The position numbers were made by a program, and so were the translations under genes. DNA of 54,693 nt. It comes from Bacteroidaceae bacterium (lineage in GTDB: Bacteria > Bacteroidota > Bacteroidia > Bacteroidales > Bacteroidaceae). Under the pieces are notes generated by a model. The model did no database searches, was not told the DNA's origin, and saw only the letters and a program-made list of their open reading frames with translations. This document shows, in pieces, positions 1-54,693 of this stretch; position 1 is the first letter of the stretch, and the number at the start of each line of letters is the position of its first letter. Location of the stretch: positions 1-54,693 of the forward strand of contig JAFQEZ010000075.1 of NCBI GenBank assembly GCA_017398805.1, in the 5' to 3' direction.

Positions 1-114
1 ACAAATGCTTTTGCTGAAAGTTTTAATGCTAAAATCAAAGCATTCAGAGCACAGCTTAGAGGTGTTACTGACTTAAAGTTCTTCTTTTATAGATTGACTA
101 AACTTTTTGCATAG
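1..114 (+). pseudogene. 3' end of an ISL3-like transposase (cut by window edge)
   Basis: Frame 1 is open from the first base to a TAG at 112-114 and encodes 37 residues containing ESFNAKIKAFRAQLRG and a final FFYRLTKLFA. This matches the end of the DDE transposases of the ISL3/ISAon1 type that are common in Bacteroidales; the ESFN glutamate would be the last acidic residue of the catalytic triad. Whether the element is intact cannot be told, because the rest lies outside the window. Downstream there is a run of eight C and then A+T-rich DNA; I could not define the terminal inverted repeat. Family call is from memory of the motif and is moderately sure. Confidence 0.7.
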
Positions 115-224
115 CCCCCCCCAGACTTTGCAGGTGAGCCCTTCTCGTGCCATTTTGCTTTTTTACGAATTATTCTCTTTTTGTTAATAAAATTGCATTA
201 TTTAATTAAAAAATGGGTTTTCGT

Positions 225-255
225 TTTGATTTTTGTCTATTTCGTGGTAATTTTG
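225..255 (+). promoter_or_regulatory. Bacteroidota-type promoter of the first giant gene
   Basis: TTTG at 225-228, a 19-base spacer, and TAATTTTG at 248-255 fit the Bacteroidota sigma-ABfr consensus TTTG-N19/21-TAnnTTTG. Transcription would start near 262, leaving a leader of about 87 bases before the ATG at 349. The region 115-348 otherwise holds nothing I recognise. Confidence 0.65.
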
Positions 256-348
256 CTTAAATTATCCCTTGCTGTATGATATGGCTTGGAGGTTCTTTTT
301 GAATTGTAAAATAATTTCAAAAGATATTGAAATATAACTAAATATAAG

Positions 349-3300
349 ATGAAAACTAAAGGAATTTTGTTATGTCTGTTGTTCCTTGTGCTTGGGACAA
401 CTACAGCACTTGCCGACAAGTACTATCGTGCAAGGTACTCTGCCGGTACCAAGTACCGTGTCGATGCTATCGAACAGGGTAAAGAGTACATGATTTTCAA
501 CACCGCTCACAACCCTACGAACCATGAGGACCGCACCGGTTTTCTCTACAGTGACGGTTACAAGCTCCAGTTGCGCAAGTACCGCGACCAGGATGTGCAC
601 ATCTACAACGAGTGCTTTATCTTTACACCTGAGAGTGTCGAAGAAAAAACGGTTGAGCTTACCGATAACACAGATAGTAAAAACCCCAACCAGAAGAAGA
701 CATTCACCTATTATAAGGTGCTCTTGAAAACAAAGAACAACTCTACTTATGTCGATGTTTGGGGAAATACATCCGAGTCGGATAAAGCGAGTGCAAAGTA
801 CCTATACATCTATCCTTTCGATGCTGCAAGGTACGGCGATTCCTATAATAGGAACGAGAGCGACTGGAGCAAGGTCCTGACAGAGAATAACACAATCAAG
901 CAGGCGACAGTGTATTCCGAGAGTGCCGACTATGCAAAGGTCTATCCCCATGATGTAACATCGGCAAACAAAGTCTTTATAATCAGTGATAAAGATATAG
1001 CCGATGGCATGACTGACGCGAAATATTGGAACGGTAACAAGGAGACTTTTGAATATTATGGCGAGGGTCACCCATTTGCATTCTACCAGGTAGAAGAGGT
1101 TACGTGGGATAATGAGCTGAATGTCCAGGACCTTCACATCTACAGCCGCTGCGACCTCTACTCGGCTCAGAAAATCTACGGCTATGTGCAGGACGCAAGC
1201 AAGATAAAGTCTTTCCCTACTACTGATGCCGCAAATCATCCTAATGGCTACACCGGCGAGGGTGGCTTCAACAACCTCATCGACGGTAACCAGTATACCT
1301 ATAACATTACCGATTGGCGCAGTAATGACTCGAACACTCCGCACTATTACCAGATAGATTTGGGCAAGAGTATCGATGAACTCCGCCTTTATATGAAGAA
1401 GCGCCCCAACGGCGACCACGCTCCTTTGGAAGTGGAAGTTTGGGTGTCGACAACCGAGGACGGCACTTATACAAAGGCCGGTGAGGCAACTACAAAATTG
1501 TCGGATTCCTATGAGTCCATAACCGATGCTATCTCATTGGGCGGTATTTACCGGTATATCCGTATCTATGCTCCTGAAAGGTCTAAGAGCGAGCAGTGCA
1601 TTGCCTTGTCCGAACTTTATGTACTGCCAAACATAAAGCTGATAGAGGATGCCAAGGATTATCTTGATTCTTCATTGCCGGTAAGCGCAACTGCTGCCGA
1701 CTATCAGAAACTTATTAGCCGCTACAATGCTGAGGCTCCCGATGTAAGGCTTCTCTCGGGTGTGCCCCTTCCCGGTAACAAATACCGCATATATGCCGAT
1801 ACATATTCCGGCAGCGCTTATGTAAGCCGTGAACTCTACACCGATGGAACCACTTTGACAACCGGCGGCACTTATCTTGACCTTACCGACGAGGCTGTAA
1901 AGGACAAGTACGAGTGGATTTGCGAGCCCACCCCCGACGGCAAACTCGTGTTCCGTAGTGTGGCCGACGAGAACAAATATCTTTCAAATGCAGGTGTAAC
2001 AACTGATATCGAGGAGGCTAAATGGACAATAAGCACAAACGAGACACATCATCATGGTGTGCCGTTGAAGAACAGGCACGGGCAGTACTTGACTATAAAT
2101 AACACGGACTACACCTGGATGGGTGATGTTAAATCGCCTCAGGACCAGACTGCTGCTTTCTCGTATACCGATGGCAAGGGTACTGATGACACCGCCGATG
2201 ATGAGACAGTTACACTTGCCGGTGGTGTATGTACCGACTTTGTGTTCCTTCCCGTTGATGTAGACGCTGATGAGATAAGGGTAACAATCAATGCCAACGA
2301 CCTTGTAAAGCGCAACAGCACGCTCACATTCGATGGTGCTACCTACACAATGCCATTCTCACGCATCCTCACCGTGGGCGGCACAATGCCCAAATTGACA
2401 TTGCACTGTACCGATAACAGCCTGCATACATTTGCAGAAGCTACTGTAAACGGAACTGTTGACAACAACGTTGTTACCCCCAATGAGAATGTACTTGAGT
2501 TCAACTTCACAAAAGCTGCTCATGACAACGCATATGTAGAGGTCCTGCTCGACATCGAGGCACCGTTCGAGCATTCCGACGCAACTACAAAGATACTCTA
2601 CCGCATGAAGAATATGATGCCCGTCAGTGCAGGCCAGAAAGTCGCTCCCCAGCGTGCCGATGTTCCCATCGGTGGCGGTGGCGGCCAGGTATCGACAGCA
2701 AGGTACAACTACGCCAAGTTCGATACAAAGAGCACAAACATGCAGCTTATTGACGAGAGCGTGACATCTGCCGAGGCATTCTTCTACTTCACAACCGACG
2801 ATACACAGGAAGGGGAGTTCAAGAGGTCATTTATCCATAGCGCCGTTACAACAATGAAGTTCGCCACAGTGAATGAGTGGAACGAGGCGGGCCGTGGATA
2901 CTATGTGCTGCCTAATGCAACATCCGATGAATATGTCGGTTACAACATCTCACAGGTATTGCTCAATGATGTAAACAACCCCAGCAGCCTTAGTGCCGAT
3001 TTCACATCCTCGACAGTTGTCATGAATCCCGCCGAGAATAATGCTTCGGTATGGATGTTCGAGGAGGTTGATGAGGTTACTGCAAAGACTGAATTGAAAA
3101 ACTATATTAAGCTTAAGATAGAAGAAATCATAGATGTCCTTACTGATGCAAGTGGTGTGATGGGCTATGATAGCTATAAAGTGACAAGATATGAGAATTA
3201 TGTTGAAGGTATCTATAATGTTACAGTAAGTGATGGTGTTGATCCAACTATTACCCTTCTTGTAGAAAAGGCTCAAGAACTTCACATGATTGAGCATGAG

Positions 3301-6300
3301 ATACATTATTCACTCCGGGCACTTCCCGAGGTTTCCAATGAGGCATTGATGGACAAGGCTGCCGGGTTCGCTAACCCCAAGTGGTACTACGCGAAGAATG
3401 TTAAGAGCATTGACCACTATGCAACATACAATGGTGCTGAGGGACTTATGAAACTCCAAAAAAGAAATGACGAGAAGAGTGACATGACACTCAGCAACCT
3501 CTTCTACATTGCAGGAGACATCAAGGAGGAACCGGTTGCCGATAACCGCGACATTGTCGACAAGTATTTCGAGGGTCACATCCACAACTTCATGGCAATG
3601 AACGATACAACCCTCCTTGGCCTGAACGAGACAATTTTCGAGAATATCACTTTTGCAGGTACGGGTGGTGAATCGGCTGAACATATACACACAAAAGAGA
3701 AACTCGATTCTGAATCTTGGGAAATTACAGCAGAGTTCACATCCAACGGCACCAATGCCAACCACTTCGGTACGGCGTTGCTTGTAGCAAATTCAGAGGG
3801 TAATCCTAATGGAAACAGTTTCCCTAAAGGTTTTCAGATTTACCTTACATCAGAAGGATTTGTTATTCTCAAGGCTGCAGACATCAGTTCCGACCAGTAT
3901 GCATTCAAGCACACACAGGGTGCAAACTCCTATATCAAGGTTGTGATAACCTGCAACCAGAAGCGTCTGCAGGTTACTGTTACCAACTCGCTTGGTCAGG
4001 AACTCTCAATCGATGATACAGAGCACCGTTACAATAATTCAAAGAATTACAACGATTATATCTATTGCCCGGAAATTGAGCCTATTACCTGCCTGGCAAG
4101 TTTCTTCCCCGGCGCAGGTGTCACGCTCAAGAGCCTCAAGGGCGAGAATGTGCTGGCCATGAAATGGGACAAGCACGACCAGAATAATCTCAACAAGGAC
4201 AAGTGGTTTATTCTGCCTTCGTCAAATACCCAGTACCCGGGTCTTGCCGTAGTTATGGACGGTCCGGACGACAGGAACATGGGCTGGACAAACGTTGATG
4301 CCGAGAACAAGGAAATCTTCACAAACCTCGGAAGCAACGACAACAGCACATGGCAGTTTGAGCGCGTACAGGATTTCGACGTTCACCTCAATGAACTTAT
4401 TGCAATGTATAACCTTGACGATGTTGTAATATATAATAAGGAACTTGTTGAACTCTTTAATATAATTGAAAAGGGCAAGACAATCATTTATGATGATTAT
4501 TATAATGGTACAACTGAGGAAGAGGCGGCATTCAACGAGGTTTATTTTGCTCTCAAGAACTACAAGGGACCTAATCCCGAGGAACTCAAGGCTCCGAAGC
4601 CTGGCAAGTTCTACACAATACATCACGTGCCATATCTCATGACCAACGACATGGCGGTAAATGAATTTAATGTAGTTAAGGTTGGCAATGATATAAATAA
4701 CGGTAATGAGTATGACAGCCGTGGTGTATGGTACTTTGAGGGTACGGAGCAGGCCGATGGCTTCCTTGCGCTTGACGGCAGCCTCAGGCTCAAGAACTTG
4801 CATACACAGAGTAGCCCGTATGCGGCAGGGTTCACAGAAGATTCATTGACACTGAGCGACAAGGCGAGCACTGCTGTCACAATTGAAAAGATACGTGCAG
4901 CCGAAGTACGCCTGAATGTCAATGGCGGTAACCTTACAACAGCCAACTATTGGGCAAATTCTGTTCAGATGACAGACTACATTGTATATAATACAGAAGC
5001 TCTTCCCGAGCGATCTTATGCAGGACTGGACTTCTACCATAAGGATGGTGCTGCGTCAACTGTCGAGGCTATCGCTACCAACTACAGCAATGTGGAGATT
5101 CCCGGTGTAACTATACAGGGCTTTATTGATGGAGAGGCGATTGAAACATATCTTAATTCCGGCGACATCAAAGATGGCGATATACTTTGTCCTAATGTAA
5201 ACGGAAACAGAGAAACAGCACCCGAAATTGAGTTCCTGATTACATACACAGGCCTTACAAAGGATTGCATGTATAGCAATATGGCACTTGACCTTCATGC
5301 ATTGAACAGCAGTGGTAAATATCAGTCGCCAACTGATGGCAAGTCTCGTCGCTGGAATGTTACTGTATTGGTCAAGAATGAGACGGATGATGGATACAAG
5401 GAGGCTGGTAAACTGGTGGACATTGATATTGCAAAGAACATAACAGGCGCTCACAAAGTATGGAATATTCCTATTGAAGCAAAGAGTGACCTTAACGGTT
5501 GCCTGACATTGAAAATTCAGGTAACCAGAGGTACTGCCAACGCGGGTTGTTACTTCGGCCTTTCCGGTGTTGCAATATCAGGCAACAACAACCGCCACGA
5601 TACATGGTACATCGAGGAGGTTGCCGACCCCACAAAGATTTACCACGAGACAAGCACGGCAGCACATGGCCATGCGACATTGATGCTCGGATTCAATTCA
5701 AAGATTCCAACAGGGGTTGATGCTTTCTACGCAAAGACTCATGGAGATATCAGGAACGACCGTTATATCTCAATGACATCTATCGGTGAACCGGGAGAAG
5801 ACAACCGCATTTTGCCTGCAAACACAGCTGTGATGATATGTAACCACAACTCCGAGGCAGTTGTCAAGACACATAAGTTCTATTACAGTGCTGCAGATGT
5901 TGCACCAATTGCCGAAAAGAACGATAACTATGTACATGGTGTGCTTTGGAATACAATTGTAGATTGCTCATCTTTTGATGAAACCGACTTTAATGGCGAT
6001 GGAGTGGCAGATGGCGATGTCAACATCTATATGTTGCTCGACAACAAACCGGCAGCAAAGCTCTATTGGATTTATGAAGAGCGTAGCGAGGATGGCACAA
6101 TTAAACCGGAAAATGCTAATACTGATAAAGGTGGATACATTCTCTGTAAAGCAAACAGATGCTTTATGGTATTGCCTAAGATTGTGGCTGCCAACGTGTC
6201 TTCTTTCTCATTGCGTTTAGGTGGCGGCGAAACAACAGCCATTGAGAATGTCGATGATGCTCCAAGAGTTGAAATTATAGAAACAATCTATGACCTTCAG

Positions 6301-6372
6301 GGAAGGAAACTCGAAGAGATAACCCAACCGGGTATATATATTATTAATGGTAAGAAGGTTTTTATCAAATAA
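349..6372 (+). CDS. giant secreted multimodular protein with F5/8C domain and C-terminal sorting-type domain
   Basis: A 2007-aa protein with a clear signal peptide (about residues 1-22, hydrophobic core LLCLLFLVLG, cleavage after ALA). Residues 285-427 look like an F5/8 type C (discoidin) carbohydrate-binding module. Residues ~460-600 and ~1080-1250 resemble modules also present in the 3007-aa sialidase downstream. Around residues 1100-1260 there is a possible LamG/concanavalin-like beta sandwich. The last ~30 residues (IYDLQGRKL...GIYIINGKKV) form the conserved C-terminal domain of many secreted Bacteroidales proteins, probably for surface delivery or sorting. I find no glycosidase, protease or lyase motif, so binding/adhesion or an unrecognised enzyme are both possible. 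The first ATG follows a good promoter. A 62-aa peptide gene follows after only 5 bases, implying co-transcription. Confidence 0.8.
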   Translation: MKTKGILLCLLFLVLGTTTALADKYYRARYSAGTKYRVDAIEQGKEYMIFNTAHNPTNHEDRTGFLYSDGYKLQLRKYRDQDVHIYNECFIFTPESVEEKTVELTDNTDSKNPNQKKTFTYYKVLLKTKNNSTYVDVWGNTSESDKASAKYLYIYPFDAARYGDSYNRNESDWSKVLTENNTIKQATVYSESADYAKVYPHDVTSANKVFIISDKDIADGMTDAKYWNGNKETFEYYGEGHPFAFYQVEEVTWDNELNVQDLHIYSRCDLYSAQKIYGYVQDASKIKSFPTTDAANHPNGYTGEGGFNNLIDGNQYTYNITDWRSNDSNTPHYYQIDLGKSIDELRLYMKKRPNGDHAPLEVEVWVSTTEDGTYTKAGEATTKLSDSYESITDAISLGGIYRYIRIYAPERSKSEQCIALSELYVLPNIKLIEDAKDYLDSSLPVSATAADYQKLISRYNAEAPDVRLLSGVPLPGNKYRIYADTYSGSAYVSRELYTDGTTLTTGGTYLDLTDEAVKDKYEWICEPTPDGKLVFRSVADENKYLSNAGVTTDIEEAKWTISTNETHHHGVPLKNRHGQYLTINNTDYTWMGDVKSPQDQTAAFSYTDGKGTDDTADDETVTLAGGVCTDFVFLPVDVDADEIRVTINANDLVKRNSTLTFDGATYTMPFSRILTVGGTMPKLTLHCTDNSLHTFAEATVNGTVDNNVVTPNENVLEFNFTKAAHDNAYVEVLLDIEAPFEHSDATTKILYRMKNMMPVSAGQKVAPQRADVPIGGGGGQVSTARYNYAKFDTKSTNMQLIDESVTSAEAFFYFTTDDTQEGEFKRSFIHSAVTTMKFATVNEWNEAGRGYYVLPNATSDEYVGYNISQVLLNDVNNPSSLSADFTSSTVVMNPAENNASVWMFEEVDEVTAKTELKNYIKLKIEEIIDVLTDASGVMGYDSYKVTRYENYVEGIYNVTVSDGVDPTITLLVEKAQELHMIEHEIHYSLRALPEVSNEALMDKAAGFANPKWYYAKNVKSIDHYATYNGAEGLMKLQKRNDEKSDMTLSNLFYIAGDIKEEPVADNRDIVDKYFEGHIHNFMAMNDTTLLGLNETIFENITFAGTGGESAEHIHTKEKLDSESWEITAEFTSNGTNANHFGTALLVANSEGNPNGNSFPKGFQIYLTSEGFVILKAADISSDQYAFKHTQGANSYIKVVITCNQKRLQVTVTNSLGQELSIDDTEHRYNNSKNYNDYIYCPEIEPITCLASFFPGAGVTLKSLKGENVLAMKWDKHDQNNLNKDKWFILPSSNTQYPGLAVVMDGPDDRNMGWTNVDAENKEIFTNLGSNDNSTWQFERVQDFDVHLNELIAMYNLDDVVIYNKELVELFNIIEKGKTIIYDDYYNGTTEEEAAFNEVYFALKNYKGPNPEELKAPKPGKFYTIHHVPYLMTNDMAVNEFNVVKVGNDINNGNEYDSRGVWYFEGTEQADGFLALDGSLRLKNLHTQSSPYAAGFTEDSLTLSDKASTAVTIEKIRAAEVRLNVNGGNLTTANYWANSVQMTDYIVYNTEALPERSYAGLDFYHKDGAASTVEAIATNYSNVEIPGVTIQGFIDGEAIETYLNSGDIKDGDILCPNVNGNRETAPEIEFLITYTGLTKDCMYSNMALDLHALNSSGKYQSPTDGKSRRWNVTVLVKNETDDGYKEAGKLVDIDIAKNITGAHKVWNIPIEAKSDLNGCLTLKIQVTRGTANAGCYFGLSGVAISGNNNRHDTWYIEEVADPTKIYHETSTAAHGHATLMLGFNSKIPTGVDAFYAKTHGDIRNDRYISMTSIGEPGEDNRILPANTAVMICNHNSEAVVKTHKFYYSAADVAPIAEKNDNYVHGVLWNTIVDCSSFDETDFNGDGVADGDVNIYMLLDNKPAAKLYWIYEERSEDGTIKPENANTDKGGYILCKANRCFMVLPKIVAANVSSFSLRLGGGETTAIENVDDAPRVEIIETIYDLQGRKLEEITQPGIYIINGKKVFIK

Positions 6373-6377
6373 ATTGA

Positions 6378-6566
6378 ATGAAGATGAAGAAGATATATAT
6401 TAGTCCAGAAATTGAGGTGTTGGAAATCTCTTTAGGGGCGATTATGTTAACCAAATCTCCCACAACTGCTCCTGGCGATGAAGATGATGAAGGTCGAGGC
6501 AATGATGTAAATGGTACAGCTTCGGAGTTCCGCAGCGACTGGGATAACATTTGGGGAAATATGTAA
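6378..6566 (+). CDS. 62-aa acidic peptide, family with RSDWDNIW.NM C-terminus
   Basis: This short gene begins 5 bases after the stop of the 2007-aa gene. The product has a basic start (KMKKIYISPEIEVLEI), a short hydrophobic stretch ending near residue 24, an acidic glycine-rich middle (GDEDDEG) and the end RSDWDNIWGNM. A second gene at 22742 encodes a peptide of exactly the same length with the same ending, which argues that both are real coding genes. Neither has a normal signal peptide. Short proteins with a Y..P start and an acidic/aromatic end are frequent downstream of Bacteroidales surface-protein genes, but I know of no assigned function. An alternative start two codons later (6384) is possible. 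Confidence 0.75.
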   Translation: MKMKKIYISPEIEVLEISLGAIMLTKSPTTAPGDEDDEGRGNDVNGTASEFRSDWDNIWGNM

Positions 6567-6620
6567 GAAAGAGAACAGAGTACAGAGAACAGAGAACAGA
6601 GAACAGAGTACGGAGATTCT
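6567..6620. repeat. short tandem repeat of acagaga/acagagt units
   Basis: Immediately after the peptide gene, seven-base units of the type acagaga and acagagt are repeated about five times. The same kind of unit recurs at 25199-25219 beside another interspersed repeat. The rest of the 262-base gap to the next gene (6567-6828) holds a degenerate copy of the repeat that reads gagcgaagcgaa, and no convincing promoter. Confidence 0.5.
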
Positions 6621-6828
6621 TCCTCCTTTCAGCCCTTAACGACACGTCTGATCGAAGCCAGGAATCTCAAGAATCCTGATACTCATTTGTCATTTTTCGT
6701 GCAAGGCCCTCAACAATACGTATGAGCGAAGCGAACCAACGGTCGACGCCCAAGGCGTCAGCCGAAGGAGCTAAAGTCAAGAATCTCAATATTTCTCAAG
6801 TACATAGAGATAAATAAAAACCAATAAT

Positions 6829-9800
6829 ATGAAAAAGAATTTCTTATTAACATTAGTGCTTGGCCTGTTGTGTACTGCAGCATCCTGGGCACAGTTTGCT
6901 CCTGATGCAAACAAGGTGTATGCCTTGAAGGAGACAACAACCGGATTGTACCTTGATATCCAGACCAAGGGTTTTACTGACCCTAATGCTGACGGCACAA
7001 CAAACAACATCAGCCTCAATGCAAAACCCTGTATCATTTACTTTGAAACCGGTTCGGAGACAGGTAAATGGAAAATCAAGAACGCTAAAGGTGAGTATGT
7101 TTGTAAACTTGGTACTTGGAATGCAACCATAGACAATGGTGATGTACACGAGTGGACAATCGACGGTGATATTACAGCATTCACTATTGCCGCCAGCGAT
7201 GGAAAATATATAAATGCCAATGCTGGTCAAACTGCAGCCGGTAACCCTCTTTATTGTGACAAGGGTACAGGTATGAAGTTCTCGCTTGTCGAGTACAGTA
7301 CACTGCAACAGGCAGCATATACTTTGAAGAGCCCGACTGGCACATACCTCAACTGGACAACTTCGGGAGATACCCCAGCGTCCTTCCAGGCAACTCCAAC
7401 AGAATTCTATGTTATACCTTCGGGCGATACCTATTTCTTCCAGAAAAAAGATAATGCCAACGAATATATTGGTTGCGCGTCAAACGGGTGGAGTGTTTCA
7501 ACAGACTTTGCTGTATGGACTATCCTTGCCGATAGCGATTTCGATGGGTTTGTTCAAATAGCGCGCGCCAGTGATGCTACAAAGTATTTAGGTAGTGACC
7601 AAAATACAACCGTAGGAACAGGTGTTTATACAAATGTGTCAAGTGGGTGTTATCCTTGGTGTTTCGAAGGTACATTCAGCAACTACGCGACTGCGGGTAC
7701 AGAAAACGGTGGTAAATACCATTTTACTTCGGGCTGGATTTACACTGCAGGCCCATGCAACAAAATACGTTTCACACTCACTGAGTCGGGTGCATTCTTC
7801 CAGAATGGCGCAAAACGTTTGAGTTTCGACTCGTTTGTGCTTTATGATGCTGACGGCAACGCTGTAGAACTCACTAGCAGCAATGTCACCGGTAACAATA
7901 TTGCCGATTTTACAAATATGCTCGACGGCACCGATGGTACATATACCAACGCGGCATGGGATTCGTCTTCGGCAACCGATGACTGGTTCGAGATTACTAT
8001 TGATAAGAATGTTGACCTTGGCGGTGCATTCAAGTTCTCGTTCGTTACCGAGAATACCACAATGAATGCAAAGGCTTTTGAGATAAAGATGTCATACGAA
8101 AAGCCTGCCGACTATATATTCGGGGTGAATGCTCCTGACGGCGAGGATTATTCGGTTACATATAACGGCGAAGCCATTGCTGCCGGTGACCCGATAGGCA
8201 TTGTCTCGTTCGACGAAGACCTTCTGGTTGCTACCGAAATTCCCGGTTACACATGGAGCGTTGTTGTAGATGATGAGAAAGAGACTGTAACCATTGTATA
8301 TACAGCGGCCCCCGATGAGATTAATCCTTCGGCAGTGGTTTCACTCATCAACCGTGTGGGCGGTGCCGGTACGGCCGACAAGTTCAAGTTTGTGCTTTCA
8401 CCTTCTTTGAACTCAAAGAACGAGGTATTCGTTATCGGTAGCGAGGATGGCAAAATCCTTATCAAGGGTACAACAATAAGTGCAATAACAACAGGTATCG
8501 GCTGGTACTTGCAGAATCATGCACACATTAACATCGCATGGAACTCCCTTAACGAGAAGACTGTTGACGGTGGTGCATATGCCGACCTCTCGAACCTTCC
8601 TGTTCCCACCGGTGAGGAGACACGTACAAGCGATGCAATGTACCGTTACTATCTGAACACCTGTGCATTCGGCTACTCAATGACCTCTTGGACATGGAAA
8701 CGTTGGCAGCAGGAGATTGACTGGATGGCTCTGCATGGTATAAACATGCCTTTGCAGCTTGTTGGTCTTGAGGAGGTTTGGCGTTCGTTCCTTACAATGC
8801 AGGACGGTAACGGTAACCGCAAATATGGTTATAGCGATACCGAGGCTAAGGCTTTCGTTGCAGGTCCGGCCTTCATCGCATGGTGGGCTATGAACAACCT
8901 CCAAGGTTGGGGCGGTACTGCAGAAGGAACAAAATCGGGCGGAACTTGGGCCGGAGCCGGCGGTGTGCAGGACGATGCATGGTATGCCCGCCAGAAGAAA
9001 CTCGCAAAGCAGATTGTTGACCGTCAGCGCGAACTTGGCATGCAGCCTGTGTTGCCGGGTTGGAGCGGTATGGTGCCAACCAACTTTGCTTCAAAATCGG
9101 GCTATGCAACACGCGGTAACGGGGGTAATTGGGCCGGCGACTTCGTGCGTCCGCTTCTTCTTAATGTAAGCAATGCCAATTATGCCGATATAGCCGCCGA
9201 CTACTACAAGTGTCTTTACGATGTAATGGGCCACAGTCAGTACTACTCAATGGACCCGTTCCATGAGGGCGGCGGTGCCGGTACAATGGAAGATTACGAG
9301 GCTCTTTATGCAGCAATGGAGGCGGCAAACCCTGATTCCAAATGGGTTATCCAGCAGTGGCAGTGGAGCGCTACACAGCGATATTCGCTCACAGCAGTTC
9401 CTGCAGGCCGCCTGGTTGTGCTCGACCTCTTCTCCGACGGTTCTCCGGCATTCGACTCATACAGCGGCTATGCTCCACAGGATGCCGTGTTCTGTGCAAT
9501 TCCTAACTTCGGCGGCCGCTCGGGTCTCATGGGCCGCTTGAATAACCTTGCAAACAACTACTTCCTGTACAAAGGAAAATATCCTTCATCAATAAAGGGT
9601 ATTGGTGCTGCTCCTGAGGCAATTGAGCAGACGCCTGTAACATATGACCTTATATTCCAGCTTCCATGGATGGGCGAGAAACCCGATGTGGCAGAGTGGG
9701 TGAAGAACTATGCGACAGCTCGCTACGGTGCCGACAATGATGTGGCACAGGAGGCATGGGAACTCCTGCGTCAAGGTCCCCTTAACTATGGTGCTGACGG

Positions 9801-12800
9801 TATCCAGGGTCCTGTAGAGGATGTATGGGCAGCCCGTCCTAACCTCGACGCGAACCATGCAAGTTATTGGGGAAAGACATTGACAAATGCTCAGGGTACA
9901 TATACAAAGGCCCGCCAGCAGATGCTCATTGACGCTACATACAAGCTGCTTGGCCAGAACGAGTCATTAGGCTTTACAGCCGGCGACGGTTCTGTTTATG
10001 AGAGTAACTACTACTATGACCTTGTTGAGTTCGGTGGAGCTGTGCTTGCCGACTATGCATACTATCTGCTCTTGGGTATAAAGGAGGCAAAGAATGCCGG
10101 CAACACACCCTTGTACGAGGCACGCCGCGATGCATTCCTGCAACTCATTCTTGATGTAGATAAGTTCAAGGGCACTAACCTCAACTTCCGTTTGGGCAAG
10201 TGGACACTGGAGGCGCGTGCAGCAGCAGGTGAGGTAGATGGCGCAACATCGGCAACCCCCGACTGGTACGAGTATAACAATGCACGCACCATAGTCTCAA
10301 CCTGGTCTTCGCCAAATACAAACCTAAATGACTACTCTTACCGTTCATGGCAGGGATTGATGAAGGATTTGTACTACCCGCGCTGGAAACACTACTTTGA
10401 CAACAACTGTACAACTGCCGAGTATGGCTACTTCGAGTGGAACTGGGCACACGGCAAGAAACACTCTGTGGGGCAGACTTCAGTAAGCAATGAAGCGCTT
10501 GCTGTGGGTGAGCCGGGTCACACTGATACATACACACGCGAACCGGAGGGCAATACCGTTGAGGTTGCCAAAGAGGTTCTCGGCAAGTACATTATCCCTG
10601 TTGCAGCCGGCAACAGCACATATTATGCTTACCGTTGCTTGAGCAATGACATGACTACTGTCTGCACCGTAATTGCAGAGGCCGGCGCTACTATTGACCT
10701 CAGCAGTTACTTCGGTGAACTTACCGGTGTGTCAATTACCGGTGACTTCATCGACGGCACAGCAACCGATATTAAGAATGTTGTCATCAAGGCCGACGCT
10801 ACCGACGGCGCACACACAGGTACAATAACACTCGCCGACGGTACAGTGCTCACATTCGCAGTGGCTATCAACCCCGCATATCATGGTGTGTATAAAATAG
10901 ATTACCAGAACAACGGTGATGTTCCTGTTTTTGTAGGATATTGTACAGAACCTGAGAGTGGTAGTGTTGATGGTTACAAACTTATTGGTGATGGTACATA
11001 CAAACCCGATGTCGAAGCCGATAAACTGTTTACAATTGCTCCGCAGGGTACCGGTTACTCTCTCATGGCTCAAGGACTGTACATGAAAGCACCGAACCTT
11101 AGCGGATGGGATCATATTGCCTTTTCCGAGAATAGCACTGAGGCCGGCGCATATCTTTTTGAGGAGACCGGAACCGATACCGGAATCTTTAAGATACGAA
11201 GCACCGGTAGCGGTATCAACTATCTGAACGCTTATAACAATCTTGTATTCGGTAACGATAAATCTGACAAAGAAAACCTCTCCACCTTCACTCTTACCAA
11301 GGTAACAGAGTACACAGTGAATGTCCCGGCAGAGGGTTATACAACATTGTACCTTCCCTTCAACGTGGTGTTGCCCGCGGGCGTGACCGCATACACTGTG
11401 CTGCCTTCGGGTATATTGAATACCGGCGAGGGCTACGGCTACAAGATGAATGTGGTTGCAACAGCAGGACAGACACTGCTCATGGGCACTCCGGTGATTA
11501 TAAAGGCTGATGGCGATAAAGACTACACATTCGGCGTAACGGTTGACAACACTGGTGCAAAGACCGTAGCTGTATCTGCTCTGCGCGGTACATATTTTGC
11601 ACAGGATGTCAACTCAACAGCCAAGGCAAAGAGATACGAGGTGACTGTTGTCGACGGCAAGGTTGTATTCGACCGCATCGATGTTGCCGAGACAACGATT
11701 GCTGCCAACAGTTGCTGGCTTGAGACGACCATCGACGCAGAGACCATTGTCGAGTACAATGGCGTGAAGATTGTCGACGGTGGCGTTTACCGCATAGCAG
11801 GCCTGCTCTCCGACGGCATTACAATGCGCACGCTTTACACCGATGGCGCAAAGAATGTCATCCGCTGGACAACAGACGCAAAAGACGATGCTTCTACACT
11901 GTTCATAGCGCAGAAGACAGCTTTCGGTACCTACAAGTTCGTGAGTGCAAAGGCTGACGGTCTTTGGAACAACGAGGCAATACTTACCGAAGAGGGTACA
12001 GACATATACTTTGCCGATGGTACGCAGGATAATACATATACCATATATACAATGGTAAATGGCCGGTATCGCAGTTTCTGTACCAAGGAGGACGGTACAA
12101 TCAACTACTATACTGCTGCAACATTGAAGAATGTGGTGAACGAGACTTCGACGACCGATTTCATTCTGCAAGTGGCAGATGCCTCTCAGGTAGGCTTTAC
12201 TGTTGGCTTTGACGCAAACCAGAAATGGGCTACAATGTATCTGCCGTTCGCTGTTACAGTCCCCGAGGGTATTGAGGCATGCATGGCCGACGCTGATACC
12301 GATATTGATAATGGAAAATCTGTTATCAACATGGAGAGTGTTGGCGTTGTAGTTCCGGCATATACTCCGGTGGTGCTCTACCGTAGCAATGCGGCACAGG
12401 CCCAGGAAGTAAGGTTCGGTTATAATGTTAAGGAAAAGCCTGAGCAGTGGTTCCGGTTTACCTCACTGCGCAGCCAGGACCGCTATATTACTAATGCTGA
12501 TGATGTCCTTGTGGGCGTGACGACACCGGAAGATGCAAACTCAGAGTGGAAGTTTGTAGACCGCGGTGACGGTACATATGATATCGTAAACCGTGCTGAT
12601 TATTATATGAATCCTGTTGCCGACTACAACACACAGATTGGCACCACCTCTGAAAGACCTGCTAAGGGCTGGACAATAAGTTACTCAAATACTTCAGGGT
12701 ATTATATCATCTCATCGGGCGATGTACAATTGAACCAGACAGGTACGGACCAGAGTTTTGCAATATACAACTGGAGCAGTGACTCAAAAGGTAGCGACCG

Positions 12801-13230
12801 CAGTGATGCAGGTTGCCAGATTAAGATAATTGAAGTTGAACCGGCGAATATCTTTGATGGTTGCCTGTTGACAAGCGCAGTCTCTGCTGCAAACAAGAAT
12901 TGCTACCTGCTGTTCACATTCGGTGGCGAGGGCGCATTCTATTGGGTCTATTCCGAGTATAATGCAAACCTTGAGTTTGTAAGCCCCGGCAAGAACGATG
13001 GCGGTTACATAAAGTGTGAGGCTAACAAGGCATATCTTGCGCTTGACGCTACGGCAAATGTCGCAGCCCGTTACAGTTTCCGCTTCAACGGCGAGACAAC
13101 CGGCGTTGAGGAGGTGAAAGGTGAAAACGGAAAGGTGAAAACTATCTATGACCTCCAAGGGCGCAAACTCACTGAGATTACCGAACCGGGTATTTATATT
13201 ATCAACGGCAAAAAGGTTTTGGTAAAGTAA
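6829..13230 (+). CDS. secreted GH89 alpha-N-acetylglucosaminidase, multimodular
   Basis: A 2133-aa protein with a signal peptide (about 1-21, cleavage after SWA). Residues ~30-170 carry a beta-trefoil-like or related binding module and ~285-430 an F5/8C-like module. Residues ~500-1225 are the GH89 (NAGLU) catalytic unit: N-terminal domain, then a barrel containing FGYSMTSWTWKRWQQEIDWM and NMPLQLVGLEEVWR. By comparison with human and clostridial GH89, Glu813 in DPFHEGG is the likely acid/base and Glu930 in GAAPEAIEQ the likely nucleophile. The enzyme should release terminal alpha-GlcNAc from gastric-type mucin O-glycans or heparan sulfate. The C-terminal half carries two copies of a YLPF.V..P.G module and the IYDLQGRKL sorting-type end. 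At over 2100 residues it is much longer than typical GH89 enzymes. It is co-oriented with the sialidase gene downstream. Confidence 0.92.
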   Translation: MKKNFLLTLVLGLLCTAASWAQFAPDANKVYALKETTTGLYLDIQTKGFTDPNADGTTNNISLNAKPCIIYFETGSETGKWKIKNAKGEYVCKLGTWNATIDNGDVHEWTIDGDITAFTIAASDGKYINANAGQTAAGNPLYCDKGTGMKFSLVEYSTLQQAAYTLKSPTGTYLNWTTSGDTPASFQATPTEFYVIPSGDTYFFQKKDNANEYIGCASNGWSVSTDFAVWTILADSDFDGFVQIARASDATKYLGSDQNTTVGTGVYTNVSSGCYPWCFEGTFSNYATAGTENGGKYHFTSGWIYTAGPCNKIRFTLTESGAFFQNGAKRLSFDSFVLYDADGNAVELTSSNVTGNNIADFTNMLDGTDGTYTNAAWDSSSATDDWFEITIDKNVDLGGAFKFSFVTENTTMNAKAFEIKMSYEKPADYIFGVNAPDGEDYSVTYNGEAIAAGDPIGIVSFDEDLLVATEIPGYTWSVVVDDEKETVTIVYTAAPDEINPSAVVSLINRVGGAGTADKFKFVLSPSLNSKNEVFVIGSEDGKILIKGTTISAITTGIGWYLQNHAHINIAWNSLNEKTVDGGAYADLSNLPVPTGEETRTSDAMYRYYLNTCAFGYSMTSWTWKRWQQEIDWMALHGINMPLQLVGLEEVWRSFLTMQDGNGNRKYGYSDTEAKAFVAGPAFIAWWAMNNLQGWGGTAEGTKSGGTWAGAGGVQDDAWYARQKKLAKQIVDRQRELGMQPVLPGWSGMVPTNFASKSGYATRGNGGNWAGDFVRPLLLNVSNANYADIAADYYKCLYDVMGHSQYYSMDPFHEGGGAGTMEDYEALYAAMEAANPDSKWVIQQWQWSATQRYSLTAVPAGRLVVLDLFSDGSPAFDSYSGYAPQDAVFCAIPNFGGRSGLMGRLNNLANNYFLYKGKYPSSIKGIGAAPEAIEQTPVTYDLIFQLPWMGEKPDVAEWVKNYATARYGADNDVAQEAWELLRQGPLNYGADGIQGPVEDVWAARPNLDANHASYWGKTLTNAQGTYTKARQQMLIDATYKLLGQNESLGFTAGDGSVYESNYYYDLVEFGGAVLADYAYYLLLGIKEAKNAGNTPLYEARRDAFLQLILDVDKFKGTNLNFRLGKWTLEARAAAGEVDGATSATPDWYEYNNARTIVSTWSSPNTNLNDYSYRSWQGLMKDLYYPRWKHYFDNNCTTAEYGYFEWNWAHGKKHSVGQTSVSNEALAVGEPGHTDTYTREPEGNTVEVAKEVLGKYIIPVAAGNSTYYAYRCLSNDMTTVCTVIAEAGATIDLSSYFGELTGVSITGDFIDGTATDIKNVVIKADATDGAHTGTITLADGTVLTFAVAINPAYHGVYKIDYQNNGDVPVFVGYCTEPESGSVDGYKLIGDGTYKPDVEADKLFTIAPQGTGYSLMAQGLYMKAPNLSGWDHIAFSENSTEAGAYLFEETGTDTGIFKIRSTGSGINYLNAYNNLVFGNDKSDKENLSTFTLTKVTEYTVNVPAEGYTTLYLPFNVVLPAGVTAYTVLPSGILNTGEGYGYKMNVVATAGQTLLMGTPVIIKADGDKDYTFGVTVDNTGAKTVAVSALRGTYFAQDVNSTAKAKRYEVTVVDGKVVFDRIDVAETTIAANSCWLETTIDAETIVEYNGVKIVDGGVYRIAGLLSDGITMRTLYTDGAKNVIRWTTDAKDDASTLFIAQKTAFGTYKFVSAKADGLWNNEAILTEEGTDIYFADGTQDNTYTIYTMVNGRYRSFCTKEDGTINYYTAATLKNVVNETSTTDFILQVADASQVGFTVGFDANQKWATMYLPFAVTVPEGIEACMADADTDIDNGKSVINMESVGVVVPAYTPVVLYRSNAAQAQEVRFGYNVKEKPEQWFRFTSLRSQDRYITNADDVLVGVTTPEDANSEWKFVDRGDGTYDIVNRADYYMNPVADYNTQIGTTSERPAKGWTISYSNTSGYYIISSGDVQLNQTGTDQSFAIYNWSSDSKGSDRSDAGCQIKIIEVEPANIFDGCLLTSAVSAANKNCYLLFTFGGEGAFYWVYSEYNANLEFVSPGKNDGGYIKCEANKAYLALDATANVAARYSFRFNGETTGVEEVKGENGKVKTIYDLQGRKLTEITEPGIYIINGKKVLVK

Positions 13231-13251
13231 AAACCAAAGCTCGAATTGTAG

Positions 13252-13280
13252 GGGCACCTCTTGTGGGTGCCCTTTTTTTT
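13252..13280 (+). terminator. terminator built from a GGGGCACC...GGTGCCC repeat
   Basis: GGGCACC (13252-13258) pairs with GGTGCCC (13266-13272) and is followed by eight T, 22 bases after the stop of the GH89 gene. The hairpin sequence (gtaggggcac..., ttgtgggtgccc) also occurs as an interspersed repeat at 25123-25147 without a T tract. Confidence 0.75.
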
Positions 13281-13358
13281 GTACCATGTGTGGAGATGTT
13301 TCGCATACGCTCAACATGAGAAAACCTTATACAGATGAAAGACCAATGATTTTTTTCT

Positions 13359-13390
13359 TGTCATTCTGGAGCGTAGCGACGAGAAATCTC
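13359..13390. repeat. interspersed REP-like sequence (tgtcattctggagcgtagcg)
   Basis: The segment starts tgtcattctggagcgtagcg and ends gaaatctc. Related copies lie at 30546-30629, where both half-sites are present as an imperfect palindrome, and at 48129-48166. The 471-base gap 13231-13701 also contains a ttcgctcgctt-rich stretch (13436-13490) with a cacacac-centred inverted repeat. It ends in the promoter region of the sialidase gene. Confidence 0.6.
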
Positions 13391-13615
13391 TAATCTAATG
13401 CCTTCTTCTCTCCTTTTAACTTTATTGAACCTGCTTTCGCTCGCTTTGTGTGTAATTAAACTTCACACACTCGCTTGCTCGCAGCTTTTTTCTATGTCTC
13501 AAAAAACTAAGGTTACATTCTGTACCAAAATCTGCTGTTTTTGCAGTTTCGTTGTTTAAACTTGACATTTTGTTGAAATTTTGAGTGCTATTTATATCAT
13601 TTGCTAAAATGTTGT

Positions 13616-13623
13616 TAATTTTG
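13616..13623 (+). promoter_or_regulatory. possible -7 element of the sialidase gene
   Basis: TAATTTTG fits TAnnTTTG and lies 78 bases before the ATG. No TTTG is present at the usual 19-21-base spacing (nearest is 12 bases upstream), so this is a weak call. Confidence 0.35.
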
Positions 13624-13701
13624 CTATAATTTTACCTAATTATAGTGGTGTCTCACAAGGCTTTAACAGATTATAAATGATATAACTATTAAATAAAAAC
13701 A

Positions 13702-16700
13702 ATGAAAACAACGAGATTCTTAACATTGTTGTCGCTGCTGTTTTTAGTGTCGACAGCATCTTGGGCTCAAGATTACTACAAACCCAAGAGTGATCGTGTG
13801 ACTGCGTTGGAAACAGGCAAGCAGTATATGATTTTCAACACTGCTATGAATGGAACCGAGGACCGCACCGGTTTCCTTTACAATGCAGGAACCTCTCTCG
13901 GCCACAATAAGACAAAGCGTGCCGATGATGATGTCTACAATTCTCAGTTCCTCTTTACGCTCGAGGCTGGGGAAACCGAGGGTACTTATTATATCAAGTC
14001 GGTCTCCAGTGACAAGTATGTGAACATTAGCGGCGGAACAGCAAATTCTGCAGGCATTGGGATTTATATTGCCGAGTGGAGCGCTGCAAAAAGCGAGGGA
14101 ACTATTGCGGCAGACAATTTTGCAGGTGTAGGTTCGTATAACGATGATAAAACTACAACTGCGAATGCCGACATTACAACAGATAATGCAGTGTATATAA
14201 TTACCACAGCAACCGATAGCGGCAAAGATTGTTGGAATGGAAATGCCAACTCCTTTGCATCATGGGAGAGCGGCCATCCGTATGCGTTCTATGAAGTGGA
14301 TGTGTATGAAGATGCCGATTTTATGGCAGCCGTGGAACAGTATAATGCTGTTGCAAAGTCGCTTGACATATACACTCTGCAGCAAAAGTACGGTTTGGTG
14401 CAGGACGCCTCAAAGTGGGTATGTAACTATCCTTCTGATCCCGTTGACGGTGCCGGATATCCGGGTCTTGTTGACGGCAATGCCGCGACTCACTTCCACA
14501 CAGGATATTCGGGTCGTAATGCTGCTCCTGATGGGACTAAGTACTATCTTCAGGCCGATTTGGGATATCAGGTAAATGCCTTCAATATTTATATTCAGGG
14601 TCGTAGCGGTGGAGGCACAAAACCTGCCGGTTTTGTTATTGAGGGCTCCAATGACCCCGGTGATGATAGCAGTTGGACAACAATATCGTCGTCATGGACT
14701 CCAACATGGAGCAACAACGGCTGTCTGTCGACAGCGTTTGCTACAGGTGGCGAGGGATATCGCTATATACGTTTTACACACACATCGGATAGCTACTTTG
14801 CACTTGGCGAGTTCTATATATTCCCATCGAACTACGTTGTAGACAGTTACAGGTCATTTCTTGCTGTTACAGTACCCGTCAGCGGTGATGCCGATGCCAT
14901 TAAAGAATCTCTCTCTGCAATCGACTACCAGAACCTGATGCCTTTTGCAGGTGCGCAGAAACCTGCAAATGGCTACAAGTACTATATATATGCAAATACA
15001 AAATATAACGGCAGTTATGTGCCGCGTTACATCTACAATACGGGTGCCGATGATGCAATATCTGTGACAACCGACCTCGTAGAGAATAATGATAACTACA
15101 TTTGGACTTGCGAAGTGGATGCCGCCGGCAATTATTGTTTCAAGAACAGTGCAGGCAGGTATCTTGCATATAATTCCGGTGATAACAAGAAGTTTGAGCT
15201 TGTGGATGCTGCATATGCCTTCACTCTAAAGGATGACGCGAATACAAAATCGGCCGGTGCCTGGTCGCTTTATTCGAATAGTGCCAGCAGATATGTGGTT
15301 ACAAAAACCGACGGCTCTTCAATAAACCAGTACCTAAACAAAGAGGGTGCAGATGAATCTTGGTGCTCGGATTATATATTCATTGCAGCCGAAGGTGAGC
15401 AAAGCACTGCTTTTGCATCCGGTGAGACTTACTACATCTCGGCTTATGCTAAGCAGAGCGATGATTCATACAAGAACTGGTATCTTTATGCGGCTGATGA
15501 TGGTAGCCTTGCGACAGTTGACAGTAATGCCGGGACTTTGAATTACCGCTGGACAATAACAATAAACAGTGACGGTTCGTACTACATGCGCAACGGTAAC
15601 GGCAAGTACCTCTCTTATGCAAACAAGAGTCTTCAGCTTGCTGATGCTGCTTACGCATTCAAACTTACGGATGATGCAATTGTTAAAGATGCTGTAGAAA
15701 ATGTATATTCACTTTATAACCCCACCTCTTCGGGCGGAAAGTATATGGTGACTTCTTCTACAACAGCTTCCAGCTGGAATCAGAACAGTGCTGCCATTAA
15801 CAGTACTTCCTGGACATCGGATTATGTTTTCGAGAAATATACGGCGCCTGTCTACACTGTTACTGTTACGCCATATGTAAATAATGTCGGTGATGTAAGT
15901 TCTTTGAGCGGTTTCGAGACCGGTGTCGTCACTTACCTTAATGACGGGTACACAGGAACTTTCAGTTTCAAATACCTCCCGGGTGCCGACCTTCCTGCAA
16001 CCCCTGTTGTCACAAACCCGATATTTACATTTGATGGATATTACAAGGATGACGTAAGAGTGGGCGAGACTCTTGCCGGTGAGATCATTACCGGCGATGT
16101 AACATATCAGGCACGATATAACCTTGCAATATTTACAACCGACCTTGCCGATCCTGTTGCTGTACGTGTATATAATTACCGCAACAAGGACTATGCAATG
16201 AAGATGAATGTTGACAGCGACGGTGATTATACAGGCAATGCCGTGAACAGCGGTGCAGGTGCATACACAGAGAATGAGATTTGGTATCTCAAAGGAACTG
16301 CCGATAATTTCCAGATATACAGTCGTACTGCCGGCACGTCGCTTGCTCTTGCACTTTCGGGCACCGGCAGCGGTTCTGCTGCAACGCTCGCATCTTCGGG
16401 AACTCCTCTCTGTCTTGTTGCACAGGACGGCGGAGCATTCGCGATATCTCCTCAAGGTACCGGTGAACAGAGTTTCAATATGCATGGCGGTGTAGGACAC
16501 GATATCAAACTGTATTCAGTTTCCGATGGTGGCTCTACATGGCTCTTTAAACTTGTAGATACAAGCAGGTCGTTGAATATCAACTATAATGCTTCTCTTG
16601 AAGGCGGCTATGAGAATAACTATAAGATTGGTGAACTCACGGTGAATATTGACGGTGTTTCAAGCACAACAATGCTTACAAAGGAGAATATTCCTACCTC

Positions 16701-19700
16701 GTCGGTAATGTATCTGCCCGTTGATGCTGTATACGGCCTTTCTGTTGGTTTCATGTGTCATGGTTGGAGAATGGATGTGAACGGTGGTGAGTCTGTAGAA
16801 AACCAGTTGCTTGCCGATGGAGGATCTACAGTAAATGTGAACATTGCTGTCGATACCGATAATAAATACCAGTATCTCTTCTATTCGCCCGATGAGAACG
16901 GCAAGCCGTTCCGTATTCCTGCCATAACTACAGCAAGTAACGGCACTATACTTGCGTTCAGTGACTATCGTCCTTGCGGTAACGATATCGGTTTCGGAGA
17001 GGTTGACATCATGCTTCGCCGCAGCAGTGACAATGGCGAGACGTGGGGCGAACCAATAAAGATTGCCGACGGTGTGGGCGGTGACTCCAATGAATTCAAT
17101 GTGGGCTTCGGTGATGCTGCTGTTGTTGCCGACCGCGAGAGCGGCAAGGTTCTTGTAATGGCGGTTGCCGGAAAGCAGATATTTTATAAAGGTACTGCCG
17201 ATTCACATAACTTCATGGCAAAGATTACAAGCAGTAACAATGGTGCCAGCTGGGGTGAGCCTGAGGATGTTACATCGAACTTCTTTGGTACTGGTGCCCT
17301 GTTCCCCGAGGCATATACAATGTTCTTCGGTTCCGGCCGTCTGCTCCAGTCCAAGGTTGTCAAGGTAGGCAATTATTATCGTATATATGGTGCGTTGCTC
17401 ATCAAGCATCCGTCAAGCACATATACCGGTAATTGCAACTATGTGGTATATTCCGATGACTTCGGTGAAACATGGAATATCCTTGGCGGTAGCGTTACCG
17501 ACGGTATGTGCTGCAATGGCGGTGATGAGCCCAAGGTTGAGGAACTTGCCGACGGTACAATCATCCTGAGCAGCCGCAAGGCTCCGGGCCGTTACTTCAA
17601 CGTCTTCAAGTTTACAGACCTGAACAGTGCGACAGGTTCATGGGGCACTGCAGTCGACAGTAACTTCTCCGGCGGTCTGCAGGCCGGAAACAATGCCTGC
17701 AACGGTGAAATAATCCGCCTGAACAACTATCTTTTCCAGTCTCTGCCTTATGGTCCGGGACGTTCAAACGTGAAAATCTACCGCAAGAAACTAGAGGAGG
17801 GTACAGAGGTTACTCCTACATACATCGCAACAGGTTGGGAGGAGGTTAAACATGTCTCAACAGAGTATTCGGCATACTCGGCAATGACAATCCTTCCCGA
17901 CAACAAGACTATGGGCTTCCTCTTTGAGGAGTCTCCGGGAGACTACAGCATTGTCTATCTGCCAATTCCTCTCGAGGATATCATGCCTATGGACGGCTAT
18001 GCTGCACAGATTGCCGAGACAAAGCTGCCAAAGCTATCTACCGGTCTTGATGACGATGATGCAAGCAATGATGAATATCACTACTACCGTATTGTAAATA
18101 CAAAGAAAGCGGATACGTATGCAGCATATGTGAGCGATACAAGAAGCATGAGCTTGAGCAACGGCGACGATACGAGATTTGTAAGTCAGCTGTTCTACTT
18201 CACAGGTGAGGAGATTACCGACGTGAACGGTTTGCCTGCTCTCAAGGTGAAGATACATAATGTAACGGCAGGCGAGAATCTGTTGGCGTATGACGAGAGC
18301 AACAATATGACATGGACTGCCGAGGGCTGTGACTGGTATATTACAGCATCGATGAATGAGAATAATCCTGGTTTTGCAATAGTAAGGAACACTGTTGTTG
18401 AAGAGGAAACGGAAGAAGTTGCTGCTGCAGCGGCGGTTCAGGCATATTCGGCTGAACAATCAACCGACGCGAATCCTGAAAACCTTGGCTGGAACAACTA
18501 CCAGAATGGAAATGTTTCTGTGGCAATGTATACAGGCAACGACGGCAACTCGCATTGGGAGTTCGAGGAGGAGACAGTTTCTACAGAGTATCAGCAGAAT
18601 GCCGTTGCAGCCGAAAAGGCCGCATTTGCCGAGTATTCAGATGAGTACCCCGAAAGTTTCCTGGCGACAAGCGTTGACAGTTACAATGCACAGTACGATG
18701 CACAGTACGATGCAGCCGTTGCAGGCAATGATATGTCGAGCCTTATCTCTTGTCTCTCTACACTTGAGAGTCTCCGTGCAGAGTGGGGCACAAATGCTGT
18801 TCCAGAAACATCTGATGCTGATACAAAAGTTTGGTATGCGTTGAAGAATATACGTAATGGAAACTATGCGACATTCACAGCTTCGGACAATTTCATGAAG
18901 GAGAGCGACAAACCGGTTCCTGCATCATTGTTCTACTTTACAGATGGATCTGTAGAGGGTACATACAAGATTCACAACCATGCAGCAGGCGATCTTGTCT
19001 GTGCAGGAGACAATTCCTGGAATGCAAACGGAGTGGACTATTACATATATGATTCATCAGAACCTCATCCGTCTCACGCTAATCCCGGTATAATAATCTC
19101 CACTGCGGCAAGCGGTAGCGACGGACAGACTGCATGGAGCGACCATGGCGGAGGTACTTCGGAATGGATAAAGAACTACAAACCCAGTGATGCCGGATCT
19201 ACATGGGTGCTTGCCAAGGTTGAAGACTTTGAATATGTATTTGAACTTGATAGCCGTATTGATGATGTTATCGCATCGCTTGATGATGCAGCCACTGATG
19301 CCGCCGACAAGTTCTATGTGAATGCCGATACCGAGGTCGATATCGATGCGGTAAAGGCAGAACTCGAAACATTGAAGAGTGAATATCCTGGAAGCACCTA
19401 TGTTCAGTGTGTTGCTGCCGAGGCAAAACTTGAGGATCTGATAACAAGCTCTAACGGATGCTTCAAGGAGAGCGTTATCCTTTACTTCAACAATGTGGGC
19501 AACAGAGACTATTGGCTGGGTGCAAACATTCCTAATGCCGTGAACGCTACATATAAGGAGTATGTACACACCAACGTTTGGCGCATTGACCATGTGAATG
19601 CAGGCGAGTTTACCTTATGGAACGAGGCAGGCAACCGTTATGTGGGTGTATGTCCTAACAACACGGGCGGTTCACTTGCCGTTCCTGCCGAGGCCGCAAA

Positions 19701-22700
19701 TGCCGGCAGGTTCACGTTTGTTCCTGCTGACGATGGCGGTTTCCTCATCAAGTCGGCCGATGTCGATGATGCTTATCTAAAACTGAATGTCAACGGTATT
19801 GCGACTGTGGTTACAACAAGCGAGATTACAGATTTTGCAAAATGGAAAGTTACAACAGTGGAGAAGATTGAGATAAGTGAAGCTCTTTATGCCGAGGCTG
19901 CATCTATTGTGTGGACAGACCTTCCTGTAATGAACAGTACACACGGCCTTGTGCGTCTTGCCTCAATGTTGAGTTCGACAGACAGCACTTCCATCGCTAA
20001 TCTTGTCGATAATAATGCTGCTACAGTATTTGACAGCAAGGACAATGCGACCGACTATATCCAGGTAGATTTGGGCGAAGGCAATGGAAGCAGCAGCCTA
20101 TTCTTCTTCATGAGGGTAGGCGACCTTGAGAAACGTCCTGTAAAGGTTACGGTTTCTGTTTCAGACGATGGCGAGACATTCACTCAAGTGGGCGAGCAGA
20201 TTACTACGGACCTCGGCTACCAAGCAATGTTCCTCTCCGAACCGGTTTCGGCTACTGATAGTTACCGCTACTGGCGCTTCACTGTCGATGAGACAAACTC
20301 GGGTTCTACAGACTTTGCACTCTCGGAGTTCATGGTGTTCAGGAACGAGACATACATTTCGGATTTCTTTACGGCTGCAAACACCTTCTACGAGACCAAG
20401 TTCGAGACTTTGAGTGCTGTGACTGCTGCAGTAGACCTCCTGAAGGTCGAAGCGAAATACTACATTGACAGGGTTGCGGCAGGTACCGATGTACATAAGG
20501 AATATGCCGAACAGGAACTCGGTCACTTCCTTACCGATAAGTACAACCTGTTCAAGAGTGCTTACGATGCTTGCCCGGGTGAAACTATGACATCGGATGC
20601 TATTGAAAGCAGTTACAGAACAATGTACGACGCAATGATAGCGTATCTTAACAGTAAGAACAGGCCGGTATTCTATGTACACAATGCCTACGAAGACGGT
20701 TACTCTAACGGTATTGCCGTGCTCTACAACGGTTCCGGTTTTGATACTGATGAACTCAGCAAGTGGGACTACAGGCAAATGTTCTATGAGAAGAACCTTA
20801 ACTGGGCTGAGTTCGGCAATGACGATAAGGGTAATGTACTTACGACAACATTTGAACGCCATCTCATAAGCTACAACGGTGACAAGCCTCTCTATAACTC
20901 CTCATTTACCGAGTTTACTCCAATGAGTGACTGGAGAGTGACAAACGGTTATGCTGCCGATGCTGCAGAAGAGAGATGTGCATACAATATCGATATCAAC
21001 AACAGCCAAGATGGTGAGGATTACCTTGGTGTCAAGGGAGATGGTCTGAATCTGGATGTTTATGGAGCACAGTGCGAGAAGAGCGATGATGCGGGTTACA
21101 GCAACCGTCACACTGCATGGTATGTAACATATGTGTGCCAGAAGAAGAATCTTGACCGTGTAGCAAAAGTCAGTGATGGCACCAAGAATGCTCTTGAACA
21201 CATGAACGATCTTTACGTGGCATACAAGAAACTGAAGAATCGTCTTGACAATGTCGGCGAAAACTTCAATGAGTACAAGTGGAATGCCGAAGTCGATTAT
21301 GAGTGGAGTACATTGGAAAACGATGTCGCGAGTTGTACTGCTTTCCTGAGCATCTCAATGGCAGACCTTGCCGACGGGCTTGAGGCAAACACTTATACAA
21401 TCGGTGATATTACAGGCAAGACTGCTGTTGTCAATGAGTATATAAATGACTTCGTACTTAACATTCCTCAGTCTGGCCGTTACTACCGCTTCGCCGGTAT
21501 GAGTAAGCAGCACCTGCCTCAGGATTACTACATCACAGGTGTAGCAGAGATGCATAATACTGCTCGTATGGGTCAGCAGAAGACCATACTCATGAAACCT
21601 CTCTATGCAAGCAATGAGGTCTATGAACAGAACGAGTCTACTACAATCTTCTACTACGGTGAGCATACAACAGAGAAGGGTAATAACAGAACCTATCTCC
21701 TCTCTTATGATACAGGACGTTTCATAGGTGTCAAGGAGCATTGGATAGGTGAAGATATGAGCAAAGCCAACAACTGGAATTTTGAGAAGGTGGGTGAGAA
21801 ACGCGGAAATGTGGCTCCTGTGAAGTTTGCTGCTTCTGTGGTTTCATATACATCACCTGCTTATTCAATAAGGATGGGTGATGACAGTCAGTTCAAGTAT
21901 CTTTATGCCGGAGGAGATTACATTGACCGAGGCAGTAACCCTACAGGTGACTCTGAGTACTATCGTTATGACTGGGCTGTTGAGCTTGTGACAGAATTGC
22001 CATTGACTATTACGTCGGCCGGTTTCGCTTCATATTATGTTCCGGTTGAGCTGCAGATACCCGAGGGAGTCAGAGCGTTCGTGCTTTATGAACATGCTTT
22101 GGCAGAGGAGGGTACTGACCTGAATGTGACTACTGAGGAGATGTATGAAGAGGGCGTCAGCGTCTTCAGGTTGAGACCAATCAGAGGCGGTGTCATTCCA
22201 GCTGCTACCCCTGTCATTCTCCAGGCGGATGCCGGCACATATCACTTCAAGATAAATTATGAGCCTACACTTGCTACAGAAGAAGAGAAGGCTGCTACAT
22301 ACTGCTATCTCGACGAGATAGAGAATCTGCTCGAGGGTACTCATGAACAGAACTACATTGCCGAACGTGACGGCTATACACATTATATACTTGCAAAGAA
22401 GAGTAAGGGTGTGGGTATGTATAAGGTAAAGACATACGAATCGCTTACAAGCGACAATCCTTTCGGTAACGGTACAATAACCACAGAGTTCGAGACCAAT
22501 AGTTTCCTTAACCGCGAGCACCGTGCATGGCTGCCTTTGCAGAACACAGGTTCTCAGTCAGGCGGAGTATTCTCTATTGAAAGAGGTGGAACTACCGGCG
22601 TTGAGGAGGTGAAAGGTGAAAACGGAAAGGTGAAAACTATCTATGACCTGCAGGGTCGTAAACTTGAGGAGATTACCCAGCCGGGCATATACATTGTGAA

Positions 22701-22725
22701 TGGTAAGCGAGTATTGGTTAAATAA
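13702..22725 (+). CDS. giant secreted GH33 sialidase, multimodular
   Basis: A 3007-aa protein with a signal peptide (about 1-22, cleavage after SWA). Order: N-terminal module shared with the 2007-aa protein; F5/8C module (~235-376); repeated binding-type modules (~400-960); sialidase (~1054-1430); long linker and repeat region; second F5/8C module (~2060-2215); YLPF-like module near 2770; C-terminal IYDLQGRKL sorting-type domain. The sialidase shows the FRIP motif with Arg1071 (first of the arginine triad), and three Asp boxes: SSDNGETWG (~1108), SSNNGASWG (~1177) and SDDFGETWN (~1251). It should cleave terminal sialic acids from host glycans at the cell surface. Next to the GH89 gene it would uncap mucin or glycoprotein chains. 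GH33 enzymes are usually 400-800 aa, so this is exceptionally long. A 62-aa peptide gene follows after 16 bases. Confidence 0.92.
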   Translation: MKTTRFLTLLSLLFLVSTASWAQDYYKPKSDRVTALETGKQYMIFNTAMNGTEDRTGFLYNAGTSLGHNKTKRADDDVYNSQFLFTLEAGETEGTYYIKSVSSDKYVNISGGTANSAGIGIYIAEWSAAKSEGTIAADNFAGVGSYNDDKTTTANADITTDNAVYIITTATDSGKDCWNGNANSFASWESGHPYAFYEVDVYEDADFMAAVEQYNAVAKSLDIYTLQQKYGLVQDASKWVCNYPSDPVDGAGYPGLVDGNAATHFHTGYSGRNAAPDGTKYYLQADLGYQVNAFNIYIQGRSGGGTKPAGFVIEGSNDPGDDSSWTTISSSWTPTWSNNGCLSTAFATGGEGYRYIRFTHTSDSYFALGEFYIFPSNYVVDSYRSFLAVTVPVSGDADAIKESLSAIDYQNLMPFAGAQKPANGYKYYIYANTKYNGSYVPRYIYNTGADDAISVTTDLVENNDNYIWTCEVDAAGNYCFKNSAGRYLAYNSGDNKKFELVDAAYAFTLKDDANTKSAGAWSLYSNSASRYVVTKTDGSSINQYLNKEGADESWCSDYIFIAAEGEQSTAFASGETYYISAYAKQSDDSYKNWYLYAADDGSLATVDSNAGTLNYRWTITINSDGSYYMRNGNGKYLSYANKSLQLADAAYAFKLTDDAIVKDAVENVYSLYNPTSSGGKYMVTSSTTASSWNQNSAAINSTSWTSDYVFEKYTAPVYTVTVTPYVNNVGDVSSLSGFETGVVTYLNDGYTGTFSFKYLPGADLPATPVVTNPIFTFDGYYKDDVRVGETLAGEIITGDVTYQARYNLAIFTTDLADPVAVRVYNYRNKDYAMKMNVDSDGDYTGNAVNSGAGAYTENEIWYLKGTADNFQIYSRTAGTSLALALSGTGSGSAATLASSGTPLCLVAQDGGAFAISPQGTGEQSFNMHGGVGHDIKLYSVSDGGSTWLFKLVDTSRSLNINYNASLEGGYENNYKIGELTVNIDGVSSTTMLTKENIPTSSVMYLPVDAVYGLSVGFMCHGWRMDVNGGESVENQLLADGGSTVNVNIAVDTDNKYQYLFYSPDENGKPFRIPAITTASNGTILAFSDYRPCGNDIGFGEVDIMLRRSSDNGETWGEPIKIADGVGGDSNEFNVGFGDAAVVADRESGKVLVMAVAGKQIFYKGTADSHNFMAKITSSNNGASWGEPEDVTSNFFGTGALFPEAYTMFFGSGRLLQSKVVKVGNYYRIYGALLIKHPSSTYTGNCNYVVYSDDFGETWNILGGSVTDGMCCNGGDEPKVEELADGTIILSSRKAPGRYFNVFKFTDLNSATGSWGTAVDSNFSGGLQAGNNACNGEIIRLNNYLFQSLPYGPGRSNVKIYRKKLEEGTEVTPTYIATGWEEVKHVSTEYSAYSAMTILPDNKTMGFLFEESPGDYSIVYLPIPLEDIMPMDGYAAQIAETKLPKLSTGLDDDDASNDEYHYYRIVNTKKADTYAAYVSDTRSMSLSNGDDTRFVSQLFYFTGEEITDVNGLPALKVKIHNVTAGENLLAYDESNNMTWTAEGCDWYITASMNENNPGFAIVRNTVVEEETEEVAAAAAVQAYSAEQSTDANPENLGWNNYQNGNVSVAMYTGNDGNSHWEFEEETVSTEYQQNAVAAEKAAFAEYSDEYPESFLATSVDSYNAQYDAQYDAAVAGNDMSSLISCLSTLESLRAEWGTNAVPETSDADTKVWYALKNIRNGNYATFTASDNFMKESDKPVPASLFYFTDGSVEGTYKIHNHAAGDLVCAGDNSWNANGVDYYIYDSSEPHPSHANPGIIISTAASGSDGQTAWSDHGGGTSEWIKNYKPSDAGSTWVLAKVEDFEYVFELDSRIDDVIASLDDAATDAADKFYVNADTEVDIDAVKAELETLKSEYPGSTYVQCVAAEAKLEDLITSSNGCFKESVILYFNNVGNRDYWLGANIPNAVNATYKEYVHTNVWRIDHVNAGEFTLWNEAGNRYVGVCPNNTGGSLAVPAEAANAGRFTFVPADDGGFLIKSADVDDAYLKLNVNGIATVVTTSEITDFAKWKVTTVEKIEISEALYAEAASIVWTDLPVMNSTHGLVRLASMLSSTDSTSIANLVDNNAATVFDSKDNATDYIQVDLGEGNGSSSLFFFMRVGDLEKRPVKVTVSVSDDGETFTQVGEQITTDLGYQAMFLSEPVSATDSYRYWRFTVDETNSGSTDFALSEFMVFRNETYISDFFTAANTFYETKFETLSAVTAAVDLLKVEAKYYIDRVAAGTDVHKEYAEQELGHFLTDKYNLFKSAYDACPGETMTSDAIESSYRTMYDAMIAYLNSKNRPVFYVHNAYEDGYSNGIAVLYNGSGFDTDELSKWDYRQMFYEKNLNWAEFGNDDKGNVLTTTFERHLISYNGDKPLYNSSFTEFTPMSDWRVTNGYAADAAEERCAYNIDINNSQDGEDYLGVKGDGLNLDVYGAQCEKSDDAGYSNRHTAWYVTYVCQKKNLDRVAKVSDGTKNALEHMNDLYVAYKKLKNRLDNVGENFNEYKWNAEVDYEWSTLENDVASCTAFLSISMADLADGLEANTYTIGDITGKTAVVNEYINDFVLNIPQSGRYYRFAGMSKQHLPQDYYITGVAEMHNTARMGQQKTILMKPLYASNEVYEQNESTTIFYYGEHTTEKGNNRTYLLSYDTGRFIGVKEHWIGEDMSKANNWNFEKVGEKRGNVAPVKFAASVVSYTSPAYSIRMGDDSQFKYLYAGGDYIDRGSNPTGDSEYYRYDWAVELVTELPLTITSAGFASYYVPVELQIPEGVRAFVLYEHALAEEGTDLNVTTEEMYEEGVSVFRLRPIRGGVIPAATPVILQADAGTYHFKINYEPTLATEEEKAATYCYLDEIENLLEGTHEQNYIAERDGYTHYILAKKSKGVGMYKVKTYESLTSDNPFGNGTITTEFETNSFLNREHRAWLPLQNTGSQSGGVFSIERGGTTGVEEVKGENGKVKTIYDLQGRKLEEITQPGIYIVNGKRVLVK

Positions 22726-22741
22726 TAAAGGAGTGACAGCA

Positions 22742-22930
22742 ATGAAAATGAATAAGAAAAAATATGTGGCTCCTGTAGCCGAGGAAATCCTGTTGACTCT
22801 TGGAAGTCCGGTTCTTGTTATAATAAGTGGCATGCAGGATGGCGGTGAAGAAGAAGCTGAAGGTGATGGTACTGAACAGTTGGGCGGCGAAGTACGAAGC
22901 GACTGGGATAATATATGGGTGAATATGTAA
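22742..22930 (+). CDS. 62-aa acidic peptide, second member of the RSDWDNIW.NM family
   Basis: The start at 22742 is chosen because a good ribosome-binding site, AAAGGAG (22727-22733), lies just upstream, after the sialidase stop. From there the product is exactly 62 residues, like its relative at 6378. It has a lysine-rich start (KMNKKKYVAPVAEE), a hydrophobic patch (LGSPVLVIISG), an acidic glycine-rich middle and the end RSDWDNIWVNM. The two peptides align without gaps but differ strongly in the middle, so the ends appear selected. The gene is bounded by a bidirectional terminator. Function unknown; a partner or chaperone of the giant protein, or a secreted signal, are guesses. Confidence 0.78.
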   Translation: MKMNKKKYVAPVAEEILLTLGSPVLVIISGMQDGGEEEAEGDGTEQLGGEVRSDWDNIWVNM

Positions 22931-22957
22931 AGAGGCATGCTGCTCCATGCCGTAAAC

Positions 22958-22996
22958 AAAAATTGATGCGCCGGTTTCACCGGCGCATCAATTTTT
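22958..22996. terminator. bidirectional terminator between convergent genes
   Basis: A perfect 17-bp stem (22958-22974 with 22980-22996, loop tttca) has A and T tracts on both sides. It separates the plus-strand giant-protein cluster from the minus-strand S4 protein gene and overlaps the stop codon of the latter. Confidence 0.85.
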
Positions 22997-23414
22997 ATAG
23001 TTCCTCAAAATCAAATTCTTCAAGGTCAAAGTCGTAACCCTCTTCGACAAACTGGTCGAGGTCGCGGCGTTCTTTCTTTGTGGGGCGACCTGTGCCACGG
23101 GCGCGGCCTACAAATCCGCTCATGCGGCTCATCTCCAGAATCTCGTACTGCTCCTGAGGAGTGACATTCTCCATGAGTTCAGGGACAAGCTTTGCTCCCA
23201 CACGGTTCTCGGCGCACTTGAGCACCTTGAACGAGTAGGTGACCGGAGCTTTCTTTACATTGACAATATCGCCCACGCGCACGTTGTGCGCAGGCTTTGC
23301 CGTGCGATCGCCTATGCTCACATGCCCTTTCTTGCATGCCTCGGCTGCTATGCTGCGCGTCTTGTATATGCGCACAGCCCACAGCCATTTGTCTATACGT
23401 GCCTGTTCTGCCAT
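22995..23414 (-). CDS. S4-domain RNA-binding protein (Hsp15-like)
   Basis: From the ATG at 23414 the product is 139 aa starting MAEQARIDKWLWAVR, the classic first helix of the S4 fold. It continues with KTRSIAAEACKKGHVSIGD and a VRVGDIV segment, as in HslR/Hsp15, which binds the 50S subunit carrying stalled nascent tRNA. A longer frame starts 12 codons upstream at 23450, but those residues do not look like the family and I prefer the internal start. A family-typical acidic tail (DLEEFDFEEL) ends the protein. Upstream on the same strand lie pth and rplY, also translation-linked, but ~340 bases of repeats separate them. Confidence 0.85.
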   Translation of the reverse strand: MAEQARIDKWLWAVRIYKTRSIAAEACKKGHVSIGDRTAKPAHNVRVGDIVNVKKAPVTYSFKVLKCAENRVGAKLVPELMENVTPQEQYEILEMSRMSGFVGRARGTGRPTKKERRDLDQFVEEGYDFDLEEFDFEEL

Positions 23415-23450
23415 AAAATCTATGTTTTCACTTTTCAGTTTTGACAACAC

Positions 23451-23705
23451 TGCAGATCGCCATAAAGGGAACTAAGGAATATTAAAGAAAACTAAGGAGC
23501 ACTAAGGGAGTGCTGCACTTAATAGTTCTCACCTTTCATCTTTAACTCCACTGCGTGGGCTTGAACCTTGGCTGCGCTCGCTGTAAAAGCTCAAGTAAAC
23601 TTGGCTTTCGCTCGCTTGCACACTTTAACCCCACTTCGTGGGCTTGAACCTTGGCTGCGCTCGCTGTAAAAGCTCAAGTAAACTTGGCTTTCGCTCGCTT
23701 GCACA
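23451..23705. repeat. interspersed repeat, left arm of an inverted pair, with an internal 83-bp duplication
   Basis: The segment from tgcagatcgccataaaggga to ggctttcgctcgcttgcac returns in inverted orientation at 25221-25397. Within it the unit containing gtgggcttgaaccttggctg occurs twice, at 23555 and 23638 (period 83). The intervening two genes are pth and rplY. Confidence 0.85.
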
Positions 23706-23707
23706 AG

Positions 23708-23758
23708 CTTTCCGTTTTCCGTTTTCCGTTTTCACCTTTCACCTTTCACCATTCACCT
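23708..23758. repeat. simple repeat of tttccg and cacctttcac units
   Basis: Three tttccg-type units are followed by four cacctttcac-type units, running to the stop codon region of pth. A 22-base piece (23723-23744) is the exact reverse complement of the DNA encoding the linker before the C-terminal domain in the GH89 and sialidase genes. Confidence 0.6.
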
Positions 23759-24346
23759 TTCACCTTGTGGTTTGTTGCCGTTACCTTTTTTGTTGAACTG
23801 GTTCATGGTGCGTGCAAGACCTGCGAAACAGAAACTCTTGATTATTTCTGTTGTTGTCTCCAACTGTTCGTCTATGGTCTTCTGTTCCTCGCTGTCGAAT
23901 GCTCCAAGGACGAAGTTTACCTGATGCCCCTTGCCGAAGTCGTTGCCTATGCCGAATCTGAGACGTGCGTAGTTGGTAGTGCCCAACGTTGCTGCGATAT
24001 GCTTGAGACCGTTATGTCCGCCGTCGCTTCCCTGTCCTTTGAGACGCAATGCGCCCACGGGCAGTGCAAGGTCATCGACAATGATGAGAACGTTCTCCAA
24101 GGGTATCTTCTCCTGCTGCATCCAGTAACGCACTGCGTTGCCGCTGAGGTTCATGTATGTGGATGGCTTGAGCAGGATTAGCTTGCGGCCACGTACCGAT
24201 GTCTCGGCGACAAAGCCGTAGCGCTTGTCCTGAAAAGAAGTATTGGATGCCTTTGCAAAGGCATCCAATACTGTAAAACCGATATTGTGGCGGGTTCCTT
24301 CGTACTCACTTCCGATGTTGCCCAATCCTACAACCAAATATTTCAT
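23753..24346 (-). CDS. pth: peptidyl-tRNA hydrolase
   Basis: A 197-aa protein with the Pth signature: [20 protein letters not shown] with Asn10 and catalytic His20, then the VDDLALPVG loop with its conserved aspartate and the [11 protein letters not shown] segment. It hydrolyses the ester bond of peptidyl-tRNAs dropped from ribosomes, recycling tRNA in the cytosol. Length is normal. The C-terminal residues [14 protein letters not shown] are encoded by DNA that runs into a simple repeat, so the exact end may have drifted. It lies 28 bases downstream of rplY on the same strand, a common Bacteroidales order, and is probably co-transcribed. Confidence 0.95.
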
Positions 24347-24374
24347 TTGTTCGGGTTCAATTTAGAAGTTAGGA

Positions 24375-24953
24375 TTACTTCTTAGCGGCTGCTGCAGCTG
24401 CTGCAGATGCACGTGTTGTCTTGACAGAAGCAACGAGTGACTCCTTTACAGTTACGAGCTCAAGACCCTCGTAAGAGAGGTCGCCAACCTTGATTGACTT
24501 GCCAAGGCCGAGTGATGTAACGTCTACTGTAAGAATCTCAGGAATTGCAGTGTAGATAGCCTTTACCTTGAGGTAGCGCTGTACCTGAACGAGTTTACCA
24601 CCGGCACGTACACCCTCTGCAAGACCCTCGAGCTTAACTGGAACTGCCATAACGATAGGCTTCTCATCTGTTACCTGATAGAAGTCAACGTGGAGGATAG
24701 TGTCCTTTACAGGGTGGAACTGGATATCCTTCATGATAGCCTTGACTGCCTTGCCGTCGATTGTGAGGTCAACAATATGGATGTCCGGAGTGTAAACGAG
24801 CTTGCGGAGGCTCTCGACTGTTACGCTGAATGCCTTAGCCTCTTTCTCTACACCATAAAGGTTACATGGTACAAGACCTGCGTTGCGCAATGCGTTGGTA
24901 GCCTTCTTGCCTACCTCGGTTCTGCTTGAACCTGAAATGCTGATTGATTTCAT
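24375..24953 (-). CDS. rplY: 50S ribosomal protein L25 (CTC type)
   Basis: A 192-aa L25/TL5-type protein: N-terminal 5S-rRNA-binding domain (GSSRTEVGKKATNALRNAG, then NLYG, IHIVDLTIDGKAVKAI and HVDFYQV) and a C-terminal beta domain with the conserved GLAEGVRAGGKL. It ends in an alanine-rich KTTRASAAAAAAAKK tail. It binds 5S rRNA in the large subunit. The two-domain length is usual in Bacteroidota. A good promoter lies upstream at 25032-25062 and pth follows. Confidence 0.95.
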   Translation of the reverse strand: MKSISISGSSRTEVGKKATNALRNAGLVPCNLYGVEKEAKAFSVTVESLRKLVYTPDIHIVDLTIDGKAVKAIMKDIQFHPVKDTILHVDFYQVTDEKPIVMAVPVKLEGLAEGVRAGGKLVQVQRYLKVKAIYTAIPEILTVDVTSLGLGKSIKVGDLSYEGLELVTVKESLVASVKTTRASAAAAAAAKK

Positions 24954-25031
24954 AATAAAAATGTGTTACTCTAAATTAAGATTAATGATTATTGCTTAAT
25001 TCGCCATCACACGATGTCTCTAAAGCGGGTG

Positions 25032-25062
25032 CAAAGATAGTATTTATTTTTGTAAAAAACAA
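25032..25062 (-). promoter_or_regulatory. promoter of rplY-pth
   Basis: On the minus strand TTG (25060-25062), a 20-base spacer, and TATCTTTG (25032-25039) give a close match to the Bacteroidota consensus. The leader to the rplY ATG is about 70 bases. Confidence 0.65.
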
Positions 25063-25120
25063 CAAGACGGGGTTAAAGATGAAAGATGAAAGATGAAAGT
25101 GGAAAGTGGAAAACTGTGAG

Positions 25121-25190
25121 CCGTAGGGGCATCCCTTGTGGGTGCCCAAAAGAGAACAACGCCGTAGGGGCGGTACCGGCGTGTCCGCCC
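25121..25190. repeat. two adjacent gccgtaggggc hairpin repeats
   Basis: gccgtaggggcatcccttgt with ggtgcccaaaa, then gccgtaggggcggtaccggc with gtccgcccaaaa, form two hairpins in tandem. The first is the same repeat that acts as terminator at 13252. The region 24954-25563 (610 bases) otherwise holds the rplY promoter, a gaaagatgaaag simple repeat (25077-25112), the right arm of the inverted repeat and the DUF3276 terminator. Confidence 0.6.
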
Positions 25191-25220
25191 AAAAAGAGCA
25201 AAGAGTACAGAGTACAGATG

Positions 25221-25397
25221 AAAGCTTGTGCAAGCGAGCGAAAGCCAAGTTTACTTGAACTTTTACAGCGAGCGCAGCCAAGGTTCAATCCCACGCAGTG
25301 GGGTTAAAACAGAAAGGTGAGAACTATTAAGTGCGGCACTCCCTTAGTGCTCCTTAGTTTTCTTTAATATTCCTTAGTTCCCTTTATGGTGGTCTGC
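25221..25397. repeat. interspersed repeat, right arm of the inverted pair
   Basis: Running from aaagcttgtgcaagcgagcg to ggtggtctgca, this is the inverted counterpart of 23451-23705 with only scattered mismatches; it has one unit instead of two. A third, shorter and diverged piece (cttagtgctccttagttctc, about 25454-25497) follows in direct orientation. Confidence 0.85.
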
Positions 25398-25506
25398 AGT
25401 GGGGTTAAAACTGAAAACTGAAAGTTGTTAAGGGTAACTAATGTAGCCCCCCCCTTAGTGCTCCTTAGTTCTCTTTGATGTTCCTTAATTCCCTTTTCCT
25501 TGATAT

Positions 25507-25546
25507 AAAGCAATCAGATGGTTCCGCTAAACCATCTGATTGCTTT
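25507..25546 (-). terminator. terminator of the DUF3276 gene
   Basis: A perfect 17-bp stem (25507-25523 with 25530-25546, six-base loop) lies 17 bases beyond the stop of the minus-strand DUF3276 gene. The T tract on the minus strand is short (tttatat). Confidence 0.7.
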
Positions 25547-25563
25547 AATATGTCTGTTCTTGA

Positions 25564-25920
25564 TTAGAACTCGATGTCAATTTCTGTATCTGCCGCTTGC
25601 GGCTGCTCCTCGTTCTCCTGTACTCGTGGGACATATTCGCCCTGCTGTGCCACAACGAAATCGATGGCGTCCTTGAGGCTTGTCGCGAATTTGGTGAAAT
25701 CCTCGCGATAGAGGAAAATCTTGTGCTTTTCGAAGGATACTGTTGCATTTTCACCCTCGCCGTAAACAAGCTTCTTGCTCTCTGTAATGGAGAGGTACAT
25801 CTCGTCCTTGCGGTTTTTCTTTACATCGATATAGTAGATTCTCTTACCTGCTTTGATGGCCTGTGAATATACAATCTCTTTTTCGTTCTCGTTCATTCCG
25901 CTCTTTTTGTAATCTTCCAT
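25564..25920 (-). CDS. DUF3276 (PUR-alpha-like) nucleic-acid-binding protein
   Basis: A 118-aa protein with a PUR-type repeat: EIVYSQAIKAGKRIYYIDVKKNRKDEMYL-like strand pattern, then SFEKHKIFLYREDFTKFATSLKDAIDFV. The tail is acidic (EENE..TEIDIEF). The family is Bacteroidota-specific and related in fold to Pur-alpha; single-stranded DNA/RNA binding is the expected role but the biological function is not established. I keep the upstream ATG (MEDYKKSG) because family members carry a similar short lead; MNENEK, eight codons later, is the alternative. Confidence 0.8.
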   Translation of the reverse strand: MEDYKKSGMNENEKEIVYSQAIKAGKRIYYIDVKKNRKDEMYLSITESKKLVYGEGENATVSFEKHKIFLYREDFTKFATSLKDAIDFVVAQQGEYVPRVQENEEQPQAADTEIDIEF

Positions 25921-25966
25921 CGTAATAAAACTAAATGATTTGTGACTATTTTGTTCTTCTCAGCCT

Positions 25967-25997
25967 CAAATATGAACATATTTTTTCTAAAAAACAA
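25967..25997 (-). promoter_or_regulatory. promoter of the DUF3276 gene
   Basis: On the minus strand TTG (25995-25997), a 20-base spacer and CATATTTG (25967-25974) match the Bacteroidota consensus in all but one position. The gap 25921-26230 contains this and, presumably, the nusB promoter, which I could not place with confidence. Confidence 0.55.
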
Positions 25998-26230
25998 CTT
26001 TTTCCTTAATTATTTGGCGGTTATGGCCTCAAAAAAGGAAATTTTGTAATACGGATGCTGTGAACAATGTGCAAAATGTGTTGTTTCTATATTTTGGAGA
26101 AGCCTATTCTTTCGGGGTAATTCGAGAACTATCTTGGAAATTTGAACGGCTTCTTGATAAATGTTCCTGTTTTGTTTGCGTGTGTCGCAATTTAGTGCGA
26201 AATTTGCATAAAAATCAGAAAAAGCGTTTT

Positions 26231-27154
26231 ATGATTAACAGAGTTCTTATCCGTCTGAAAGTGGTTCAGATTCTGTATGCCTATTACAAGAACAGTGGCA
26301 AGAGTCTGAAAGCTGCCGAGGACGAGGTTTTCTTCAGCCTGTCAAAGGCATATGACCTTTATAACCACATGCTACAGCTTATGGTGGCCGTAACACATTA
26401 CGAGGCCGACCGCATATCGTTCCTCAGCATGAAGGTAAGGCCGTCAGAGAGTGACATGAATCCCAATCTCAAGTTTGTGAATAACCGTTTCATCGCGCAG
26501 TTGCAGGAGAATGTGCAGCTGGTGAAGTTTGCCGAGAAGAGCAAACTCAATTGGGTGGACCATTCGGATATTCTTCGTCGTCTGCTCGACAATATTGTAA
26601 GCAGCGATACATATAAGGAGTATATGGCGAGCGAGGTTTCGTCGTATGAGGAGGACAAGGAGTTGTGGCGTAAACTCTACAAGCAGTTCATTTTTGATAA
26701 CGAGGAACTGGATAGCCTGCTCGAGGAACAGAGTCTCTACTGGAACGATGACAAAACTATTATCGATACTTTCGTTGTAAAGACAATAAAGCGTTTCGAA
26801 GAGGAGAACGGCGCATTCCAGCCTTTGCTTCCTGAGTATAAAGACAATGCCGACATGGAGTTCGCAAGCAAGCTTTTCAAGAACGCGGTTGTGAATGCTG
26901 AGGAGTACCGCGAGGTGATGAGCCTGAACTCTAAGAACTGGGATATGAACCGTCTTGCATTCATGGATGTTGTAATAATGCAGGTGGCGATGGCGGAAAT
27001 CATGAGCTTTGATGATATACCGGTTTCAGTGACTCTGAATGAGTATGTAGAGATTGCAAAGCACTACAGTACGGCCAAGAGCGGTTCTTTCGTCAACGGT
27101 ATGCTTGATTCAATTGTGAAGAATCTGCGCCAGAACGGTAAATTGGATAAATGA
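26231..27154 (+). CDS. nusB: transcription antitermination factor NusB
   Basis: From the ATG at 26231 the product is 307 aa beginning MINRVLIRLKVVQILYAYYK, the NusB first helix. The conserved C-terminal part (NRLAFMDVVIMQVAMAEI, SVTLNEYVEIAKHYS, SFVNGMLDSIVKNL) is the RNA/S10-binding helical core. Bacteroidales NusB is about twice the length of the E. coli protein because of an inserted middle region, as here. With S10 it assembles the antitermination complex on rRNA transcripts. An open frame extends upstream to 26060, but its residues are cysteine-rich and unlike the family. It starts the cluster nusB-yajC-ybbR-coaE that is conserved in Bacteroidales. Confidence 0.93.
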   Translation: MINRVLIRLKVVQILYAYYKNSGKSLKAAEDEVFFSLSKAYDLYNHMLQLMVAVTHYEADRISFLSMKVRPSESDMNPNLKFVNNRFIAQLQENVQLVKFAEKSKLNWVDHSDILRRLLDNIVSSDTYKEYMASEVSSYEEDKELWRKLYKQFIFDNEELDSLLEEQSLYWNDDKTIIDTFVVKTIKRFEEENGAFQPLLPEYKDNADMEFASKLFKNAVVNAEEYREVMSLNSKNWDMNRLAFMDVVIMQVAMAEIMSFDDIPVSVTLNEYVEIAKHYSTAKSGSFVNGMLDSIVKNLRQNGKLDK

Positions 27155-27196
27155 GATTTGTGAATCAATTAGTATAAACATGTAATTTATATTCTT

Positions 27197-27505
27197 ATGG
27201 TATTTTTGAATGCGGCAGCACAGCAGGGCAGTATGTGGCCTACAATCATTATGTTTGTGGCGATTTTCGCTATCATGTATTTCTTGATGATACGTCCACA
27301 GCGTAAACAGCAGAAGAAGATTGATAATTTCCGTAATGGTCTTCAGGTGGGCCAGGAGGTGGTTACTGCAGGTGGTATATATGGCAAGATAAAGTCTATC
27401 GAGAACGGCATCGTGATGCTTGAAATTGCTCACAATGTGGTTATTCGTGTAGATGTATCTGTAATATATCCGAATCCTGCGGCAGCTCAGGCGAGTGCTC
27501 AGTAA
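27197..27505 (+). CDS. yajC: preprotein translocase subunit YajC
   Basis: A 102-aa protein with one N-terminal membrane helix (IIMFVAIFAIMYFLMI) directly followed by the family hallmark RPQRKQQKK. The cytosolic SH3-like domain contains VVTAGGIYGKIKSI. YajC associates with SecDF at the Sec translocon. It lies 42 bases after nusB and ends at a hairpin terminator. Confidence 0.95.
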   Translation: MVFLNAAAQQGSMWPTIIMFVAIFAIMYFLMIRPQRKQQKKIDNFRNGLQVGQEVVTAGGIYGKIKSIENGIVMLEIAHNVVIRVDVSVIYPNPAAAQASAQ

Positions 27506-27515
27506 GGATTTTTAG

Positions 27516-27550
27516 GCATTGCCATCTCATCTTTGAAATGGCAATGCTTT
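27516..27550 (+). terminator. terminator after yajC
   Basis: GCATTGCCAT (27516-27525) pairs perfectly with ATGGCAATGC (27538-27547), followed by ttt. The T tract is short, so read-through into ybbR is likely. Confidence 0.6.
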
Positions 27551-27617
27551 ATCTCTTCAGGTAGTCTGTGACTCCTTAATTAACAGCAACGCAACTCTAT
27601 AAGAGTACGCTATTACT

Positions 27618-28604
27618 ATGCATTTCATCAGTCGCGAAAAATTACGGCAATCGCTTGTTTTTTTGATATTCATAGCGGTCGCATTCTCTCTTTGGCTCCT
27701 CAAGGCGCTGAATGAGGAGTATGAGACCGATATCACTGTTGAAGTGGCTGTTGCCGGGCTCCCGTCGGGGGTAGAACTGGATGTTGATGACAAGTCGCAG
27801 ATGCAGATGCAGGTGGCGGTGCATGGCAGTGGAACTGCATTGATCGGTTATATGTTCGGTGATCCCTTGAAGATTGAAGTGGACTATTCGGAATTCAACG
27901 ATAATAATGGTTCTCTTTCTATTCCTGTATCGCAACTGAAAAACAGGGTCTCTTCTAAATTGAACTCATATACTACTCTTGTGCATTTCAAGGGTGAGTC
28001 TTTTGGTGTTGAAATAAAAAGGAAACTCAAGAATCTTCCGATTAGCGTTGTGGCTGATGTCAAACCGGCTCCCGGATATGAGATAAAATCGGTCAAGACC
28101 GAGACGGAACATCTTTTGGTGAGCGCTCCGCCATCATACTATTCTTGGCTCAAAAAGGTTGAAGTAGGAGGCGTGGCAATCAGTGATATTGCCAGTGATA
28201 CCGTTTTTGAACTCAGTGTCATTTCAAGCAAGAAGTATGTCGACATAGACCAAAAGAGTGTGAAACTGATGGTGGATGTTGAACCGCTTGCGACTGTTGA
28301 AAAAAAGATTCCGCTGGTGTTCGTGAATCTTCCTTATGATGTAGTCGGGGATGTCAAGTCTGTATACGATACGCCTGATTATGTCAGTGTCAAATTTGAA
28401 GTCTCTAAAGAGAATTTTGATAAGGCGATGTCGGATAGTATTGTGGCGGAGGTTGACCTTCGGGTGTTGGAGGCGAATGAGGTTATAAAGCTTAAAACTG
28501 TCCCGGAATATGTGATTGGTGGAAAGTACACCTTGAAACCTTCGTGTGTGAATATTGCTCCCCAAAAGATTGATTATTTGATAAAAGGACTTTTTTCAGA
28601 ATAA
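27618..28604 (+). CDS. YbbR-like domain protein
   Basis: A 328-aa protein with one N-terminal membrane helix (LVFLIFIAVAFSLWLLKAL) and an extracytoplasmic region of repeated YbbR-type beta domains, visible in segments such as ISVVADVKPAPGYEIKSVKTE and LVFVNLPYDVVGDVKSVYDTPDYV. YbbR (CdaR) proteins regulate diadenylate cyclase in Firmicutes; no cyclase gene is in this window, so the role here is uncertain. It lies seven bases before coaE, implying co-transcription. Confidence 0.85.
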   Translation: MHFISREKLRQSLVFLIFIAVAFSLWLLKALNEEYETDITVEVAVAGLPSGVELDVDDKSQMQMQVAVHGSGTALIGYMFGDPLKIEVDYSEFNDNNGSLSIPVSQLKNRVSSKLNSYTTLVHFKGESFGVEIKRKLKNLPISVVADVKPAPGYEIKSVKTETEHLLVSAPPSYYSWLKKVEVGGVAISDIASDTVFELSVISSKKYVDIDQKSVKLMVDVEPLATVEKKIPLVFVNLPYDVVGDVKSVYDTPDYVSVKFEVSKENFDKAMSDSIVAEVDLRVLEANEVIKLKTVPEYVIGGKYTLKPSCVNIAPQKIDYLIKGLFSE

Positions 28605-28610
28605 TCCCTT

Positions 28611-29207
28611 ATGGCAAGTGCTCTTAAATTGGCGATAACAGGCGGTATCGGTAGCGGTAAATCGGTAGTGGCGCATATGATGTCCATAATGGGAGTACCG
28701 GTATATGACTGCGACAAACGTGCTAAGGAACTTATGGTGTCCGACCCTCTCATTGTCCGTGAACTCAAAAGGATGATGGGCGAGGAGTGTTATATGCCTG
28801 ATGGATCATTGAATCGCAAGTTGTTGGCTTCCAGAATATTTACCGATGATGACAATATCAAGCGTGTGAATGCCATAGTGCACCCTGCTGTGAAACGCGA
28901 TTTCCAGCAATGGGCCGAAAGACAAGATGTGGATATTGTTGCGGTAGAGAGTGCAATACTTTATGAATCGGGCATGATTGATGTTGTGGATAAGGTGTTG
29001 GTGGTTTGGGCAGGTAGTGAAACTGCGATAAACAGAACCATGAAACGTAGCTCGATGAGCCGTAACCAGGTGGTGAGCAGAATGCAGAAACAGATGTCTG
29101 CCGATGAATTGCTTCTGTTGTCCGATTATTCGGTTTTCAATGACAACGATAAACCTTTGATGCCCGAAGTTGTCTCATTATTGGATGAACTCAGGAGTGG
29201 CATGTAG
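28611..29207 (+). CDS. coaE: dephospho-CoA kinase
   Basis: A 198-aa P-loop kinase: ITGGIGSGKS (Walker A, residues ~9-18), YDCDKRAKELM (the substrate-binding DxD-like segment), HPAVKRDF and a lid region. It phosphorylates the 3' hydroxyl of dephospho-CoA, the last step of coenzyme A synthesis. Length and motifs are ordinary. It closes the nusB-yajC-ybbR-coaE group. Confidence 0.96.
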   Translation: MASALKLAITGGIGSGKSVVAHMMSIMGVPVYDCDKRAKELMVSDPLIVRELKRMMGEECYMPDGSLNRKLLASRIFTDDDNIKRVNAIVHPAVKRDFQQWAERQDVDIVAVESAILYESGMIDVVDKVLVVWAGSETAINRTMKRSSMSRNQVVSRMQKQMSADELLLLSDYSVFNDNDKPLMPEVVSLLDELRSGM

Positions 29208-29267
29208 GTCAGATAAGGCTCTGGATATGTCTGCAGGCACTATTCGTGTAATTTGTTCCTTCAAAAT

Positions 29268-29298
29268 TTTGATTTTTTTTACGGATTTTATACCTTCG
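29268..29298 (+). promoter_or_regulatory. promoter of the DUF5606 gene
   Basis: TTTG (29268-29271), a 19-base spacer, and TACCTTCG (29291-29298), one base off TAnnTTTG, lie 72 bases before the ATG. Confidence 0.6.
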
Positions 29299-29369
29299 CA
29301 AAGTTGTACGGCATCCAATCTGGTGATGCTGTGACAAATATTGTTTAATGAATAATAGGTGATTATATC

Positions 29370-29801
29370 ATGTTTGAAAGAATTTTGACAGTATCAGGTA
29401 AGCCTGGTCTTTACTATTTGGTTTCTCAGGGACGTAATATGTTTATTGTAGAGGCAGTTGATGCAACAAAGAAGCGTATGCCTGTATACAATCATGACAA
29501 GGTGGTGATGCTTGACGATATTGCCATATATACCGATACCGAAGAGGTTCCTTTGCGCGATGTCTTTGCAAAGATATATGAGAAGGAGGGTGGTGTGCTG
29601 CCGTTTGATCTCAAGATGTCGACTCCCGAGGAACTTGTGGAATATTTTGAGACCGTAATGCCTGAGTATGACCGTGAACGTGTTTATCTTACACATATAA
29701 AGAAGATGTACCAGTGGTACAATCTGTTGGTGGAGTACGGTGTGGTTGACTTCAAGAGCGAAGAGGAACAGGAGAACGAAGAGAAAAAAGAGGAGAAATA
29801 A
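29370..29801 (+). CDS. DUF5606-family protein
   Basis: A 143-aa protein whose first 60 residues (MFERILTVSGKPGLYYLVSQ..., then KKRMPVYNHDKVVMLDDIAIYT) match the Bacteroidota DUF5606 fold, an RNA- or nucleotide-binding-like barrel of unknown role. The C-terminal end is a highly charged EEEQENEEKKEEK tail. It has no signal peptide or membrane segment, so it is cytosolic. It is commonly found next to coaE and ybbR in Bacteroidales, which hints at a housekeeping role. Confidence 0.8.
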   Translation: MFERILTVSGKPGLYYLVSQGRNMFIVEAVDATKKRMPVYNHDKVVMLDDIAIYTDTEEVPLRDVFAKIYEKEGGVLPFDLKMSTPEELVEYFETVMPEYDRERVYLTHIKKMYQWYNLLVEYGVVDFKSEEEQENEEKKEEK

Positions 29802-29830
29802 ACAATTTAAGAACTAATTAGACTATTACT

Positions 29831-30496
29831 ATGAAAAAGATTCTGATGTTATTTGCGTTGACTGTGATGTTTGTCTCGAACAGCGATGCACAGTCTTTGA
29901 AAGGTTTGTTCAAAAAGGTGACAGAGAAGGTTGACCAAGGCGTTGACGCATCATCGGATTTTGTCGATGGCCTCAAATCTTCTTTTACAAACAAAATCTC
30001 ATCTTCTTCAACCTTGGAGCAGAAAAACCTCGTCGGTACATGGACATATCAAGGTGTTGCATGTAAACTTGAGACTGATGATATGTTGTTGGCATTGACT
30101 TCGGATGCCGTAGCCCCTACACTGGAGCAGGCTGCTGATGCCCAGTTGCTTAAACTCGGTGCAAAACCTGGTGTTTCATCCGTGACATTCAATTCGGACG
30201 GAACTTGTGTGATTACAGTAAACAACTATGATGTGCCTGCAACCTATTCTGTTAAGGATGGAAATAAGGTAACAATGAGTTTCCTTTTGGGGCAGGTGAA
30301 TGCTACTGTCGATGTTGAATACAACGGTTCATCTCTGAAGGCTCTTACCCAAGCAGACAAACTTTTGGATATCATCAAGAAACTCACCGCCAAGGGTGGC
30401 TCAATTAATTCGGAAGCAGCGAATGCAATCAAGATGCTATCTAATCTTGTTGAGGGTTATGATGGTTTGAAGCTTGGTTTGAAACTTTCGAAATAA
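29831..30496 (+). CDS. DUF4923-family secreted protein
   Basis: A 221-aa protein with a signal peptide (about residues 1-20, cleavage after SDA). A lipocalin-like calyx pattern follows: LVGTWTYQGVACKLE, then TFNSDGTCVITVNNYDVPATYSV and VTMSFLLGQVNATV. This is the DUF4923 family of Bacteroidales, function unknown; binding of a small ligand in the periplasm is plausible by fold only. There is no lipobox cysteine. It starts 29 bases after the DUF5606 gene and is followed by a MITE six bases after its stop. Confidence 0.75.
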   Translation: MKKILMLFALTVMFVSNSDAQSLKGLFKKVTEKVDQGVDASSDFVDGLKSSFTNKISSSSTLEQKNLVGTWTYQGVACKLETDDMLLALTSDAVAPTLEQAADAQLLKLGAKPGVSSVTFNSDGTCVITVNNYDVPATYSVKDGNKVTMSFLLGQVNATVDVEYNGSSLKALTQADKLLDIIKKLTAKGGSINSEAANAIKMLSNLVEGYDGLKLGLKLSK

Positions 30497-30497
30497 T

Positions 30498-30669
30498 ATT
30501 TAACGTGAGTTCGATATAACATATTATACTGAATTATTGCATATTTGTCATTCTGAACGAATGTGAAGAATCTCTTATTTCGCGATATTTTTGAGATCCC
30601 TCGTCGCTGCGCTCTGTCGGGATGACAGATTCGCGATTCGGTTGAACTTATATCGAACTCACGTTATTT
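30498..30669. mobile_element. MITE with 18-bp terminal inverted repeats and a REP-like core
   Basis: Perfect 18-bp inverted repeats, aacgtgagttcgatataa at 30502-30519 and its complement at 30648-30665, bracket ~128 bases without a gene. They are flanked by a 4-bp direct repeat ATTT (30498-30501 and 30666-30669), as expected for a target duplication. The same 18 bases occur at 54554-54571 at the end of an insertion sequence, so the element is probably a non-autonomous derivative mobilised by that IS family. The core (30546-30629) is an imperfect palindrome, tgtcattctgaacgaatgtg against gctctgtcgggatgacag, matching other REP-like copies in the window. Confidence 0.82.
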
Positions 30670-30673
30670 ATAA

Positions 30674-30725
30674 CTGACACAAAAAACAACGACCGGCATT
30701 TGCCGGTCGTTGTTTTTTGTGTCAG
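30674..30725. terminator. perfect 25-bp-stem terminator beside clpB
   Basis: 30674-30698 pairs perfectly with 30701-30725 around a two-base loop; the core is ACGACCGGCA/TGCCGGTCGT with A and T tracts on both sides. It overlaps the clpB stop codon and can serve both the minus-strand clpB and plus-strand transcripts from the DUF4923 gene. Confidence 0.85.
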
Positions 30726-33310
30726 TTGCTGAACAGTAGTTTTTCACCGTCAGATGTCACTCTTATCGGCCTGCTCTTGTCTACAGCTCCTGCAAGCAGT
30801 TGCTTGGAAAGGTCGTTGAGCAGGTAGCGTTGCAGTGCGCGTTTTATCGGTCGTGCACCGAAGTCGGGGTCGAACCCTGCTGCCGATATGAACCTGATGG
30901 CATCTTCTGTAACTTCCAGGGTTACGTCGTTCTCCTTAAGGAGTGAAGCCACACCGGCTATCTGCAATCTGACGATACTCTCAATCTCATTCTCATCGAG
31001 CGGAGTGAACATGATTGTTTCGTCTATGCGGTTGAGGAACTCCGGGCGTATGCTTTTCTTGAGCATCTCCATTATCTTTTCCTTTGTCTCTTCGATGAGT
31101 TCCTCTCTATTGTTCTCTGTCATCTTCTCGAACTGCTCCTGGATATAACTGCTGCCAAGGTTGCTTGTCATTATTATAATGGTGTTCTTGAAGTTGACCA
31201 CACGTCCTTTGTTATCGGTGAGTCTGCCGTCATCGAGTACCTGGAGCAGTATGTTGAATACATCAGGGTGTGCCTTCTCAATCTCGTCGAAGAGTACTAC
31301 AGAGTAGGGCTTGCGGCGTACGGCTTCGGTCAGTTGTCCGCCTTCGTCATATCCTACATATCCCGGAGGCGCACCAATGAGGCGCGATACGCTGAACTTC
31401 TCCTGATATTCGCTCATGTCGATACGGGTCATCATTGTCTCGTCGTTGAACAGATATGCAGCAAGTGCCTTGGCGAGTTCGGTCTTTCCGACACCGGTAG
31501 TTCCAAGGAATATGAATGAACCGATAGGGCGTTTGGGGTCCTGCAATCCGGCACGGCTACGACGTACAGCGTCGCTTACCGCAGTGATGGCCTCCTCCTG
31601 TCCGATTACTCTTTTATGGAGTTCGTCTTCAAGGTTCAGCAGCTTCTCACGTTCGCTCTGCAACATCTTGTTCACGGGTATACCCGTCCAACGTGATACC
31701 ACATCTGCAATATCCTCGGCTGTCACCTCTTCCTTTATCATGGCAACGCAGCCTTGTGCCGAGCGGAGTTCTTCCTGTACCTTTTGGATTTCATCTTCAA
31801 GAGCCTTGATCTTTCCGTAACGTATCTCGGCAACGCGTCCGTAATCGCCTTCTCGTTCGGCTTTTTCTGCCTCGAATTTCAACTCCTCAATCTGTTGCTT
31901 TGCACCTTGTATACGGTCGGCGAGTTCTTTTTCGCGTCCCCACTTTGCACGCATAGCCTTCTCTTCTTCCTTGAGTTCTGATATCTCCTTTGCAAGCAGT
32001 GCAAGTTTCGGTTCGTCCTTTTCGCGCTTGATGGCCTCGCGCTCGATTTCCAGCTGCTTTATATGACGTGAGATTTCGTCGAGTTCTTCGGGTAGAGAGT
32101 CGCGTTCCATGCGCAGTTTGGCAGCTGCCTCGTCTATGAGGTCGATTGCCTTGTCGGGGAGGAAACGTTCGGTGATGTAGCGGTCGCTGAGTGTAACCGC
32201 AGCAATTAGGGCATCGTCCTGTATGCGTACCTTGTGGTGGCTTTCGTAGCGCTCCTTGAGTCCTCGAAGAATGGAGATTGTGCTCATCTTGTCGGGTTCG
32301 CTGACCAGAACACTCTGGAAACGACGTTCGAGTGCCTTGTCCTTTTCAAAGTATTTCTGGTATTCGTCAAGGGTTGTCGCACCAATCGAGCGCAGCTCAC
32401 CGCGCGCAAGTGCAGGCTTGAGTATGTTTGCCGCATCCATGGCGCCTTCTCCCTTTCCTGCACCCACAAGGGTGTGTATCTCATCAATGAATAGTATTAT
32501 GCGCCCTTCGGCCTTTATAACCTCATTTATAACAGCTTTCAATCGCTCCTCGAACTCTCCTTTGTATTTCGCACCTGCAACAAGTGCGCCCATGTCGAGT
32601 GAGTATATCTGTTTGTCGCGCAGGTTGTCGGGTACATCGCCGCGTATTATGCGGTGAGCAAGCCCTTCTACAATTGCGGTCTTTCCGGTACCCGGTTCAC
32701 CTATGAGGATGGGGTTGTTCTTGGTTCGGCGGCTCAGTATCTGCAGTATGCGGCGTATCTCATCATCGCGTCCGATGACAGGGTCGAGCTTGCCGCTCTT
32801 TGCTGCATCGTTAAGATTTATGGCATACTTACTGAGTGCCTGATAACTCTCTTCAGCGCTCTGCGATGTCACCTTCTCTCCTTTGCGCAGTTCGTTGATG
32901 GCCTTTTCCATTTCGGAACGGGTCAAGCCGTTCTCCTTGAGCATATCCGAAATGGCGCTCTTGACCTCAAGCAATGCAAGCAACAGCGGTTCTACTGAAA
33001 CGAACTCATCGCCATTCTTGCCGGCAATCTCTTCGGCCTTTGTCAGGATATTGTTGCTCTCGCGGCTAAGGTATGGCTCGCCTCCGCTTACACGAGGTAG
33101 TGTGGCTATGATTCTTGCAGTCTCGTTTTTTACTTTATCTGTACTTACGCCTGTCTTCTGCATCAGGAAAGAGACTATCTGTTCATTTGTGATCAGAACT
33201 CCTTCCATAATGTGCGCAGGTTCGATAACTTGCTGTCCGTGGTTGCTTGCCTGCTTGACAGCCTCCTGAATTGCCTCTTGGGCTTTGATTGTAAATTTGT
33301 TGAAGTTCAT
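30722..33310 (-). CDS. clpB: ATP-dependent disaggregase ClpB
   Basis: An 862-aa Hsp100 protein: N-domain ([19 protein letters not shown]), first AAA+ module with Walker A GEPGTGKT and [13 protein letters not shown], the long coiled-coil M domain ([26 protein letters not shown] region), and second AAA+ module with GTTGVGKT and [11 protein letters not shown]. With DnaK it resolubilises aggregated proteins after heat stress. Length is normal. Translation is backed by a strong ribosome-binding site AAAGGAG on the minus strand (33320-33326), unusual for this phylum. I saw neither a CIRCE element nor a clear consensus promoter upstream. Confidence 0.97.
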
Positions 33311-33428
33311 AGTTTAAATCTCCTTTCGATATTTCTTCAACAAATTGGTGACCATTCTGTTTTGTGGCGACAAAATGGCATAGTGTGTGACTATTTGGCA
33401 TATGCGTAAGATGCGCAACCGCAAAAAA

Positions 33429-33454
33429 AGAATCACTCCCTTGGAAGTGATTCT
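33429..33454 (-). terminator. terminator of the nadE-fasciclin operon
   Basis: AGAATCACT (33429-33437) pairs with AGTGATTCT (33446-33454); on the minus strand seven T follow. It lies just beyond the stop of the fasciclin lipoprotein gene. Confidence 0.8.
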
Positions 33455-33472
33455 TTTCGTTTATTGGTTTCG

Positions 33473-35551
33473 TCAATATATGTCTTCCGGTTTGAGCGGG
33501 TTGTTGATTACGCTTATCGGGACAAGTTCAAGGTAGTCTTGGTCAAACTGCTTGAGCTTTCCGGTAGAGTTCTCGCTGACATCCTTGAAACGCATCCAGT
33601 GGTCACCCTTGTCAAGACGGTATGTTCCGACAATCTTGCGCAATGGCTGTACGCCTGAACGCATTGTAACTCCTGTCTCAGATTCAAGTACAATGCTTGC
33701 AGGGCCCTTCATGTAGCCACGGTTACGCATAGCCTTGTCATTCTCCCTGATTTCATCCTCGCTGAGTCCTTCATCGCTTACCCAACCGATAAGGATGTCG
33801 GTATCGGCGCTCCAACGTAAGTCAACGGGGATACCTGCAATCTTGCCGTCAACATAGAACTGGCATACACCGCGATAGTATCCTTTAGGATAGCCGAATC
33901 GGATTTCATATGTTCCTGCAGGAACATGTGGGATGCGGTATCTGAAGTCGTACTTGCCCTCAACAATGAACTCGTCACCTTGGTAGTTCGCATATGAACC
34001 GCCGCCTGTGGGGTGTGGACGGAAGTAGAATACTTCGGTATCCTCGTTCAATATCTCAAATCCTTTGCAGAATCCCTTTGGGATAAATGTAACCTTGTTG
34101 CCTGGCTTCATCAAGTCCCAACGTACACTGTTGTTGGTGAGCTCCGGGAAAAGGGCCGATACGTCAATACGGATTCTCTCATTCAGAACATTGCCTGCCA
34201 TTTCGTTCTCGTTGTAGATGAGAATGCGGTCAATGGTGTGTATGATGCCGTTGAGGGCATTCTGATCAAAATCGCTGAGTGTCTCGCTGTACTTTTCCTT
34301 TGTAACCTGTGCCTTCTCAACTATTACGTTGATGTGCTCCATCATTTCGTGATTCTTGTAAGAACCCATGTCCTGGCCATAGTTGATGACAATCTGCTGT
34401 TTCAGTTCCTCATTGGTGTATGGCTTGGTCACCTTTATCATTGTGTAAGGGAGCATTGTCTCGTAGTACTCATAACTGTCGAAACTCTGGTTGAGGTTTA
34501 CAAGTGAAGAGTAGCCTTCGTTCACATATCCCTCCATGATGAATCCGCCAGGACCGGTAGATGAACTGTAGAGCAACTGACGGTCAATGATGTGGTAGGC
34601 AATAAACTGGTAAAGGGCATTATTTGGGCTCTTGTAGTTGTCGGCATCGACGGTACCGTACCACTTCTCGGCAAACTTTGCAAGCTCCTCGATGTTGTTG
34701 ATTCCTTTTGACTTGAAAAGCTCATCGGGCTCCACAAGTACAGTGTAGCGCTGCTTCTTGTCCTTTGGATAAGGTGAAGTAGACGTCTCGGAGTCAAGCG
34801 ACGGGCCTGTCAGAGTGTTGTCATAATCGGGATCAATATTATAAATGCTGAGCAGTGAATCGAGTCCTGTTGCCTTGATTGCGTCAGAGAATATCGAGAG
34901 CCCGTTCTGTGCATCAATGAGTTCAGGGAGCAGTTTGTTTGATGGACTGAGCACGCCGTCAACAACCTGCACGTATCCGTTCTCCTTCTCAAGGTCCTGC
35001 TCAATGATGCGTGATGTATTGTTGAGCAACGGGAATACACGGCCTTCCTCATCGGTAACCCACTCTACAGTGGTAAAACGACGGTTCATGGTGTTCATCG
35101 GGAAAGCACCTTCGTTGATGTCGGTTGTCATGTAACCCATCTCAATGATGTGGTTCTTGGCAATCTCTGTGGCCATACTGTCGGTCAAGTCCTCAAGATA
35201 TGGTGAGTGGATACCGGTTCTCTCACCTGCAAGGTGCTTTTCGTACTGGTCCTGGAGATAGGCATCTATGGCCTCATTGGTCGGTGCGAAACATGTGTAC
35301 GAACCGTAAGTAGATAGTGTCTTGAGTAGATTTCCTGATGCTTTCTTGCCGATTCTTGCCTTAGATAGAATAGTCGTGAAACTGCTGAATCTCTCAGGGT
35401 TGTTCTCAAGGTAGGTAGAAATCAACTCACCTTTGAACGTAAAACGGTTTTCCATGGGGACATCCTCCACGCAACCGGTCATCATTGCACCGGTGATTAC
35501 CGTAATGGCAGCAAGTGCCATAGTCTTCAGTTTAAGTGTGGTTCTTTTCAT
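33473..35551 (-). CDS. fasciclin-domain lipoprotein (paralogue 1)
   Basis: A 692-aa lipoprotein: signal peptide with lipobox GAMMTGC (cysteine ~27), then a first FAS1 domain (~40-200; FSSFTTILSKA, TYGSYTCFAPTNEAIDAYL, HIIEMGYM), a second FAS1 region (~215-460; YTVLVEPDELF, IAYHIIDRQLLYSS) and a C-terminal beta domain (~490-690; YEIRFGYPKGYYRGVCQFYVDGKIAGIPVDL) that looks carbohydrate-binding. Such proteins sit at the cell surface, often beside SusC/SusD genes, but none is in this window. It starts 17 bases after the nadE stop, so the two are probably co-transcribed. It is closely similar along its whole length to the lipoprotein at 37642. Confidence 0.88.
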   Translation of the reverse strand: MKRTTLKLKTMALAAITVITGAMMTGCVEDVPMENRFTFKGELISTYLENNPERFSSFTTILSKARIGKKASGNLLKTLSTYGSYTCFAPTNEAIDAYLQDQYEKHLAGERTGIHSPYLEDLTDSMATEIAKNHIIEMGYMTTDINEGAFPMNTMNRRFTTVEWVTDEEGRVFPLLNNTSRIIEQDLEKENGYVQVVDGVLSPSNKLLPELIDAQNGLSIFSDAIKATGLDSLLSIYNIDPDYDNTLTGPSLDSETSTSPYPKDKKQRYTVLVEPDELFKSKGINNIEELAKFAEKWYGTVDADNYKSPNNALYQFIAYHIIDRQLLYSSSTGPGGFIMEGYVNEGYSSLVNLNQSFDSYEYYETMLPYTMIKVTKPYTNEELKQQIVINYGQDMGSYKNHEMMEHINVIVEKAQVTKEKYSETLSDFDQNALNGIIHTIDRILIYNENEMAGNVLNERIRIDVSALFPELTNNSVRWDLMKPGNKVTFIPKGFCKGFEILNEDTEVFYFRPHPTGGGSYANYQGDEFIVEGKYDFRYRIPHVPAGTYEIRFGYPKGYYRGVCQFYVDGKIAGIPVDLRWSADTDILIGWVSDEGLSEDEIRENDKAMRNRGYMKGPASIVLESETGVTMRSGVQPLRKIVGTYRLDKGDHWMRFKDVSENSTGKLKQFDQDYLELVPISVINNPLKPEDIY

Positions 35552-35568
35552 ATCGGTTATTTGTATGT

Positions 35569-37494
35569 TTATTCTGTATCAATGTTCTTGCATATTGCGG
35601 ACAGCATTGCCGGACTTGCATCGGAAGGCATCGACCACCATCCGGCACCCAATGAACAGTAGCCTGTTGTCGGGCCGTCCGGCATGCATGACCTCTTGAA
35701 CTGTTGTGTGGTGAAACGCCAAAAGAATGTCGACAGCCATCTCTTTATCGTGTCGTTGCTGTACTTGCCCTCGAATGCCTTTGTCGCAAGATAGTATATC
35801 TTTTCGGGCGAGTAGCCGTTTGCAAGTGTGTGATAAAGATAGAAGTCGTGCAGTTCGTATGGTCCTACAAGGTCTTCGGTCTTCTGCTTTATGTTGCCTT
35901 CTTCATCGGCCGGTGTAAGTTCCGGCGATATCGGTGTCTCTACAATATCGTTGAGAATCGATGATATCTCCTTGTTGTCGCATTTCTCTGCTATCCAACG
36001 TACGATGTGCTGTATAAGTGTCTTGGGTACCGATGCATTCACTCCGTACATGCTCATGTGGTCGCCGTTGTAAGTGGCCCATCCAAGCGCCAGTTCCGAA
36101 AGGTCGCCTGTACCTATTACTATGCCGTTGTGGCTGTTGGCAATATCCATGAGAATCTGTGTGCGTTCGCGTGCCTGTGAATTCTCATATGTTATGTCAT
36201 GTACGGCAATGTCGTGATTGATATCCTTGAAATGCTGTATGCAGGCATCTTTTATCGATATCTCCTTGATTGTTGTACCAAGCAGTTCCATCAGCCTTAT
36301 CGCGTTGTTGTATGTGCGGTCGGTTGTTCCGAACCCGGGCATTGTCACGCTGATAATGTCGCTGTGTGGTTTACCGATCAAGTCGAATGCCTTGACTGTA
36401 ACTAACAGTGCAAGGGTTGAGTCCAGACCGCCTGAAATGCCTATGACTGCGCTTTGTGAGTGGGTATGCTCGATTCTTCGTGCCAGCGCTGTCGCCTGTA
36501 TCATGAATGTCTCGTTGCAACATATACCCAGTTCTGTGCCTTCTGGAATAAAGGGGTGGGGCGATACGGTGCGTGTCAGATTACTATCTGCGCTTGCTTC
36601 CTGTGCGATATATATATAAGGTGATGAGCATGGCTTGCCGAATGATGTGTCGCTGATACGCGCCTTGTGTATTCTGTCGGTGTCGATTTCACTCACCGCC
36701 ATGTGTGATCTCTGTAGGAATAGTTCTGCTTCCGTAACGATCTCTCCGCACTCTGCAACAGATGCGTATCCCGAATATGAAGCTTTGCTTGTCGATTCTC
36801 CCCATCCGCTGTTGGCAAAAGCATATCCGCATTTCATGCGTCTGCTCTGAGACGTGATGTCTTGGCGTATGATTGCATTCCCACCGGTATATTCGCTCAT
36901 TGCGCTTGGGCACAGGATTATCTCTGCGCCTGCAACCGCAAGTTCCGCGCCTGGCGATAACGGTGCTTGTGATTCACTGCCGATCTCTATGCCGAATGTG
37001 TATGTTTCTGTTCTGAAGATTAATCCGGTGCCTATTGTTGTTTCCAGGCTTGCATATACTATTCTGCTTCCTGCCGGTATTGAGGAGCCGCTTGAGAAAT
37101 GACGGCTTTCGTCATTGCCGTTCATGTTGCAGAGTATGCTTTTTGCCACGATGCCGGCTAACTTGCCGTGATGTATGACAATCGAGCAGTTGTATACCGC
37201 ATTCATGAAAAGGATTGGCGCTCCTATGACAACTATTGCATTGTGCTCTGCCGTTGATTGGATAACCTTCTTTACTGCATTCTCACACAGCCCGATGAAG
37301 TATGGTTGCACGAAAAGGTCTCCGCATGTACTTGATGTCATGCAGAGCTCGGGGCAGAGAATCAGTTCTGCACCTTTCTCTACGGCTTCGCCTGCTGCCG
37401 ATATGATGTTTTTCGCGTTGGCATTACAGTCGCCGACTGCCGTTTGCGGAACTACCGCTGCTGTCTTTACGAATCCGTATTTCATGCTATCCAT
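35569..37494 (-). CDS. nadE: glutamine-dependent NAD+ synthetase
   Basis: A 641-aa two-domain enzyme. The N-terminal nitrilase-type glutaminase shows the Glu49 (LCPEL), Lys118 (VAKSIL) and Cys195 (IILCPS) triad. The C-terminal synthetase has the PP-loop ISGGLDSTLAL and GTGDLSELALGWATYNGDHM. It amidates nicotinic acid adenine dinucleotide using glutamine, the final step of NAD+ synthesis. Length matches the long bacterial form. Two ATGs (MDSM) are possible, three codons apart. A terminator separates it from the upstream lipoprotein gene, so its promoter should lie in 37495-37597. Confidence 0.96.
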   Translation of the reverse strand: MDSMKYGFVKTAAVVPQTAVGDCNANAKNIISAAGEAVEKGAELILCPELCMTSSTCGDLFVQPYFIGLCENAVKKVIQSTAEHNAIVVIGAPILFMNAVYNCSIVIHHGKLAGIVAKSILCNMNGNDESRHFSSGSSIPAGSRIVYASLETTIGTGLIFRTETYTFGIEIGSESQAPLSPGAELAVAGAEIILCPSAMSEYTGGNAIIRQDITSQSRRMKCGYAFANSGWGESTSKASYSGYASVAECGEIVTEAELFLQRSHMAVSEIDTDRIHKARISDTSFGKPCSSPYIYIAQEASADSNLTRTVSPHPFIPEGTELGICCNETFMIQATALARRIEHTHSQSAVIGISGGLDSTLALLVTVKAFDLIGKPHSDIISVTMPGFGTTDRTYNNAIRLMELLGTTIKEISIKDACIQHFKDINHDIAVHDITYENSQARERTQILMDIANSHNGIVIGTGDLSELALGWATYNGDHMSMYGVNASVPKTLIQHIVRWIAEKCDNKEISSILNDIVETPISPELTPADEEGNIKQKTEDLVGPYELHDFYLYHTLANGYSPEKIYYLATKAFEGKYSNDTIKRWLSTFFWRFTTQQFKRSCMPDGPTTGYCSLGAGWWSMPSDASPAMLSAICKNIDTE

Positions 37495-37596
37495 TTTATC
37501 TTCGCAAATATAATGAATAAAGTTTATTTATAATGCAGTTTTATACTAAATATTATTTCCCTTTCTGCATGATTTTTTTGATTGTTGAGGCGGACG

Positions 37597-37630
37597 CAAA
37601 AAAAAGGCTGCCCTTTTGGAGCAGCCTTTT
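37597..37630 (-). terminator. terminator after the second fasciclin gene
   Basis: AAAAGGCTGC (37602-37611) pairs with GCAGCCTTTT (37621-37630); on the minus strand the stem is followed by eight T. Confidence 0.85.
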
Positions 37631-37641
37631 ACTATGGGGTA

Positions 37642-39840
37642 TTAATAGATGTCTTCGGGTTTTGTCGGGTCGTTGATTACTGATGTCGGTACAATCTCAA
37701 GGTAATCCTGGTTGAACTCGTTGAGTTTACCCGTTGAGTTCTCCATGACATCCTTGAAACGCAACCAGTGGTCTCCCGGATCAAGGCGGTATGTACCGAT
37801 TATCTTGCGGATTGCGAGTACCGACTCACGCATGCTCTCCTTCTCTTTTGTCATGTGGCAACTTGCAGGGGCCTTCATGAAACCGCGGTTACGCATCGCC
37901 TTGTCGTTCTCTCTGATCTCGTCTTCTGACATTCCGTCCTCGTCGAACCAACCGATGGTTACCTGATTGTCGGCTGTATTACGCATATCTACCGGGATAC
38001 CGCAGATGTTGCCGTCAAGATAGAACTGTGCCACACCACGTGCATCGGACTGGCTGAAGCCGAAACGGATCTCATAGTTGCCTGATGGTACATAAGGCAG
38101 ACGGTACTCGAAGTCATATTTACCTGTAACCAACAACTCGTCGCCCATGTAGTTTACATAACCTCCGAGGCCTGTTGCGTGCGGGCGCAGGTAGTATACG
38201 TGTGTGTCGCTGTTGTTGACCCTGAGTCTTGTACAGAAATCGTCCGGAACATATGTCAATGTGTACTGGTCCTGCTGAGCCCAACGTACTCCGTTGTTTG
38301 TGAGTTCGGGGAATATTGACATGATGTCCCAACGCATACGTTCCTTGAGTACGTTGCCGACCATTTCGTCCTCGTTGTATATGAGAATCTTGTCGATGGT
38401 GTGTATGATACCGTTGATAGACTCCTGATTGAACTCGTCCTCAAGTCCCGGACGTCTTTTACTTGTTGCTGCATCCTCGACTACGATGTTCAAGTGGTAT
38501 TTCATGTTGGGGTTGTTGCAGCGTGTACCGTAGTCCTGAGCGTAGTTTATCACAATCTGCTGCTTGAAGCTTGTTGTCTCGTCTGTACCATAAGGTGTAT
38601 ACTCTGACTCATTGGCAAATGGCTTGGTCACCTTTATCATTGTGTATGGCAACTTTGTCTCGAAGTAGTCATAACGGTCGAATGCTGTAGGAAGGTTCAC
38701 CTCTGAGTTGAAGTCCTTGTGGTTGTAGTTTTCCATGATGAAACCGCCGCTACCTGATGATGAACTGTAAAGCAGCTTGCGATCAACAATATGGTATGCG
38801 ATGAACTTGTAAACAGGGTTCTTGGGGTTCTTGTAGTCACCCAAAGCCTCTGTTCCGTACCATGCTGATGCGAACTTTTCAAGATCCTCGATGCTCTGGA
38901 TAGACATACCCAGGTGGTTCTTGGTCGGGTCGGCAAGCAGGTCGTTTGTCTCCACAAGGAAGGTGTACTTCTGCTTGTGTTCAACAGGGTAGGGTGGCTG
39001 TTGCTTGTTCTGTGTCTCGAATGAAGGACCATAGAGCGTGTTGTCATAATTTGGGTCTATCTCATATATGTTGAGTACGGAATCAAGACCGGTCGCCTTG
39101 AGTGCTCCTGACATGAGGCTGAATGATGCGTGCTGCTCAAGCAACTCTCCGGTATTTCTGTCCGATGGACTCAAGACAGCATCGATTACCTGTACGTAAC
39201 CGTTCTCTTTCTCCAAATCCTGCTCGATGATCTTCGCGCTGTTGTTCAGGAGCGGGAATACTCGACCTGTGCTGTCGGTGTAGAAGTCGATAAGTGTTGA
39301 ACGGCGGTTCATTGTACTCATCGGGAATGCACCTGCACTGACGTCGGTAGTCATGTAACCCATCTCTATGATGTGGTTCTTTGCAATGACTGTTGCCATA
39401 CTGTCGGTCAGATCCTCAAGATATGGTGAATGGATGCCTGTCCTGTATATTGGATATGAAGGATCCTGCTTGTTCATCTCTACGCTCTCGATATATTTGT
39501 CGTACTCCGCCTGCAGGTATTTGTCCACAGCTTCGTTTGTAGGTGCGAAGCAAGTGTACGATCCGTAGGTTGACAAGGTCTTGAGTACGCTACCCGATGA
39601 TTTCTTACCGATCTTTGCCTTAGATAGAATCTCTGTGAAGCTGCTGAAGCGGTCGGGGTTGTTCTCGAGATAGGTTGCAATCAACTCTCCTTTAAATGTA
39701 AAACGGTTCTCTTGGGGAACGTCGTCAACGCAACTGACGAATGATGTCCCTAAAAAAAGAGCCATTGAGGCCAATGCCCAAGCCTTTAAATTTCCAAAGG
39801 TCATCTTCATGGTTTTTGATATTATAAGTTTTTTGTTCAT
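37642..39840 (-). CDS. fasciclin-domain lipoprotein (paralogue 2)
   Basis: A 732-aa lipoprotein with the same architecture as the protein at 33473: lipobox GTSFVSC (cysteine ~37), two FAS1 regions (FSSFTEILSKAKIG, GSYTCFAPTNEAVDKYL; later KFIAYHIVDRKLLYSSS) and the C-terminal beta domain (YEIRFGFSQSDARGVAQFYLDGNICGIPVDM). Both end in an almost identical VINxPxKPEDIY. The start at 39840 gives a long lead before the hydrophobic core; MKMTFGN (11th codon, 39810) may be the true start. It has its own textbook promoter. The pair looks like a duplication with nadE between the copies. Confidence 0.87.
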   Translation of the reverse strand: MNKKLIISKTMKMTFGNLKAWALASMALFLGTSFVSCVDDVPQENRFTFKGELIATYLENNPDRFSSFTEILSKAKIGKKSSGSVLKTLSTYGSYTCFAPTNEAVDKYLQAEYDKYIESVEMNKQDPSYPIYRTGIHSPYLEDLTDSMATVIAKNHIIEMGYMTTDVSAGAFPMSTMNRRSTLIDFYTDSTGRVFPLLNNSAKIIEQDLEKENGYVQVIDAVLSPSDRNTGELLEQHASFSLMSGALKATGLDSVLNIYEIDPNYDNTLYGPSFETQNKQQPPYPVEHKQKYTFLVETNDLLADPTKNHLGMSIQSIEDLEKFASAWYGTEALGDYKNPKNPVYKFIAYHIVDRKLLYSSSSGSGGFIMENYNHKDFNSEVNLPTAFDRYDYFETKLPYTMIKVTKPFANESEYTPYGTDETTSFKQQIVINYAQDYGTRCNNPNMKYHLNIVVEDAATSKRRPGLEDEFNQESINGIIHTIDKILIYNEDEMVGNVLKERMRWDIMSIFPELTNNGVRWAQQDQYTLTYVPDDFCTRLRVNNSDTHVYYLRPHATGLGGYVNYMGDELLVTGKYDFEYRLPYVPSGNYEIRFGFSQSDARGVAQFYLDGNICGIPVDMRNTADNQVTIGWFDEDGMSEDEIRENDKAMRNRGFMKAPASCHMTKEKESMRESVLAIRKIIGTYRLDPGDHWLRFKDVMENSTGKLNEFNQDYLEIVPTSVINDPTKPEDIY

Positions 39841-39881
39841 TAATTTTAAGCCTTATTTTAATAATTATATTAATTATCCCC

Positions 39882-39913
39882 CAAATGTACACTTATTTTT
39901 CTCAATATTCAAA
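39882..39913 (-). promoter_or_regulatory. promoter of fasciclin lipoprotein 2
   Basis: On the minus strand TTTG (39910-39913), a 20-base spacer and TACATTTG (39882-39889) match the consensus exactly. The gap 39841-40156 holds this and the divergent rubrerythrin promoter. Confidence 0.75.
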
Positions 39914-40054
39914 TATTGTCCCCCTTTTTTTCTTTTTTGTTCCCATTATTTCTTTAGTGTATACAATTGGCTTCTTTTTACCCCCCGTCAGAATGGCACG
40001 TAGCCGCGATTTACAAATTTTAACTATGTTTTTCTAAAAATAATTCCTGAAATA

Positions 40055-40087
40055 TTTGGAGTGTATGATGAAATGGTTTTATATTTG
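40055..40087 (+). promoter_or_regulatory. promoter of the rubrerythrin gene
   Basis: TTTG (40055-40058), a 21-base spacer and TATATTTG (40080-40087) match the consensus exactly, 69 bases before the ATG. Confidence 0.75.
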
Positions 40088-40156
40088 CAATGATTTCAGA
40101 AATGAAGTCGCCAAAACAGAAAAGAAAAATTATTAACGGCTTAAAATTATAGAATT

Positions 40157-40702
40157 ATGAAAAAGTACATTTGTTCAGTTTGTGGTTATATACATGAAGG
40201 TGATTCAGCTCCCGATCGTTGCCCTATGTGCAAGGTTCCGGCGGAGAAGTTCAACGAGCTTCAGGAGGGTCCCATCCAGTTTGTTCAGGAGCATGTGATA
40301 GGTGTTGCAAAGGGTTGCGACGATGAGATGATAAAGGACCTCAACAACCATTTTATCGGTGAGTGCACAGAGGTGGGTATGTATCTGGCGATGAGCCGCC
40401 AGGCCGACCGCGAAGGTTATCCCGAGATTGCCGAGGCTTTCAAGCGCTATGCATGGGAGGAGGCAGAGCATGCTGCACGATTCGCAGAACTGCTTGGTGA
40501 CTGTGTTTGGGATACAAAGACAAACCTTGAGAAAAGAATGAATGCCGAGGCAGAGGCAAACAGCGACAAGTACCGCATCGCAAAGCGTGCCAAGGAGTTG
40601 AACCTTGATGCAATCCACGACACCGTACACGAGATGGCTAAGGACGAGGCACGTCATGGCAAGGGCTTCGAGGGCCTCTTCAACCGCTACTTCAAGAACT
40701 GA
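40157..40702 (+). CDS. reverse-type rubrerythrin (peroxidase)
   Basis: A 181-aa protein with the rubredoxin-like FeS4 domain at the N-terminus (Cys6, Cys9, Cys22, Cys25) followed by the di-iron ferritin-like domain ([41 protein letters not shown] with the conserved Glu and ExxH ligands). This inverted order is that of reverse rubrerythrins, which reduce hydrogen peroxide in anaerobes. It is cytosolic and likely induced by oxygen stress. It stands alone with its own promoter, which fits an obligately anaerobic lifestyle. Confidence 0.93.
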
Positions 40703-40713
40703 TTATAAAAAAG

Positions 40714-40741
40714 GCTGTATGCCTGAGCTCGGGCATACAGC
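40714..40741. terminator. hairpin after the rubrerythrin gene
   Basis: GCTGTATGCC (40714-40723) pairs with GGCATACAGC (40732-40741). Six A precede the stem, giving a T tract only on the minus strand. It may therefore stop minus-strand transcripts better than rubrerythrin transcripts. Confidence 0.6.
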
Positions 40742-40868
40742 TTAAGAATAGAAGACTAAACTTCCAACATTAATACAAACAACTTTCAAGAAACAGACAA
40801 CTAAGAAAAACCTTGTAATGAATCATAGTAATTGTTTTAGTAAATAAATAGTGTTTTAAATGTGTTTT

Positions 40869-40907
40869 CCGCGCAGGCCGTAGTGATACGCCCGGCGCGG
40901 TTTTTTT
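40869..40907 (+). terminator. orphan plus-strand terminator
   Basis: CCGCGC (40869-40874) pairs with GCGCGG (40895-40900), followed by seven T. No coding gene lies between the rubrerythrin stop (40702) and this site, so it either ends a long 3' UTR or marks the end of a small RNA. Confidence 0.6.
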
Positions 40908-40916
40908 ATGGAGAAT

Positions 40917-41125
40917 GCTGTCGGCTCCTCTCCTTTACCCTCAGTCATTTCGTGACAGCCAACTCCTCGTTTGCTCTCCTGTCAATACCCCTCCGACTGC
41001 GGCACCTGGATTGCTCCCCTGTTTTAGGGGAGCTGTCACGGAGTGACTGAGGGGTCCAGGTGAGGAATTGGCTCCGCAAAGCGGTGAGGGCTATTAACGG
41101 TGTAGCCGCAGTCGGAGGGATTTGG
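40917..41125. repeat. nested inverted-repeat element
   Basis: Three nested palindromes: ccctcagtcatttcgtgaca (from ~40938) against gtcacggagtgactgagggg (from ~41035); cccctccgactgcgg (~40988) against ccgcagtcggaggg (~41106); and ctcccctgttttaggggag at the centre. The sequence resembles the ctcccct...tgactgagggg interspersed repeats seen in many Bacteroidales. The gap 40703-41131 holds only this and the two hairpins before it. Confidence 0.65.
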
Positions 41126-41131
41126 GTGTAT

Positions 41132-41506
41132 TCATTTCAGGAATACAAAGTACACTGCGAGTACCAGGAATACCACAGCGACGAAGTGGTTCCATTGCAG
41201 TGACTGTCCTTTGAAAAGCACTGCAACTATCACACCGAATACAAGGCATGAGATAACCTCCTGTATCACTTTGAGCTGGACCAGAGAGAAAGGACCTCCG
41301 TTGATTTCGGAACCGATGCGGTTCGCGGGGATGAGGAATGAGTACTCGAGCAGTGCGATGCACCAGCTTATGAGCACGATGAGCACGATTGAGGTGTTCT
41401 GTGAAATTACTTTCATCTCCTGCAGCTTTAGGTTTCCATACCATGCGAGCGTCATGAATGTGTTTGAGATAATCAGCAGGACGAGTGTTAGGATGATTTT
41501 TGACAT
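41132..41506 (-). CDS. DUF486 / DMT-like small membrane protein
   Basis: A 124-aa protein with four predicted membrane helices (IILTLVLLIISNTFMTLAW; IVLIVLISWCIALLEYSFL; EVISCLVFGVIVAVLF; FVAVVFLVLAVYFVFL) and the family-typical IPANRIGSEINGGPFSLVQLKVIQEV between helices 2 and 3. DUF486 proteins resemble half of a drug/metabolite transporter; the substrate is unknown. It lies 12 bases after the ttcA-like gene on the same strand and is probably co-transcribed. Confidence 0.88.
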   Translation of the reverse strand: MSKIILTLVLLIISNTFMTLAWYGNLKLQEMKVISQNTSIVLIVLISWCIALLEYSFLIPANRIGSEINGGPFSLVQLKVIQEVISCLVFGVIVAVLFKGQSLQWNHFVAVVFLVLAVYFVFLK

Positions 41507-41518
41507 TGTATTGAATTT

Positions 41519-42274
41519 TTACTGTTTTTTATCGATTTTCGGCGGCAGCAGTTCAGCCTGTATGTTGCTCATTGCTCCCCACAGGTTGTACCGCGCTTCC
41601 GGATTAAGTCTTTCCAGATGTGCAAGCAGGTCTTTCATCGCCTTTCGGTTCGAGCTATCCTCGTAAGGGCAGTTCTTTATCTGCTGTGGAAAGTTGCTTT
41701 CCTTGGTGTATTCTTCCACGTCGTTTTCGTTTACAAGGCATAACGGACGTATGACAGTGATGGGGAATTTTTCCATCTTCATCACAGGTGCCATGGCACT
41801 GAACGCTCCTTGGAATGTCGCGTTCATGAGCATTGTCTCTATGAAGTCGTCCATGTTGTGTCCAAGTGCTATCTTGTTGCATCCTCTCTCCTGTGCAAGG
41901 GTGAATAGCGCCTTGCGACGGTTCCATGAACAGAGGAAGCATGGCGATTTGCGTGTGTCGGTGCTTGCGTCGAAGCCGCTTTCGAGGATATGCAGCTCAA
42001 CCCCCAGCGATTGGCAGAATTCCTTCAGGTATCCAATGTTCGCTTTGTAAGGAATGTTTACCATTGTGACGTGTGCGGCAATGATGCTGATGCGTGGCTT
42101 GAATATGCGGCTGCGCTCTGCCATTAGTTGCAGTAGGGTCAAAGAGTCCTTGCCGCCGGAGAGTGCCACAAGAATTTTGTCGCCGTCCTCAAGCATGGAG
42201 TATCCTATCGTGGCACGTCCGAACTGCTTGTTTATCCTTTTGTACAGCATCTGCTGTGCGGTGAATTTGGGCAT
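41519..42274 (-). CDS. ttcA: TtcA-like tRNA 2-thiocytidine synthetase
   Basis: A 251-aa PP-loop ATPase: SGGKDS (residues 39-44), then CFLC (Cys112, Cys115) and a later cysteine in KNCPYED, the three cysteines that hold the Fe-S cluster in TtcA. Other family marks are GHNMDDFIETMLMN and RPLCLV. TtcA adds sulfur to cytidine 32 of some tRNAs. The protein is somewhat shorter than E. coli TtcA, as usual in Bacteroidota. A TilS assignment is unlikely because of the CxxC. The gene symbol is by family, so exact tRNA targets are not shown. Confidence 0.87.
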   Translation of the reverse strand: MPKFTAQQMLYKRINKQFGRATIGYSMLEDGDKILVALSGGKDSLTLLQLMAERSRIFKPRISIIAAHVTMVNIPYKANIGYLKEFCQSLGVELHILESGFDASTDTRKSPCFLCSWNRRKALFTLAQERGCNKIALGHNMDDFIETMLMNATFQGAFSAMAPVMKMEKFPITVIRPLCLVNENDVEEYTKESNFPQQIKNCPYEDSSNRKAMKDLLAHLERLNPEARYNLWGAMSNIQAELLPPKIDKKQ

Positions 42275-42303
42275 CTTGATGTCGTTTTTCGGTTTTGCGC
42301 CGC

Positions 42304-42323
42304 GAAGTTAATAAATTAACTTC
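42304..42323. promoter_or_regulatory. palindrome upstream of the ttcA-like gene
   Basis: GAAGTTAAT and ATTAACTTC (9-bp arms, AA centre) lie 30 bases before the minus-strand start, overlapping a -7-like TAACTTCG. It could be an operator or a leader hairpin; there is no further support. Confidence 0.35.
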
Positions 42324-42446
42324 TCTTGGAGCTTTATGACATGCCTCTTTTTTTAAGTTGCATGTAAATTTGCTCTCCTATTTCCCCTTGTTATCTTAAA
42401 ATAACTAAAAAAAAGGCTCATGGTTACGTTTTTTGTAAAAACTTCG

Positions 42447-42454
42447 TATATTTG
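42447..42454 (+). promoter_or_regulatory. -7 element of the TPR/PD40 gene
   Basis: TATATTTG fits TAnnTTTG and lies 22 bases before the ATG at 42476; no good -33 element is visible at the normal distance. Confidence 0.4.
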
Positions 42455-42475
42455 AAAATCAAATGAAATTGGAAA

Positions 42476-43909
42476 ATGAAAAAATTATATCTGTTCATAC
42501 TCATTTCAATGCTCGCGACGTCGATTTCTGCGCAGAGCCGTACGGCTGCAAAGAAACTGTTCGATGCAGGCAATTTCGAGGAGGCGAAGCCTATGTTTGC
42601 CAAACTTCTCAAGGGTAATCCCAAGAGTGGCGAATATAACTATTGGTATGCGGCATGCTGCATGGAGACCGGCGATACTGTCGAGGTGGGCGAGATGCTG
42701 GAATATGCAGTCAAGCGCAAGGTTGCCAATGCCAACCGTTATCTGGGCGATTACCTTTTCGGTAAAATGGATTTTCCGCGTGCCTCGGAGTGCTACGATA
42801 CTTACCTTGAAAAACTGACCGACGATTCCTTGCGTATTGTCTATTCAAAAAAGTCTGTGAAGGCACGTAATGCGGCACGCATGGTGATGAACACGCGCAA
42901 TATATGTGTCGTGGACAGTTTTGTGGTCGACAAGGATGAGTTCCTTTCGGCCTATAATATCGGTGAAGATGCCGGTGTGATAGCCAAGAGTTCCGACTAT
43001 TTCGATGATGAGGAACTTTCCGGTTATGTGAATGAGACAGAACGTGGTCTTGACATGTTTTTCTCCGATTTTGAGCATGAGAGTGAAGGTGCTCTTGTCA
43101 AACTATATCATAATACAAAGGAGGGAGACGAGTGGGGAAGCGCCCGACAACTCGAGGGATTTGATACCTATGGCAACGACAACTATCCGTTTATGAGTCC
43201 CGACGGTGTGACGCTCTATTTTGCGAGCGACGGAGACGGATCTATTGGTGGATATGACATATTCATGACAAGAATGGACCCGGAGGACGGTACATTCCTG
43301 CGTCCCGACAATATCGGTATGCCGTTCAACTCTACGGCCAACGACTATATGTTTGTCATCAATGAGGTGGCAGGTCTCGGATGGTTTGCTTCGGACCGTA
43401 ACCAGCCCGAAGGGTCGGTATGCGTATATCTGTTTGTCCAGGGTGAGGATGCATCCGATAAGTATGATGCCGATGTTTTAGGATATGACAGGATGTTGCA
43501 GTATGCGCTTATATCTTCTGTTGCCGATACGCAGACCGATGCCGAGGTGGTGCGTAAGGCCCGTCAGCAGCATGCCATGCTTTTGTATCTGAAGGCCGAC
43601 GAGGAGCGTCAGGGTGATTTCCTTTATGTGATTGACGATACGCGTGACTATACCAAGGTCGGCGATTTCAAAAGCGATAAGGCACGTAAGATGTTCACAG
43701 ATTGGCAGGCGCGTTCAAAGAGATTTGCATCGGATGTGGAAGTGCTTGAAAGAGAGCGCGATGCATACGCATCGGCAGGTAAGGCCGAGAAGCAGCGCAT
43801 GACCCAGGGCATCCTTGCCCTTGAGAGGACACTTGAGACAGAGCAGGTTGAACTGGAGCGCATGGAAATGGAAATAAGGCGTCTTGAACAGCAGGAATTG
43901 TATAAATGA
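42476..43909 (+). CDS. TPR and PD40 beta-propeller protein
   Basis: A 477-aa protein with a signal peptide (about 1-19, cleavage after ISA). TPR-like helices follow (~20-130; AKKLFDAGNFEEAKPMFAKL). A WD40-like/PD40 propeller segment spans ~190-330 (YPFMSPDGVTLYFASDGDGSIGG-type blade, then GLGWFASDRNQPEG). The last ~80 residues form a charged coiled coil (EVLERERDAYASAG, LETEQVELERMEMEIRRLEQQ). The TPR-PD40 start resembles the Bacteroidota OmpA-associated proteins, but no OmpA domain follows. Function unknown; a periplasmic envelope role is likely. nfeD and floA follow closely in the same direction. Confidence 0.78.
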   Translation: MKKLYLFILISMLATSISAQSRTAAKKLFDAGNFEEAKPMFAKLLKGNPKSGEYNYWYAACCMETGDTVEVGEMLEYAVKRKVANANRYLGDYLFGKMDFPRASECYDTYLEKLTDDSLRIVYSKKSVKARNAARMVMNTRNICVVDSFVVDKDEFLSAYNIGEDAGVIAKSSDYFDDEELSGYVNETERGLDMFFSDFEHESEGALVKLYHNTKEGDEWGSARQLEGFDTYGNDNYPFMSPDGVTLYFASDGDGSIGGYDIFMTRMDPEDGTFLRPDNIGMPFNSTANDYMFVINEVAGLGWFASDRNQPEGSVCVYLFVQGEDASDKYDADVLGYDRMLQYALISSVADTQTDAEVVRKARQQHAMLLYLKADEERQGDFLYVIDDTRDYTKVGDFKSDKARKMFTDWQARSKRFASDVEVLERERDAYASAGKAEKQRMTQGILALERTLETEQVELERMEMEIRRLEQQELYK

Positions 43910-43925
43910 TAAAATATTGATATTT

Positions 43926-44399
43926 ATGGAAATAGTAGTAACTGTAATGTTGGTGCTCCTGGCTACGGTCCTTATGACTGCCGAGATAGTCTTTGTACCC
44001 GGTGTAGGTATCAGTGGAGTGTTGGGTGTGCTGGCAATGCTCTCGGCCGTGGTATATGCCTTCTATTGTGTGGGCAACATCGCCGGATGGATAACGATTA
44101 TTGTACTTGGCTTTATACTTGTGGCCTTGTTCATGTGGGCACTTTACGGCAAGACGCTTGACAAGATGGCTCTCAAGAAGAACATCAGTTCAAAGGTGGA
44201 GAATTTCAAGGCTTCCGATTTCAAGCCGGGTGACCGTGGCGTGGCAAAAACACGTCTTACACTCATCGGCGAGGCTTTGATCAATGGTCAGGTAGTTGAG
44301 GTGAAGTCCGAGACCGGTTTCATCAACGAGAAGGATGAGGTTGAGGTTGTGCGTGTCACTGCCGGGACTATCTATGTGAAGAAGGTTGGTGAGGAGTGA
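43926..44399 (+). CDS. NfeD-family membrane protein
   Basis: From the ATG at 43926 the product is 157 aa. It has three closely spaced membrane helices (VVTVMLVLLATVLMTAEIVFVPG; VLGVLAMLSAVVYAFY; WITIIVLGFILVALFMW). A C-terminal OB-fold domain follows (PGDRGVAKTRLTLIGEALINGQ, VEVVRVTAGTIYV). Upstream in-frame residues (MNSRNCIN) overlap the preceding gene and are not family-like. NfeD-type proteins pair with flotillins, and floA indeed follows after 48 bases; they are expected to act together in membrane organisation. Confidence 0.9.
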   Translation: MEIVVTVMLVLLATVLMTAEIVFVPGVGISGVLGVLAMLSAVVYAFYCVGNIAGWITIIVLGFILVALFMWALYGKTLDKMALKKNISSKVENFKASDFKPGDRGVAKTRLTLIGEALINGQVVEVKSETGFINEKDEVEVVRVTAGTIYVKKVGEE

Positions 44400-44447
44400 T
44401 GCTTCGTCTGTTTTCAAGAAAATGTTTAAAATAATAATTTGACTATT

Positions 44448-45413
44448 ATGTTAGAAGAACAGTATGTTTTAATGGGAATTGTGGTAGGTGTCATTATCCT
44501 GCTCGCAATTGTGTTGCACTATGTGCCGTTTGTGCTTTGGCTCTCGGCCAAGGTTTCAGGAGTTCAGATATCTTTGCTTCAGTTGTTCCTGATGCGAATA
44601 CGTAATGTGCCGCCCGGTGTTATCGTGCAGGCAATGATTGAGGCTCACAAGGCAGGGCTTGAGAATATCACCCGTGACAGTCTCGAGGCGCACTATCTTG
44701 CCGGAGGTAATGTCGAGAGGGTAGTGCACGCGCTTGTCTCTGCTTCAAAGGCGAACATTGAACTATCGTTCCAGATGGCAACAGCCATTGACCTTGCCGG
44801 CCGCGATGTGTTCGAGGCTGTGCAGATGTCGGTAAATCCCAAGGTGATCGATACTCCGCATGTTACTGCTGTGGCAAAGGACGGTATTCAGCTCATTGCC
44901 ATTGCCCGTGTTACCGTGCGTGCAAATATCAAGCGTCTTGTGGGTGGTGCAGGTGAAGATACTGTACTTGCCCGTGTAGGCGAGGGTATTGTCTCTTCAA
45001 TCGGTTCTTCGGAGAACCACAAGGCTGTGCTCGAGAACCCCGATTCAATCTCCAAGCTTGTGCTTAGCAAGGGCCTTGATGCGGGTACTGCATTTGAGAT
45101 TCTATCTATTGACATTGCCGATATCGATATAGGCAAGAACATCGGTGCTGCACTGCAGATAGACCAGGCCAATGCCGACAAGAACATTGCTCAGGCAAAG
45201 GCTGAGGAGCGCCGTGCGATGGCTGTTGCTCTTGAGCAGGAGAACAAGGCTCGCGCACAGGAGGCACGTGCACATGTTATCGAGGCAGAGGCTGAGGTGC
45301 CTAAGGCTATGGCTGAGGCATTCCGTAGCGGCAATCTCGGTATCATGGACTATTACCGCATGAAGAATATTCAGGCCGACACAGCCATGCGTGACAACAT
45401 TGCAAAGGAATAA
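44448..45413 (+). CDS. floA: flotillin-like protein FloA
   Basis: The ATG at 44448 ([10 protein letters not shown]) is preferred to an upstream TTG. The 321-aa protein has a membrane hairpin near the N-terminus ([23 protein letters not shown]), the UPF0365/FloA core ([58 protein letters not shown]) and an EA-rich helical end ([22 protein letters not shown]). It forms membrane assemblies with NfeD. Highly conserved and unremarkable in length. Confidence 0.96.
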
Positions 45414-45467
45414 TACGTTTGTATATAGTGAGTTGATACGTTGATGTTGAACTAAAATGGAATTGTT

Positions 45468-46346
45468 ATGAAACGTTATTTCGCTCCTTCGGAGTTGCTC
45501 ATTGAGCCCAACGGGGCAGTCTATCATCTTGGAGTAAAGCCGGAACAGTTGGCCGACAAAGTGATTCTTGTGGGTGACCCCGGGCGTGTGCCCTTGGTGG
45601 CATCGCATTTCAGCGAACAGGAGTGCGATATACAGCACCGTGAGTTCCGTACCATCACCGGTACATATAATGGGAAACGCATTACCGTTGTCTCTACCGG
45701 CATCGGTTGCGACAATGTCGATATTGTAATGAACGAGATTGATGCCCTTGCGAACATCGATTTTTCGACTCGTTACGAGAAGGATGAGTTCCGCAAACTG
45801 CAGCTTGTGCGCATAGGTACTTGCGGAGGTCTTCAGCCTCATACACCGGTGGGAACATATATCTGCTCGGCAAAGTCGGTGGGTTTCGATGGTCTGTTGA
45901 ACTTCTACGCCGGACGCAACGAGGTTTGCGACCTACCCATGGAGCGTGCACTGCTCAACCACTTGGGCTGGAGCGGCAACATGTGCCAGCCTGCGCCGTA
46001 TGTCATTGCGGCCGATGAAGAGTTGACAGAACGCATTGCCAAGGATGATATGGTACGTGGCGTTACAATTGCTTGTGGAGGCTTTTTCGGCCCTCAGGGA
46101 CGCCGTTTGCGCGTGCCACTTGCCGACCCTCATCAGAACGAGAAAATCGAGTCGTTTGTCTATCAGGGCCAGCAGATAACCAACTTTGAGATGGAAAGTT
46201 CTGCACTTGCCGGCCTTGCAGCGCTTATGGGGCATCAGGCAGTAACAGTGTGCCTTGTGATTGCCAACCGCCGTGCAAAAGAGGCCAACGTGGACTACAA
46301 TGTCAAGATGGACGAACTTATAAAGACTGTGCTCGAACGCATCTGA
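45468..46346 (+). CDS. nucleoside phosphorylase (uridine phosphorylase-like)
   Basis: A 292-aa PNP/UDP-superfamily protein: phosphate-binding GDPGRVP, then STGIGCDNVDIVMNEI, the RIGTCGG motif and NFEMESSALAGLAAL for nucleoside binding. It splits nucleosides with phosphate into base and ribose-1-phosphate for salvage. The preference for uridine is a guess from overall similarity. It follows floA by 54 bases and is followed by a hairpin. Confidence 0.88.
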   Translation: MKRYFAPSELLIEPNGAVYHLGVKPEQLADKVILVGDPGRVPLVASHFSEQECDIQHREFRTITGTYNGKRITVVSTGIGCDNVDIVMNEIDALANIDFSTRYEKDEFRKLQLVRIGTCGGLQPHTPVGTYICSAKSVGFDGLLNFYAGRNEVCDLPMERALLNHLGWSGNMCQPAPYVIAADEELTERIAKDDMVRGVTIACGGFFGPQGRRLRVPLADPHQNEKIESFVYQGQQITNFEMESSALAGLAALMGHQAVTVCLVIANRRAKEANVDYNVKMDELIKTVLERI

Positions 46347-46455
46347 TGGAATGTTTGAGGGCATCCCCGTAGTCCGGTGGAACGGTAGGGATTAAGGTCT
46401 TTAGAGCCCTTAGAGTCCTAAATGGGCGGCTTGCAAACTGATTTGTATAACAATG

Positions 46456-46481
46456 AGCAACAAGGCACATGCCTTGTTGCT
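46456..46481 (+). terminator. hairpin between the phosphorylase gene and mnmE
   Basis: A perfect 12-bp stem (AGCAACAAGGCA, 46456-46467, with 46470-46481) around a two-base loop, followed by only tttg. It ends 19 bases before the mnmE ATG, so it may be a weak terminator or a leader structure affecting mnmE translation. Confidence 0.55.
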
Positions 46482-46500
46482 TTGATAAAGATAATAACCA

Positions 46501-47919
46501 ATGAGTGAAACGATCTGTGCGCTTGCCACATCGCAGGGCGGAGCGCTAAATGTGATTAGAGTGTCGGGCAGCAGTGCCTTTGAGATTGTGTCGGGCATCT
46601 TTGTTCCAAAGAGGGGGATGTCATTGGAGGAACGTAGGAGTCATACCGCTGTTTTCGGAGACATCTGTACCGATGGCAATGAAGTGCTCGATGAGGTTCT
46701 GCTCACCATCATGCGTGCGCCGCATAGCTACACGGGTGAGGATACCATTGAGATAAGTTGCCATGCTTCGCCTTATATCACCCAGCAGATACTTTTGGCT
46801 CTGCTCGACCGTGGAGCGCGTCAGGCGGCACCGGGTGAGTTTACCATGCGTGCTTTCCTCAATGGCAAGATGGATCTGAGCCGTGCCGAGGCTGTGGCAG
46901 ACCTTATCGCGTCCGCTTCAAAGGCATCGCACAGGCTTGCAATCAATCAGCTTAAAGGTGGCTTTAGTAACGAGTTAGGTGCTCTTCGCGATAAATTGCT
47001 TCAACTTGTCTCGCTCATGGAACTGGAACTAGACTTCAGCGAAGAAGATGTCGAGTTTGCCAACCGTGGTGAGCTTCTGGAATTGTGCGGAGAGGTCGAG
47101 ACTGTAATGTCCCGTCTTGCTTCATCCTTTAGTGTAGGCAATGCGGTTAAAAATGGTGTGCCTGTGGCAATTGTGGGCGAGACAAATACAGGCAAGAGCA
47201 CCCTGCTTAATGCACTGCTGCACGAAGAGAGAGCCATCGTGAGCGACATCTGCGGAACGACACGCGACACTGTGGAAGGTGTAATGAATCTCAGTGGTGT
47301 GACATTCCGTTTCATTGATACAGCCGGCCTGCGTGAGACACACGATGTTATTGAGCGCATAGGCATTGAACGCACTCTGGAGCAGCTAAAGAAGTCTTCG
47401 ATAGCCCTGTGGCTCATTGATCCAACAGCCGATTACGGACAGATAGAGGAGATTGCTGCCAAACTGTTGCCCGTATGTCGTGGCAAGAAACTTGCAGTGC
47501 TTGTGAACAAATGCGATGCCGTTGACCCCATAACCCTTTCAAGAATGATGGAGTGGGGCAAGGCAATGGTAGAAAGATACGGGCAGGATGCAGAGTGGGA
47601 AAATCGCGATTTATGGGCAATCTCTGCCCGCCAAGGAACGAACCTGGACAAACTCGAAGAGTTCCTTGTACGTAGCGCCGCCCTCCCGGCAATATCCACA
47701 GGAGATGTCGTGGTCACCAACGTAAGGCACTACGAAGCCCTCGTCCGCGCTCTTGATAATATAAGGGAAGTAAAGCAAGGCCTTGCCGACGGCATCAGCG
47801 GCGACCTAGTCAGCGAACCCCTCCGCGCTGCCATCCGCAACCTCTCCGAAATAGTCGGCGAAGTAACCAGCGATGAAGTCCTCGGGAATATATTCGCCAA
47901 CTTTTGCATCGGGAAATAA
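46501..47919 (+). CDS. mnmE: tRNA modification GTPase MnmE
   Basis: A 472-aa protein: N-terminal tetrahydrofolate-binding domain (ETICALATSQGGALNVIRVSG, GEFTMRAFLNGKMDLSRAEA), inserted G domain with G1 GETNTGKS (226-233), DTAG and NKCD, and the C-terminal FCIGK, whose cysteine is a family mark. With MnmG it makes the cmnm5 modification of wobble uridine. The G1 loop reads GETNTGKS rather than the common GRPNVGKS, still a valid P-loop and usual in Bacteroidales. Length normal. Confidence 0.97.
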   Translation: MSETICALATSQGGALNVIRVSGSSAFEIVSGIFVPKRGMSLEERRSHTAVFGDICTDGNEVLDEVLLTIMRAPHSYTGEDTIEISCHASPYITQQILLALLDRGARQAAPGEFTMRAFLNGKMDLSRAEAVADLIASASKASHRLAINQLKGGFSNELGALRDKLLQLVSLMELELDFSEEDVEFANRGELLELCGEVETVMSRLASSFSVGNAVKNGVPVAIVGETNTGKSTLLNALLHEERAIVSDICGTTRDTVEGVMNLSGVTFRFIDTAGLRETHDVIERIGIERTLEQLKKSSIALWLIDPTADYGQIEEIAAKLLPVCRGKKLAVLVNKCDAVDPITLSRMMEWGKAMVERYGQDAEWENRDLWAISARQGTNLDKLEEFLVRSAALPAISTGDVVVTNVRHYEALVRALDNIREVKQGLADGISGDLVSEPLRAAIRNLSEIVGEVTSDEVLGNIFANFCIGK

Positions 47920-47943
47920 GTTGTTGATAATTAAAACAATATT

Positions 47944-47985
47944 ATACCTCAATAGTGCTGTTATTGCGCCATTGAGGTATATTTG
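47944..47985 (+). terminator. hairpin after mnmE
   Basis: ATACCTCAAT (47944-47953) pairs with ATTGAGGTAT (47971-47980), followed by atttgtt. It lies 25 bases after the mnmE stop. Confidence 0.6.
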
Positions 47986-48025
47986 TTAAATAAGGCTGGT
48001 CAAGTTATGGAAATGTTCTCAATAT

Positions 48026-48049
48026 GGTTGTACGACTACAACCTTTTTT
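48026..48049 (+). terminator. second terminator downstream of mnmE
   Basis: GGTTGTA (48026-48032) pairs with TACAACC (48037-48043), followed by six T. No gene separates it from the previous hairpin, so it is probably a backup terminator. The gap 47920-48537 also holds a REP-like repeat, the left direct repeat and the HNH-gene terminator. Confidence 0.65.
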
Positions 48050-48128
48050 ATTGTTTGCTGCAATAATTTCTGTTTAAAAGATATGAATTGACACTAAAGA
48101 ATGAAGACCTGAGACTGTATCAATGGCT

Positions 48129-48166
48129 TGTCATCCTGACAGAGCGAAGCGACGGAAGGATCTCTT
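48129..48166. repeat. interspersed REP-like sequence
   Basis: The segment from tgtcatcctgacagagcgaa to ggaaggatctctta is a relative of the halves of the MITE core (30546-30629) and of 13359-13390. Confidence 0.6.
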
Positions 48167-48220
48167 ATTTTTGGTTTGCCACAACACTCTCCTAGTTCTT
48201 GTGATTTCTCGTCACTTTTG

Positions 48221-48320
48221 AGCTATATCTTGAACAACAAAAGAAAAAATCCTTCCTTTTCTGTTCAAAATATTATCTATTTTCACATTTCCCAGACGAA
48301 AAAGAGACTTATTTTCACAT
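48221..48320. repeat. left ~100-bp direct repeat flanking the HNH gene
   Basis: About 93% identical by eye to 49789-49887. It starts with a TTGAACA...TGTTCAA inverted repeat and continues with two attttcacat boxes at 48279 and 48311. A third box at 48344 lies just outside the conserved block. Confidence 0.88.
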
Positions 48321-48438
48321 TATCACGCTTATTTTTATCCTGTATTTTCACATTTTCCATATCATTTTTGGCTCTATAAATCATATTTTCCCGAATAAGC
48401 GTGAAACTTCTCGTTAAAGTAGGGAGAAAATGTTAAAT

Positions 48439-48475
48439 AATAGCGCCTGCACCACTATACGATGCAGACGCTATT
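48439..48475 (-). terminator. terminator-like hairpin after the HNH gene
   Basis: AATAGCG (48439-48445) pairs with CGCTATT (48469-48475), with an inner CTGCA/TGCAG stem. It lies about 60 bases beyond the stop of the minus-strand HNH gene; the following T tract is short. Confidence 0.6.
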
Positions 48476-48537
48476 TTATACTCCCCGCTTCTTATCAGAA
48501 TACGATAGATATTCAGTTATATAATTATCGCTTATAA

Positions 48538-49710
48538 CTAACAATAGTCATCTATGCTATCACCTCCAGTCCACTCTAAACCTTGAGCTAAGGTAAATCG
48601 TTTTCTTGCACCATCTTCTGCAAAAAATGTTCCTATACTCTCATGAATGATTTTATCGTCAGATATATATATCTTTGAAAGGGCATATGGCTTAAATCCG
48701 CCCTCATTAACACTGAAAACAAGGATAGAGTTATTATCATCTATGTATGCCTTATCAACTATTTTCTGAAAATCAGGCTTATCATTACCATAATACAAAG
48801 TGGAGTTGTAATTACATCCAATAATCAAATTATTAAAATATTCTGTGATAGTATTGTTGCTTACTTCTGATGGACAACATAAAAAATCTGTTGGAGTTTT
48901 CCATCTTTTCTGCCATGCAACAGCTGGAGATTTAGCTTGTACTAATTCAGGCTCAAATGATTCAATGGAAACTCTTTCCTTCTCCTTTGAAACCTGTTCT
49001 AATTCTTTATATGGCTTTCTTAATGACCTAGTCATTCTTTCCCATTCCTCACTAGATACATTTCCTTGAGAATTGTATTGGTCGTTATTTGAATTATCCA
49101 TATTAGGTTTACTTACCTGATGTAATGAAGATGTGTGTATTTCAGGAATTCGCTCACTAAATATCATTTCACTCATTTTACCCCCAGCCAATGGTTTGGG
49201 TTTTGCAACCTGTTCTTCCCAATATTGTTTGATATTATTATACGCTGTAGTAGCTTCTTCTCTTGTGACGGTACGCATCCACTCTAAAGATGGTTCTCCG
49301 ATAAGGCGTTCTCTCAGAATGCTAGGATTTTCAATAAAAGCTTCAATACTTCCACAAATGTAGATTATCTTATTTCGGGTAATTTCGTTGTTCAAAGCAT
49401 TTTCCAAACGAGTAAACCAACGCAAGTTTTCTACTCGATTATTGCAACGATTAGTATCAATATGGTCAACAACATATACCTTAGAATCTCGTGCTCCAAG
49501 AAATGCTGTAGCAACAATAATATGAACCCTATGCTGACCGAGCATCATATAACCGTTATGTGAATTCTTTACGCCAAAAGTCCACACACCATCATCTCTA
49601 CGAGGCTTCTTACCCTCACGCAGATGTCGCATTACCGCACCATTATTACGCACAGAGTAGTGTTCTTCTTTATAAATACACTCTTTAATATCTGTATAGT
49701 CATTAAGCAT
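48538..49710 (-). CDS. HNH-nuclease-domain protein with a novel C-terminal region
   Basis: A 390-aa protein. Residues ~1-60 resemble a NUMOD4-type lead (YSVRNNGAVMRHLREG). Residues ~60-105 are an HNH_3-type nuclease (HRVHIIVATAFLG, then VDHIDTNRCNNRVENLRW with His83, Asn91 and Asn95). Residues 105-290 are polar and low in conservation signals. The last ~100 residues (FNNLIIGCNYNSTLYYG, KIYISDDKIIHESIGTFF) form a compact alpha/beta-looking domain I do not recognise. HNH_3 proteins of this kind are usually short phage or homing nucleases, so the extension is unusual. The gene is visibly A+T-richer than its neighbours and lies between ~100-bp direct repeats, both signs of transfer. Confidence 0.8.
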   Translation of the reverse strand: MLNDYTDIKECIYKEEHYSVRNNGAVMRHLREGKKPRRDDGVWTFGVKNSHNGYMMLGQHRVHIIVATAFLGARDSKVYVVDHIDTNRCNNRVENLRWFTRLENALNNEITRNKIIYICGSIEAFIENPSILRERLIGEPSLEWMRTVTREEATTAYNNIKQYWEEQVAKPKPLAGGKMSEMIFSERIPEIHTSSLHQVSKPNMDNSNNDQYNSQGNVSSEEWERMTRSLRKPYKELEQVSKEKERVSIESFEPELVQAKSPAVAWQKRWKTPTDFLCCPSEVSNNTITEYFNNLIIGCNYNSTLYYGNDKPDFQKIVDKAYIDDNNSILVFSVNEGGFKPYALSKIYISDDKIIHESIGTFFAEDGARKRFTLAQGLEWTGGDSIDDYC

Positions 49711-49733
49711 AATTTAATTGAATTTGTTGTCAG

Positions 49734-49776
49734 CAAAATTAAAGCACATTTTTGACAATTATCGTCAATTGACAAT
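49734..49776 (-). promoter_or_regulatory. promoter and operator-like palindromes of the HNH gene
   Basis: On the minus strand TAATTTTG (49734-49741) is a good -7 element 23 bases before the ATG. Just upstream lie TTGAC (49752-49756), GTCAA (49764-49768) and the palindrome GTCAATTGAC (49764-49773), where a repressor could cover the -33 region. No exact -33 TTTG is seen. Confidence 0.45.
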
Positions 49777-49788
49777 AAAAATACCAAT

Positions 49789-49887
49789 AGCAATATCTTG
49801 AACAATAAAAGAAGTGTTCCTTCCTTTTCTGTTCAAATATTATCTATTTTCACATTTCCCAGACGAAAAAGAGACTTATTTTCACAT
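49789..49887. repeat. right ~100-bp direct repeat flanking the HNH gene
   Basis: Counterpart of 48221-48320 with the same TTGAACA/TGTTCAA pair and attttcacat boxes at 49846 and 49878; a gttttcacat box at 49911 keeps the same 32- and 33-base spacing as in the left copy. The gap 49711-50155 holds this, the HNH promoter and the promoter of the transporter gene. Confidence 0.88.
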
Positions 49888-50120
49888 AATCCGCGCTGTA
49901 AAGAAGCGGTGTTTTCACATTTCCCCATCGTTTTCGGTTCTGAAAGCTAAATGGGCTATTTTATGTGTTTTGTCGTTTACAATCGATAAAACCGCAACTT
50001 TTGCATATGAGATAATTATTGATGCTTGAGAATTTGGATAGAGTCTATTATGATGATTACGTTACCTTGCAGAATCAACTATTTGGTGGCGTAATTGTAA
50101 TAATAATGAGAGAATATCAA

Positions 50121-50128
50121 TATCTTTG
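50121..50128 (+). promoter_or_regulatory. -7 element of the EamA transporter gene
   Basis: TATCTTTG fits TAnnTTTG and ends 27 bases before the ATG at 50156. Because it overlaps an in-frame ATG at 50126, that upstream start is unlikely. The nearest TTG (50095) is 23 bases upstream, slightly far. Confidence 0.5.
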
Positions 50129-50155
50129 CACTCTGATAATGTGATTGTTGATTTT

Positions 50156-51046
50156 ATGAGAAATTTAAGTAAAAAAGCCCTTATTGGTTATCCGGCCGGA
50201 ATAATCACGGGCATAACATACGGTCTCAACCCGCTGTTCGGAATGCCGCTGATGAACAACGGTGCGGCCATAGAGTCAATCCTGTTCTTCCGTTATGCAT
50301 TTGCAGTTGTAATCCTAGGTGTGTTCCTTTGGCTCACAAAACAGAGTTTCAGGATTACAGCAAAGCAGACCGCTGTGCTGCTGGTGCTGGGCTTGCTCTA
50401 CACTGCAAGCAGTCTATTCCTCTTCGAGGCATACAACTATATCGCCTCGGGATTGGCTACCACGCTAATATTCCTTTATCCTGTGCTGGTGGCTGTTATT
50501 ATGGTCTTTCTGGGTGTCGTGCCTTCGTGGCCCGTATGGCTTGCCATAGCAGCTACATTCGGCGGTGTACTTATTATGACACAAGGCAGCAGCGGCGAGT
50601 CGATAGATCCCGTCGGTGTCCTGTTGTCGCTTGGCTCGGCACTGGTCTATGCGCTCTTTATCGTCATCATCAACCGCAGTAAGGCTATTGCCGACATATC
50701 CAACTCACTGCTTACCTTCTATGCCCTGACAGTAGGCGCAATCGTATTTCTTGGGAAGATCGCCCTCTCCAACACTGCTATCACGGCAGGCATCGAGGGA
50801 GGGGCGGCATGGCTCAATCTTATAGGCCTTGCGCTGCTGCCGACAGTCGTCTCCACCGCATCTCTTGCCATAGCTACACGCAACATAGGTGCAACAAAAG
50901 CGTCAGTGCTGGGCGTGTTCGAGCCCATAACGGCAATCCTTGTCGGAACAGTGATGTTCGGCGAGCCACTCACCACAAACATCATGATTGGCATCTGCAT
51001 TGCAATTCTGGCAGTCACATTTATGATTTCAGTAACAAAGAGATAG
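50156..51046 (+). CDS. EamA/DMT-family transporter
   Basis: From the ATG at 50156 the product is 296 aa with about ten membrane helices in two EamA halves (PAGIITGITYGLNPLFGMPL, AIESILFFRYAFAVVILGVFLW; ... ASVLGVFEPITAILVGTVMFGEPL). The second half carries the typical EP.....G motif. It is an inner-membrane exporter or importer of small metabolites; the substrate cannot be read from the sequence. The start is set by the promoter just upstream. Base composition returns to that of the core genome, so the gene seems resident rather than part of the HNH insertion. Confidence 0.88.
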   Translation: MRNLSKKALIGYPAGIITGITYGLNPLFGMPLMNNGAAIESILFFRYAFAVVILGVFLWLTKQSFRITAKQTAVLLVLGLLYTASSLFLFEAYNYIASGLATTLIFLYPVLVAVIMVFLGVVPSWPVWLAIAATFGGVLIMTQGSSGESIDPVGVLLSLGSALVYALFIVIINRSKAIADISNSLLTFYALTVGAIVFLGKIALSNTAITAGIEGGAAWLNLIGLALLPTVVSTASLAIATRNIGATKASVLGVFEPITAILVGTVMFGEPLTTNIMIGICIAILAVTFMISVTKR

Positions 51047-51154
51047 CAACATCGGAATAAACATATACAAGCGGCTGAGGAATAATCGCCTTCTCCATAA
51101 TTTGTTTCTTTTTATTCGGCCTGACAAGTGTACTCCCTCATCAGAGACATCTAC

Positions 51155-51209
51155 AGAGCATTTGTCCAGAGGGTATTAGAATTTTCGGATAGTATCGGAA
51201 AAATGCTCT
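51155..51209. other. long-loop inverted repeat in the gap before the defence genes
   Basis: AGAGCATTT (51155-51163) pairs with AAATGCTCT (51201-51209). The gap 51047-51420 otherwise contains no gene; it ends with the promoter of the XRE gene. Confidence 0.4.
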
Positions 51210-51312
51210 CTATTCAGCAACTGTTTTATCGCGATAACGGGAGGCTATATTCGTTATTTGAAAAGTTTATGCATCATAACATGAATAATTAACTAATGTG
51301 TACAATTGTCCG

Positions 51313-51343
51313 TTGTATTATTTTACAAGGTGTGCGATATTTG
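51313..51343 (+). promoter_or_regulatory. promoter of the XRE-DUF2075 genes
   Basis: TTG (51313-51315), a 20-base spacer and GATATTTG (51336-51343), one base off TAnnTTTG, lie 78 bases before the ATG. Two direct repeats of the form aatatRcggWaat follow at 51351 and 51370, spaced 19 bases, a possible binding site for the XRE product. Confidence 0.5.
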
Positions 51344-51420
51344 CGAGGATAATATACGGAAATGGATGTAATATGCGGTAATTGCGTATTTGTTCCATCT
51401 TTTTATTAAGAAAACACATT

Positions 51421-51639
51421 ATGTCTTTACAGGAAAATTTAGGAAGAACAATTGTCCGCTTGCGCCGTGGAAAGGGCTTTTCGCAAGAGGCATTTGCCAA
51501 TGAAGCCGGCATCGACCGCCGATATATGAGTGATATTGAGAATGGAAAACGAAATATCTCAATTGATATTCTTGAGCGTATATGCAACAAACTCGGCATG
51601 AAGATGAGCGAGTTGTTTGTCGAGGTGGAAAAGGGGTGA
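51421..51639 (+). CDS. XRE-family transcriptional regulator
   Basis: From the ATG at 51421 the product is 72 aa and almost entirely a helix-turn-helix of the XRE/Cro type: LGRTIVRLRRGKGFSQEAFANEAGIDRRYMSDIENGKRN, then the stabilising helices. An in-frame ATG 13 codons upstream adds residues not typical of the family. Such small regulators usually repress their own promoter and the linked gene. The DUF2075 gene starts 32 bases downstream, so the two form an operon. Confidence 0.92.
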   Translation: MSLQENLGRTIVRLRRGKGFSQEAFANEAGIDRRYMSDIENGKRNISIDILERICNKLGMKMSELFVEVEKG

Positions 51640-51671
51640 ATGCATTATAGGAAAACGATTAATTTAGAATT

Positions 51672-53720
51672 ATGTTCAATAGATACTTTCATGGCGACAC
51701 AATAGAGGGATTTCTTGCTATGCCGGATGTGCAGATTATTGGTGGTCTAACCACAGCGCACACCTTGTTGCACGCTTCATTGCAGGGCTTGCAAGCAGAA
51801 GCATGGCGCGAAGAGATTTCGCTTTTGAAAGAAATCCTTGCTCCATACATAGGTCGAGGCCATATCTACTTTGAATACACCATTCCGCGAATGGGTCGTC
51901 GTATTGACGTTGTATTGCTGCTTGATGGCGTAGTGCTTTTGTTGGAGTTTAAGGCATTCAACGAGCAATACACCAAAGCGGACATAGCGCAAGTATGGGA
52001 CTATGCGCTTGACCTGAAAAACTTCCATGAGCAGAGTCATAATCGCCCGATTGTGCCAATATTGGTTGCGACCGAAGCTGTCAAGGTTGCCCCTGATTTT
52101 ATTCCTTTTGACGATAAGGTTTTCTATCCTATACTAACCAACCGCGAACAGCTCGCTTCGACTATCGCTGAGGCGTTGCTATTCTGTGATAAAGACAGCT
52201 CCGGGGATGATGCATTGTGGGCGATTAGCCGTTATTCACCAACTCCGACCATCATTGAGGCGGCAAGCGCACTTTACAACAACCACTCTGTTGAAGATTT
52301 ATCACGTTCCGATGCTTCGGCTGAGAATCTCACAACCACCTGTGGATTTATTTCGTCAGTCATTGAACGCGCAAAGAGTGAGCATTTCAAGGCAATATGC
52401 TTTGTAACGGGTGTACCGGGCGCAGGAAAAACTCTTGTAGGTTTAAATATCGCAACACAGCAGTTTGAAAAGGACGATGTTGCAGTCTATTTGTCTGGAA
52501 ACTTCCCGTTGGTACAGGTGTTGACCGAGGCCCTTGCGCGCGACAAGAAGCGTCGCATGGCGGAGAAGGGCGAGAGGATCGCTATTGGCACAGCTCGTTC
52601 GGAGGTTAAGACCTTTATACAGATGATTCACCATTACCGCGATACTTGTTTGGAGGGAACAAAGGTTGTGGATGGTCATATCGTGGCAGATGAGGAGTAC
52701 TTTCTCAATCCGAAAAACCTTAAAAAGTCATTCGTGCCAGTGGACCATGTTGCAATTTTTGATGAGGCACAGCGTGCATGGACGAAGGATGCTCTTGAAA
52801 ACTTTATGAGTCGCAAGAAGGGATATCCAAACTTCCCATATTCCGAGCCGGAGTATCTTATTTCGTGTCTCGACCGCCACGATGATTGGGCTGTCGTTGT
52901 ATGTCTTGTAGGTGGTGGACAGGAGATCAACACCGGAGAGGCCGGTATCAGTGAGTGGATAGAGTCGCTTAACCGCGAATATAAAGATTGGCATGTGTTT
53001 ATCTCAGACCGACTACACGATGCTGAGTATGCAGCCGGTCGCTCATTGGAGCTGCTGTCAGAACATAAATATGTGGAGTTTGAACCCTCATTGCATTTGG
53101 CTGTTTCAATGCGCTCGTTCCGTGCGGAGAATCTTGCTAAGTTTGTACACGAGCTACTGGATAGAAATGTTGAAGGTGCTCAAGAGGCATACCAGACACT
53201 CGATAAATATCCAATCGTGCTGACACGTTCGCTCGATAAGGCAAAGCGATGGTTGAAGGAGCATGCGCGAGGTACGGAGCGATATGGAATGATAGTGTCT
53301 TCACAAGCCGAACGATTGAAGCCATTAGCTATTGATGTACGCTTTAAGCCTGATGTGGTGCATTGGTTTTTGGATGATGCAACAGACGTGCGCTCGTCAT
53401 TCTATTTAGAGGATGTGGCTACAGAGTTTGATGTGCAGGGCTTGGAGCTCGATTGGTCGTGTGTCGTTTGGGATGGTGATTTTAGATACACTCCCAATGG
53501 CTGGTCTCACCACTCATTCTGCGGTGACAAGTGGCAGAACATCAACAAACCAGAACGCAAAGCCTTCCAGAAGAACGCTTACCGCGTACTACTCACCCGT
53601 GCTCGACAGGGCATGGTCCTCGTTGTCCCCGAAGGCAACCCGGAGGATCCAACGCGCAACTCCGCTTACTACGACTCGACGTATGAGTATTTGAAGGAGA
53701 TAGGAATAACTATATTATAG
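51672..53720 (+). CDS. PD-(D/E)xK nuclease / DUF2075 ATPase (defence-like)
   Basis: A 682-aa protein. The N-terminal ~200 residues hold a nuclease-like core: Asp79 in RRIDVVLLLDG, and Glu92/Lys94 in LLLEFKAF, matching D...ExK. The C-terminal part is a DUF2075 (SF1 helicase-type) ATPase: Walker A GVPGAGKT (247-254), Walker B VAIFDEAQ (360-367), ISDRLHDAEY..., and motif VI YRVLLTRARQG with Arg643/Arg645. Expected activity is nucleic-acid processing driven by ATP. DUF2075 proteins with nuclease fusions occur in defence islands, and the linked XRE regulator and neighbouring TIR gene fit this. No frameshift or missing motif is seen. A plain DNA-repair role is the alternative. Confidence 0.85.
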   Translation: MFNRYFHGDTIEGFLAMPDVQIIGGLTTAHTLLHASLQGLQAEAWREEISLLKEILAPYIGRGHIYFEYTIPRMGRRIDVVLLLDGVVLLLEFKAFNEQYTKADIAQVWDYALDLKNFHEQSHNRPIVPILVATEAVKVAPDFIPFDDKVFYPILTNREQLASTIAEALLFCDKDSSGDDALWAISRYSPTPTIIEAASALYNNHSVEDLSRSDASAENLTTTCGFISSVIERAKSEHFKAICFVTGVPGAGKTLVGLNIATQQFEKDDVAVYLSGNFPLVQVLTEALARDKKRRMAEKGERIAIGTARSEVKTFIQMIHHYRDTCLEGTKVVDGHIVADEEYFLNPKNLKKSFVPVDHVAIFDEAQRAWTKDALENFMSRKKGYPNFPYSEPEYLISCLDRHDDWAVVVCLVGGGQEINTGEAGISEWIESLNREYKDWHVFISDRLHDAEYAAGRSLELLSEHKYVEFEPSLHLAVSMRSFRAENLAKFVHELLDRNVEGAQEAYQTLDKYPIVLTRSLDKAKRWLKEHARGTERYGMIVSSQAERLKPLAIDVRFKPDVVHWFLDDATDVRSSFYLEDVATEFDVQGLELDWSCVVWDGDFRYTPNGWSHHSFCGDKWQNINKPERKAFQKNAYRVLLTRARQGMVLVVPEGNPEDPTRNSAYYDSTYEYLKEIGITIL

Positions 53721-53787
53721 AATGTGGAAAACTTTATTACATAGCCAGAATGATGTTGTTTGATGTATCAGAGTAATCGTTCCTGGG

Positions 53788-53810
53788 TTAATCTCTTGCC
53801 CAGGTGAGGT
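53788..53810. other. hairpin between the DUF2075 and TIR genes
   Basis: CCTGGG pairs with CCCAGG around an 11-base loop. There is no T tract after it. The 136-base gap holds no recognisable promoter of the consensus type. Confidence 0.35.
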
Positions 53811-53856
53811 AATATCTATGGATGAGATATCTAAAATGTATATAATATAATCACAT

Positions 53857-54555
53857 ATGGATGAAATAAGAAAATTGATAAACTCCTGTATATCTATTCT
53901 TAAATCAATGAGAATTGATTATAACACCACCATTGGTCCAAGGACTAATGCGTTAATGTTAGAGGTGAGAAAATTAATTCCATTGTTGGAAAAGGAACAA
54001 CCACATATAGCCAATATCCTAAAACAATCATTGGGCAATATAGTTTCTAATCAAATATATATTAATGCATATGTTTTTGGCGATGTACGAACTGCTTTAA
54101 AGATTCTTGACAACATATATTCAAATACCAATGATAATGAATCAAACAGACATGGCAAAAAAATCTTTATCAGCCATTCATCTAAAGATAGAGATATTGT
54201 TGAGAAGTTTGTTGATCATATATTATTACTAGGTATTGGCTTATCAACTGAAGATGTTTTTTGTACATCCATAGAAGATTTGGCAATCAGAAATGGAGAA
54301 GATATAAGAAATCACATACATGCGAATATTCAGAATGCGGACTTTTCTATTTTATTAATCTCTAACAACTATAAAAATAGCGAAATTTGCATGAATGAAA
54401 TGGGAGCAGTTTGGGCGTATAATAATAATGTGCGATATTATTTATTGCCAGATTCAAATTTTGATACAATTGGCTGGTTGTGTAACCCGAATCAGGCAGA
54501 GAAACGATTTAACTCTATTGCTTTGGATGCCTTAAAATTAGAACTATCTAATTAA
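53857..54555 (+). CDS. TIR-domain protein (putative NADase effector)
   Basis: A 232-aa protein. Residues ~1-95 are helical with no family I recognise (LMLEVRKLIPLLEKEQPHIANILKQ region). Residues ~101-225 form a TIR domain: KKIFISHSSKDRDIVEKFVD at the start, FSILLISNNYKNSEICMNEMG with the S-x-x-C-x-x-E pattern (Ser175, Cys178, Glu181), and YYLLP later. Bacterial TIR domains with this glutamate cleave NAD+ on phage detection. The gene is much A+T-richer than the ATPase gene before it, suggesting separate acquisition. The stop codon is formed exactly at an IS junction, so the original C-terminus may be a few to many residues longer. Confidence 0.85.
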   Translation: MDEIRKLINSCISILKSMRIDYNTTIGPRTNALMLEVRKLIPLLEKEQPHIANILKQSLGNIVSNQIYINAYVFGDVRTALKILDNIYSNTNDNESNRHGKKIFISHSSKDRDIVEKFVDHILLLGIGLSTEDVFCTSIEDLAIRNGEDIRNHIHANIQNADFSILLISNNYKNSEICMNEMGAVWAYNNNVRYYLLPDSNFDTIGWLCNPNQAEKRFNSIALDALKLELSN

Positions 54556-54693
54556 CGTGAGTTCGATATAAGAATTTTAATTTGCATTAAAATTAACTCG
54601 TTGAAAATTAGGAGAATAGCGATAAAAGTTGTAACTTTAGGTGTCCAATCAAAAGATTTACAACCACTTACCGCTATGTTCTCCGAGGATAAA
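54554..54693 (+). mobile_element. left end of an insertion sequence with start of its transposase
   Basis: The 18-base terminus aacgtgagttcgatataa (54554-54571) equals the termini of the MITE at 30502-30665. An ATG at 54676 opens a frame MFSEDK that runs out of the window, matching in my memory the start of a Bacteroidales DDE transposase; the family (possibly IS982-like) is not certain. Inside lies a small ttttaat/attaaaa hairpin. Target duplication cannot be checked because the right end is outside. Confidence 0.65.

Follow-up and report, generated by a model that had tools for sequence, protein, structure and literature searches.

Probable stacking of unrelated anti-phage modules, one of them interrupted by an IS982-family element, in an accessory strip of a Bacteroidaceae genome

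The window, meaning the whole stretch of 54,693 nucleotides analysed here (contig C72), ends in an accessory strip in which unrelated anti-phage modules are probably stacked. The first module comprises an XRE gene and a PDC-S41 nuclease-helicase, the second is a one-gene SpbK-like TIR NADase that would be disabled or impaired by an IS982-family element, and the third is a YobI/Tmn-like membrane ATPase located past the insertion sequence (IS) on contig C84. The nuclease-helicase has its own XRE gene and the IS-cut TIR gene is separate from it, and the set is therefore regarded as ordinary stacked defence genes and not as one new three-gene system. Direct observations are the genes present and their families, the catalytic motifs, the position of the IS where the TIR ORF ends, the lack of conserved linkage and the base composition. 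The features of the strip are as follows.

51424..51639, + strand: XRE (Cro/C1-type) regulator resembling restriction-modification control proteins, 71 aa from ATG (HTH_3 E 3.3e-13; PADLOC Control_protein E 2.3e-20)
51672..53720, + strand: nuclease-helicase, 682 aa (PADLOC PDC-S41 E 4.8e-271; Pfam SLFN-g3_helicase, PF09848, E 1.5e-76)
51804..52016, + strand: PD-(D/E)xK-type nuclease motifs E68, D79, E92, K94, then Q107xxxY111 (residues about 45-115), from the alignment
52389..53630, + strand: helicase/ATPase region, residues 240-653 (PF09848 range), with Walker A at about 246-254 and Walker B FDEAQR at 363-368
53667..54093, + strand: block 99% identical to the same-genus locus L015 (3 mismatches in 427, sequence comparison), running from the helicase 3' end across the intergenic bases into the TIR N-terminal domain, most of which it covers
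53857..54555, + strand: only the 5' part of a SpbK-like TIR gene (232-aa ORF), which an IS982-family element interrupts (PADLOC spbK E 4.7e-32; TIR_2 E 1.5e-11; SpbK 9phb E 4.7e-18)
53857..54132, + strand: N-terminal domain of the TIR protein, residues 1-92, with four helices predicted by AlphaFold2 for L015, the intact relative
54148..54549, + strand: TIR domain with a catalytic-type glutamate (residue 181) but without the last helix, from alignments
54550..54693, + strand: left end of the IS982-family element, recognised as a repeat on other contigs; the contig stops inside it and its first base is ambiguous by about 5

The 682-aa nuclease-ATPase named in the preliminary description is real, and the PDC-S41 profile matches it over nearly its full length (protein residues 4-680 of 682, profile positions 3-651 of 657). 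The match to PF09848, the Schlafen group 3 helicase, reaches 258.5 bits against a cut-off of 24, and the earlier label DUF2075 was correct, being the older name of this family. The motifs of the proposed N-terminal PD-(D/E)xK nuclease are likewise borne out, with E68, D79, E92, K94 and QxxxY invariant in all 52 aligned sequences, window copy included, and most of the Walker A and Walker B positions of the helicase are invariant in the same 52. The D, ExK and QxxxY motifs lie in register with those of HsdR_N-type nucleases of type I restriction, but the profile similarity to two HsdR_N_2-type N-termini is non-significant in hhalign (E 0.066, probability 0.8%), and neither a methylase nor a specificity gene was found by Pfam among the window neighbours scanned. 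Searches against solved structures returned one chance-level match with the single sequence and chance-level matches only with the profile, where SLFN11 (E 0.87) and SLFN5 (E 0.96), both near Walker A, ranked under unrelated proteins. By PF09848 the helicase domain is homologous to that of eukaryotic group 3 Schlafens, which would suit an enzyme acting on RNA or translation, as those proteins do, instead of phage DNA; such a target is nevertheless quite unlikely, as the N-terminus carries PD-(D/E)xK-type motifs with QxxxY and gave no match to the AlbA-type RNase domain of Schlafens in the Pfam scan (E 0.01). In the preferred reading, the nuclease-helicase probably loads on phage DNA, at ends or replication intermediates, translocates by ATP hydrolysis and cuts the DNA with its PD-(D/E)xK domain, while the XRE protein probably sets the timing of expression or holds it down, in the manner of a restriction-modification control protein.

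The nuclease-helicase gene is trans-phylum, moves horizontally and is mostly solitary. Phage or plasmid cargo was rejected as its nature, given that homologues occur in 1 of 50,697 phage records, 4 of 72,556 plasmid records and one viral-contig locus. No published test of PDC-S41 was found among open-licence papers. The small XRE gene predicted at the head of the cluster is also real, and it distinguishes the window copy from PDC-S41 in general, as an HTH_3 gene lies directly upstream of the homologues at 6 of 107 loci; this count considered only ORFs of 50-140 aa, required 250 bp of upstream sequence (3 loci dropped) and omitted L001, L010, L012, L013, L095, L105, L112, L114 and homologue ORFs <400 aa. 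The count of phylum spread excluded the same loci together with L006, L011 and ORFs <450 aa. Under a looser rule (profile match, <=600 bp) the XRE gene was recorded in 8 of 108 rows. The earlier view of the XRE gene and nuclease-helicase as an operon pair has some support, in that an XRE gene of strong likeness sits 14 bp upstream of the homologues L116 and L117 in two genomes of another genus; against it stand the low count over all loci and the absence of the XRE gene at L015, a same-genus homologue that is 94% identical.

The TIR gene is present as described, 136 bases after the 682-aa gene and with all three genes on the + strand, and its S-x-x-C-x-x-E motif is in place. The protein resembles SpbK, the Bacillus subtilis TIR NADase (PDB 9phb), in which a phage portal protein triggers NAD+ hydrolysis; the N-E-x-G-x-x-W context of SpbK E192 is matched by NEMGAVW, while the position of SpbK D158 holds a glycine. 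The list of fold relatives from VIA-align covered the TIR domain alone, as does the solved SpbK model (PMC12847820). SpbK has an N-terminal four-helix bundle; four N-terminal helices are predicted in the L015 model (2-16, 28-47, 49-62 and 71-91), and sequence similarity there amounts to only 2.2 bits. Thoeris was set aside as a less likely identity for the gene, the ThsB models being weaker than spbK (best E 1.3e-8) and ThsA giving no match in the 4 window and 6 C84 proteins scanned. Close relatives of the TIR protein were not found in phage and plasmid data by a single-protein scan, which finds close relatives only.

The TIR gene is, however, not whole as had been assumed. The IS982-family element splits it near codon 231, so that the window ORF of 232 aa, against 372 aa in the intact same-genus relative L015, stops short of the final TIR helix and lacks the C-terminal winged helix, as indicated by alignments and by the L015 model, whose helix 269-293 falls past the break point. 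The TIR domain is complete in L015, and the winged helix is an addition relative to SpbK that is observed in L015, in L166 and in the part on C84. Because both the last helix and the winged helix have been removed, the window TIR protein is probably inactive or weakened. A functional short form would be compatible with the retained N-terminal domain and catalytic-type glutamate and with some TIR homologues that end shortly past the TIR domain, but it is improbable, for the ORF ends before a helix that SpbK retains and 10 of 12 aligned proteins reach, and L165, the other protein that stops there, appears frameshifted. In an intact protein, a phage protein would be sensed through the four helices of the N-terminal domain, and NAD+ breakdown would set in on clustering.

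The IS noted beside the cluster was confirmed, as copies of the last ~140 bases of the window terminate contigs C63 and C69 and also occur within C3; its family was assigned from the transposase end on C84, whose homologue on a plasmid matches NCBIfam IS982 (E 2.8e-52). The 3' part of the TIR gene was located on C84, 7 bp ahead of, and on the same strand as, a gene for a 1197-aa YobI/Tmn-like ATPase, giving the inferred order C72-IS-C84. The 5' part is 87-90% identical to the L015 TIR gene and the 3' part 42%, and the join therefore rests on the junction and not on smooth identity; the left IS end closes three contigs (C72, C63 and C69) against one right end found. For the ATPase the YobI-ATPase profile gave E 2e-116 and the Tmn profile, over residues 31-967, E 2.4e-79; a single-protein scan, able to find close relatives only, found none in phage and plasmid data. 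Tmn has been described as a KAP-family transmembrane NTPase (PMC11846954); the C84 gene matches its profile with the P-loop NTPase domain and differs in being a divergent Bacteroidales copy with part of a TIR gene directly ahead. That the TIR gene and this ATPase form a two-gene system, with the nuclease-helicase as a chance neighbour, would accord with the 7-bp gap on one strand and the equal GC (0.306 and 0.296). We consider this pairing unlikely: no such TIR type was found beside 8 other YobI-like loci (~0.3-1.5 kb upstream covered), so the TIR gene has no established partner on that side either, no YobI-like gene was found in the stretches examined at the L015 TIR locus or at 16 other TIR loci, and the accessible text on Tmn names no partner (PMC11846954).

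The functional link of the three genes that had been suggested did not survive the scoring of adjacency across genomes. An SpbK-type TIR gene follows the nuclease-helicase at 2 distinct loci of about 105, a count that left out L001 and homologue ORFs <450 aa and used a TIR profile built from the window TIR, so that unrelated TIR types could escape it; the raw 4 of 107 included L112, which is the window again, and L114, which is L015 again. The homologues thus regularly occur without a TIR neighbour, no neighbour cluster recurs in >8 of 81 loci, and of the loci examined the window alone combines the XRE, PDC-S41 and TIR genes. On these counts the XRE-PDC-S41-TIR set was rejected as a system, and what stands of the candidate defence module is that each gene resembles a defence gene. 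The comparison of near and far neighbours drew on 34 loci, with 136 near and 131 far proteins selected, from which two L089 proteins present in both lists were dropped (other duplicates may remain); it tallied families, not genes, and one protein may match several models. Neighbours of SpbK-like TIR genes are themselves diverse, with restriction-modification sets at 7 of 17 loci. The deviating base composition of the TIR gene had been pointed out before, along with the possibility of a chance neighbour, which is now the better fit, as its GC of 0.306 is close to that of the ATPase past the IS and not to that of the nuclease-helicase (0.478).

Linkage of two of the genes was nevertheless observed within the genus, where two genomes with different flanks share the adjacent nuclease-helicase and TIR genes at equal spacing, with 135 of 136 intergenic bases identical, and selection on the pair is therefore possible. 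This junction, which seems to have been exchanged as a unit, could point to a two-layer system in which phage DNA would be attacked by the nuclease-helicase and the neighbouring TIR protein would serve as abortive backup, the two being kept together in the genus and the IS marking a recent loss in this genome. Such a system is doubtful: a nuclease-helicase homologue of another genus that is 94% identical (G521) has no TIR gene beside it, nor have about 103 of the about 105 loci, TIR homologues mostly adjoin other genes, and the GC of the two genes differs. Distinctly improbable is its fuller form, a true two-layer system in this Bacteroidales genus, in which PDC-S41 and a winged-helix SpbK-like TIR protein would combine DNA attack with NAD+ depletion as backing, the winged helix would sense nucleic-acid products or regulate the operon, and the junction would be kept and exchanged between species as a unit.

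The setting as an accessory strip was examined through its flanks. An HNH gene does flank the cluster, as described before, at 48538-49710 on the minus strand (HNH_3 E 1.3e-14). The EamA gene was found in 4 of the 26 genomes of this genus, counting the window's own; it is therefore itself accessory and was rejected as a core anchor. The mnmE gene was found in 18 of 21 genomes, and among five siblings at mnmE three contigs stop 129-274 bases past it while two continue for 6.7 and 3.6 kb; past mnmE these two gave no blastn match to the window, and no empty site was found among the five.

The strip thus illustrates how genes lined up like a tidy 'operon' at the edge of a contig may be modules with no relation to one another, here including one that a mobile element has broken. 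PDC-S41 itself emerges as a compact single-gene nuclease-helicase distributed across many phyla, a candidate phage defence whose helicase half is held in common with the Schlafens.

The genes of this stretch are each ordinary or already catalogued defence genes that are stacked beside one another, and one of them is broken. The assembly comprises 108 contigs at 87% completeness, and the features on the contig studied here (C72) are laid out as follows:

48538–49710, minus strand: HNH_3 gene, lying before the XRE gene, GC 0.356
51424–51639, plus strand: XRE gene
51672–53720, plus strand: gene of the 682-aa nuclease-helicase
53857–54555, plus strand: TIR open reading frame, 232 aa

The HNH_3 product resembles homing endonucleases in PADLOC (E 1.1e-11), an EamA transporter gene also precedes the XRE gene, and the nearest PADLOC models to the XRE protein are restriction-modification control proteins (E 2.3e-20). 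The 11-mer ACAATTGTCCG occurs at 51302, ahead of the XRE gene, and at 51448, within it, with no third copy on either strand of the window; the pair is a possible operator, or chance. Five same-genus siblings were fetched for the DNA from 47919 onward, past mnmE; three of the five contigs stop 129–274 bases past mnmE, and the two that continue gave zero blastn matches to the window there.

The nuclease-helicase is matched over nearly its entire length by the PADLOC candidate PDC-S41 (E 4.8e-271), with the Schlafen group 3 helicase domain PF09848, the former DUF2075, at residues 240–653 (E 1.5e-76). In an alignment of 52 sequences, E68, D79, E92, K94, Q107 and Y111 were invariant, which is the residue signature of PD-(D/E)xK nucleases that carry QxxxY; the majority of Walker A and Walker B positions were invariant too. 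A profile of the N-terminus (14 sequences) brought D, ExK and QxxxY into register with two HsdR_N_2-type nucleases at a non-significant score (E 0.066, probability 0.8%). One scan of genome contigs returned at least 562 relatives among at least 589 pattern matches, and the best 80 of these relatives were kept; within the family 22 of 301 genomes had a match, and within the order 11 of 247 did. In a tree of 110 rows built by a quick method, Bacteroidota, Planctomycetota, Chloroflexota, Verrucomicrobiota, Thermodesulfobacteriota and others are intermingled, the pattern expected under horizontal transfer.

The candidate three-gene unit of the preliminary description is not borne out by these relatives. 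An HTH_3 gene (50–140 aa) lies within 250 bp upstream of the nuclease-helicase at 6 of 107 loci, which fall at about four places in the tree; under a looser, profile-based criterion with a 600-bp limit, 8 of 108 rows had an XRE gene. Two loci from another genus (L116 and L117) carry XRE proteins closely like that of the window 14 bp upstream of the homologue, and the XRE gene is absent from the same-genus locus L015, whose nuclease-helicase is 94% identical to the window's. A TIR gene of the window type follows the nuclease-helicase in 4 of 107 rows. These reduce to two distinct loci among about 105, namely the window itself and L015 (also listed as L114 and G545). The profile used for this count was built up from the TIR domain of the window, and other TIR types could escape it. 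Among 81 loci, with up to four genes considered on each side, every neighbour cluster was confined to 8 loci at most. For PADLOC families at E 1e-15 (34 loci), 134 near neighbours gave 96 and 129 far proteins gave 31, an excess that supports a defence-island setting only mildly because families, not genes, are tallied.

The TIR gene is present but not whole, being cut by an insertion sequence (IS). Its relative at L015 has 372 aa, and similarity to that gene ends at 54550. The DNA starting there recurs as the terminal stretch of contigs C63 and C69 and is present inside C3. Contig C84 carries the opposite terminus of an element of this type, including an inverted repeat that matches and a transposase end leading to a plasmid homologue of the NCBIfam IS982 family (E 2.8e-52), and past the IS end its DNA encodes the missing TIR part (L015 residues 261–371, 42% identical). 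In our reading, a 6-bp direct repeat flanks the element on both sides. From these ends we infer the contig order C72, IS, C84; the left IS end terminates three contigs and the right end was found once only. The L015 TIR model, in which domain arrangement in space is not reliable because of its mean pLDDT of 74.5 and pTM of 0.44, predicts four helices in the N-terminal domain and a last TIR helix at 269–293 followed by a winged helix. The window's frame stops at about residue 262 in L015 numbering and therefore lacks both, and 10 of 12 aligned TIR proteins extend beyond this end. The nearest TIR homologue from beyond the genus (L165:5172-5918, genome G594) likewise seems to be broken, through a frameshift shortly ahead of its last TIR helix; L015 has an intact copy.

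Between window and L015, identity runs at about 81–90% per 100 bases in the nuclease-helicase gene and at 60–80% in the DNA of the TIR domain, whereas 53667–54093 is 99% identical (3 mismatches in 427), including 135 of the 136 intergenic bases, with a second identical patch at about 54421–54505. These near-identical blocks in more diverged DNA form a recombination mosaic that crosses the part encoding the N-terminal domain of the TIR protein, attributable to recent recombination at the junction. The L015 nuclease-helicase DNA is closer to that of G521, a genome of another genus with no TIR gene beside its homologue, than to the window's. The mosaic suggests that the adjacency was present in both same-genus lineages, which is the best argument for the rival, improbable reading of a two-layer system, in which the nuclease-helicase would attack phage DNA and the TIR protein would serve as its backup abortive effector.

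Base composition and neighbours were also compared for the TIR gene. GC is 0.306 for TIR, 0.478 for the nuclease-helicase, 0.523 for mnmE and 0.296 for an ATPase gene on C84 (L145:15166-18759), which begins 7 bp after the TIR part and encodes a 1197-aa YobI-ATPase family protein (E 2e-116) that matches the defence protein Tmn (E 2.4e-79; PMC11846954). This YobI/Tmn-like ATPase is divergent. The window-type TIR was absent from the flanks examined (about 0.3–1.5 kb upstream) of eight other YobI-like loci. At 17 other TIR homologue loci, with one to three neighbours each scanned with Pfam and several stretches ending at contig ends, restriction-modification genes were found beside TIR at seven, PDC-S41 at one and a YobI-like gene at none within the stretches examined. 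Type I, IIG-like or III restriction-modification sets adjoin or enclose SpbK-like TIR at L147, L148, L167, L169, L173, L174 and L175. As its neighbours vary, the TIR gene is read as a rider with no fixed partner, in keeping with a single-gene system like SpbK (PMC12847820).

No published test of PDC-S41 was found among open-licence papers, and some interest therefore remains in this protein.
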